Source of the DNA: an uncultured Bacteroidota bacterium
GTDB lineage: Bacteria; Bacteroidota; Bacteroidia; Flavobacteriales; Flavobacteriaceae
Direction of reading: 5' to 3'
DNA length: 37,954 nucleotides
Assembly (NCBI GenBank): GCA_902514615.1
Contig: CABXRG010000009.1
Coordinates: forward strand, 1-37,954
Under the pieces are notes generated by a model. The model was not told where the DNA came from. It did no database searches and saw nothing but the letters and a program-made list of their open reading frames with translations. The stretch's first letter is position 1. Every line of letters starts with the position of its first letter. The position numbers and the translations under genes were made by a program. Positions 1 to 37,954 of the stretch are shown one piece after another.

Positions 1-2032
1 AGGGAGTTTTTCCAGTAAATCTAATTTTAGAACTTACTTCCCAATTCTTTTTTAGCTTGTAACCACCTGTAAAAGAAAAGAGGTGTCTATTATCCCAAAC
101 TGATGGCAAATATATATTATCAAAACCTGAAAATTTACTATAAAAGAAGGTGTATGATAAAATTCCATAGAAGTTATTTTTTAGTTTTTGCTGATAGAGG
201 AATTCTAATCCATATGATTTTCCCTTTCCATCAGTTAATATTTTCTCATTTCCAAGAACCTCAAACCCTGCACCCTTATTAGCTAAAGAAACTCCATCAA
301 CAAAAGATATTGGATAATTACTGTATTTTTTATAAAAAGCTTCAAAAGTAAATCTAGAAGAATTTGTCCAATTATATTCTAAACCTCCTACATAATGATC
401 ACTTCTTGTGTATTTAGAATTTTTATTTAAATACATGTTATTCCTGTCTTTAAAACCAAGTGAAGTATATGTTGGAATCTTAAAATATCTGCCTGATGCA
501 AAATTTAATTTCCATTTATTGTCATCTGAAATTATCAAAGAAAGAGCTAATCTAGGTGAGATGTTTTCAAGAATATTATTTTTTTCAGTAAAGCTATCCT
601 GATCTAATCTTAATCCAAAAGAAATTCCTACCCTGTCATTAATAAATGTTTTGGATGTTTTGAAAAAGAGTCCATACTTTATAAAATCTATTTGAGTGTT
701 ATAATCGATATTATAAAAATTATATTGAGTGGTATTTTGATAATTAGATAATTGAAGATTTCCGCCAAAAGAAAATTTATAACTATTTTCATTATGATTA
801 CTAATAAATCTAAATTTAGTTTCATCTTCATTAGAAATATTTGAGAATGATGGGTTTAATTTTGATAAATTATTTTGAAATCTTTCAAATTTATTATAAA
901 GTTTATTGTTGCTAACAGATAGATTAAAAAATCCATTCCTATTTTTATAAAGTCTTCTCCATGAGACACCAAAAGTTTTAGATCTTTGATTTATAATAGG
1001 TATTTGTTCTATTTGAGATTCATTTTCGAAATCAAATTCATCAGGTTCATTTACAGTTAGTTTATCATCTGAACCAATACCAATGAAATTCAAATAATTA
1101 AAATCATCAATTTTATGATTTATTTTCATCTGATAATCCCAGTAATCAGGTAAAAAGGATAATCCTATTGCCTTGAATAAAAACTGAAGATAACTTCTTC
1201 TAACTGAAACAATAAATGATGTTTCTTTGTTTTTAAATAATTTTAATGGGCCTTCAAAAGTTAATCCTGCTTCACTTGATCCAATTCTAAAATTTCCAGA
1301 TACTTTTTCAAGATTTGCATTCTTTTGCTCAAAAGATAAAACACCAGAAAGAGCATTATCATATTCTGCACCAAATGAAGACGTTGAAAGAGTTACATCT
1401 TTTATAAAAGAAATATTTATCAATCCCACCGGTCCTCCGGAACTTCCTTGAGTACTAAAATGATTTATGTTAGGAATTTCAATTCCATCCAAATAGTATA
1501 CAGTTTCGTTTGGACCTCCACCACGAATTATTATATCATTTCTAAAACCACCTATTGAAGGAGAAATTCCAGGCAGACTTTGAATAACTTTTGTAATATC
1601 ATTGTTACCTCCAGGATAAGTTTCAATTTCTACTGCAGAAAATGTCTGAGTTGACAATGGGGTTTCAAAAGATGTTTTAAAAGGTGACTCTACAAGAATT
1701 ATTTCATCCAGTATTTCAGATGAAGGGTTTAAAATATATTGTAGAGATCTATTTCCAGCCGATTTAACGATTACATTATATACAGTAAGTGTCTTAAATC
1801 CAATAAAACTTGCAGTTATATTATAACTTGAAGTAGGAATCTCATCTATTTCAAAATATCCTTCACTATTTGTAGTTGCAAAAAAATCTAAATTTTCAAC
1901 TTTAATAGTTGCTCCTTCTAGACCAAAACCTGTTTCAGCATCAATTACTTTACCTGAAATTACTCCTAGATTCTGAGAGAATAAGTTTAGACAAGTAAAT
2001 AATAATAAAAGAGTTATTAGCTGTTTATTCAT
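1..2032 (-). CDS. TonB-dependent outer-membrane receptor (3' end beyond window)
   Basis: The frame is open from an ATG at 2032 to the window edge, giving about 677 residues. It starts with a signal peptide of about 20 residues ending in LFSQ. A carboxypeptidase-regulatory-like beta-sandwich follows (about 22-105), containing GKVIDAETGFGLEGATI and the typical SFIGFKTL. Next is a TonB plug (about 115-230) with QSLPGISPSIGG, IIIRGGGPNETVYYLDGIEI and an ALSGVLSFEQ strand, then barrel sequence. The last visible residues, RFTGKTP, match the late barrel of Bacteroidota receptors, so roughly 80-120 C-terminal residues are probably missing. The protein should import a large ligand across the outer membrane using TonB/ExbBD energy. 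The substrate cannot be read from sequence, and no SusD partner is visible. The ATG directly abuts the stop of the upstream isomerase-like gene, so the two are probably co-transcribed. Confidence 0.9.
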   Translation of the reverse strand, partial: MNKQLITLLLLFTCLNLFSQNLGVISGKVIDAETGFGLEGATIKVENLDFFATTNSEGYFEIDEIPTSSYNITASFIGFKTLTVYNVIVKSAGNRSLQYILNPSSEILDEIILVESPFKTSFETPLSTQTFSAVEIETYPGGNNDITKVIQSLPGISPSIGGFRNDIIIRGGGPNETVYYLDGIEIPNINHFSTQGSSGGPVGLINISFIKDVTLSTSSFGAEYDNALSGVLSFEQKNANLEKVSGNFRIGSSEAGLTFEGPLKLFKNKETSFIVSVRRSYLQFLFKAIGLSFLPDYWDYQMKINHKIDDFNYLNFIGIGSDDKLTVNEPDEFDFENESQIEQIPIINQRSKTFGVSWRRLYKNRNGFFNLSVSNNKLYNKFERFQNNLSKLNPSFSNISNEDETKFRFISNHNENSYKFSFGGNLQLSNYQNTTQYNFYNIDYNTQIDFIKYGLFFKTSKTFINDRVGISFGLRLDQDSFTEKNNILENISPRLALSLIISDDNKWKLNFASGRYFKIPTYTSLGFKDRNNMYLNKNSKYTRSDHYVGGLEYNWTNSSRFTFEAFYKKYSNYPISFVDGVSLANKGAGFEVLGNEKILTDGKGKSYGLEFLYQQKLKNNFYGILSYTFFYSKFSGFDNIYLPSVWDNRHLFSFTGGYKLKKNWEVSSKIRFTGKTP

Positions 2033-2932
2033 TTAAGAGTTCAAAGCTTTATAACAGTAATCAAAACATTTTTTTACTTCTTTAACTCTATTTGAACCAT
2101 CTGGTATCCTATATTCCAGTTCAATTGTTGCTGTGAACTTATATGAATTATCTCTCATTAATTGTAAAACTTCAGTAATAGGAGTATCTCCTTTTCCCCA
2201 AATTTGATTATCGGTAGCTCCAACATTTAAGGGTTTTGTAGCTTGTCTATCCTTTAAATGCATACTACAAATTCTAGAATGATTTTTCAATATAAATTTT
2301 AATAAATTTTCTTTTGTGTTTTCCTTTCTAGCTGCTATATAGTGTCCAATATCTAGATTTATATAATTATTTTTTGAATTATTTAGAGCAAAATCCCAAG
2401 CAGTTTCAGATGCTTGAAGATGAGCATGATATCCCACCTTTACATTATGTTTTTTAGCAAAACTTGAGATTCTATTTGTATTATTCTCTGTTGTTAATTC
2501 TGCTGTTACAAATTCTGCACCCAAAGCTTTAGTAGCTTTCATAGCATATTCAATCTCATTATCAGTGTTATTTGGACTCATACAATATGGTTTATATGCA
2601 AATATGTTTATGCCTGCTTCTTTAAACTGATTTTTTACATTTTTGAATTCTTTCATTGAAATATTAGTTCTCCAATTGGAATGTGACCTATTACTTCTTG
2701 GCATTCCCATTGATCTTTCAATATGATTTCCCATTAACTCAATATTATCGGCACCGGAATCTAAACAGTTTTGAATAATGACATTCATATCTTCAATACC
2801 AGGATTAAAAGAATATGTAATTACTGAAATATCGACTCCATTAATGTTTTTAAGTAAAGGTGAGAATTTAAGGTTAATAGCTCCTAAGGTAATAAGAGAT
2901 GATTTTTTTATAAAACTTCGTCTTGAATTCAT
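2033..2932 (-). CDS. Putative Tat-exported sugar phosphate isomerase/epimerase (TIM barrel)
   Basis: This 299-residue protein resembles the xylose-isomerase-like TIM-barrel family (AP_endonuc_2). The N-terminus carries a twin-arginine-like signal, SRRSFIKKSS at residues 3-12, followed by a short hydrophobic stretch, so export or membrane attachment is likely. Candidate metal ligands are E65 (NIEL), E145 (TAELT), H169/H171 (GYHAH), D194 and H197 (NLDIGH), H225 (SMHLKD) and E271/E273 (IELEY). That is the usual pattern of acidic and His residues at the ends of barrel strands. The family includes isomerases, epimerases and dehydratases acting on sugars or inositols, so the exact reaction is open. 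It is transcribed just ahead of a TonB-dependent receptor with no gap, which fits processing of a ligand taken up by that receptor (inference). Confidence 0.82.
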   Translation of the reverse strand: MNSRRSFIKKSSLITLGAINLKFSPLLKNINGVDISVITYSFNPGIEDMNVIIQNCLDSGADNIELMGNHIERSMGMPRSNRSHSNWRTNISMKEFKNVKNQFKEAGINIFAYKPYCMSPNNTDNEIEYAMKATKALGAEFVTAELTTENNTNRISSFAKKHNVKVGYHAHLQASETAWDFALNNSKNNYINLDIGHYIAARKENTKENLLKFILKNHSRICSMHLKDRQATKPLNVGATDNQIWGKGDTPITEVLQLMRDNSYKFTATIELEYRIPDGSNRVKEVKKCFDYCYKALNS

Positions 2933-2964
2933 TGTTGTTTTTTAATAATTTAGAATATATATCT

Positions 2965-2972
2965 TAGATTTG
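2965..2972 (+). promoter_or_regulatory. Candidate Bacteroidota -7 element (TAnnTTTG) for the HAD gene
   Basis: TAGATTTG matches the Bacteroidota -7 consensus TAnnTTTG and lies 53 nt before the ATG at 3026. No TTG was found at the usual -33 spacing, so this is a weak call. Confidence 0.3.
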
Positions 2973-3025
2973 AATGCAATCTATAAATCTTCAATTAAAA
3001 TACTTTTTTAATACTTAAATACAAA

Positions 3026-3673
3026 ATGGTTAAGGGAATAATCTTTGATATGGACGGAACTATGGTTGATAGTTTGCCCTATCATCATGAAGCATGGAAA
3101 ATATTTTTTAATGAGAATAAAGTTGAAAATTTTTCAGAAAAATTAAAAGATTACAAAGGAGGCGGAACACTTGATCTTATGAAAGCGGTATATGGAGACA
3201 TATATTCATTGAAAGAATTAAAGAAAATGAGTGATGATAAAGAAATAATTTTCAGAAGAATTTATAAAGGCAAGATAAATGCAATTGAAGGTTTTTATAA
3301 ATTTTTACATGATTTAAAATCACAAAATATACTTATAGGCCTTGCTAGTAATGCAATAAGAAAAAATGTCTCTTTAATAACTAAAGAGCTAGAAATTTCA
3401 AATGATTTCGATAGTATTATTTGTGGAGATGAAGTGACTAACGGAAAACCTAACCCAGAAATGTTTATTAAAACAATAGAAAGATTAAAAATTAACAAAA
3501 ATGAATGTTTGATTTTTGAAGATTCAGTAGAGGGAGTAAATGCAGCAAAAGAAGCAGGAATTAAAGTTGTTGGAATTACATCAAGCAGTTCTAGTAAAAC
3601 ACTTAGAGATGCTGGAAGTGTTGACACAATTAAAAACTACATTGATTTCGACTTAGCAAATTTTAAAGCCTAA
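3026..3673 (+). CDS. HAD-superfamily phosphatase/phosphomutase (beta-phosphoglucomutase-like)
   Basis: This 215-residue soluble protein has the four HAD motifs. The nucleophile motif is FDMDGTMVDS with D8 and D10, motif II is the LASNA region at S108, the motif III lysine is K141 in GKPNPEMF, and the acidic motif IV is FEDSVEG around E165/D166. The segment between motifs I and II (about 15-90) is long enough for the helical C1 cap of the beta-phosphoglucomutase/phosphoglycolate phosphatase subfamily. It should hydrolyse or transfer phosphate on a small sugar phosphate; the substrate is not readable. It is monocistronic and divergent from the isomerase/receptor pair. A sugar link to that pair is possible but unproven. 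The ATG at 3026 fits the family start directly before the first beta strand. Confidence 0.88.
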   Translation: MVKGIIFDMDGTMVDSLPYHHEAWKIFFNENKVENFSEKLKDYKGGGTLDLMKAVYGDIYSLKELKKMSDDKEIIFRRIYKGKINAIEGFYKFLHDLKSQNILIGLASNAIRKNVSLITKELEISNDFDSIICGDEVTNGKPNPEMFIKTIERLKINKNECLIFEDSVEGVNAAKEAGIKVVGITSSSSSKTLRDAGSVDTIKNYIDFDLANFKA

Positions 3674-3697
3674 AATAATAGATTATATTTTTCTAAG

Positions 3698-3779
3698 TAC
3701 TTCGGGTGGGAATCGAACCCACACTCCAAAAGGAACTGGATTTTGAATCCAGCGCGTCTACCAGTTTCGCCACCGAAGC
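3698..3779 (-). tRNA. tRNA-Leu (anticodon CAA)
   Basis: On the minus strand the 82-nt gene begins GCTTCGG and pairs with CCGAAGT. The acceptor stem has seven pairs, the first being G-U. The anticodon stem CTGGA/TCCAG encloses the loop TTCAAAA, giving anticodon CAA for UUG codons. A long variable arm marks it as class II, and the T-arm GTGGG-TTCGATT-CCCAC is canonical. The discriminator is A. CCA is not encoded (the next bases are CTT), so CCA must be added by tRNA nucleotidyltransferase. It lies tail-to-tail with the HAD gene. Confidence 0.96.
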
Positions 3780-3788
3780 TAAAGAGCT

Positions 3789-3796
3789 CAAAATTA
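3789..3796 (-). promoter_or_regulatory. Candidate -7 promoter element for tRNA-Leu
   Basis: Minus-strand TAATTTTG matches TAnnTTTG and ends 9 nt before the first base of the mature tRNA. That distance would give a short 5' leader for RNase P to remove. No clear -33 TTG was found. Confidence 0.4.
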
Positions 3797-3854
3797 ATAA
3801 ATTCCATTACAATAAATAATTTATAATAAAATTATACTGAACAATAATTATTTA

Positions 3855-3862
3855 TAAATTTG
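3855..3862 (+). promoter_or_regulatory. Candidate -7 promoter element for prs
   Basis: TAAATTTG matches TAnnTTTG, with 18 nt between its last G and the GTG start of prs. It is followed by CA, as is common in flavobacterial promoters. It sits in the divergent region shared with the tRNA-Leu promoter. Confidence 0.45.
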
Positions 3863-3880
3863 CACTCCAATTAACTAATT

Positions 3881-4813
3881 GTGAAAACGCCAGTAAAACT
3901 ATTTTCTTGTACTCAAAGCATGACTTTGTCTAAACAAATTGCAAAGCATTTTGGACAAGATCTTGGTAGTGTCTACTTTCAAAGATATAGTGATGGAGAG
4001 TTTCAGCCTTCATTTGAGGAATCTGTTAGAGGGTCTAGAGTTTTTTTGATTGGATCAACAAACCCTTCCTCAGACAACTTAATGGAGATGCTTTTAATGC
4101 TGGATGCTGCAAAAAGAGCTTCTGCTAGACATATTACTGCTGTTATTCCATATTTTGGATGGGCGAGACAAGACAGAAAAGACAAGCCAAGAGTTCCAAT
4201 TGGGGCTAAATTAGTAGCTAAACTTCTTGAATCAGCTGGAGCTACTAGAATTATAACAATGGATTTACATGCTGATCAAATTCAAGGATTTTTTGAGAAA
4301 CCAGTTGACCACTTGTATGCATCGTCAATTTTTGTTCCTTATTTAAAATCTTTAAACATTGATAATCTAACAATTGCATCACCAGATATGGGAGGTTCAA
4401 AAAGAGCATATGCCTATTCTAAGTTTTTAGATGCTGATGTTGTAATTTGTTATAAACAAAGATCCAAAGGAAATATCATAACACATATGGAATTAATTGG
4501 TGACGTAACAGGTAAAAATGTCGTTTTGATTGATGATATGGTTGATACTGCAGGAACTCTAACTAAAGCGGCTGATTTAATGATCGAAAAAGGAGCAATA
4601 TCAGTTATTGCTATCTGTACTCATGCATTGCTTTCAGGTGATGCTTATGATAAAATTGAAAAATCAAAACTTAAGAAATTAATCACAAGTGATTCAATTG
4701 AAATAAAAAAAGAATCTAAAAAAGTTGAACATTTAACATGCTCAAAAATATTTGCTGAAGCAATGTTTAATGTCCACCATAACAAATCAATTGACAAACT
4801 ATTTATAAACTAA
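3881..4813 (+). CDS. prs: Ribose-phosphate pyrophosphokinase (PRPP synthetase)
   Basis: This 310-residue enzyme makes PRPP from ribose 5-phosphate and ATP, feeding purine, pyrimidine, histidine and NAD synthesis. Family hallmarks are the ARQDRK flexible loop (about 95-100), [11 protein letters not shown] (128-138), [10 protein letters not shown] (168-177) and the PRPP-binding loop [13 protein letters not shown] (about 214-226). The length is normal for class I enzymes. The start is a GTG just before [10 protein letters not shown]. No in-frame ATG exists before residue 14, so the GTG is needed to keep the first beta strand. rplY starts 5 nt after its stop, and this prs-rplY-pth order is common in Bacteroidota. 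It opens a long housekeeping run in the plus direction. Confidence 0.97.
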
Positions 4814-4818
4814 AAAAA

Positions 4819-5499
4819 ATGAAATCAATAAAAATTAAAAGTTTAATAAGAGAGATTACTGGAAAAACAAGTACAAGTTCAGTAAGAAAAGATGGCTATG
4901 TTCCATGTGTATTATACGGAGGTGATGAAATTTTGCATTTTACAGCCACTGAAATAGGTTTCAAGGATTTAGTTTATACTGCAGCAGCCCATACAGTTGT
5001 TCTAGATTTTGGTGATAAAAAGAAAAATGCAATTCTTCAAGATATTCAATTTCATCCAGTATCAGATAAAATTTTACATGCAGACTTTTATGAACTTCAT
5101 GATGACAAACCAGTAACTATGGATATTCCTGTTGAATTAAGTGGTTCAGCTCCAGGAGTTTTAAATAGTGGTGGTGTCTTGTCAAGAAATAAAAGAAAAC
5201 TAAGAGTTAAAGCACTTCCTGGTAATCTACCGGATTCACTTAATGTAGATATTTCAACACTTGAGCTAGGAGATAAATTTTATACCTCTGAACTTGAAAG
5301 TGAAGATTTTGAATTGCTTCACCCTGAAAATACTGTTGTGTGTCAAGTAAGAACATCTAGAGCTTCAATGGCATTACCTGAAGATGAGGAAGCTGAAGAG
5401 GGAGCTGAAGGAACTGAAGGAACTGAAGGAACTGAAGGAGCTGAAGGAGCTGGAGGAACTGAAGGAGCTAAAGATGATTCTCAAGATTCAAAAGAATAA
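4819..5499 (+). CDS. rplY: 50S ribosomal protein L25/general stress protein Ctc
   Basis: This 226-residue protein is the long (CTC/TL5) form of bL25, which binds 5S rRNA in the large ribosomal subunit. The N-terminal half is the L25 beta-barrel domain, with [14 protein letters not shown] near residues 22-35. The second half is the TL5 C-terminal domain, containing [18 protein letters not shown] and the KALPGNLPD segment. The last 40 residues or so are low-complexity and acidic, built from Glu-Gly-Thr/Ala triplets encoded by a 9-bp tandem repeat. Acidic tails are usual in Bacteroidota L25, although their length varies. It is translated 5 nt after prs and precedes pth. Confidence 0.96.
5401..5472 (+). 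repeat. Eight-copy 9-bp tandem repeat in the rplY 3' end
   Basis: Eight consecutive 9-bp units run from 5401 to 5472, all close to GGAACTGAA or GGAGCTGAA. Three units in a row (5410-5436) are identical. They encode the Gly-Thr/Ala-Glu tail of L25 and remain in frame, so copy-number change would lengthen or shorten the tail without a frameshift. Confidence 0.9.
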
Positions 5500-5510
5500 T
5501 TTTGTATAAT

Positions 5511-5534
5511 TAATCTTAACTTTAAGTAAGATTA
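5511..5534 (+). terminator. Hairpin between rplY and pth, possible weak terminator
   Basis: TAATCTTA (5511-5518) and TAAGATTA (5527-5534) form a perfect 8-bp inverted repeat around an 8-nt loop, starting 11 nt after the rplY stop. The stem is AU-rich and is not followed by a clean U-run, so it may be a weak terminator, an RNA-processing site or chance. Confidence 0.25.
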
Positions 5535-5540
5535 TTATAT

Positions 5541-6176
5541 ATGTATTTCTTTAAAAAAATCGTATCACTGTTAACCACAAAGTCTGATATGAACAAGTAT
5601 CTCATTCTAGGAATTGGAAATATTGGTGATGATTACAATAATACAAGGCATAATATTGGATTTGATGTTCTTGATGAACTTTCAAGTATCCTGAATGTAA
5701 ATTTTGAGTCAGTTAAATTAGCACAAAGAGCGGAATCCAAGTTTAAGGGTAAAAAAATTATTCTAATTAAGCCAAATAATTACGTAAACAATTCTGGTAA
5801 GTCACTTTTGTATTGGAGGAATAAAGAAAAAGTTGATATTAAAAATATTCTAATAATATGTGATGACTTGAACCTTCATTTTGGAAATATTAAGATAAAA
5901 TCAGGTGGAACTTCAGGGGGGCATAATGGATTAAAAGATATTGAAGATTTCCTAGGTTCTCCAAATTATCCCAGAGTTAGAATTGGAATTTCTAATAATA
6001 ATAATAATACATCCATGACTAATTATGTTCTTAGTAAGTGGACAGATTCAGAACAAAAAAATATAAAAAATATAATCCAAATATCAACTGAGGTTACATT
6101 TTCTTTTATCCAGACAGGAATTGAAAGAACTATGAATTTTTATAATAAGAAGAATTTTATTGATGAAAATTTATAA
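5541..6176 (+). CDS. pth: Peptidyl-tRNA hydrolase
   Basis: Pth cleaves peptidyl-tRNA released from stalled ribosomes and so recycles tRNA. The core begins LILGIGNIGDDYNNTRHNIG, carrying the catalytic His of the TRHN motif and its conserved Asn. The KSGGTSGGHNGL segment and the ICDDLN region are also diagnostic. From ATG 5541 the protein has 211 residues, including a 16-residue basic/hydrophobic leader before the family core. An in-frame ATG at 5589 would give the 195-residue core form. Flavobacterial entries often carry such a leader, so the upstream start is kept with some doubt. The 3' end overlaps ribF by 14 nt, suggesting translational coupling. Confidence 0.95.
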   Translation: MYFFKKIVSLLTTKSDMNKYLILGIGNIGDDYNNTRHNIGFDVLDELSSILNVNFESVKLAQRAESKFKGKKIILIKPNNYVNNSGKSLLYWRNKEKVDIKNILIICDDLNLHFGNIKIKSGGTSGGHNGLKDIEDFLGSPNYPRVRIGISNNNNNTSMTNYVLSKWTDSEQKNIKNIIQISTEVTFSFIQTGIERTMNFYNKKNFIDENL

Positions 6177-7089
6177 GAGTATTGAAGATTATAAAGAGGA
6201 TAAAAGATCAGTTGTAACTATTGGAACATTTGATGGTCTTCATCATGGACACCAAAAAATATTTAGAAGACTTATAAATACTTCAAAAAATGATGATTTG
6301 TGTTCTTTAGTATTAACTTTTTTCCCTCATCCAAGAATGATTTTAAACAAGTATAATGAAGTGAAAATGATTGACACTTTGGATGAAAAAATTCTTCATT
6401 TAAAAGAAATTGGAATTGATTCTTTGATAATTCATCCATTCGATAAAAATTTTTCATTATTATCAGCTAATCAGTTTATTAAAGATTTTTTGGTAGAAAA
6501 ACTTAAGGTAAAACATATAATTATTGGTTACGATCATAGATTTGGGAAGGGAAGAGAAGCTTCAGTCAAAGATCTAAAAGATTATGCAAATGAATTTGAT
6601 TTTACAGTAGAAGAGATTCATGCACAAGAAATTGAAAAAATTACAATAAGCTCGACAAAAATTAGAAACTCGATTAATGAGGGTGATTTAAAAACTACAG
6701 AAAAATATCTAGGAAGATATTTTAAACTTTCTGGAAAAGTAGTAAAAGGAGATGGGCTAGGAAAAAAAATAAATTATCCTACAGCTAATATTTTTATCGA
6801 AGAAAAGTATAAAATTATACCTAAAGATGGTGTATACTTTATTAAAACAAAAATTGATAATAAGTCATTTAATGGTATGATGAATATAGGTCATCGACCA
6901 ACTATTGGATCAAATGAGAAATCGATTGAAGTTCATTTATTCGATTTCAACAAAGACATTTATGATAAATTTATTTCCATTGAAATAATTTCAAAAATTA
7001 GAGATGAAAAGAAATTTTCTTCAATAGAAAATCTTAAAGAACAATTAGAAAAAGATGAGAATTATTGTTTAAAATTAATAAACAAATAA
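6163..7089 (+). CDS. ribF: Bifunctional riboflavin kinase/FAD synthetase
   Basis: RibF phosphorylates riboflavin to FMN and then adenylylates FMN to FAD. The N-terminal nucleotidyltransferase domain has TIGTFDGLHHGHQKIF (HxGH motif) near residues 20-35 and the ISSTKIRNSI motif near 165. The C-terminal flavokinase domain has GDGLGKKINYPTANIF, DGVYF and NIGHRPTIG. The 308-residue length is normal. A TTG one codon upstream is in frame, but the ATG at 6163 is the better start. It lies inside the end of pth with a 14-nt overlap. serS follows after 27 nt with its own candidate promoter. Confidence 0.96.
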   Translation: MKIYKSIEDYKEDKRSVVTIGTFDGLHHGHQKIFRRLINTSKNDDLCSLVLTFFPHPRMILNKYNEVKMIDTLDEKILHLKEIGIDSLIIHPFDKNFSLLSANQFIKDFLVEKLKVKHIIIGYDHRFGKGREASVKDLKDYANEFDFTVEEIHAQEIEKITISSTKIRNSINEGDLKTTEKYLGRYFKLSGKVVKGDGLGKKINYPTANIFIEEKYKIIPKDGVYFIKTKIDNKSFNGMMNIGHRPTIGSNEKSIEVHLFDFNKDIYDKFISIEIISKIRDEKKFSSIENLKEQLEKDENYCLKLINK

Positions 7090-7093
7090 GTTT

Positions 7094-7101
7094 TATCTTT
7101 G
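7094..7101 (+). promoter_or_regulatory. Candidate promoter element for serS
   Basis: TATCTTTG matches TAnnTTTG and lies 15 nt before the serS ATG. A TTG at 7075-7077, 16 nt upstream, is near the expected -33 spacing, making this one of the better promoter candidates in the window. Confidence 0.42.
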
Positions 7102-7116
7102 ATTTCAAAATAATCT

Positions 7117-8391
7117 ATGTTATTAATTGATAAAATTTGTAATGACAAAGAAGGTACTTTAAACGGCCTAAAAAAGCGTGGTTTTAAAAATCTTATTGTT
7201 ATAGATGAAATCATAGAACTCAACAATACTCGAAAAAAAATACAACAAAAACTTGATAAAATTTTATTTGAATCGAATACAATTTCTAAAGAAATTGCTG
7301 AAATTTTCAAATCTGGCAATAAGAGTGATGACGTTGAAAATCTTAAAACTAAGTCTTCGAATTTAAAAGCTCAGTCAAAAGACTTATCAGATAAACTAGA
7401 TAAAACCAAGTCAAATATTTTAAGTCTAATTACTACGATTCCTAATTTACCTGATAATGATGTTCCTGAGGGTCTTACTATTAATGATAATATAGAAGTT
7501 TTTTCAAGCGGAAAAATTAAAGATTCTCATGAGAATCTGAAAAATCATTGGGATTTGGCTAAGGAGCTAGATATAATAGATTTTGAACTAGGAAGTAAAA
7601 TTACTGGATCAGGATTTCCAGTTTATAAAGGCAAGGGAGCGAAACTTCAAAGAGCACTTATTAATTTTTTTCTAGATAGAAACACAAAAGCTGGTTATAC
7701 TGAATTTCAAGTTCCACATCTAGTTAATTCTGAATCTGCTTTTGCCACCGGTCAACTGCCAGATAAAGATGGTCAAATGTATTATGTCAATAATGATAAT
7801 TTCTATTTGATTCCTACTGCTGAAGTCCCATTAACTAATATTTATCGAGATAGTATTCTGACTATTGAAGAACTTCCTATTCTTCTTACAGGATATACTC
7901 CTTGTTTTAGAAGAGAGGCTGGAAGTTATGGTTCTGATGTGAGAGGACTTAATAGACTGCATCAGTTTGATAAAGTTGAAATAGTCAGACTTGAGCATCC
8001 TGAAAATTCAACTAATGCTCTTTCTGGTATGAAAGAACATATAAAAGAAATTTTGTCTGAATTAGAACTAGATTTCAGAATTCTAAACTTATGTGCAGGA
8101 GATTTAGGTTTTACCTCTTCAATTACCTATGATTTTGAATTATATTCTAAAGGTCAAAAAAAATGGCTTGAGATCAGCTCTGTATCTAACTTTAAAACTT
8201 ATCAGTCTAATCGACTTAATCTAAAATTTAAAAATAAAGATGGTAAAAACCATCTATTACACACTCTTAATGGAAGCTCTCTGGCTCTACCTAGAGTCAT
8301 TGCAGGTTTGATTGAAAACAATCAATCAAAAAATGGAATTCTTATTCCAAAAGCTTTAATTCCATTTACTGGGTTTGATATTATAGATTAG
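7117..8391 (+). CDS. serS: Seryl-tRNA synthetase
   Basis: This 424-residue class II aminoacyl-tRNA synthetase charges tRNA-Ser. Residues 1 to about 110 form the long helical coiled-coil arm that grips the tRNA variable arm; they are rich in Lys, Leu and Glu and contain the NLPDNDVPEG linker. The catalytic domain shows TAEVPLTNIY, motif 2 (FRREAGSYGSDVRGLNRLHQ) and motif 3 (LNGSSLALPRVIAGLIENNQ). Length and all core motifs are intact. It lies between ribF and rsmA, and the rsmA ATG comes 4 nt after its stop, so the two are likely co-transcribed. Confidence 0.97.
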   Translation: MLLIDKICNDKEGTLNGLKKRGFKNLIVIDEIIELNNTRKKIQQKLDKILFESNTISKEIAEIFKSGNKSDDVENLKTKSSNLKAQSKDLSDKLDKTKSNILSLITTIPNLPDNDVPEGLTINDNIEVFSSGKIKDSHENLKNHWDLAKELDIIDFELGSKITGSGFPVYKGKGAKLQRALINFFLDRNTKAGYTEFQVPHLVNSESAFATGQLPDKDGQMYYVNNDNFYLIPTAEVPLTNIYRDSILTIEELPILLTGYTPCFRREAGSYGSDVRGLNRLHQFDKVEIVRLEHPENSTNALSGMKEHIKEILSELELDFRILNLCAGDLGFTSSITYDFELYSKGQKKWLEISSVSNFKTYQSNRLNLKFKNKDGKNHLLHTLNGSSLALPRVIAGLIENNQSKNGILIPKALIPFTGFDIID

Positions 8392-8395
8392 GATC

Positions 8396-9181
8396 ATGGT
8401 AGGAAACGTTAATCCAAAAAAATTCCTGGGTCAACATTTTCTAATTGATGAAAATATATCAAAAAAAATCATTGATTCAGTTGATTTTAGTTTATATACT
8501 AAAGTCATTGAAGTTGGACCTGGAAAAGGTGCTTTAACTAAGTATTTACTTAATTTAAAAGATACTTTAGCTCTAGTTGAAATTGATAGAGAATCAATAC
8601 TATTTCTTCAAAATGAATTTGAAAATGTAAATCTTGAAATAATAGAAAAAGATTTTTTAAAGTTTGATATTAGTTCAACTTATCCTTCATTAAATGAAAT
8701 TTTAATTATTGGAAATTTTCCATACAACATATCATCACAAATTTTATTTAAAGCAATTGATAATTATAAATCCGTTAGTTGTCTTGTTGGAATGTTTCAA
8801 AAAGAAGTAGCAGAAAGAATTGTAAGCAACCACAACTCAAAAAAATATGGAATACTATCCGTTAAAACTCAAATATTCTATGATGTAAAAATTTTATTTG
8901 ATGTTTCACCTAATGTATTTTTTCCAAAACCAAAAGTTAATTCAGCGGTTATTTCTATGACCAGAAAAAAGAACATAAATCTTAATTGTGATATTAATTT
9001 ATTAGATAAAGTCATAAAATTGAGTTTTCAACAGAGGAGAAAAAAATTAAAAAACTCTTTAAAAAGACTTGATATACAGGAAAATATCTTAGAAGATAGT
9101 ATATTTGGATTAAGACCTGAACAGCTATCTGTAGAAGAATTTGTCAAATTAACTCAAAAAATTAGTGATGAGACAATTTAA
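8396..9181 (+). CDS. rsmA: 16S rRNA (adenine(1518)-N6/adenine(1519)-N6)-dimethyltransferase
   Basis: RsmA (KsgA) uses S-adenosylmethionine to dimethylate two adjacent adenines in the helix 45 loop of 16S rRNA during small-subunit maturation. The 261-residue protein begins KKFLGQHFLIDENI. It has SAM motif I VIEVGPGKGALT (about 37-48) and catalytic motif IV GNFPYNISS (about 105-113). The canonical NLPY is NFPY here, which the family tolerates. The C-terminal helical domain ends with LRPEQLSVEEFVKL, also typical. Its last 14 nt overlap the start of mgtE. Confidence 0.97.
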   Translation: MVGNVNPKKFLGQHFLIDENISKKIIDSVDFSLYTKVIEVGPGKGALTKYLLNLKDTLALVEIDRESILFLQNEFENVNLEIIEKDFLKFDISSTYPSLNEILIIGNFPYNISSQILFKAIDNYKSVSCLVGMFQKEVAERIVSNHNSKKYGILSVKTQIFYDVKILFDVSPNVFFPKPKVNSAVISMTRKKNINLNCDINLLDKVIKLSFQQRRKKLKNSLKRLDIQENILEDSIFGLRPEQLSVEEFVKLTQKISDETI

Positions 9182-10526
9182 AGTCAACGATGAATTAATC
9201 AATAAGATTAAGAGACTTATTAGTAATAATGATAATGAAAAACTTATCATGAACCTTAATGAATTTCATTATGCTGACTTAGCTGAAATTTTTGAACTTT
9301 TAGAAATTAAAGAAGTTATCTTTCTTGTTAAAATTTTTGACAAAGAAAGAATTGCAGATGCTCTTGCTGAAATTGACGAAGACTTAAGAGAAGTAATTCT
9401 TGAAAACCTTTCTGCTAAAGAAATTGCTGAAAAAATTGAAGAACTTGACACTGATGATGCAACAGATGTAATTTCAGAGTTACCTGAAGAAAGACAAGAA
9501 AGAGTATTTTCTCAAATTAAAGATTCTGAATTAACAGATGACATAAAAGAGTTACTAAAGTATAATGAGAATACGGCTGGTGGATTAATGGCAAAAGAGC
9601 TTGTTAAAGTAAGTGAAAATCTTAGTATTATTAATTGTATTGATGAAATTAGGAAACAAGCTAAAGATGTAACTCGAGTTCATTCTATATATGTTGTTGA
9701 TTCTAATAATAGATTAAAAGGAAGACTATCATTAAAAGATGTAGTTACAGCAAAATCTAACTCAAAAGTAAAAGATATTTTTATCCCAAAAGTAGATTAT
9801 GTTACAGCTGACACAGAAGGTGAAGAAGTAGCTAAAATCATGTCTAAATATGATCTTGAAGCTATTCCTGTTACTAATAAAAGAAAAACCTTATTAGGAA
9901 GAATTACAATTGATGATATAGTTGATCTAATTAAAGATGAAGCTGAAAAAGATTATCAATTAGCTGCAGGTATTTATTCTGAAGTTGAAGTTAATGACTC
10001 TATACTTCAATTAACACGAGCTCGACTACCATGGTTATTCTTAGGACTTTTAGGAGGACTAGGAAGTGTCTTTATTTTAAAAGATTTTGAGCAAATCATG
10101 AATCAGCCAGATTTAAGAAATCTATTCTTCTATACACCACTTATAGCTGCAATGGCAGGAAATGTAGGGGTTCAATCATCAGCTATTATAGTTCAAGGTC
10201 TTGCAAATGACTTAGTTAAAGGTTCTTTATTAACTAGACTTTTTAAAGAAGTTAGCTTGAGTTTAATTAATGGATTAGCGTTATCAATTATACTAGTAGT
10301 CTTTGGACAAATTGTAAATCAAGATTTATACATGAGTCTTACTATTGCAGGATCTATGATGGGTGTAATAGTAATTGCTGCTTTAGTTGGAACCTTTGTA
10401 CCTATTATTCTTGATAAACAAGGAATTGATCCTGCAATCGCTACTGGACCTTTTATTACAACTGCTAATGATATATTTGGTATATTTTTATTCTTTTATA
10501 TCGCCCAATTTTCATTAGGATTTTAA
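9168..10526 (+). CDS. mgtE: Magnesium transporter MgtE
   Basis: This is a 452-residue Mg2+ channel/transporter. The order is an acidic cytosolic N-domain (about 1-130, with DTDDATDVISELPEE), a CBS-domain pair (about 135-255) that senses cytosolic Mg2+, a plug helix, and five transmembrane helices from about 285. Signature membrane segments are PLIAAMAGNVGVQSSA and GPFITTANDIFGI, the latter carrying the Asp that lines the pore. An ATG at 9168 is preferred to the GTG at 9165. It overlaps rsmA by 14 nt, and its TAA shares one base with the ATG of arsC, so it is a middle member of a coupled operon. Confidence 0.95.
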   Translation: MRQFKVNDELINKIKRLISNNDNEKLIMNLNEFHYADLAEIFELLEIKEVIFLVKIFDKERIADALAEIDEDLREVILENLSAKEIAEKIEELDTDDATDVISELPEERQERVFSQIKDSELTDDIKELLKYNENTAGGLMAKELVKVSENLSIINCIDEIRKQAKDVTRVHSIYVVDSNNRLKGRLSLKDVVTAKSNSKVKDIFIPKVDYVTADTEGEEVAKIMSKYDLEAIPVTNKRKTLLGRITIDDIVDLIKDEAEKDYQLAAGIYSEVEVNDSILQLTRARLPWLFLGLLGGLGSVFILKDFEQIMNQPDLRNLFFYTPLIAAMAGNVGVQSSAIIVQGLANDLVKGSLLTRLFKEVSLSLINGLALSIILVVFGQIVNQDLYMSLTIAGSMMGVIVIAALVGTFVPIILDKQGIDPAIATGPFITTANDIFGIFLFFYIAQFSLGF

Positions 10527-10939
10527 TGAAAAAAGTTCTTATTCTTTGTACTGGAAACTCATGTAGAAGTCAAATTGCTCATGGATTTTTAAATCATTTA
10601 ACAGATAACTCACTTTCTGTTTTTAGTGCAGGAGTTGAAAAACATGGACTAAATAAAAATGCTGTAAAATGTATGGCAGAAATTGGAATTGATATATCAT
10701 ATCATAATTCTAATCTTATTGATGAATATTTAAATGAAAAGTTTGACTTTATAATTACTGTTTGTGATAATGCTAATGAAACATGTCCAGTTATGCCTAA
10801 TAGTGATGTCAAAAAAATACATAAAAATTTTACAGATCCTTCTAAATTAAATAATGGTCAATATGGTAATGAATTTGATGAGGTAAGAGATCAGATAAAG
10901 ACATTTATTATTGACTTTATTAAAGATGAGTTAATTTGA
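10526..10939 (+). CDS. arsC: Arsenate reductase, thioredoxin-coupled ArsC/LMW phosphatase fold
   Basis: This 137-residue protein has the low-molecular-weight tyrosine phosphatase P-loop CTGNSCRS (C8 to R14, CX5R) directly after the first strand. The extra redox pair C80 and C87 (TVCDNANETC) is spaced as in the pI258-type arsenate reductase, which shuttles a disulfide from C8 through this pair to thioredoxin. FTDPS near the C-terminus supplies the general acid Asp. Arsenate reduction is therefore likely, although no arsB, acr3 or ArsR gene is adjacent and the context is housekeeping. Its start overlaps the mgtE stop by 1 nt, and its 3' end overlaps the convergent GNAT gene by 9 nt. Confidence 0.85.
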   Translation: MKKVLILCTGNSCRSQIAHGFLNHLTDNSLSVFSAGVEKHGLNKNAVKCMAEIGIDISYHNSNLIDEYLNEKFDFIITVCDNANETCPVMPNSDVKKIHKNFTDPSKLNNGQYGNEFDEVRDQIKTFIIDFIKDELI

Positions 10940-11416
10940 GAGGAATTTATCAATAATTTCATTATCCATTCTCACAATTTTCCATTGGTCTAGGTCATCA
11001 ATTATTGCTCCAGTATTCTTGTAAAAATCAATAGCTGTTTTATTCCAATCAAGAACTGACCATTCAACTCTATTAACCCCTCTATTTTTTGCTACAGATA
11101 AAAATGCCCTGTAAAGAGAAATCCCAAAACCTTTACCTCGCATTTTCTCAGTTACAATTAAATCTTCTAGGTGAAGAGTATCTCCCACCCATGTTGAGTA
11201 TCTAGGTGTATAAAATGCTAAGCCAACAATTTCAGACTTAAATTCAGCTAAAATACATTCAAACTTAGGGTTAGCCCCAAAGCCATCTCTGGTCAAATCT
11301 TCCCGCGTTACTTTAACAGCATTTGGTTCTTTTTCATAAACTGCTAGCTCAATTAGTAGTCTAAGAATATCGTTTACATCAGAAGAGTTTGCTTTCCTAA
11401 TTTTATGGATTTCCAT
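10931..11416 (-). CDS. GNAT-family N-acetyltransferase (spermidine/spermine or thialysine acetyltransferase-like)
   Basis: This is a 161-residue single-domain GNAT enzyme. The acetyl-CoA-binding motif A is RGKGFGISLYRAF (about 92-104), preceded by the beta4 strand HLEDLIV. The pattern ELAVYEKEP, FYTPRYSTWVGD, LEDL and WSVLDWNKTAIDFYKNTGA closely follows the SSAT/thialysine acetyltransferase subgroup that acetylates primary amines such as polyamines. That gives a subgroup but not a proven substrate. It is the last gene of the pdxJ-hydrolase-GNAT run, starting 3 nt after the hydrolase stop, and it meets arsC tail-to-tail with a 9-nt overlap and no terminator. Confidence 0.85.
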   Translation of the reverse strand: MEIHKIRKANSSDVNDILRLLIELAVYEKEPNAVKVTREDLTRDGFGANPKFECILAEFKSEIVGLAFYTPRYSTWVGDTLHLEDLIVTEKMRGKGFGISLYRAFLSVAKNRGVNRVEWSVLDWNKTAIDFYKNTGAIIDDLDQWKIVRMDNEIIDKFLSN

Positions 11417-11419
11417 AAT

Positions 11420-12190
11420 TCAATTTAAAAAATTAATTGTTTCATTAATAAAAAAAGAAGGATTATCTGCATGAACCCAATGTCCTGACAAAGGAACTTT
11501 TATAATTTTAATTCTAGGAAAAAAAATGTTGAGTACAGGAAAATCCAATTCATCTACATAGGGTGAATTTTCACCATACAAAAAAAGAGATGGTTTATTA
11601 AACTTTAGATCTTCTTTAAGCTTGATTGATAATTTATCCTTGAAGTCAAATAAAACTTTAATATTAATCTTTAAACCTAGACTCTCTTTATCTATCCAAT
11701 ATAAGTTTTTTAATAAAAATTGTCTAACTCTTTCATCATCTATATAATTTGAAAGATGAGTATCCGCATCTTTTCTTGATTTCACTTTTTTAAAATCTAT
11801 TGATTTTAAACTTTTTAATATATTTCCATGGTGAGGTTTATATTCCTTTGGAACGATATCAACAATAATTATTTTATCTAAAAGCTGAGGGAATTTTTGA
11901 GCAAACAACATAGTTAGATTTCCACCCATTGAGTGGCCTAATAAGCTAAATTTTTTGATATCGTGATGTTTAGCATAGTTATAAATATCATCAATCATAA
12001 GATCAAAATTAAACTGATTACTCCAAAAACTTTTACCATGATTTCTAAGGTCTATTAAATGAACCCTGAAGTCATTTTCAGCGAATTTTTTTGCATGAGT
12101 TTTCCAATTGTCTCCCATACCTAAAAATCCATGAATTATAAATAGTTCTCTTTCAGAGTTTCCTATTAAATTAGAATGAAGAATTTTCAT
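11420..12190 (-). CDS. Alpha/beta-fold hydrolase (YbfF-like esterase)
   Basis: This 256-residue protein belongs to the alpha/beta hydrolase fold. The oxyanion segment IHGFLGMGDNW sits near residue 20, the nucleophile elbow GHSMGG near 85-90, and the catalytic His in LSGHWVHADNP near 238. The acid is probably in the FLYGENSPYV region. IDLRNHGKS is shared with YbfF/acyl-CoA thioesterase-like esterases. The natural ester substrate is unknown. Its ATG overlaps the pdxJ stop by 4 nt (ATGA), indicating translational coupling, a neighbour arrangement I recall in other flavobacteria. Confidence 0.87.
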   Translation of the reverse strand: MKILHSNLIGNSERELFIIHGFLGMGDNWKTHAKKFAENDFRVHLIDLRNHGKSFWSNQFNFDLMIDDIYNYAKHHDIKKFSLLGHSMGGNLTMLFAQKFPQLLDKIIIVDIVPKEYKPHHGNILKSLKSIDFKKVKSRKDADTHLSNYIDDERVRQFLLKNLYWIDKESLGLKINIKVLFDFKDKLSIKLKEDLKFNKPSLFLYGENSPYVDELDFPVLNIFFPRIKIIKVPLSGHWVHADNPSFFINETINFLN

Positions 12191-12900
12191 TTAAGTATAT
12201 CTAAATATGATTTGATTGTGGACTCTAATCCTGTATAAAGAGACTCAGAGATTAACGCATGACCAATTGAAACTTCTTTAATGATTTTTGTTGATTGTAT
12301 AAAGAATTTGAGGTTATATTGATTTAAATCATGACCAGCATTTAGATCAATGCTAATTTCATCTGCCACTTTTGCACATTGAATATATTTATTAATTGCA
12401 CTAGATTTATTTGAATTATACTCTTTAGCATAAGGACCAGTGAATAGTTCTACTCTATCAGCATTTATTTTCTTAGCCCCTTTAAGCATATTTATCTCTG
12501 GATCAATAAATATTGAAACTCGAATTGAATTTGAGTGAAATTCTTTTACAATGTCATTTAAAAATGAGAAATTATTAATTGTATCCCAGCCAGAATTTGA
12601 TGTAATTACATCGTCAGAATCAGGGACTAAAGTTACCTGAGCAGGTTTTACTTCATTAACAAGATCAAGAAACTTTTTATTTGGATTGCCCTCTATATTT
12701 AGTTCAGTATTAATTTTTTCTTTAAGCTCATAGGCATCTGAATATTTAACATGTCTCTGATCAGGTCTCGGATGAATTGTTATTCCTTGAGCTCCAAAGC
12801 TTATGATATCTTGTGCTGTCTTGACTAAATTAGGGAAGTCTTCACCTCTTGCATTTCTTAGTGTTGCAATTTTATTGATATTTACGCTTAGCCTTGTCAT
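12187..12900 (-). CDS. pdxJ: Pyridoxine 5'-phosphate synthase
   Basis: PdxJ condenses 1-deoxy-xylulose 5-phosphate with 3-amino-2-oxopropyl phosphate to give pyridoxine 5'-phosphate, the last ring-forming step of DXP-dependent vitamin B6 synthesis. The 237-residue TIM barrel has the family landmarks VNINKIATLRNARG at the N-terminus, GITIHPRPDQRH (about 40-51), LNIEGNP, QVTLVPDSDDVITSNSGWD and DLNAGHDLN. The length is normal. It is divergent from nadK across 67 nt that carry candidate promoters on both strands, and it leads the pdxJ-hydrolase-GNAT unit. Confidence 0.97.
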   Translation of the reverse strand: MTRLSVNINKIATLRNARGEDFPNLVKTAQDIISFGAQGITIHPRPDQRHVKYSDAYELKEKINTELNIEGNPNKKFLDLVNEVKPAQVTLVPDSDDVITSNSGWDTINNFSFLNDIVKEFHSNSIRVSIFIDPEINMLKGAKKINADRVELFTGPYAKEYNSNKSSAINKYIQCAKVADEISIDLNAGHDLNQYNLKFFIQSTKIIKEVSIGHALISESLYTGLESTIKSYLDILK

Positions 12901-12922
12901 AAATTGTATTAAAACTTAATTG

Positions 12923-12930
12923 CAAATATA
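12923..12930 (-). promoter_or_regulatory. Candidate -7 promoter element for pdxJ
   Basis: Minus-strand TATATTTG matches TAnnTTTG and is followed by CA. It lies 22 nt before the pdxJ ATG in the pdxJ/nadK divergent region. No clear -33 TTG was found. Confidence 0.45.
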
Positions 12931-12955
12931 GTACTTAATAAAGTTATAAAGTTTG

Positions 12956-12963
12956 TATTTTTG
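12956..12963 (+). promoter_or_regulatory. Candidate -7 promoter element for nadK
   Basis: TATTTTTG matches TAnnTTTG and leaves only 4 nt before the nadK ATG at 12968. If used, transcription would begin at or next to the start codon. No -33 TTG was found at the expected distance. Confidence 0.35.
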
Positions 12964-12967
12964 TGAT

Positions 12968-13846
12968 ATGAAAATAGCTTTATACATAGCATTTCATAAC
13001 AAATCTTCAGTTGATTGTTGTAGGGAAATAATATCAATTATTTCAGAGAATAATAAGCTAATTATAGATTCTAAAATTAAAAATGAATTAAGTGATGAAG
13101 CTCAAGAAAAGTTTACTTTTTTTGATTCTAAAAAGCCCATTGATGATAGTATTAATTTTGTTTTTGCTATTGGAGGAGATGGAACTATATTAAGATCTAT
13201 TACTTATGTTAAAGATTCAAATATTCCTGTTCTTGGAATTAATACAGGAAGACTAGGCTTCCTAACTAGTGTTCAAAAAGAAAATATTAAAGAAGCTATT
13301 TCTAATATTAATGAAAATAAGTTTAGTATTATTAAAAGAACTCTTTTAGAGGTTAAATCAAATTCTCTCAACGATGCGTTTTCTGATTATCCCTTTGCCC
13401 TTAACGAAATAACAATTCAGAGAAAAGATACTACATCTCTTTTAAACATATCTTGTAGCATAAATGAAAACTATCTAACAAATTACTGGTCAGATGGTTT
13501 AATAATTTCAACTCCAACAGGATCTACTGGATATTCTCTAAGTAATGGGGGGTCAATTGTTTCTCCTGAATCTAATGTTATTCTTTTAAATCCAATAGCA
13601 CCTCATAATATAAGCATGAGATCTTTGATTATACCTGATAATTCAAAAATTAAAATAGATATTGAAGGTGATAGTGATATAAACTTATCTGTAGACTCAA
13701 GAATGTATTCAGTAAATTGTTCTGATCAATTTAAAATTTCTAAAGCTGATTTTACTGTTAGTACCATAAAATTTGATACTGATAATTTTTATAAGAGATT
13801 AAGAGAAAAGTTATTTTGGGGTCAGGATATGAGAAATAAAATATAA
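12968..13846 (+). CDS. nadK: NAD kinase
   Basis: NadK phosphorylates NAD to NADP, setting the cellular NADPH supply. The 292-residue protein has the glycine-rich GGDGT motif (G69-T73), NTGRLGFLT, the NE/D segment FALNEI, and TPTGSTGYSLSNGGSIV, which forms the second nucleotide site. A TTG at 12953 would add five residues, but the ATG at 12968, directly before the first beta strand (KIALYI), matches the family. uppS begins 6 nt after its stop. In many Bacteroidota a T9SS gene (porG) lies in between; here it is absent. Confidence 0.97.
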   Translation: MKIALYIAFHNKSSVDCCREIISIISENNKLIIDSKIKNELSDEAQEKFTFFDSKKPIDDSINFVFAIGGDGTILRSITYVKDSNIPVLGINTGRLGFLTSVQKENIKEAISNINENKFSIIKRTLLEVKSNSLNDAFSDYPFALNEITIQRKDTTSLLNISCSINENYLTNYWSDGLIISTPTGSTGYSLSNGGSIVSPESNVILLNPIAPHNISMRSLIIPDNSKIKIDIEGDSDINLSVDSRMYSVNCSDQFKISKADFTVSTIKFDTDNFYKRLREKLFWGQDMRNKI

Positions 13847-13852
13847 ATAAAT

Positions 13853-14560
13853 ATGATTCCTAAGCATACGGCTATAATAATGGATGGAAATGGTAGGTGG
13901 GCAGAGCAAAAAGGAATGCCAAGAGTTTTTGGACACCAAAATGGTGTTAGATCAGTAAAAAAAATCGTTGAACAAGCAAATAAATACAAAATTGAATATC
14001 TAACATTATTTACTTTTTCAGTTGAGAATTGGGATAGACCAATCGATGAAGTTGATACCCTAATGAAACTATTAGTTCAAACATTAAAAGAAGAATTTGA
14101 AGATATATTTAAAAATAACATCAAGCTAAATGCTGTGGGCGATTTAAGCTCTCTTCCAAGTGAGGTTATGTCTGAACTAAACAGTATTATTGATAATACA
14201 AAAAATAATACTGGCATGACATTAACTCTAGCTTTAAGTTATGGAGGAAAACAAGAAATTTTTAAAGCAGTTAAAGAGATTTCAGAGAAAGTTAAAAATG
14301 ACATAATTTCTCTTGATAATTTTGATGATTCCGTAATAAATGACCATCTTTACACTCGAAATTTGCCTGATGTAGACCTGCTCATAAGAACAAGTGGAGA
14401 GCAAAGAATAAGTAATTTTTTACTTTGGCAAATAGCTTATGCAGAATTATATTTTACTGATGTATATTGGCCAGACTTTTCAGAACAAGACTTTACAAAT
14501 GCAATTGTTGAATATCAAAAAAGAGAAAGAAGATTTGGAAAAACAAGCAAACAACTATAA
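13853..14560 (+). CDS. uppS: Isoprenyl transferase (undecaprenyl diphosphate synthase)
   Basis: UppS adds isopentenyl units in cis to farnesyl diphosphate, making the C55 carrier lipid for peptidoglycan and other cell-envelope polymers. The 235-residue protein has IIMDGNGRWA with catalytic D11, RVFGHQNG, FTFSVENWDRP (about 57-67) and the C-terminal IRTSGEQRISNFLLWQ. It lies 6 nt after nadK and its last 26 nt probably contain the start of bamA, tying carrier-lipid supply to outer-membrane assembly. The uppS-bamA-ompH order is shared with Porphyromonas and flavobacteria. Confidence 0.97.
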   Translation: MIPKHTAIIMDGNGRWAEQKGMPRVFGHQNGVRSVKKIVEQANKYKIEYLTLFTFSVENWDRPIDEVDTLMKLLVQTLKEEFEDIFKNNIKLNAVGDLSSLPSEVMSELNSIIDNTKNNTGMTLTLALSYGGKQEIFKAVKEISEKVKNDIISLDNFDDSVINDHLYTRNLPDVDLLIRTSGEQRISNFLLWQIAYAELYFTDVYWPDFSEQDFTNAIVEYQKRERRFGKTSKQL

Positions 14561-17081
14561 GCCTAAATTACTTAAGGCTTTTGGTATTTTTTTATTGGCT
14601 TCAGGATTACTTTTCTCACAAAATGATTACAGAAAAGGTGATACTTATTCAATTGATACCATTACAGTAGTTGGTTTAAAAAACTTTAGCGATAGAACTG
14701 TTGTTACATACAGTGGTTTAAGACAAGGGCAAAGTCTTCAAGTTCCAGGAGAAGAGGTAAGTGCTGTATTAAAAAAACTTTGGAATCTTGAACTTTTTAG
14801 TGATGTGAATCTCTATGTTACAGATGTAAATAATGGGAAAATAAAATTAGAGATAAGTGTTGATGAACTCCCAACACTTCTTAATTTTAGTATTAACGGT
14901 GTTAAAAGAAGCAAAGCAGAAACTTTTGAAAAGGAAACAGAGTTATCAGAAGGTAAAAGGCTCTCAGAAAGTTTTCTAACAAATACTAAAAACTATATTC
15001 AAAATGATCTCAAAAAAGATGGTTTTTTAAATTCTGAGGTTAAGATAGTTTCAACACCTGACTCAATAGGTTCAAATAAACGTAATCTTAATATCAATGT
15101 AAATAGAGGGGAAAGAATTAAAATAAAGAATATTAGTTTCTCTGGTAATGAGATATTTGGAGATGGCAAACTAAAATCAAAATTTAAAAAAACAAAGAAA
15201 AAATTCCCATTGAGATTTTGGAAAAAATCAAAACTTATAAGGTCAGATTATGAAGCTGACAAAGAAGAACTAATATCATTTTACAAAGAAAAAGGTTATC
15301 GAGATGCAAGAATCGAATTTGATACAATCATAATAAATGATGAGAAGACTATTGACTTGGCTTTGAATGTTGATGAGGGAAATAAATATTACTTTGGAGA
15401 TATAAATTACATAGGTAACAGTTCTTACACTAATTTTCAATTAGATCAAATATTAGGTATTAAAAGTGGTGATTCTTATAATGGTGTTCTTCTTAAGGAA
15501 AGAATTCAAGATGACAATCCAGATGCAAATGACCTATCTAACTTATATCAGAATAACGGGTACCTATTTTCATCAGTAAATGCTGTAGAAGTTAGTGCAG
15601 AAAATGATACTATTGATTTTCAAATTAGAATTAATGAGGGTAAACTTGCTAGCTTTAATAAAATCACAGTTGTAGGTAATTCAAAAACTAATGATAATGT
15701 GATTTACAGAGAACTTAGGATAAAACCAGGAGAGCTTTACAGTAAAGATAAAGTTGTTAGAACCATTCGTGAAGTTGGTCAATTAGGTTTCTTTGATGCA
15801 GAACAAATAAGTCCTGATTTTAAAAATGTTGACCCTAATCTAGGAACAGTAGATATTGAACTAGGATTAATTGAAGCAGGTGCAAGTCAAATAGAACTTC
15901 AAGGTGGATACGGAGGTGGTGGATTTATTGGCACCCTTGGTCTTGCATTTAATAATTTCTCTACAAAAAATATTAAAAATAGAAAGGCTTGGAAGCCCCT
16001 TCCTATGGGAGACGGTCAAACACTTGCAATTAGACTTCAGACTAGTTCTTTTTACAGTACAAAAAGTTTCAGTTTTGTTGAACCATGGTTTGGTGGAAGA
16101 GAACCTGTTCAATTCTCACTTTCACTTTCATCTACAAAACAATATAGATATGATTACTTTACAAGAAGAGCAGATAAAAGTCAATCATTTGAAATTGCAG
16201 GGTTTAACGTTGGTATTGCTAAAAGACTAAAAGTTCCTGATGACTATTTTGTTCTATCACAGTCAATATCTTACCAATATTATAATCTACAAAATTATTT
16301 CACTGGACTTTTTACATTTGGTAATGGAGAATCTCATAACGTAGCTTATAATATTGCTCTTTCGAGAAATAACACTTACACAAATCCTATTTTCCCTGTT
16401 GGTGGATCAAGCTTTTCGTTAAGTGCAAGATTTTCTCCTCCATATTCATTGATAACAGGAGATGATTTTTCTGACTTAGATGAAAGACCCGAATATCAAA
16501 ATAGTAGAGGGGAGCCTATTCAATCAGAAATTGATCAAGCTAAGTATAGATGGCTAGAATTTTACAAAGTTAAATTTGATGGGAGTTGGTATACTCGCTT
16601 ATTTGGAAAATTTGTTTTAAAAGCACAAACAGATTTTGGGTTTTTAGGAACATATAATAGTAATAAGGGTAATATTCCCTTTGAAAGATTTTATCTTGGT
16701 GGTGACGGAATGCAACAATATGCAATGGATGGAAGAGAGACTATATCATTAAGAGGTTATGAAAATGGATCTCTCTCTAGTAGAGATGGGTCTATTATCT
16801 ACAATAAATTTTCTCTAGAACTTCGATATCCTGTTAGTTTAAAACCAAGTGCTTCTGTTTTTGCTTTAAGTTTTCTAGAGGCTGGTAACGGATTTGATAA
16901 TTTTGAGGACTATAGTCCATTTGATGTTAAAAGATCCGCTGGTATTGGTGTGAGAGTATTTATGCCTGCATTTGGTCTTCTAGGAATAGACTTTGGATAT
17001 GGCTTTGATTCAACTGACCTCTCTAATTCAGGACTTCCATCAGGATGGCAAACACACTTTGTAATAGGTCAACAATTTTAA
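14535..17081 (+). CDS. bamA: Outer membrane protein assembly factor BamA
   Basis: BamA is the Omp85 pore that folds and inserts beta-barrel proteins into the outer membrane. From the TTG at 14535 the product is 848 residues: a signal peptide (LLKAFGIFLLASGLLFSQ), a series of POTRA domains to about residue 420 (repeated GN/GLKNF-type strands such as VVGNSKTNDNVIYRELRI), and a 16-strand barrel. The barrel carries the lid-loop motif LRGYENG, equivalent to VRGF/Y, and a C-terminal Phe. The start is uncertain. Upstream ATGs at 14439 and 14499 lie deep inside uppS and would give an overlong signal n-region, so the TTG with a 26-nt uppS overlap is preferred. ompH follows after 50 nt. Confidence 0.93.
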   Translation: MEKQANNYKPKLLKAFGIFLLASGLLFSQNDYRKGDTYSIDTITVVGLKNFSDRTVVTYSGLRQGQSLQVPGEEVSAVLKKLWNLELFSDVNLYVTDVNNGKIKLEISVDELPTLLNFSINGVKRSKAETFEKETELSEGKRLSESFLTNTKNYIQNDLKKDGFLNSEVKIVSTPDSIGSNKRNLNINVNRGERIKIKNISFSGNEIFGDGKLKSKFKKTKKKFPLRFWKKSKLIRSDYEADKEELISFYKEKGYRDARIEFDTIIINDEKTIDLALNVDEGNKYYFGDINYIGNSSYTNFQLDQILGIKSGDSYNGVLLKERIQDDNPDANDLSNLYQNNGYLFSSVNAVEVSAENDTIDFQIRINEGKLASFNKITVVGNSKTNDNVIYRELRIKPGELYSKDKVVRTIREVGQLGFFDAEQISPDFKNVDPNLGTVDIELGLIEAGASQIELQGGYGGGGFIGTLGLAFNNFSTKNIKNRKAWKPLPMGDGQTLAIRLQTSSFYSTKSFSFVEPWFGGREPVQFSLSLSSTKQYRYDYFTRRADKSQSFEIAGFNVGIAKRLKVPDDYFVLSQSISYQYYNLQNYFTGLFTFGNGESHNVAYNIALSRNNTYTNPIFPVGGSSFSLSARFSPPYSLITGDDFSDLDERPEYQNSRGEPIQSEIDQAKYRWLEFYKVKFDGSWYTRLFGKFVLKAQTDFGFLGTYNSNKGNIPFERFYLGGDGMQQYAMDGRETISLRGYENGSLSSRDGSIIYNKFSLELRYPVSLKPSASVFALSFLEAGNGFDNFEDYSPFDVKRSAGIGVRVFMPAFGLLGIDFGYGFDSTDLSNSGLPSGWQTHFVIGQQF

Positions 17082-17131
17082 TCGTTTTTTAAAGAAAAAT
17101 TACGATATTGCACCCGTAAATATTATAACAG

Positions 17132-17641
17132 ATGAAGAATTCGATACTCAAATTAATAACCGCTACTTTTATAGCATTAGCTCCGTTAACTGCGGTTGCT
17201 CAATCTAATGTGGCTCACATTAACGTTCAACAGCTTATTAGCGAAATGCCAGAGGTAATTGCTGCTCAAAATGAATTAGCTAAACTTGAAAAAGATTATA
17301 CAACTCAGATTGACAATGCATTTAAAGAATTTCAAACAAAGGCTCAAAGCTACTCTTCAGATGCTGCAAATCAAACTGATGTTACTAATCAAGCAAGACA
17401 AAAAGAGCTTGAGAGTATGCAAACAAATTTACAAGAGTTTAGAGATTCTGCCGCTCAAGAGCTTCAAAAGAAGCAAATGGATTTAATGACACCACTACTT
17501 GAAAAAGCAAGAGATGCCATTACAAAAGTTGGAAAGGAGCAAGGCTTTAACTATGTAATAGATTCAAGTCCAAATGGAGGAATTATTCTTGCTGATGGTA
17601 AGGATCTTCTCGCTGACGTTAAAAAAGCTCTTGGATTTTAA
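17132..17641 (+). CDS. OmpH/Skp-family periplasmic chaperone
   Basis: This 169-residue protein has a cleavable signal peptide (MKNSILKLITATFIALAPL to AVAQ) and a Skp-type fold. A short beta strand NVAHINVQQLISEMPEV is followed by two long charged helices (about 40-135, the coiled-coil tentacles), closing with FNYVIDSSPNGGIILADG. Skp trimers cage unfolded outer-membrane proteins on their way to BamA, which matches its place directly after bamA. Bacteroidota usually have two ompH genes in tandem here, as I recall, followed by murI. Only one is present, and tsaB comes next on the other strand. The AT-rich gap before it contains TACGATATTGCACC, which resembles but does not match the promoter consensus. 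Confidence 0.94.
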   Translation: MKNSILKLITATFIALAPLTAVAQSNVAHINVQQLISEMPEVIAAQNELAKLEKDYTTQIDNAFKEFQTKAQSYSSDAANQTDVTNQARQKELESMQTNLQEFRDSAAQELQKKQMDLMTPLLEKARDAITKVGKEQGFNYVIDSSPNGGIILADGKDLLADVKKALGF

Positions 17642-17650
17642 GCAAACTTG

Positions 17651-18310
17651 TTAGTTTACATATGGCTTCTTAACATACATAGGTTCGGTGTATGCTATAT
17701 CCTCAAATATATTATTGTCAAATGATCTTTGGGATAGATTGACCATGTTTAATGAGCTTATTTTATTCTTAATTAAAGAAGCTTTTTTAATTATTAACTT
17801 TTCAATAAGCTTATATGCACTATCAGTATTTACAACGATAGTTGAATTATCATCAATAATATTATTTAAATAATTTTCATCTATTAATTCTATTCTAGGA
17901 GATTTTATTTCTTCCAAATCAGTGTTATACTTAGCTAAATAAAAGTAATCTCCTTTATCATTAATCAGAGAAATAATATTTTCACTCTTTAACTCAACTG
18001 AATTTGCAAGAATTTTAAGTGTAGGTATTCCAATAAATTTAATTTTGTGAGGATAACAAAGTCCTTTAGCAACAGAAAACCCTATCCTCAGTCCTGTAAA
18101 TGAACCTGGTCCCACCCCAATTGAAATTGCATCCAAATCTTTAACATAAAAGTTATTTTCAGTTAGTATATCTTGAATTGAAGATGTTAATAATTCACTA
18201 TGTCTAAATTTGTCATCTTCAAGATCAAAATTACTAACTAATTCTCCATTAGATGAGAGAGAAACAGAACAGTTTTTACTTGATGTCTCTAAATTTAAAA
18301 TTAATGACAT
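17651..18310 (-). CDS. tsaB: tRNA threonylcarbamoyladenosine biosynthesis protein TsaB
   Basis: TsaB is the inactive ASKHA-fold partner of TsaD in making t6A37 in tRNAs that read ANN codons. The 219-residue protein begins LILNLETSSKNCSVSLS, the degenerate phosphate-1 loop, and has GVGPGSFTGLRIGFSVAKGL (about 65-84), the most diagnostic TsaB segment. The C-terminal half is weakly conserved, as usual, and ends with AYTEPMYVKKP. It lies 11 nt after the TolC gene and is probably the last gene of the efflux operon. It converges with ompH, with only 9 nt between the stops. Confidence 0.95.
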   Translation of the reverse strand: MSLILNLETSSKNCSVSLSSNGELVSNFDLEDDKFRHSELLTSSIQDILTENNFYVKDLDAISIGVGPGSFTGLRIGFSVAKGLCYPHKIKFIGIPTLKILANSVELKSENIISLINDKGDYFYLAKYNTDLEEIKSPRIELIDENYLNNIIDDNSTIVVNTDSAYKLIEKLIIKKASLIKNKISSLNMVNLSQRSFDNNIFEDIAYTEPMYVKKPYVN

Positions 18311-18321
18311 CTTATATCAAT

Positions 18322-19656
18322 TTAGTTAGATTGAGGAATTGATAAAGGCAATCCAAAGTAAAACTCTAAAACTTTAAGTTTAAAAATATAATCAAACTTG
18401 GCTCTAATATTCTCAGAAACAGCAGATTCATATCTTTGTTTTGACTGAATAAAATCAAAAGAATTTACTGAGCCTAGTAAAAATCTATCAGAAGCATCTT
18501 CAAAAGCATTTTTTAATGATTCCAAAGTTTTATTAGAAGCCTCATATAATTTAATTGCACCTTTCAAATCATTATATGCTTGATTAATAGAGTTTTCAAG
18601 GTTTAATTTTTCTTGTTCATACTGATTCTTCAGCCTATCTAGATTAACTTTACTTCTTTCAACATTATTTCTTATCTGTTTTCCTTGAAATATGGGAATA
18701 TTTAAAGCAAGACCATATCCTTGACCTTTATTCAAATCAAACTGATCCTCAAAACTTGGAGTGTTTTCTAGGTAAGATATTCTTGTATTCCATTGGTAAA
18801 AAGAAGTAACTGTAGGTTGCAGTTGAGATTTTGATATTTGAATGTCTTTCTCTGCTATAGATATATTAGTCTCTGCTAATTTAATATCGTTTCTAAAGGT
18901 CAATGATTTATTAAGTATTTCTTTAGGTGACTTAGTTAATATATCTGAAAATGGGACACTAAAATCTTCATATGCTATTTCAAAACTTTCAAAATCATCA
19001 ATTAAAAGAAGTTGTGCTAAACTTAGCTTTGCATTTCTAAAATTGTTCTCAGCTTGAACAACACTTTGCTCCTGAGAGGCTAAATTTGCTTCAATTTCAA
19101 AGATTTGTCTTGGCGAAAATGTTCCAATTTCAATTAAATCTTTAGTTCTTTCAAATTCGACCTTAGTAATTTCAAGTTGTGATTTTTGAACTTTGAGTAT
19201 TTCGCTATTAAACATTATCTGTAAATAGGAATTTGCCACTAATAGCTTTATGTCATCTTTCATATCATCTAATTGATACTGAGAAGAAAGAATTTCAAGA
19301 TTAGCTCTATGAAGTTGATATACATTTCTAAAACCATTATACACATCTAAACCAACACCTGCACTCATAGATGAAAATGAAGTGGTTATATCTTCAATTA
19401 CATTAGTTGTAATATTAATCCCTCTACCAATGTTCCATTGGTGGTTAGCTGATGCTGAAACTCTTGGAAGGAAATTTCCAATTGCATCAGATTTACCTAT
19501 TTCAGAATTAAGCAAGTTTAATTCTGATTGTTTAATACTTATATTTTTTTCAATTGCCATTTCGACAGCATCCTGAAGTGTTAAGACATTCTTACTTGAT
19601 TGAGAAAAAGCAAGTGTTGAAGAAAAAAGAGTTAATAGAATATATTTTTTTATCAT
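18322..19656 (-). CDS. TolC-family outer membrane efflux protein
   Basis: This 444-residue outer-membrane factor has a signal peptide (IKKYILLTLFSSTLAFSQ) and two homologous outer-membrane-efflux repeats (about 25-210 and 230-425). Both are dominated by long amphipathic helices with regular Glu, Lys and Asn, and begin LTLQDAVEMAIEKNISI. Three such subunits would form the barrel and periplasmic tunnel. ATG 19656 follows an A-rich stretch. An in-frame ATG at 19674 would overlap the adaptor stop by 8 nt and is also possible. It works with the adaptor and ABC genes immediately upstream. Confidence 0.93.
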   Translation of the reverse strand: MIKKYILLTLFSSTLAFSQSSKNVLTLQDAVEMAIEKNISIKQSELNLLNSEIGKSDAIGNFLPRVSASANHQWNIGRGINITTNVIEDITTSFSSMSAGVGLDVYNGFRNVYQLHRANLEILSSQYQLDDMKDDIKLLVANSYLQIMFNSEILKVQKSQLEITKVEFERTKDLIEIGTFSPRQIFEIEANLASQEQSVVQAENNFRNAKLSLAQLLLIDDFESFEIAYEDFSVPFSDILTKSPKEILNKSLTFRNDIKLAETNISIAEKDIQISKSQLQPTVTSFYQWNTRISYLENTPSFEDQFDLNKGQGYGLALNIPIFQGKQIRNNVERSKVNLDRLKNQYEQEKLNLENSINQAYNDLKGAIKLYEASNKTLESLKNAFEDASDRFLLGSVNSFDFIQSKQRYESAVSENIRAKFDYIFKLKVLEFYFGLPLSIPQSN

Positions 19657-19666
19657 TTTTATTTTT

Positions 19667-20800
19667 TTAGTCATCAAATTGATCAAATGCTGATTCTTCA
19701 GGTTCAATCTTAATCGGTTCCGTTTTATTCCAAATCTTTATTTTATCAGTCATTTCAAGACCAGATAAAATTTCAACTTTAATTCCATCTGATAATCCAA
19801 CAGTTATATCCCTTCTTTCAAAATTTTGAGAAGAGGTTTCTACTTCAACATAAGGCTCAGAAGTTCTTCTGTCAAACTGTAAAAGAGCCTCTGCTATAAC
19901 CATTATATCTTGTCTATTATCTACCACAAGAGTTCCATTTGCACTATATCCAGCTCTAATAAATGAACTTTCATCTAGAGTAAGGTCAGCCTCAATTTTA
20001 AATTGAACTGCACCTCCAGCTTCAGTTCCCTTAGGAGCTACAAATTTTAATTTAGCCTGAAATTCTTTATCAGGAATAGCAGCCATACTAACATTTAAGT
20101 CCTGTCCTACCAATAACTTACCAACTTCTGCTTCATCAACTTGCCCCTCAAATATCATCTTATTTAGATCTGCAATTATTGCAACTGTTGATCCAGAATT
20201 AAAACTATTCGCTGCAATTACTTGATCACCCAATTTAATTGGAATCTCAAGAATGGTTCCAGTAATAGTAGCTCTAATATTAGTATTAGCAGTAGATGAT
20301 CCTGAGACAGATCCCTTTCTAATAATTTCAAGATCATTTTGAGCTGCCTGTAAGTTTTCTTTTGCAGTATTGAATCTTAATTCTGCGTCTTCAAATTCTT
20401 GTTGAGAGATTATCTGCTTTGAAAATAATTCTTCTGCTCTTTGCATCTGTCTTTCAGCATTCTTAACGTTTAATTCCGCAGCGTTTACTTGAGATTGAGC
20501 ACCATAAACAGATCTCTCATCTGGAACAACTTTAATTATTGCAATCAAGTCACCATTATTAACCATATCCCCTTCTTCAACCATTATTTCCGAGATGATT
20601 CCATTTAATTGAGGTTTTATTTCAACTTCATCTTCAGGAATAACTGTACCCGTAACAACAGATGTTTTTTCAATACTAGAGGTAAATGCAGTAGTTGTAT
20701 CATATTCAATTGCAGATGCGCTATTTGTTCTAACAAAATAGGCTACAGCAAAAAGTAAGCCTAGTATTAGTACTATAATTCCGATATTTTTAAATTTCAT
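19667..20800 (-). CDS. HlyD/MacA-type periplasmic adaptor subunit
   Basis: This is a 377-residue membrane-fusion protein. One N-terminal transmembrane segment (about 5-22) anchors it. It is followed by a split lipoyl/barrel-sandwich domain (EIKPQLNGIISEIMVEEGD, and later TILEIPIKLGDQV), a helical hairpin (about 95-160, rich in Glu/Gln/Ala) that docks to TolC, and beta-barrel and membrane-proximal domains. Its position between the permeases and TolC shows it bridges them. The end of the protein is acidic (EPEESAFDQFDD). The TolC start lies 10 nt past its stop. Confidence 0.93.
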   Translation of the reverse strand: MKFKNIGIIVLILGLLFAVAYFVRTNSASAIEYDTTTAFTSSIEKTSVVTGTVIPEDEVEIKPQLNGIISEIMVEEGDMVNNGDLIAIIKVVPDERSVYGAQSQVNAAELNVKNAERQMQRAEELFSKQIISQQEFEDAELRFNTAKENLQAAQNDLEIIRKGSVSGSSTANTNIRATITGTILEIPIKLGDQVIAANSFNSGSTVAIIADLNKMIFEGQVDEAEVGKLLVGQDLNVSMAAIPDKEFQAKLKFVAPKGTEAGGAVQFKIEADLTLDESSFIRAGYSANGTLVVDNRQDIMVIAEALLQFDRRTSEPYVEVETSSQNFERRDITVGLSDGIKVEILSGLEMTDKIKIWNKTEPIKIEPEESAFDQFDD

Positions 20801-20818
20801 TTTTTTTATTTTAATTAA

Positions 20819-22093
20819 TTATTCTTCTCTTAAAGCCTCAATAGGCTTAATACTAACAGCTCTTTCAGCTGGAATTAATCCAATAAGTGTTCCTAGAGTT
20901 ACCATAGTGATAAATGCACCAAATACAATAGCCAAAGGAACAGTTGGGTTTGTAAAAGGAAAGTCTTCCAGACCAGCAGTACCTATATTTATAACAAATA
21001 ATAAAAAAGCACCTACTATAATTCCTATTATTCCAGCTAATATTGTTAGAAAAACTGATTCTAAAACAATTTGAACTTTTACTTCTCCAGGAGTAGCACC
21101 CAATGCTCTTCTTATTCCTAACTCATTTGTTCTCTCTTTAACTGCAATCAACATAATATTTCCAATCCCAATAACACCAGCAAAGATTGTCGCTATTCCA
21201 ACTACAAGAGATAGAAAAACCATTCCTTTTGTAAATTTTATAATACTTTCAAACAATGCACCTATATTAAAAGATCCAAAAGCTCTTTCATCTTCAGGAG
21301 ATACAGTTTTTATAACTCTTAAATTTGACAATACAGTCTCTTCAAGATAATTTGGATTTACATAATCATATCCCGCTATAAACATAAATCCAAATTGATC
21401 ACCTCGATTATATAATTTAGCAAAAGTAGTATAAGGTATGGTTACATCTGAATCTGATCCAAAACCACTTCCTTGAGAAAATTTTGTAACTCCTATTACT
21501 TTAAAGTTGACATTATTAATTTCAATATATTGTCCAAGTGGATCTTCACCTTCAGTAAATAATCTTTCTTGAGTTCCTTCACCTATAACAGCTACTTTTC
21601 TCTCATATTTAATATCCTGTTCGTTTATATATCTTCCACCATCAAAAATATTAACAACAGAAATCTTAGAATAAGATGGAAAATTACCAAAAACGTTAAA
21701 GTTATCAGATCTTGTGCCCCTTGTTACAAGCGGAGGTGAACCGGTAAAAGCCCCAGCTTGAAGACCTGGTGCTACGAATTGAATTTCAGGTACTCTACTT
21801 TTTAATTTATCAACATCATTTAGTCTAAACAGAGGCTGTCTACCCTCTTCAAAACCTTTATATGGAATGGAGGTTCTTTGGACAAATACACCCATTGAAT
21901 TTTTACTTAATCCACTAAAGGCCTCATTAAAACCATTTTCAAGACCTGTTGCAGAACCAGCCAAAGCTATGTAAATAAAGATACCCCAGAAAACTCCAAT
22001 AGTTGTAATTATAGTCCTAGTTTTGTTTTTTGAAATAGATTCAAAAATTTCATCCCAAGTATCTCTATCAAAAACTTTTTTTAAGCTATTCAT
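20819..22093 (-). CDS. MacB-like ABC transporter permease (second copy)
   Basis: This 424-residue permease has the MacB layout: a cytosolic N-terminal helix (DTWDEIFESISKNKTRTIIT), TM1 (about 30-48), a large periplasmic core domain (about 55-285, with VAVIGEGTQERLF and VIGVTKFSQGSGFG), and three TM helices in the FtsX domain. The last part includes KERTNELGIRRALGATPGEV and a basic PAERAVSIKPIEALREE tail. There is no fused ATPase; the separate ATPase gene lies two genes upstream. Its start overlaps the preceding permease gene by 8 nt. The two permeases probably pair as a heterodimer. Confidence 0.92.
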   Translation of the reverse strand: MNSLKKVFDRDTWDEIFESISKNKTRTIITTIGVFWGIFIYIALAGSATGLENGFNEAFSGLSKNSMGVFVQRTSIPYKGFEEGRQPLFRLNDVDKLKSRVPEIQFVAPGLQAGAFTGSPPLVTRGTRSDNFNVFGNFPSYSKISVVNIFDGGRYINEQDIKYERKVAVIGEGTQERLFTEGEDPLGQYIEINNVNFKVIGVTKFSQGSGFGSDSDVTIPYTTFAKLYNRGDQFGFMFIAGYDYVNPNYLEETVLSNLRVIKTVSPEDERAFGSFNIGALFESIIKFTKGMVFLSLVVGIATIFAGVIGIGNIMLIAVKERTNELGIRRALGATPGEVKVQIVLESVFLTILAGIIGIIVGAFLLFVINIGTAGLEDFPFTNPTVPLAIVFGAFITMVTLGTLIGLIPAERAVSIKPIEALREE

Positions 22094-23318
22094 CTCTTAA
22101 GGCAACTATTGGTTTTATTTGTGCAGCTCTTTTAGCTGGTATATAACCAGCAATCACTCCAAAAACTATTAATATTACAGTGGCAAAAAAAGCAATAGTT
22201 AAATCAACTCCTGCCCTTGTAATAAAATAATCTTGAAGGACACCAGAATCTAATGAGTTAAGAATAACAATTCCTAAAATCATTCCAAGAACGCCAGCTA
22301 TTGATGTAATAAAAACTGATTCCGTTAAGATCATTTTAATTATTTCATTTGGCTCTGCCCCTAATGCCTTTCTAATTCCCAATTCTTTGGTTCTCTCTTT
22401 TACAATGAATACCATAATGTTAGAAATTCCTATTATTCCTGCAATTAGTGTTCCTATTCCAACAAAAGTTACAATTATTTGTAAGGCATTTGCAAACTGA
22501 AGAGACCTCTCCAATTCATCTGCTACATTTCTAACTCTTATTCCACTTGGATCTGTTGGATCTATTGATTTTTTCTTTTTTAGAAATGTCTTTATATCGT
22601 CTTCTAGTTTTACAGCACCCTTTCCACCAAGATTTGGATTAAAAGTTATGTCAATATTTCCTACTTTGTCACTTCCCATTAGTATTTGCTGTCTTGTTGT
22701 GTATGGAACAAATAATTGACTTTCTTCATTATCACCATCAAGATCTTGATAAACTCCAATAACTTTAAATGATCTAGAGCCAATATTAATAAACTTACCT
22801 AACGGGTCTTCTCCTTTAAAGATATCTCTTGCAACAATTCTTCCAATAACAACAACTTTCGTTTTTTCCTGAATATCTTTTTCATTAATATATCTTCCCT
22901 TCATTAAAATATTACCAGATATATATTGATTAGATGGAGATACAGCTTGTATTGTAAAAGTATATGACTCTAATTTATATTTTATAGTCGCTCCATAACT
23001 AATTGTTGGGTTTATATACTCAACTCTGTCTGAAAAGTTAGTTTTTATATCAACTATATCAGAGTTATCAAATTCTATTCTTCTATTTGTTTTAAAACCA
23101 CCATATGGTTTAGTTGTCTTCCCTGGATAAAAATATACTACATTATTTGCCTGTCTTAGGAATAAATCCGTGTAAGAATTTTTTAATCCTTCTCCAAGGC
23201 CAAAGAGGATTATAAATATTAGAATACCTAATGAAACTGTCATACCAGAAAGAGCTGTCCTAAGTTTATTCTTTTGAATAGACTGAAAAATTTCTTTCCA
23301 ACGTTCGATGTTAAACAT
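22086..23318 (-). CDS. MacB-like ABC transporter permease (first copy)
   Basis: This 410-residue protein is a paralogue of the permease that follows it. It has the same N-terminal helix (RWKEIFQSIQKNKLRTALSG), TM1, a periplasmic MacB core domain (about 50-270) and an FtsX domain with KERTKELGIRKALGAEPNEI and PAKRAAQIKPIVALRDE. The identical terminal motifs with a divergent core point to an old duplication and subunit specialisation. It overlaps the ATPase gene upstream and the second permease downstream by 8 nt each, consistent with balanced, coupled translation. Confidence 0.92.
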   Translation of the reverse strand: MFNIERWKEIFQSIQKNKLRTALSGMTVSLGILIFIILFGLGEGLKNSYTDLFLRQANNVVYFYPGKTTKPYGGFKTNRRIEFDNSDIVDIKTNFSDRVEYINPTISYGATIKYKLESYTFTIQAVSPSNQYISGNILMKGRYINEKDIQEKTKVVVIGRIVARDIFKGEDPLGKFINIGSRSFKVIGVYQDLDGDNEESQLFVPYTTRQQILMGSDKVGNIDITFNPNLGGKGAVKLEDDIKTFLKKKKSIDPTDPSGIRVRNVADELERSLQFANALQIIVTFVGIGTLIAGIIGISNIMVFIVKERTKELGIRKALGAEPNEIIKMILTESVFITSIAGVLGMILGIVILNSLDSGVLQDYFITRAGVDLTIAFFATVILIVFGVIAGYIPAKRAAQIKPIVALRDE

Positions 23319-24009
23319 TTTTTATGATGTTTTGTTTAACTTTTTTATCTTCAACTATTACTCCATCTCTTAAACGAACAATTCTCTTACACATTTCTGC
23401 AATATCCTGTTCATGAGTAACAACTAGAATTGTTTTACCCTCGTTATTGATTTTTTGTATTAAAGCCATAACTTCCATAGAAGTTTTTGAATCAAGTGCA
23501 CCTGTAGGTTCATCTGCAAGTAAAACTTTTGGATTTGAGGCTAAAGCTCGAGCTATAGCAACTCTTTGTTTTTGACCACCAGACAATTCACTAGGCAGAT
23601 GGTCTGACCAATCTTTAAGACCAACTTTATCAAGATAATTTAGTGCTGTTACTTGTCTTTCTTTTCTCGGTATACCTTGATAGTATAAAGGCAATGCAAC
23701 ATTTTCAAGCGCATTTTTATAATTAATTAAGTTGAAAGATTGAAAAACAAAACCTAGAAACTTATTTCTATAGTTAGCTGCCTTTTTTTCATCCATATCG
23801 GCAATACGTATTTTGTCTAGGTCGTAGGTTCCATTGTCTGATGTATCTAACATACCTAAAATATTAAGTAATGTAGATTTACCAGAACCAGAAGATCCCA
23901 TAATAGCAACTAATTCGCCATCATTAACAGAAAAATCTATTCCCTTTAGAACATGTAAAGACGAGGATCCCATTTCATAGGACTTATGTAAATTGTTTAT
24001 TTCTATCAT
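23311..24009 (-). CDS. ABC transporter ATP-binding protein (MacB/LolD type)
   Basis: This 232-residue ATPase energises the two permeases encoded after it. It has Walker A GSSGSGKST (from residue 38), a Q-loop (FVFQSFNLI), the signature LSGGQKQRVAIARALA, Walker B VLLADEPTGALD and the switch His in VVTHEQD. DEPTGALDSKTS is typical of the LolD/MacB/FtsE group, whose members drive mechanotransmission rather than membrane import. It is the first gene of the operon, 148 nt downstream of the winged-helix regulator gene on the same strand. A candidate -7 element lies 8 nt before its ATG. Confidence 0.96.
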   Translation of the reverse strand: MIEINNLHKSYEMGSSSLHVLKGIDFSVNDGELVAIMGSSGSGKSTLLNILGMLDTSDNGTYDLDKIRIADMDEKKAANYRNKFLGFVFQSFNLINYKNALENVALPLYYQGIPRKERQVTALNYLDKVGLKDWSDHLPSELSGGQKQRVAIARALASNPKVLLADEPTGALDSKTSMEVMALIQKINNEGKTILVVTHEQDIAEMCKRIVRLRDGVIVEDKKVKQNIIKNV

Positions 24010-24017
24010 AATCTGCG

Positions 24018-24025
24018 CAAAATTA
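24018..24025 (-). promoter_or_regulatory. Candidate -7 promoter element for the ABC efflux operon
   Basis: Minus-strand TAATTTTG matches TAnnTTTG and ends 8 nt before the ATG of the ATPase gene. A 9-bp sequence, TAATACTTA, begins 9 nt upstream (24035-24043), around where the -33 region would be, and recurs 37 bp further up. Confidence 0.4.
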
Positions 24026-24034
24026 CCAAAAATC

Positions 24035-24080
24035 TAAGTATTAGACCGTTAATTAAATATAAAGTTTGTTTTAAGTATTA
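24035..24080 (-). repeat. Direct repeat TAATACTTA upstream of the efflux operon
   Basis: The minus-strand 9-mer TAATACTTA occurs at 24035-24043 and at 24072-24080, starts 37 bp apart. Both copies lie in the 148-nt gap between the winged-helix regulator gene and the ABC operon. They could be a regulator-binding pair, but in AT-rich DNA chance is a real alternative. The same gap holds GTACT and AGTAC arms around 24091-24111. Confidence 0.3.
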
Positions 24081-24157
24081 AACCAAATAGGTACTATGTT
24101 ATACAAAGTACTGAATAAATTTTTACATAAAAAAATAAATTCTTTCTTTTCATCTTT

Positions 24158-24442
24158 TTAATCTTGTTTGTAGGCTTTCAAGGATTCAAAGAATAACTCA
24201 AAACTTTTTTTTCCTTTTGAGGTGATTTTACAAGAAGTGAGAGGGTAATTGTTTTCAAATTTTTTTTGAATCTTTATAAAATTAGAATCTTCAAGCTTTT
24301 TGATTTGAATACTTATGTTGCCTTTAGTTGCATTTGATACTTCCATTAATTTTTTAAAACTTGCACTCTCAACTGTAAGTAAAAAAGAAAGAATTTTTAA
24401 ACGAACTGGATTAAAAAGTAACTTCTCAAGGTCTTTATTCAT
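24158..24442 (-). CDS. Winged-helix transcriptional regulator
   Basis: This 94-residue protein is a single winged helix-turn-helix domain of the short kind related to the ArsR/MarR superfamilies. FNPVRLKILSFLL opens the first helix, the recognition-helix region reads NATKGNISIQIKKLEDSNFI, the wing follows (QKKFENNYPLTSCKITSKGK), and a C-terminal helix suited to dimerisation ends it. There is no ligand-binding domain and only one Cys, so a metal sensor is unlikely. Its start overlaps the upstream membrane-protein gene by 8 nt, so the two are made together. It may regulate its own operon through the palindrome at 25019-25034, and perhaps the efflux operon downstream (inference). Confidence 0.85.
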   Translation of the reverse strand: MNKDLEKLLFNPVRLKILSFLLTVESASFKKLMEVSNATKGNISIQIKKLEDSNFIKIQKKFENNYPLTSCKITSKGKKSFELFFESLKAYKQD

Positions 24443-25004
24443 TACATTTCATTTTATTAAGCATAATTCCAGGGATCAATAATCCAAGGGTTACTCCGAT
24501 CATGTTAACTATTAAAAAATTTTGATCAGGGTTTTGATGTAATGCGAAAATAAAAATAAAAAGAACCATACCTCCTGATGTTAGGGGTTTAAATTTAATT
24601 ATCATTCCTGTCATAATTATAACAAGACCTAAGAGAAATAAAATATCTGGAACTGGATTAATTCCTTCATACATAGAAACAAGTACTATCATTAGCCACC
24701 CAAAGCCAAATACTCCCCATATAATTTTAATAGCTCTGTTTAATGTAGTTGAATATCCTATCTCTGTATATTTTTTTATATTCCAACGGGTCATATAAAT
24801 CATTCCGAACATAGGTAGAAGTATCCAATATAATGCTGAAGAATAATAAGTTTGTTGAATAAATTCTGGAAAAACATAGTGGATTAAACTCATTATGTTT
24901 ATAAATATTCCCCAGAAAATTAAATTAAAACTTAATGGTTTAAGATTAGTCCTTGTCTTATTAATAGTATCATTAATAATTTTTATTTGTTCTGAATTTG
25001 TCAT
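24435..25004 (-). CDS. Uncharacterised five-helix membrane protein paired with a winged-helix regulator
   Basis: I do not recognise a named family. The 189-residue protein has a polar N-terminal stretch (about 1-22), then about five hydrophobic segments near 26-44, 55-72, 92-110, 120-137 and 140-180, the last broken by HQNPDQN. There is no signal peptide, catalytic motif or Cys cluster (its only Cys is near the C-terminus). Translational coupling to the winged-helix gene (8-nt overlap) suggests a membrane partner that senses a signal or holds the regulator, as seen for small membrane-protein/regulator pairs, but nothing in the sequence proves this. A promoter element and a palindrome lie directly before its ATG. 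Confidence 0.75.
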   Translation of the reverse strand: MTNSEQIKIINDTINKTRTNLKPLSFNLIFWGIFINIMSLIHYVFPEFIQQTYYSSALYWILLPMFGMIYMTRWNIKKYTEIGYSTTLNRAIKIIWGVFGFGWLMIVLVSMYEGINPVPDILFLLGLVIIMTGMIIKFKPLTSGGMVLFIFIFALHQNPDQNFLIVNMIGVTLGLLIPGIMLNKMKCNE

Positions 25005-25014
25005 CTTTTTTTCA

Positions 25015-25022
25015 CAAATATA
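25015..25022 (-). promoter_or_regulatory. Candidate -7 promoter element for the membrane-protein/regulator pair
   Basis: Minus-strand TATATTTG matches TAnnTTTG, 10 nt before the ATG at 25004. Its upstream half overlaps a perfect 16-bp palindrome, which makes regulated transcription plausible. Confidence 0.5.
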
Positions 25023-25034
25023 AACTAGTTTATA
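25019..25034. promoter_or_regulatory. Perfect 16-bp palindrome, candidate operator
   Basis: TATAAACTAGTTTATA is its own reverse complement over all 16 bases. It overlaps four bases of the TATATTTG promoter element and extends upstream across the spacer, where a bound repressor would block RNA polymerase. A dimeric winged-helix protein would suit such a site, and the second gene of this unit encodes one. Confidence 0.45.
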
Positions 25035-25058
25035 ATATAAACCAAATTAATAAAAAAA

Positions 25059-25271
25059 TTATTCTGCTTTATTCATTCTATATATTTTCCATATTATCAA
25101 ACCAACTAATATATATGGGATAGACATTAAATAAACAATACCCCTATTTAATCCCTTGGCTGATTCATAGCCTTGATCAGTTTCCATGATAGCACTTAAC
25201 ATAGAGCACTGAGAGTTTACATCTAATGTTGAAAGTAAAAATAAAAGTCCAAGTAAATAGTATTTATTCAT
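25059..25271 (-). CDS. Small membrane protein at the end of the oxidase assembly cluster
   Basis: This 70-residue protein has an N-terminal signal-like segment (MNKYYLLGLLFLLSTLDVNS), a short polar loop with one Cys (QCSMLSAIMETDQG), the sequence GLNRGIVYLMSIPYILVGLII as a transmembrane helix, and a basic tail. The ATG at 25271 shares one base with the stop of the DUF420 gene (TAATG), so it is preferred over an upstream start that would lie inside that gene. From memory, flavobacteria have a similar small protein here, usually with a CxMC-like motif; the second Cys is Leu in this copy. Its role is unknown. Location suggests a part in oxidase assembly. Confidence 0.75.
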   Translation of the reverse strand: MNKYYLLGLLFLLSTLDVNSQCSMLSAIMETDQGYESAKGLNRGIVYLMSIPYILVGLIIWKIYRMNKAE

Positions 25272-25810
25272 TAGTGCACATAATAAGGTGAAATCATAAT
25301 ATAAACTACAACACCTGTTACAGCAATATAAAGCCATATTGGAAAAGTAATTCTAGCTATTTTTTTATGCTGATCAATCATTTTTGAAATGGCTCTAACA
25401 TAAGTAATAAGCACCATAGGAACTATAAATACAGAAAGAGTTATATGAGATATTAAAATAACAAAGTAAAAATATCTAATAAGCCCCTCTCCACCAAAAG
25501 GAGTTGGATCTGTTGTCATATGATAAAGAATATACATGACTAAGAATACTAATGATAAAAAAATTGACGTCTTCATTAATAATTCATGTTGTCTGATTTT
25601 TTTATTCTTTATACTATATAAAGCACTAAGCAACAATAAAGCTGTCAAGCCATTAATGGAGGCGTATATAGGTGGTAAAAAAGTTAATGCAGGTAGTGAT
25701 GTTATTCTTACGTTGAATAAGATTAATACTACTACAGGGATAAGTATTGAAACTATTACTATTAAAGTTTTATACTTAAGTCCATCATATATATCATTAA
25801 ACTTACTCAT
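25271..25810 (-). CDS. DUF420 membrane protein (YozB/CtaM-like)
   Basis: This 179-residue protein has five predicted transmembrane helices (near 14-32, 46-64, 79-96, 114-136 and 152-173) and conserved His residues in the loops and helices (RQHELLMKTS, YHMTTDP, LISHITLS, DQHKKIARITFPIWLY). This is the DUF420 pattern. A Gram-positive relative, CtaM/YozB, is needed for activity of heme A-type oxidases. A role in assembly or cofactor insertion for the oxidase encoded nearby is therefore likely but not proven. It overlaps the Sco gene upstream by 8 nt and the small gene downstream by 1 nt. Confidence 0.85.
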   Translation of the reverse strand: MSKFNDIYDGLKYKTLIVIVSILIPVVVLILFNVRITSLPALTFLPPIYASINGLTALLLLSALYSIKNKKIRQHELLMKTSIFLSLVFLVMYILYHMTTDPTPFGGEGLIRYFYFVILISHITLSVFIVPMVLITYVRAISKMIDQHKKIARITFPIWLYIAVTGVVVYIMISPYYVH

Positions 25811-26501
25811 TTATTAATTTTTTAATATCATAAAATAACATGTCTATACCTTGCTGAGTAGAGTTCAAATCATTAACTCCTAAATAATACATTATTGGAT
25901 TACCAAAAGCATCTTTTCTCGATCGAATATAACCATCTTTATCTATAAGTGCAAAATATCCTTGGTGTTCAAATCCGCCAATAAAATTGGAGTCTTGATT
26001 AGCAAAAATATTGAAACCGTTATTAGCAAGATCATATATATAATCTCTTTCTCCTGTTAAAAAATGCCAATTTTGCGATTTTATATTTAGTGCTTCAGAA
26101 TATTTTTTTAATGTAGACGGAGTATCATTTTTTGGGTCAATAGTTATAGATATAATTCCAAAATCATCAGAATCCCCAAATTTATCATCTAACAATTTCA
26201 TGTTTTCATTCATCTCAATACAAATATCAGGACATCTGGTGAAGAAAAATTCCAGAACATATACTTTATTATTCATGTCCTCATTAGAAATTAAAATTGA
26301 ATCCTGGTTAGTAAGAACAAAGTCAGGAGCTCTTCTCTTTTGATCTGAAATAGTTAAATAAGATAACCTCTCATTGCTATGAAGTCTATTAGAATCTGTA
26401 GTATCTAAATTAACGACTCTCTCATAAATTTTTGGGAAAGAAAAAATTCCAAAAAGGATTATGATTATTAATAATCCAATATATTTTGATTTATTATTCA
26501 T
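25803..26501 (-). CDS. SCO1/SenC-family copper chaperone for cytochrome oxidase
   Basis: This 232-residue protein has an N-terminal membrane anchor (YIGLLIIIILFGIFSFP) and a periplasmic thioredoxin fold. The copper site is complete: CPDIC (C90 and C94, CxxxC) after the EFFFTR strand, and the distant His in GFEHQGYF (H179). TIDPKNDTPSTLKKY is another Sco landmark. It should deliver copper to, or reduce, the CuA site of subunit II. An ATG five codons upstream (26516) is possible, but 26501 gives the 8-nt overlap seen repeatedly in this operon and places the anchor at the N-terminus. It is followed by DUF420 and preceded by a cysteine-free Sco-like paralogue. Confidence 0.93.
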   Translation of the reverse strand: MNNKSKYIGLLIIIILFGIFSFPKIYERVVNLDTTDSNRLHSNERLSYLTISDQKRRAPDFVLTNQDSILISNEDMNNKVYVLEFFFTRCPDICIEMNENMKLLDDKFGDSDDFGIISITIDPKNDTPSTLKKYSEALNIKSQNWHFLTGERDYIYDLANNGFNIFANQDSNFIGGFEHQGYFALIDKDGYIRSRKDAFGNPIMYYLGVNDLNSTQQGIDMLFYDIKKLINE

Positions 26502-27153
26502 TAAATAAGGAATCATTTTTCTTTAATGCCAACCTGTATTCAGCAAGAATAATCTTAACATCATCAACCATCTTGTTATTAATTTCTGCAACAGATTGTG
26601 AATTAAACCCATAAAGCATTTCAATATCTTCATCATCGTTCCTTCCTCTGAGACTAAGATCCCTGTCAATTATAAAAACATATGGTGTACTGTAGTTATC
26701 ATCAAGCTTAATATCTGTATTGAAGCTTTCAAAAATTGACTTAATATTTAATTGAGTAGTCGGAATAAAGTTCCATTTTTTTAAATCTGTACCAACCCCA
26801 CTGATAAGATCACTTTTTAAACTTTCAATTTCATTAGATTCATTTTCATTATAAATAATAACAAATTGAAAATCTTGAAACTCATAAAATCTTTTATAAA
26901 TTTTCTGATTTAAATTTAAAGCTTCTGATTTTTTATTTTTTATATCACCCCCCCAGAAGGCAACTATTGAGATTTTATCCTGAAAAGAAACTTGAAAAGT
27001 ATTTCCTTCAAGATCTTTAATATCTTCAACCTTTTCAGTTAATACAGGAAGCTTTGCAAAATTATTTATCCCAGTAGATAGAAACACATAAACAAATATT
27101 GGAAAGAAAAACAGGACACCAAGTATTAGATACTTTTTAAAATCTTTACTCAT
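26494..27153 (-). CDS. Cysteine-free Sco/thioredoxin-fold-like membrane-anchored protein
   Basis: This 219-residue protein has one N-terminal transmembrane helix (LILGVLFFFPIFVYVFLS) and a periplasmic domain whose strand order resembles Sco/thioredoxin: DLEGNTFQVSF, ISIVAFWGGD where CxxxC would be expected, FQFVIIYNENE, WNFIP, and TPYVFIIDRDLSLRGRND. It contains no Cys and no His at all, so it cannot bind copper or do redox chemistry in the Sco manner. The C-terminal helix NNKMVDDVKIILAEYRLAL looks strongly constrained. Its place between oxidase subunit IV and true Sco (1-nt and 8-nt overlaps) points to a structural or scaffold role in oxidase assembly (inference). I believe it is conserved in flavobacteria but uncharacterised. 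Confidence 0.78.
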   Translation of the reverse strand: MSKDFKKYLILGVLFFFPIFVYVFLSTGINNFAKLPVLTEKVEDIKDLEGNTFQVSFQDKISIVAFWGGDIKNKKSEALNLNQKIYKRFYEFQDFQFVIIYNENESNEIESLKSDLISGVGTDLKKWNFIPTTQLNIKSIFESFNTDIKLDDNYSTPYVFIIDRDLSLRGRNDDEDIEMLYGFNSQSVAEINNKMVDDVKIILAEYRLALKKNDSLFNE

Positions 27154-27536
27154 TAAATTTTCCAGGTCTTTAAGCCATCCAACATAACCTCAAAAATATA
27201 TGAGCCTTCTATTAATAAAATAAAAAGTAAGAATGGAATAAGTATTAGAAGAGGAACTACAATTGTATTCTTTAAAAAAGGTTTTTCATCTCTTACGTGC
27301 ATGAAATCCCAAGTAATATAATAAGCCTTAATTAAAGTCATGATAATGAATAGCCAATTAATAAGCTTAATGCCTAAAAAGTAATTTAATAGTACTGCAG
27401 GTTTCATTATACCTAGAGCTACTTCAATAACAGTTACTATTGATAAAAATATAAGAACACCCCATATCTTTTGAACATTAGACTTAAACTTTAGTCGTCC
27501 TCTAAAAATTTCTAATTTGTGATTGTGATCTGCCAT
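27153..27536 (-). CDS. Cytochrome c oxidase subunit IV-like protein
   Basis: This small 127-residue membrane protein has three transmembrane helices (about 24-42, 56-73 and 90-112). The loop FMHVRDEKPFLKN between the second and third is typical of the bacterial COX4/CyoD-like family. It begins with a His-containing polar stretch (MADHNHKLE). In prokaryotic heme-copper oxidases this subunit packs against subunits I and III and helps stability rather than catalysis. It starts 3 nt after the subunit III gene, and its stop overlaps the next ATG by 1 nt. Confidence 0.88.
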   Translation of the reverse strand: MADHNHKLEIFRGRLKFKSNVQKIWGVLIFLSIVTVIEVALGIMKPAVLLNYFLGIKLINWLFIIMTLIKAYYITWDFMHVRDEKPFLKNTIVVPLLILIPFLLFILLIEGSYIFEVMLDGLKTWKI

Positions 27537-27539
27537 AAT

Positions 27540-28517
27540 TTATACTAAATAGAAAAATGTAAATACAAAAACCCAGACTAAGTCAACAAAGTGCCAATAA
27601 AGACCAACTTTTTCAACCATATCATAATGACCTCTTTTTTCATACGTACCAAGAAGCACATTAATAAATATTATAATATTTATGATAACTCCAGAAAAAA
27701 CGTGAAAACCATGAAATCCAGTAATAAAAAAGAAGAAATCTGCAAAAAGAGGATTTCCATATTCATTACGTATTAGATTAGCACCTTTAACTACTCTAGT
27801 AGCTGAAGCAAGTTTAATCTCTGCTTCTTCTCGACTTAAAATTATTTTATGACCACTTTCATCTAATGCTTCTAGCCTTACGGTTAAATCTGTATCATTG
27901 TTAAACCCATCCATAACTTCATCAAGAGTAATTTCAGGTAATTTTGATTCGCTTTGATACCAAATACCAACGTTGTCATCATGAGTTACTCTATCCTGAG
28001 TTGAAGAAAATGCAAACTCATCAATTGGTATTCTCTTACCTTCTTCAAGGTTATAGAATTGTAGAATTTCTCCATTTTGAATTTCAACGGCCCCATATTC
28101 ACCTTTTATAAAATTTTTCCACTCCCATGCTTGAGAACCTACAAAAACTGCACCTCCAATAATAGTTAAAAGCATATAAAAAGCAACACGATTTTTATCA
28201 TTGTTATGACCTGCATCGACAGCTAAAACCATTGTAACAGATGAAAAAATTAACACAAATGTCATCAATGCAACATAATACATGGGAGCATCTATTCCAT
28301 GTAAAAATGGAAAGTGAGTGAAAACTTCATCAGCTATTGGCCAAGAATCAATATTTTTAAATCTTGAGAACCCATAAGAGACAAGGAAACCAGAAAAGGT
28401 AAGAGCATCCGAAACTATGAAAAACCACATCATTAGTTTTCCGTAAGCTGCGTCTAGCGGCTTAGCTCCTCCACCCCATGAATTTTGTTTTGTTTTTGTT
28501 AATGTAGATGCTTGCAT
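27540..28517 (-). CDS. Cytochrome c oxidase subunit III (long form with inserted domain)
   Basis: This 325-residue heme-copper oxidase subunit III has helices near 28-48, 77-98 and 111-133, then a hydrophilic insert of roughly 90 residues (about 143-240, with GKRIPIDEFAFSSTQDRVTH), and closing helices with ADFFFFITGFHGFHVFSGV and YWHFVDLVWVFVFTFFYLV. The GFHGFHV and WHFVDLVW motifs are the COX3 signatures. The insert lies between helices and probably faces the periplasm; long subunit III proteins are known in Bacteroidota. It is the second of two adjacent subunit III genes and has a candidate internal promoter before it. Confidence 0.92.
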   Translation of the reverse strand: MQASTLTKTKQNSWGGGAKPLDAAYGKLMMWFFIVSDALTFSGFLVSYGFSRFKNIDSWPIADEVFTHFPFLHGIDAPMYYVALMTFVLIFSSVTMVLAVDAGHNNDKNRVAFYMLLTIIGGAVFVGSQAWEWKNFIKGEYGAVEIQNGEILQFYNLEEGKRIPIDEFAFSSTQDRVTHDDNVGIWYQSESKLPEITLDEVMDGFNNDTDLTVRLEALDESGHKIILSREEAEIKLASATRVVKGANLIRNEYGNPLFADFFFFITGFHGFHVFSGVIINIIIFINVLLGTYEKRGHYDMVEKVGLYWHFVDLVWVFVFTFFYLV

Positions 28518-28535
28518 CTAGGGAAATTTTGAATA

Positions 28536-28543
28536 CAAATTTA
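28536..28543 (-). promoter_or_regulatory. Candidate internal promoter element before the long subunit III gene
   Basis: Minus-strand TAAATTTG matches TAnnTTTG and leaves 18 nt to the ATG at 28517, in the 33-nt gap after the short subunit III gene. It may give extra transcripts of the assembly genes, or be chance. Confidence 0.3.
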
Positions 28544-28550
28544 TTAATTT

Positions 28551-29165
28551 TTAACTGAAGTATTTAATAAAAAAGAATAAATATATCCATAAAGCTCCAA
28601 GAAAATGCCAGAATATTAATGCCATCTCAAAACCTAACTTGTTTTTCTCATATTTTTTTCTGTTAAACTTAGTAGTTACAACAGTTAAAACAATTATACC
28701 GGCTATCAAGTGAGCTAAATGAAGAAACACTAAAACATATATATATGACGTAGTTATAGAACTTTCTGGACCTGTAAAATAATATCCTTGTGCAATAATA
28801 TCACCAAAACCTAAAAACTGAGCAACTACAAAAACAATAGCCATAAGAATGGTTAGTCCAAGAAAAAGATTGACGTTGTTTCTATGTAAATAGATATTTA
28901 TATTTTCTGGAAGAGAAACTCTAATATATTGATCTAATCTATACTTAGCTATTTGAAAAAACAAACTACTTAATGCAATTGAAATAGTACTTATTGTAAA
29001 CCAAGTAGGTAAGCTAAAAGAGTCTAACCAATCGGGTCTAGAACTGCTAACTATATAAGCACTAGTTAAGCCAGCAAAAGTCATAGTAATACTTATTAGT
29101 CCAAACCATAGCATCATTCTTTTTGCTTTACTAGTTTTAACCTGAATTGAATCTGAAATACTCAT
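28551..29165 (-). CDS. Cytochrome c oxidase subunit III (short form)
   Basis: This 204-residue subunit III-family protein has five transmembrane helices (near 16-36, 54-72, 93-115, 136-157 and 179-200). It ends with FEMALIFWHFLGALWIYLFF, the COX3 WHF motif, and has VFLHLAHLIAGI in the fourth helix. It starts at the same base where ctaB ends (TAATG), so the two are translationally coupled. Having a short and a long subunit III gene side by side is a recurring flavobacterial arrangement as I recall it. Whether both sit in one complex is not known from sequence. Confidence 0.9.
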   Translation of the reverse strand: MSISDSIQVKTSKAKRMMLWFGLISITMTFAGLTSAYIVSSSRPDWLDSFSLPTWFTISTISIALSSLFFQIAKYRLDQYIRVSLPENINIYLHRNNVNLFLGLTILMAIVFVVAQFLGFGDIIAQGYYFTGPESSITTSYIYVLVFLHLAHLIAGIIVLTVVTTKFNRKKYEKNKLGFEMALIFWHFLGALWIYLFFFIKYFS

Positions 29166-30055
29166 TATGAAAGAAATTTATCTACTACAAATATAATTTG
29201 AATAAAACTTAAATAAAAAATACTTGTATACATAAGTCTTATAGCGTTTTGTTTATCCTTATATCTCATTAATCTAATGGCCTGGAATAACATAAAGAAA
29301 CCAGATGCTAAGATTAAAATAAGAGAATAAAGGCCAATTGAAAGATTTCCAGTAAAGCTAAAGTAAGGAAGAGTGGAAACTAAAATCATCCATAAAGTAT
29401 AAAAGACAATTTGAAAAGCAGTTGAGTTATCTCTTTTACCTGATGGCAACATTTTAAATCCAGCTTTTAAATAATCATCATGCGAAACCCAACCAATTGC
29501 CCAAAAATGTGGAAACTGCCAAAAAAATTGAATCATAAACAATATACCTGTCTCTATTGAAAATTTATTAGTCACTGCTACCCAACCCAACATAAAAGGG
29601 ATAGCACCAGGGATAGCACCAAAAAACACAGATAAGGGTGTGATTGGTTTCAAAGGAGTATATAATCCTAAATATATAATCATAGATATTAAACCAAAAA
29701 ATGCAGTTCTAAAATTTATAATATATAACATAGTCAACCCTAAAAAACTTAGGATTATACAAACAATTATTGCCTGTTTTACACTTAGACCTCCAGTAGG
29801 AAGTGGCCTATTTAGTGTACGAGTCATTAAAGCATCCCTTTTTCTTTCAATTATCTGATTAAAACCATTAGATGCACCAACAACAAAAAATCCACCAAAA
29901 ATTAACAACGCAAGTGTATAGAATGAAAATATATCAAAAGCAATCAAATACGAGGCAACAGAGGAAAATACTACACTTAAAGATAGCCTGTGTTTAATTA
30001 AAATAAGAATTTCAGAAAATAAGGACTTTGGCTTTATATATAAAGTATCAGACAT
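29165..30055 (-). CDS. ctaB: Protoheme IX farnesyltransferase (heme O synthase)
   Basis: CtaB (CyoE) adds a farnesyl group to heme B, giving heme O, the precursor of the heme A used by the oxidase. The 296-residue UbiA-family membrane protein has about nine helices. The first prenyl-diphosphate/Mg motif region is NGFNQIIERKRDALMTRT (about 63-80) followed by NRPLP. The YTPLKP segment and the second polar loop FWQFPHFWAIGWVSHDDY are also diagnostic. No heme A synthase (ctaA) gene is in the window, so it must lie elsewhere. It sits between tonB and the subunit III genes. Confidence 0.96.
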   Translation of the reverse strand: MSDTLYIKPKSLFSEILILIKHRLSLSVVFSSVASYLIAFDIFSFYTLALLIFGGFFVVGASNGFNQIIERKRDALMTRTLNRPLPTGGLSVKQAIIVCIILSFLGLTMLYIINFRTAFFGLISMIIYLGLYTPLKPITPLSVFFGAIPGAIPFMLGWVAVTNKFSIETGILFMIQFFWQFPHFWAIGWVSHDDYLKAGFKMLPSGKRDNSTAFQIVFYTLWMILVSTLPYFSFTGNLSIGLYSLILILASGFFMLFQAIRLMRYKDKQNAIRLMYTSIFYLSFIQIIFVVDKFLS

Positions 30056-30077
30056 TAATTATTAATTAGAAAATGTC

Positions 30078-30782
30078 CTATTGAAGTCTGAAAGTGATTG
30101 GAATACTAAATGGAACCTTCACAGGGGTACCTCTTTGTCTACCGGGGGTCATTCTAGGAAGTCTACCAATAATTCTAGCTGCTTCATTTTCGAGGTTTTT
30201 ATCTGGACCTCTCATACGTATGTTTGTAATTGAACCGTCTCGAGCTATAATAAAATTAACATATACTCTGCCTTGTATACCCATTTCTTGAGCAATATCA
30301 GGGTATCTAAAGTTTTTTCTTATATGCTTGTTCATTTGTTCTTGGAAGCAAGCTCTTCTTTGAGATTTAGCAACTGTTTCACACCCAGGAAAAATTGGAA
30401 CATCTTCAATTACTGCAAAAGGAACCTCAATATCATCAAAATCATCTTCTACAACTATATCTTCAATAACCATCTCTTCATCAGATTCTGTTGATTCAAT
30501 GACAGTTTCCTCTACTTCTTCTTCATCCTCAACAATTTCAATTACTTCCGGAGCAGGAGGTGGTGGAGGTGGAGGAGGAGGAGGTGTTTTTAACTGTTCA
30601 GTAATTGGAACATCCTCTTCATCATCTACTAGCATATCACCACTAGTAAGATCAATTTTTCTTTCATATGATTTATACTCAATAGCACCCCAAGTAAGAC
30701 CAAGCACACAAGTCAAACCAATAACAAAGTATAGATTTCTATTTTTGTTTAAGTCAGCTTCTGGATTTTTCTTTAGTTGCAT
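30078..30782 (-). CDS. Energy transducer TonB
   Basis: This 234-residue TonB protein couples the ExbBD proton motor to outer-membrane receptors such as the one at 1-2032. It has an N-terminal membrane anchor (about 17-33, LYFVIGLTCVLGLTWGAI), a run of ten prolines (67-76), a strongly acidic spacer (about 82-120) that spans the periplasm, and the C-terminal TonB domain (about 145-234) with HIRKNFRYPDIAQEMGIQGR and IPITFRLQ. The CETV and RRACF cysteines are frequent in the Bacteroidota form. It lies inside the split oxidase cluster, 22 nt upstream of where ctaB ends its own leader-free arrangement, facing the same way. Confidence 0.94.
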   Translation of the reverse strand: MQLKKNPEADLNKNRNLYFVIGLTCVLGLTWGAIEYKSYERKIDLTSGDMLVDDEEDVPITEQLKTPPPPPPPPPPAPEVIEIVEDEEEVEETVIESTESDEEMVIEDIVVEDDFDDIEVPFAVIEDVPIFPGCETVAKSQRRACFQEQMNKHIRKNFRYPDIAQEMGIQGRVYVNFIIARDGSITNIRMRGPDKNLENEAARIIGRLPRMTPGRQRGTPVKVPFSIPITFRLQ

Positions 30783-30856
30783 GAATTAATTTTTAATATG
30801 CTAATCTATAAAAAATTATAATTATTTCATATAGTTAGACTACTCTTTATATTTTT

Positions 30857-31237
30857 TTAACTATCAATTAAATTTTTATACTCCTGGGAACTCATAAGAC
30901 TGTCAATTTCTGAAAGATCAGAAATATCAATTTTAATTATCCAACCCTCTCCATAGGGATCTTCATTTACTAATTCAGGTTTATCCTCAAGGTTAGAGTT
31001 CATTTCTATTACTTTTCCACTAACCGGCATGAATAAATCTGAAACAGTTTTAACAGCCTCAACTGTTCCAAATACTTCATTAGAAGCTATCTCACTATCC
31101 AAAGTGTCTATCTCCAAATAAACAATATCACCAAGTTCTCCTTGAGCAAAATCTGTTATACCTATTGTAGCTATATTATCTTCAATTTTCACCCATTCAT
31201 GTTCTTCTGTATACTTAAATTCTTCTGGAATGTTCAT
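30857..31237 (-). CDS. gcvH: Glycine cleavage system H protein
   Basis: GcvH carries the aminomethyl group between the P, T and L proteins on a lipoyl-lysine arm. The 126-residue protein has the usual EEHEWVKIEDNIATIGITDFA start, GDIVYLEI, and the lipoylation site K63 in FGTVEAVKTVSDL. The C-terminal half includes EDPYGEGWIIKI. It begins just 2 nt after ruvA ends. In many flavobacteria the giant sprA gene lies in this spot, as I recall; here it is absent. A 74-nt AT-rich gap without recognisable genes separates it from tonB. Confidence 0.96.
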   Translation of the reverse strand: MNIPEEFKYTEEHEWVKIEDNIATIGITDFAQGELGDIVYLEIDTLDSEIASNEVFGTVEAVKTVSDLFMPVSGKVIEMNSNLEDKPELVNEDPYGEGWIIKIDISDLSEIDSLMSSQEYKNLIDS

Positions 31238-31239
31238 GA

Positions 31240-31821
31240 TTATAATTTATTTAATGATCTTTTAATTAATTCTTGAAGCTCTATATCTTTATTTTCAAAA
31301 TATACTTTACTTACGATTTTTTCAGATTTAGATTTATTAAAACCTAATACAGAAAGAGCCAATAAAGCCTCTTTTTTTATATCTAAATTTTCGGTTGATA
31401 AATCTATATCTTTTTTATCAAATAATTCAACTTTATCTTTCAATTCTATTATCAATCTTTGAGCTGTTTTTAAACCAATTCCTTTAATAGATTTTATTCT
31501 GTCAACATCTTCTGCCCATACTGCCTCTTGAATTTCTGTTGGAGAAATAGAAGACAAAATTGTTCTTGCAGTACTAGGTCCAATTCCAGATATTGATATT
31601 AATTGCTGAAAAATAGATCTTTCACTTTGGGAACTAAAACCAAATAAAACATCAGCATCTTCTTTTCTTTGGAGATAGGTGAAAATTTTAATGTTTTCAT
31701 CATCAGGAATTTTTTCAAAAGTGTTTAACGAAATATTAATTTCATAACCTATTCCATTTGATTCAACAATAATTTTTGTTGGTGATTTTTCTATTAATCT
31801 TCCTTTAATATAGGTTATCAT
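31240..31821 (-). CDS. ruvA: Holliday junction branch migration protein RuvA
   Basis: RuvA binds four-way DNA junctions as a tetramer and loads RuvB. The 193-residue protein has the N-terminal OB-fold (ITYIKGRLIEKSPTKIIVE, YEINIS), two helix-hairpin-helix motifs (SISGIGPSTARTILS, about 70-84, and KGIGLKTAQRLIIELKDK, about 113-130), and the flexible linker and C-terminal RuvB-contact domain (LALSVLGFNKSKSEKIV). Its ATG overlaps the maeB stop by 4 nt. ruvB lies on the far side of maeB, so the partners are encoded close by but not adjacent. Confidence 0.96.
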   Translation of the reverse strand: MITYIKGRLIEKSPTKIIVESNGIGYEINISLNTFEKIPDDENIKIFTYLQRKEDADVLFGFSSQSERSIFQQLISISGIGPSTARTILSSISPTEIQEAVWAEDVDRIKSIKGIGLKTAQRLIIELKDKVELFDKKDIDLSTENLDIKKEALLALSVLGFNKSKSEKIVSKVYFENKDIELQELIKRSLNKL

Positions 31822-34100
31822 TTGTTCTTAATTTTTCTTTGATTTGCATCTATAACCGATATAGCAGACATATTTACTATCTCATCAACAGATGCCCCTA
31901 GCTGAAGAATATGAATTGGTTGGTTTAACCCAATAAGAATAGGTCCAACAGAAACTGCATTATCAAGCTCTTTGATAGTTTTATATGTAATGTTTGCAGA
32001 ATCAAGATTTGGAAAAATAAAAGTATTTACTTTTTTTCCATTTAAAATTGAAAACGGGAATCTATTTTTTAACATTTCTCTGTTTAGAGCAAAATCTGAT
32101 TGAATAGGACCGTCTACAATTAACTCGGGATTATCTTCATGTAATATTTTGACTGCTTTAGATATTTTTTTTGCCTCATCAAAGTCAGAGGATCCAAAGT
32201 TAGAATATGAAAGAATTGCAATAACTGGTTTAATCCCAAACATATTTACAATTTTTGCAGTATTTATAGTGATTTTTGCAATTTCTTTATAAGATGGGTT
32301 AATATTCAAGGATGTATCTGAACAAAATAATGGTCCTTGTTTTGTTATCATTAAATTTGTAGCTGCAACTTTCTCAACATCTGGTGATTTTCCTATCGAA
32401 TTTATTAATGGGATAAAAACTGAAGGATAGCTTTTGGAATATCCAGATAACATACAGTCAGCATCACCATTTTCAACCATCATAGCTCCAAAATAATCTC
32501 TTCCTCTTAAAAGTCTCTTCACATCATCTAAAGTTTTACCTTTTCTTCTAAGTTTTTTAAATAAGGTTTGAGAATATTTATCAATCAAATCTTTATTTAT
32601 TTTATCTGTTGGATCAATAATCTGAAGATCTTCATTAAAATCTATAGATTCCATTAATTCTTCAATTATTTTTTTTCCACCTAATAAAATAGGTTCTGCT
32701 ATTTTCTCTTCGTAGCAAATTTGGGCAGCTTTTAAAACATCGAGATGATCTGCTTCAGTAAACACAAGTTTTTTCTCTTTTACTTTTCTAGCTCTTCTAT
32801 GAATAATTCTTATTAACTTCTGATTATTACCCAATCTCTCGTCTAATATTTGAGTGTATTTATCCCAATCTGTAATTGGTTCTTTTGCAACTCCTGATTT
32901 AATTGCAGCTTTAGCAACTGCAGGAGGAATTTCAGATATTAACCTAGGGTCAAAAGGTTTTGGAATAATATAATCTTTACCAAAATTTAGTTTTGTTTCG
33001 TCATAGGCTATATTAACTTGCTCTGGAACAGGCTTTTTAGCCAACTCGGCTAAAGCAATTACAGCAGCTTTTTTCATTTCTTCATTAATTTTTGTAGCTC
33101 TTACATCTAAAGCTCCTCTAAAAATAAATGGAAAACCAAGAACATTATTTACTTGATTTGGCAAGTCGGATCTCCCTGTTGCAAAAATTATATCATCTCT
33201 AACAGACATTGCCTTGTCATAGTTTATCTCAGGATCAGGATTAGCCATAGCAAAAACAATTGGATCATTAGACATGGTCTTTAGCATTTTCTTTGTTACA
33301 ATATTAGCCATGGATAAACCTATAAACACATCAGAATTAACCATAGCTTCTTCAAGGGTTTTTATGTCTCTATTTGTTGCAAAGTATTTTTTTTCTTTTG
33401 TAAGACCATCTCTTAAATTACTTATAACACCTTTACTATCAGTCATTACAATATTTTTAAGTTTTGCTCCAAATGATATATATAATTTTGTACATGCAAT
33501 TGCTGCAGCACCAGCACCTGAAACAACAATTTTTACATCTTCAATTTTTTTATCTACAAGTTCAAGAGCATTTAGTAAAGCTGCAGCTGATATGATTGCT
33601 GTTCCATGTTGATCATCATGCATGACAGGTATATCAAGCTGATTAACTAATTCTTTTTCAATTTTAAACGCTTCTGGAGCTTTTATATCTTCAAGATTTA
33701 TTCCTCCAAAAGTTGATGAAATTGATTTAACTACTTCAATAAACTTATCAGGATCTTTTTCATTTATTTCAATATCAAAAACATCGATGTCAGCAAAAAT
33801 TTTGAATAAAAGAGCTTTACCTTCCATGACAGGTTTTGAAGCATCGGGACCAATATCTCCTAGACCAAGGACAGCTGTACCGTTAGATATGACTGCAACT
33901 AAATTTGATTTATTTGTATACTTATATACATTAGAAGGATCCTTTTCTATTTCTTGACAAGGAATGGCAACTCCAGGAGAATATGCAATAGCTAAGTCTC
34001 TTTGTGAATTGTATTTTTTTGTTGGTACAACTTCAATTTTACCTGGTTTAGGTTTAGCATGATAAACTAGTGATTCTCTCCTTTCTCTATTCTTTCCCAT
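31818..34100 (-). CDS. maeB: NADP-dependent malic enzyme (MaeB, with phosphotransacetylase-like domain)
   Basis: This 760-residue enzyme oxidatively decarboxylates malate to pyruvate, producing NADPH. The malic domain (about 1-420) has AYSPGVAIPCQEI, VISNGTAVLGLGDIGP, metal-binding FDIEINEKDP, HDDQHGTAII and the dinucleotide loop GAGAAAIACTKLY. The C-terminal phosphotransacetylase-like domain (about 430-760) contains PILLGG, GRDYFGAMMVENGDADCMLSG and DGPIQSDFALN; in MaeB it is regulatory and binds acetyl-CoA rather than catalysing transfer. The length is normal for the hybrid form. It sits between ruvB and ruvA, overlapping ruvA by 4 nt, with its own candidate promoter 16 nt before the ATG. 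Confidence 0.96.
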   Translation of the reverse strand: MGKNRERRESLVYHAKPKPGKIEVVPTKKYNSQRDLAIAYSPGVAIPCQEIEKDPSNVYKYTNKSNLVAVISNGTAVLGLGDIGPDASKPVMEGKALLFKIFADIDVFDIEINEKDPDKFIEVVKSISSTFGGINLEDIKAPEAFKIEKELVNQLDIPVMHDDQHGTAIISAAALLNALELVDKKIEDVKIVVSGAGAAAIACTKLYISFGAKLKNIVMTDSKGVISNLRDGLTKEKKYFATNRDIKTLEEAMVNSDVFIGLSMANIVTKKMLKTMSNDPIVFAMANPDPEINYDKAMSVRDDIIFATGRSDLPNQVNNVLGFPFIFRGALDVRATKINEEMKKAAVIALAELAKKPVPEQVNIAYDETKLNFGKDYIIPKPFDPRLISEIPPAVAKAAIKSGVAKEPITDWDKYTQILDERLGNNQKLIRIIHRRARKVKEKKLVFTEADHLDVLKAAQICYEEKIAEPILLGGKKIIEELMESIDFNEDLQIIDPTDKINKDLIDKYSQTLFKKLRRKGKTLDDVKRLLRGRDYFGAMMVENGDADCMLSGYSKSYPSVFIPLINSIGKSPDVEKVAATNLMITKQGPLFCSDTSLNINPSYKEIAKITINTAKIVNMFGIKPVIAILSYSNFGSSDFDEAKKISKAVKILHEDNPELIVDGPIQSDFALNREMLKNRFPFSILNGKKVNTFIFPNLDSANITYKTIKELDNAVSVGPILIGLNQPIHILQLGASVDEIVNMSAISVIDANQRKIKNK

Positions 34101-34116
34101 AAAGGTGAATTATGAT

Positions 34117-34124
34117 CAAATATA
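34117..34124 (-). promoter_or_regulatory. Candidate -7 promoter element for maeB-ruvA-gcvH
   Basis: Minus-strand TATATTTG matches TAnnTTTG exactly and leaves 16 nt to the maeB ATG, in the 29-nt gap after ruvB. Confidence 0.45.
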
Positions 34125-34129
34125 AATTA

Positions 34130-35128
34130 TTAATTAAATAAATTATTCTGATTATTTTTATTTCTTCCCAAATGATTATATCCTTTTTCAGTGACTTGCC
34201 TCCCCCTTGGAGTTCTAATAATAAAGCCTTGCTGAACAAGAAATGGTTCATAGACCTCTTCTATAGTTTCTGTGTTCTCAGATAACGACGTTGCAAGTGT
34301 TGATATACCAACAGGTCCCCCATTATAATTATCAACTATTGTCCTTAATATTTTATTATCCATTTCATCTAATCCATTCTTATCAACATTCAACGAGGTT
34401 AGTGCAAATTTTGTAATTTCTAAATCAATTTTACCATTACTTTTTATTTGAGCAAAGTCTCGAACTCTTCTCAAAAGAGAGTTTGAAATTCGCGGAGTAC
34501 CTCGACTTCTTCTAGCTATTTCAAAACAAGATTTCTTATCTATCTCTAATTTTAAAATATCTGAACTTCTTTCTACAATTTCAGTTAACAATTTATCATC
34601 ATAGTGTTCAAGTCTGTTAGAAATTGCAAATCTTTCCCTCATCGGATTCGTCAAAAATCCTGACCTAGTTGTAGCACCTACAAGGGTAAAAGGATTTAAA
34701 TTTAACTGAACAGTTCTTGCATTTGGTCCAGATTCAATCATAATATCAATTTTATAATCTTCCATTGCAGAATAAAGATATTCTTCAATAATAGGACTTA
34801 GTCTATGGATTTCATCAATAAAAAGAATGTCTCTCTCTTCAAGATTTGTGAGAAGACCTGCTAAGTCACCCGGCTTATCAATTACAGGACCAGAAGTTAC
34901 TTTTAAACCAACTTTTAGTTCATTAGCCAAAATATGTGCTAATGTAGTCTTTCCTAATCCGGGTGGTCCATGAAATAATGTGTGATCTAATGCATCTTCT
35001 CTTTGATTAGAAGCTTCAACAAAGATTTTTAGGTTACTAATTATTGATTGTTGACCAATAAAGTCTTCAAAGCTAAGAGGTCTTAGTGCTTTATCAAAAT
35101 CATTGTCTCTTTCGTGATTAGTATCCAT
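34130..35128 (-). CDS. ruvB: Holliday junction branch migration ATPase RuvB
   Basis: RuvB forms hexameric AAA+ rings that drive branch migration with RuvA. The 332-residue protein shows Walker A HGPPGLGKTT (about 53-62), Walker B FIDEIHRL (about 103-110), sensor 1 in LVGATTRSGFLTNPMRERF, the sensor 2/arginine region RSRGTPRISNSLLRRVRDF, and the C-terminal winged helix (YNGGPVGISTLATSLSE, then QGFIIRTPRGR). It is complete. It follows the subunit I gene by 46 nt on the same strand and has its own TATATTTG element very close to the ATG. Confidence 0.97.
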   Translation of the reverse strand: MDTNHERDNDFDKALRPLSFEDFIGQQSIISNLKIFVEASNQREDALDHTLFHGPPGLGKTTLAHILANELKVGLKVTSGPVIDKPGDLAGLLTNLEERDILFIDEIHRLSPIIEEYLYSAMEDYKIDIMIESGPNARTVQLNLNPFTLVGATTRSGFLTNPMRERFAISNRLEHYDDKLLTEIVERSSDILKLEIDKKSCFEIARRSRGTPRISNSLLRRVRDFAQIKSNGKIDLEITKFALTSLNVDKNGLDEMDNKILRTIVDNYNGGPVGISTLATSLSENTETIEEVYEPFLVQQGFIIRTPRGRQVTEKGYNHLGRNKNNQNNLFN

Positions 35129-35133
35129 TAGTT

Positions 35134-35141
35134 CAAATATA
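35134..35141 (-). promoter_or_regulatory. Candidate -7 promoter element for ruvB
   Basis: Minus-strand TATATTTG matches TAnnTTTG, leaving only 5 nt before the ruvB ATG at 35128. If used, the transcript would be leaderless or nearly so. Confidence 0.42.
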
Positions 35142-35174
35142 CACTAATTGTAATATTTGAGGAATAGATATAAC

Positions 35175-37034
35175 TTAATGTTGCAGCTCTTTTTCCCCTT
35201 TTTTTAAAGGAACATTTTGTGGAATAAAGTCTTCCTTAGATCCAGGTTTAGAGTAGTCATAAGGCCATCTAAATACATGAGGAATTTTACCAGGCCAATT
35301 ACCATGCATATGCTTAATTGGAGCTGTCCATTCTAAAGTGTTTGATTTCCATGGATTCTTCTCAGATTTTTTACCATAAAACATACTACTAATGAAATTA
35401 TATAAGAATACCAGTTGCGCGGCTCCGGCTAATAAGGCAAATAATGTAATAACTACATTTATATTTGCTACATCATCAAAATAAGGGAAATTAGTGTTTG
35501 TGTAATATCTTCTAGGCAGACCTGCCATTCCTACAAAGTGCATAGGAAAAAATACACCGTAAGCACTAATTGCTGTTATCCAAAAATGGATATAACCTAA
35601 ATTTTTATTCATCATTCTACCAAACATTCTTGGATACCAATGATACACTCCCGCAAATAATCCATAAAGAGCTGAAATACCCATTACTAAATGAAAATGA
35701 GCAACTACAAAATATGTATCATGTAAGTTTATATCCAGAGCACTGTCACCTAAAATTATACCAGTAAGCCCACCGGATATAAAAGTAGAAACAAGGCCTA
35801 TAGCAAACAACATACCAGGATTAAATTGAATATTACCTTTCCAAATAGTAGTTATATAATTAAAAGCTTTTACAGCTGACGGTATAGCTATCAGCAATGT
35901 AGTAAATGTAAAGACTGATCCTAGAAAAGGATTCATCCCAGTTATAAACATATGGTGACCCCAGACAATAGTTGATAAAAATGCAATAGCTAAAATTGAT
36001 CCAACCATAGCTCTATATCCAAAGATTGGTTTACGAGCATTAGTAGATATTACTTCTGATGCAATTCCTAAAGCTGGTAAAAGAACAATGTATACTTCGG
36101 GGTGTCCTAAAAACCAGAACAAGTGTTCAAAAAGAACAGGTGATCCTCCTTGATAGTGAAGCACCTCTCCTTGGATGAATATATCAGACAAGAAAAAAGA
36201 TGTCCCGAAACTCCTATCCATAATTAGTAAAAGTGCTGCAGATAAAAGAACTGGAAAAGATACAACTCCTATTATGGCAGTAACTAAAAAAGCCCAAATA
36301 GTTAAAGGTAATCTAGTCATTGTCATTCCCTCTGTTCTGAGGTTAAGAACAGTAACTATATAGTTCAGAGCAGCCAAAAGAGATGAAGCTATAAAAAGTG
36401 CCATTGATACTAACCAGAGTGTCATTCCAGCGGCTGATCCAGGCTGAGCTTGTGGAAGTGCACTTAGTGGTGGGTATATTGTCCAACCCGCAGCTGCAGG
36501 TCCTGCTTCAACAAAAAGTGATGCTATCATTACAGCAGATGAAAGAAAGAATAGCCAATATGAAATCATATTTAAGAATCCTGAAGCCATATCTCTTGCA
36601 CCAATTTGAAGTGGAATTAATAGGTTACTAAATGTTCCACTAAGTCCTGCTGTTAATACAAAAAACACCATAATAGTACCATGAATTGTAACTAGAGCTA
36701 AATATACATTTGGATCCATTACACCATCTGTCGCCCATTTTCCTAGAAGTACATCAAAAATACCGAATGACTCTTCTGGCCATGCTAGTTGAAGCCTAAA
36801 TAGTAAAGACATTGCAATACCAACTATACCCATAATAAGTCCAGTTATAAGGTATTGCTTTGAGATCATTTTATGATCTATACTGAAAATATATTTAGTA
36901 ATAAATGTTTCCTTATGATGGTGATCATGTCCATGATCGTCATGAGGTTCAACTATAATATCTTTTCTCTCAGTAACATCAACTTCGATATCTGTTCCAA
37001 CTATTTTTGCTCTACTGTTATTTTTTTGTGCCAT
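35175..37034 (-). CDS. ctaD: Cytochrome c oxidase subunit I
   Basis: This is the 619-residue catalytic subunit of an aa3-type heme-copper oxidase. The heme a ligands are H118 (VTIHGT) and H448. The CuB ligands are H311 in GHPEVY, whose Y315 would form the cross-link, plus H360/H361 in WGHHMF. The heme a3 ligand is H446 (VVAHFHLVMG). E313 in HPEV marks an A1-type D-channel. Twelve or more transmembrane helices follow a cytosolic N-terminus with a His/Asp-rich stretch (HDDHGHDHHH, 31-40). That stretch is common in Bacteroidota and might bind metal. It follows the subunit II gene by 12 nt. Genes for subunits III and IV lie 7 kb downstream, beyond ruvB to ctaB. Confidence 0.97.
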   Translation of the reverse strand: MAQKNNSRAKIVGTDIEVDVTERKDIIVEPHDDHGHDHHHKETFITKYIFSIDHKMISKQYLITGLIMGIVGIAMSLLFRLQLAWPEESFGIFDVLLGKWATDGVMDPNVYLALVTIHGTIMVFFVLTAGLSGTFSNLLIPLQIGARDMASGFLNMISYWLFFLSSAVMIASLFVEAGPAAAGWTIYPPLSALPQAQPGSAAGMTLWLVSMALFIASSLLAALNYIVTVLNLRTEGMTMTRLPLTIWAFLVTAIIGVVSFPVLLSAALLLIMDRSFGTSFFLSDIFIQGEVLHYQGGSPVLFEHLFWFLGHPEVYIVLLPALGIASEVISTNARKPIFGYRAMVGSILAIAFLSTIVWGHHMFITGMNPFLGSVFTFTTLLIAIPSAVKAFNYITTIWKGNIQFNPGMLFAIGLVSTFISGGLTGIILGDSALDINLHDTYFVVAHFHLVMGISALYGLFAGVYHWYPRMFGRMMNKNLGYIHFWITAISAYGVFFPMHFVGMAGLPRRYYTNTNFPYFDDVANINVVITLFALLAGAAQLVFLYNFISSMFYGKKSEKNPWKSNTLEWTAPIKHMHGNWPGKIPHVFRWPYDYSKPGSKEDFIPQNVPLKKGEKELQH

Positions 37035-37046
37035 ATTAGTCTTTGT

Positions 37047-37954
37047 CTATTGAACGAATTCTTTAAATGTTTGTTGTTCATCAATCCATTTATTAAAACT
37101 TTCTTCCGTCTCAACAATAATTTTCATTTGCATGTTGTAGTGTGACGCACCACATATTTTATTACATAAAAGTAAAAAATCAAATTCATATGGATCAAGA
37201 GGAAAATCACCACTTGCAACTAACTCTTCACTTTTATCAAATCTAATTTTATTAATTTTTTTAACCTTTTCAACAATTTCAGGTCTTAATCTCATATCCT
37301 GAGTTGTAACATTTGGAATAAAAGCAAACTGATTTATCATTCCTGGAACTGCATTCATTTGAGCTCTAAAGTGAGGCATAAAAGCAGAATGAATAACATC
37401 CTGAGATCTTATTCGAAAAACAACTTCACGATCAACAGGTAAATGAAGTTCTTGAACTACGATATCATCATCTCCATTTCTGTCAGTTGGATCAATTCCA
37501 ACTAAATTTTTTCCATCAAAATCTTGAAGAAATCTAACATTTGCATCTCCCAAAACGCCATCATCTCCAGCATATCTTGCTTTCCAATTAAATTGTTGAG
37601 CATAAAGTTCAATAACTAAAGCTTCCTCATTTTCTTCAATTGTCATAATGTCTACCCAAGTAAATAGTCCATAAAGAATTAAACCAGCTAAAGCTATAGT
37701 CGGAATTATTGTCCATATACCTTCCAAAAAGTTACTATCAGCAAAGAATAGTGCTTTTCTCTTTTTATTACCTCTATATTTAAAAGCAAAGTAGTGAAGT
37801 AAGGCTTGAGTAATTGTTTGAACAAAAAATATTACAGAAAATGAAAACCATAGAAGTTTATCATAATTTTCACCATGAACTGATGCTGATTCTGGAAGAA
37901 TTACATCCCCATATTGAAAAAATGAAAAAATGGTTAATGCATAAATAAATATCA
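37047..37954 (-). CDS. ctaC: Cytochrome c oxidase subunit II (5' end beyond window)
   Basis: The reading frame is open to the window edge, so about 302 C-terminal residues are visible and the true start lies outside. Two membrane helices (around QYGDVILPES, then LLWFSFSVIFFVQTITQAL and IWTIIPTIALAGLILYGLF) precede the cupredoxin domain. The CuA site is H in DVIHSAFMPHFRAQMNAVPG plus CNKICGASHYNM: two Cys, His and Met are present, but the usual Glu of CxExC is Lys, as in other Bacteroidota. There is no fused cytochrome c domain. It receives electrons from cytochrome c and passes them to subunit I, encoded 12 nt downstream. A start at the TTG at 37727 would remove both helices' lead-in and is not credible. 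Confidence 0.94.
   Translation of the reverse strand, partial: IFIYALTIFSFFQYGDVILPESASVHGENYDKLLWFSFSVIFFVQTITQALLHYFAFKYRGNKKRKALFFADSNFLEGIWTIIPTIALAGLILYGLFTWVDIMTIEENEEALVIELYAQQFNWKARYAGDDGVLGDANVRFLQDFDGKNLVGIDPTDRNGDDDIVVQELHLPVDREVVFRIRSQDVIHSAFMPHFRAQMNAVPGMINQFAFIPNVTTQDMRLRPEIVEKVKKINKIRFDKSEELVASGDFPLDPYEFDFLLLCNKICGASHYNMQMKIIVETEESFNKWIDEQQTFKEFVQ

Follow-up and report, generated by a model that had tools for sequence, protein, structure and literature searches.

The Sco homologue HCC2 (AtSCO2) of Arabidopsis lacks both the CxxxC motif and the His of the copper site, and it coexists with a complete Sco, HCC1. HCC2 is described as not needed for oxidase activity and as linked to UV-B stress (PMC3971200). 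According to a 2019 review, this ligand-free protein interacts with the metallochaperone module, and its activity without a copper site is called very surprising and a sign of a different role of Sco (PMC6696091). In a 2018 study, copper is not fully excluded for HCC2 on account of its remaining cysteines (PMC6307045). The Sco paralogues of Caulobacter are of the ordinary CxxxC type (PMC12617631).

No report of a copper-site-free bacterial Sco was found among the literature matches listed, which barely cover subscription papers. In the portions of text available, a review of bacterial oxidase assembly proteins contains neither "Bacteroid" nor "Flavobacter" and describes no protein of this kind (PMC9145763), a copper-gene survey of Bizionia argentinensis names only Scos with a copper-binding site (PMC11213822), the F. 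johnsoniae ACIII paper contains neither "sco" nor "subunit iv" (PMC8552683), and the whole word "Sco" is absent from PMC7435645.

Here, we analyzed a window, i.e., a whole stretch of 37,954 nucleotides from a contig of an uncultured member of Flavobacteriaceae, which encodes a copper-site-free Sco paralogue (hereafter PSC). Proteins of this kind are made by marine flavobacteria next to the copper-delivering Sco of their respiratory oxidase. An earlier, sequence-only reading of this DNA had presented the role of the protein as not described. This holds for bacteria among the matches listed; however, plant HCC2 is a Sco without a copper site (PMC3971200). By its features, HCC2 is the nearest described case: as with HCC2, a Sco homologue free of CxxxC and His is found together with a complete Sco in the same cell. 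The differences are that HCC2 is mitochondrial and has five other cysteines (same source), whereas PSC is Cys-free and occupies a fixed slot in an oxidase cluster.

PSC resembles the SCO1/SenC proteins (PF02630), e.g., BsSco (YpmQ) of Bacillus subtilis, in its fold, its single anchor, its place in an oxidase operon and its full-length homology; unlike them, it has neither the CxxxC motif nor the copper His and lies below PF02630 detection, and its tail extends past the chain ends of BsSco and 4hde in the structural alignment. With the single-copy operon Sco of other Bacteroidia it shares the slot between subunit IV and DUF420, a similar anchor, the juxtamembrane stretch and the tail, but that Sco carries CxxxC and His, and PSC carries neither. 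The thioredoxin-like reductases TlpA and ResA are similar in fold class, periplasmic location and the link to oxidase or cytochrome biogenesis (PMC9145763); their redox Cys pair is absent from PSC, and ResA and TlpA chains stand below BsSco in the Foldseek ranking for the PSC model.

Oxidase gene cluster and fold of PSC

The features of PSC and of the surrounding cluster are as follows, with the evidence in parentheses:

26494-27153, minus strand: PSC, copper-site-free Sco paralogue, 219 aa (ORF reading; fold, homology to Sco)
27076-27147, minus strand: predicted N-terminal membrane helix of PSC, residues 3-26 (AF2 helix)
27046-27075, minus strand: juxtamembrane TGINNFAKLP, residues 27-36 (conserved columns; faces IQGKHNFAHLP in alignment)
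26929-26958, minus strand: FWGGDIKNKK, residues 66-75 (aligned opposite FFFTS and the CxxxC loop of Sco)
26683-26703, minus strand: residues 151-157, region of the copper His of Sco, without His in PSC (alignment)
26626-26652, minus strand: LRGRNDDED loop, residues 168-176 (family alignment A1)
26518-26580, minus strand: C-terminal helix and tail NNKMVDDVKIILAEYRLALKK, residues 192-212 (alignments, AF2)
25803-26516, minus strand: partner Sco with CPDIC and distal His (PF02630, E 6.2e-26)
25271-25810, minus strand: DUF420 protein, CtaM family (PF04238, E 1.1e-43)
27153-27536, minus strand: oxidase subunit IV, COX4_pro (PF03626, E 5.4e-11)
27540-28517, minus strand: oxidase subunit III (PF00510, E 6.9e-13)
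28551-29165, minus strand: second subunit III-like protein (PF00510, E 1.7e-6)
29165-30055, minus strand: UbiA-family prenyltransferase (PF01040, E 2.8e-54)
35175-37034, minus strand: oxidase subunit I (phmmer vs PDB, 1ar1_A, E 1.7e-118)
37047-37952, minus strand: oxidase subunit II, CuA motif CNKICGASHYNM, 5' end beyond the window

All cluster genes between 25271 and 30055 lie on the minus strand, with subunits I and II further upstream on the same strand, and PSC is located between subunit IV and the CPDIC Sco. The UbiA-family gene is probably that of haem O synthase, CtaB; DUF420 has been linked to CtaM (PMC9145763). The stop codon of subunit IV and the start codon of PSC have one base in common (TAATG), and PSC and the partner Sco overlap by 8 nt if the likely start of the latter (26501, 232 aa) is taken, or by 23 nt with the first ATG. 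These overlaps, together with the constant gene order described below, support coupling with the oxidase. This is in line with the translationally coupled position proposed in the sequence-only reading, and the neighbor that it took for a complete Sco does have CPDIC and a later His. In the genome of the window, a 1.03 Mb assembly that is ~81% complete, this adjacent Sco is the sole PF02630 match.

PSC is an intact frame of 219 codons with 0 Cys and 0 His, in agreement with the anchored product described earlier. Its AF2 model, built on an 18-row alignment (mean pLDDT 83.5, pTM 0.74), consists of one membrane-type helix, followed by a thioredoxin-type alpha/beta domain and a last long helix (residues 188-217). 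As in Sco, there is a predicted hydrophobic anchor helix (residues 3-26), which, judging from its hydrophobic residues, is presumably located in the membrane. In the Foldseek comparison, BsSco was first for the PSC model (1xzo, E 4.6e-6), and the top three matches were BsSco chains, 1xzo and 1on4. By VIA, the best match was Sco 4hde (Z 14.5, 152 residues, 2.8 A), followed by Sco 1xzo (Z 13.2) and human GPX8 (Z 12.4), the last of which is tied with 1xzo by the VIA rule, but not with 4hde; peroxiredoxins and other thioredoxin-fold proteins came after GPX8. The predicted fold agrees with the Sco/thioredoxin-like fold that had been proposed, and an unrelated fold, which had been named as a refutation, did not occur.

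Homology of PSC to Sco is clear from profile comparison. The hhalign alignment of the PSC family with single-copy operon Scos has E 3.7e-41 and spans 215 columns, anchor and tail included; the alignment with partner Scos is weaker (E 1.1e-14), and the family profile A1 picks up the adjacent Sco in genome G123 (E 3.0e-6). Searches of Pfam, NCBIfam and PDB sequences with the single PSC protein as the query gave no match, PSC did not reach the PF02630 cut-off, and a comparison of 18 PSC members at E <= 1 gave matches to 16 families in total, none of them PF02630. PSC is of Sco descent, yet it is not a Sco by the defining ligands. The one PDB match of the family profile, a phage tail adaptor (E 0.094), is weak and was taken as chance.

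In the profile alignment, FWGGD stands opposite FFFTS, the lead-in to CxxxC, and the ligand positions of Sco correspond in PSC to a gap or I71 and to K74 or K75. It had been stated that FWGGD replaces CxxxC: the copper site is indeed gone, but the residues that FWGGD faces are those in front of the motif. Both old ligand positions are variable in the family, with L, I, P, D, M, E, V, F and others at the first and K, R, Q, S, T and others at the second. Neither CxxC nor CxxxC occurs in any of the 60 complete family members; 53 of the 60 have no Cys and 24 have neither Cys nor His, where L025 was counted with an upstream extension that contains its sole Cys. At the aligned column of the distal copper His, there is no His in any of the 27 members of the PSC clade. 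It should be noted that the absence of Cys and His from the whole protein is a weak signal by itself, considering that 5 of the 35 ORFs picked in the window, PSC among them, have neither residue and that 24 of the 60 family members lack both. The signal beyond chance comes from the loss at the ligand positions (0/60 for CxxC or CxxxC) combined with conservation of the protein (dN/dS 0.070, see below).

Conservation of PSC and the tandem pair

A search of 60 genomes near the window gave PSC homologues in 45, the genome of the window being one of these; homologues were also found at 54 named loci, including those of Arenibacter, Robertkochia and Ulvibacterium. At E <= 1e-10, a family match is present in 189 of 199 Flavobacteriaceae genomes, a number that counts family matches and not genomes read one by one for Cys; among good genomes the count is 159 of 164, and 188 of the 198 genera sampled have matches. 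The remaining ten genomes, five of them good, have no family match, so PSC is not strictly universal in Flavobacteriaceae. A CP[DST]IC Sco lies no more than 900 nt downstream of PSC in 52 of the 54 named loci, and the two exceptions run off the contig edge; ten near-window loci (the window itself and same-genus loci) were left out of this reading of downstream genes. The order PSC, Sco, DUF420 is the same in all 38 parsed Flavobacteriaceae loci, from 30 genomes.

For 17 sequences of the window's genus, the median amino-acid identity of PSC is 0.83, and the median dN/dS is 0.070 (116 usable pairs of 136), compared to 0.076 for the partner Sco, 0.061 for DUF420 and 0.045 for subunit IV; these values are rough because dS is high (median 1.37). 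The dN/dS estimates indicate that strong purifying selection acts on PSC as it does on the neighboring Sco, and to call PSC a degenerate partner, as the sequence-only reading did, is thus misleading. Several non-catalytic patches are conserved in the family alignments, namely GxNNF..LP, NLNQKIYKRF, LRGRxDDED and NNKMxDDVKxILAEYRxAxKK, with LRGR invariant in family alignment A1; such patches fit a binding protein. The alignment across flavobacteria that had been suggested as a check thus yields conserved columns, including the NNKMxDDVK stretch, and poor conservation across oxidase clusters, the other outcome named as a refutation, is not what we found.

Most loci outside a group of Flavobacteriales have one Sco, with CxxxC and His, between subunit IV and DUF420. 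In this usual single form, the Sco of other Bacteroidia combines a membrane anchor with a thioredoxin domain that bears CxxxC and His; a GxxNF..LP stretch often follows the anchor, and there is usually a tail at the C-terminus. In Flavobacteriaceae and four other families of the order (f10, f12, f13 and part of f15), the slot contains a ligand-free Sco followed by a CxxxC Sco. In a tree of 79 of the 102 sequences, the ligand-free copies form one group (96/91) and the partners form another (99/93), with sub-groups alike in the two; such mirrored groups are the pattern expected from one tandem duplication.

Comparing PSC, single Scos and partner Scos, we counted a tail of at least 9 residues past the helix turn that ends partner Scos in 27/27, 38/43 and 1/27 sequences, respectively, the tails of single Scos being variable; the His ligand in 0/27, 43/43 and 27/27; and the juxtamembrane GxxNF pattern, which is loose, in 17/27, 24/43 and 1/27. 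Because the three classes were defined by the Cys motif, only these counts of His, tail and juxtamembrane pattern are independent. The tandem pair partitions Sco: PSC keeps the anchor and the tail, and the partner keeps the ligands, without the tail. In the window itself, the tail NNKMVDDVKIILAEYRLALKK is kept in PSC and lost from the partner Sco, and a TGINNFAKLP-type juxtamembrane stretch is common to PSC and many single-copy operon Scos. As a separate observation, the single operon CxxxC Scos at L157 (f11) and L170 (f15) contain a Cys-rich, zinc-ribbon-like insert before the C-terminal YDGT.

Ligand-free Scos in other families

A wider survey of 80 regions (one of them an empty filler), together with the earlier loci, revealed ligand-free Scos in the slot in further families of Bacteroidia: f29, f30, f37, f42, f44, f49, f50, f55, f60, f64, f65 and f82, the matches in f30 and f49 being weak. 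The Sco model was matched weakly (32-48 bits) by L261, L304 and L305. DUF420-only loci (e.g., L128, L139, L159-L164, L263, L264 and L266) were counted in neither direction. A tandem of a ligand-free Sco followed by a CxxxC Sco is found outside the order as well, in f43 (L287, L288, L289 and L318), and could be convergent or stem from an old shared duplication; the tandem loci L296 and L297 of f35 are ambiguous and were left out of the ligand-free tandem count.

In a quick tree made without the ligand columns, the ligand state changes at least 8 times by parsimony, with 5 changes forced by well-supported branches. This tree contains 122 of the 174 sequences, near-copies and sequences of up to 185 aa (including ligand-free L261 and L277) having been dropped; consequently, of the 53 sequences that do not have both aligned Cys, 36 are in the tree. 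For these 36 ligand-free rows taken together, a single origin is rejected (p-AU 1.5e-7). One clade for 29 of the 36 (f1, f10, f12, f13, f15, f29, f42 except L281, f43, f44, f49 and f60) is not rejected (p-AU 0.84), and the tree constrained to it scored 29.65 log units better than the free quick tree. Thus, the number of independent ligand losses is uncertain, and the argument from repeated loss is weakened by a possible shared origin. PSC may go back to the same origin as most of the ligand-free rows outside Flavobacteriales, and the deeper ligand-free cases may represent one old paralogue or result from long-branch attraction.

A subunit II with the CuA motif is encoded in each of the 12 genomes tested, including 7 in which a ligand-free Sco is alone in the slot. 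Of the 22 genomes found with such a lone ligand-free Sco, 20 have a CxxxC Sco elsewhere, the two exceptions (G152 and G286) being 88% complete; the count is 19/19 if only genomes at least 90% complete are taken. Of 20 control genomes, whose slot Sco has CxxxC, 13 contain a further strong PF02630 match (E < 1e-15) and 7 do not; for 19/19 against 13/20, Fisher p is 0.008, in a test that takes no account of kinship between genomes. These counts suggest that ligand loss in the slot is tolerated where another Sco can carry copper, while the slot protein itself is retained.

Possible roles of PSC

A structural role in oxidase assembly would be the best interpretation of PSC. We consider it somewhat probable that PSC is a Sco paralogue devoid of copper and thiol chemistry that keeps the parts by which Sco is held at the site of oxidase assembly. 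The retained parts would presumably serve as surfaces by which PSC holds apo subunit II, subunit IV or Sco while CuA is assembled. PSC would thus be an assembly factor and use its anchor, LRGR loop and C-terminal helix to dock on apo subunit II, perhaps via subunit IV or other subunits; once docked, it would position or stabilize the CuA domain and recruit the ligand-bearing Sco encoded next to it, with which it may form a heterodimer, and the recruited Sco would perform copper delivery or thiol reduction. No fusion of PSC to an oxidase gene or to Sco was found among the 1,085 ORFs matching the models.

The chief rival reading, plausible but unlikely in our estimate, is that PSC is no assembly factor but stays bound to the periplasmic face of the oxidase as an accessory subunit, serving stability or the docking of the electron donor complex. 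Ligands would not be required for such a subunit, the order of subunit III, subunit IV and slot Sco is observed in most loci that are long enough, and the long conserved C-terminal helix and charged loop of PSC are consistent with it; however, the downstream neighbors, Sco and DUF420/CtaM, are assembly factors and not subunits. The PSC family profile matched no relevant solved chain in the PDB, a comparison that is empty because the subunit IV of the window likewise matches no chain. Less likely, and on the whole improbable, is a function in redox homeostasis or stress signaling, as proposed for plant HCC2, with PSC merely co-expressed with the oxidase. COX activity does not depend on HCC2, which has neither CxxxC nor His and protects against UV-B (PMC3971200); HCC2 also partly rescues a yeast sco2 sod1 double mutant exposed to oxidative stress (PMC6307045). 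Nevertheless, PSC has no Cys at all, compared to five in HCC2, and in the parsed Flavobacteriaceae loci it always stands by subunit IV, Sco and DUF420.

We give still less credence to the suggestion that PSC binds metal through Asp/Glu or the backbone at the old site, or through the acidic DDED loop. This loop is nearly invariant (D174 at >=90% in one family alignment; D174 invariant, with E175 and D176 at >=90%, in the second), but a similar acidic loop is found in CxxxC Scos, and the old ligand positions are variable. That PSC is a decaying duplicate on its way to loss appears hardly credible: the copper ligands are gone and branches are longer in the ligand-free group than in the partner group, yet a dN/dS of 0.07, matches in 188 of 198 genera and the invariant columns speak against decay, which purifying selection already contradicts.

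Returning to the docking of a copper-free Sco, a broader proposal, which we make tentatively and hold slightly more doubtful than doubtless, is that Sco has two separable functions that have been pulled apart more than once in Bacteroidota: a copper half, with CxxxC and His and the tail lost, and a copper-free docking half, with the anchor, juxtamembrane stretch and tail and the ligands lost. This second half would be required for building the CuA oxidase, and nearly all Flavobacteriaceae have it. If true, there is a copper-free job for the Sco fold in oxidase building. PSC stands beside its copper-bearing twin in a fixed operon, in a bacterial family that includes tractable members, and because, unlike HCC2, it contains neither Cys nor His, a copper-free function of Sco can be tested here without the ambiguity of remaining cysteines. 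Tools exist for F. johnsoniae (PMC8552683). In view of the ligand losses, Sco-like genes from oxidase operons of Bacteroidota should be annotated as copper chaperones only after their ligands have been checked.

Several neighboring genes of the window were recorded along with the cluster. Right behind DUF420, an ORF of 92 aa (25059-25337, minus strand) with a Cys-rich start and a hydrophobic stretch is possibly another small oxidase-linked gene. Upstream of the UbiA-family gene, between it and what we take to be a GcvH-like gene, lies a presumably TonB-like protein with a long proline run (30078-30782, minus strand). Further on, the genes at 31240-31821 and 34130-35128 (both minus strand), which we assume from their sequences to be RuvA-like and RuvB-like, respectively, are separated by a presumably malic-enzyme-like gene (31818-34100, minus strand).
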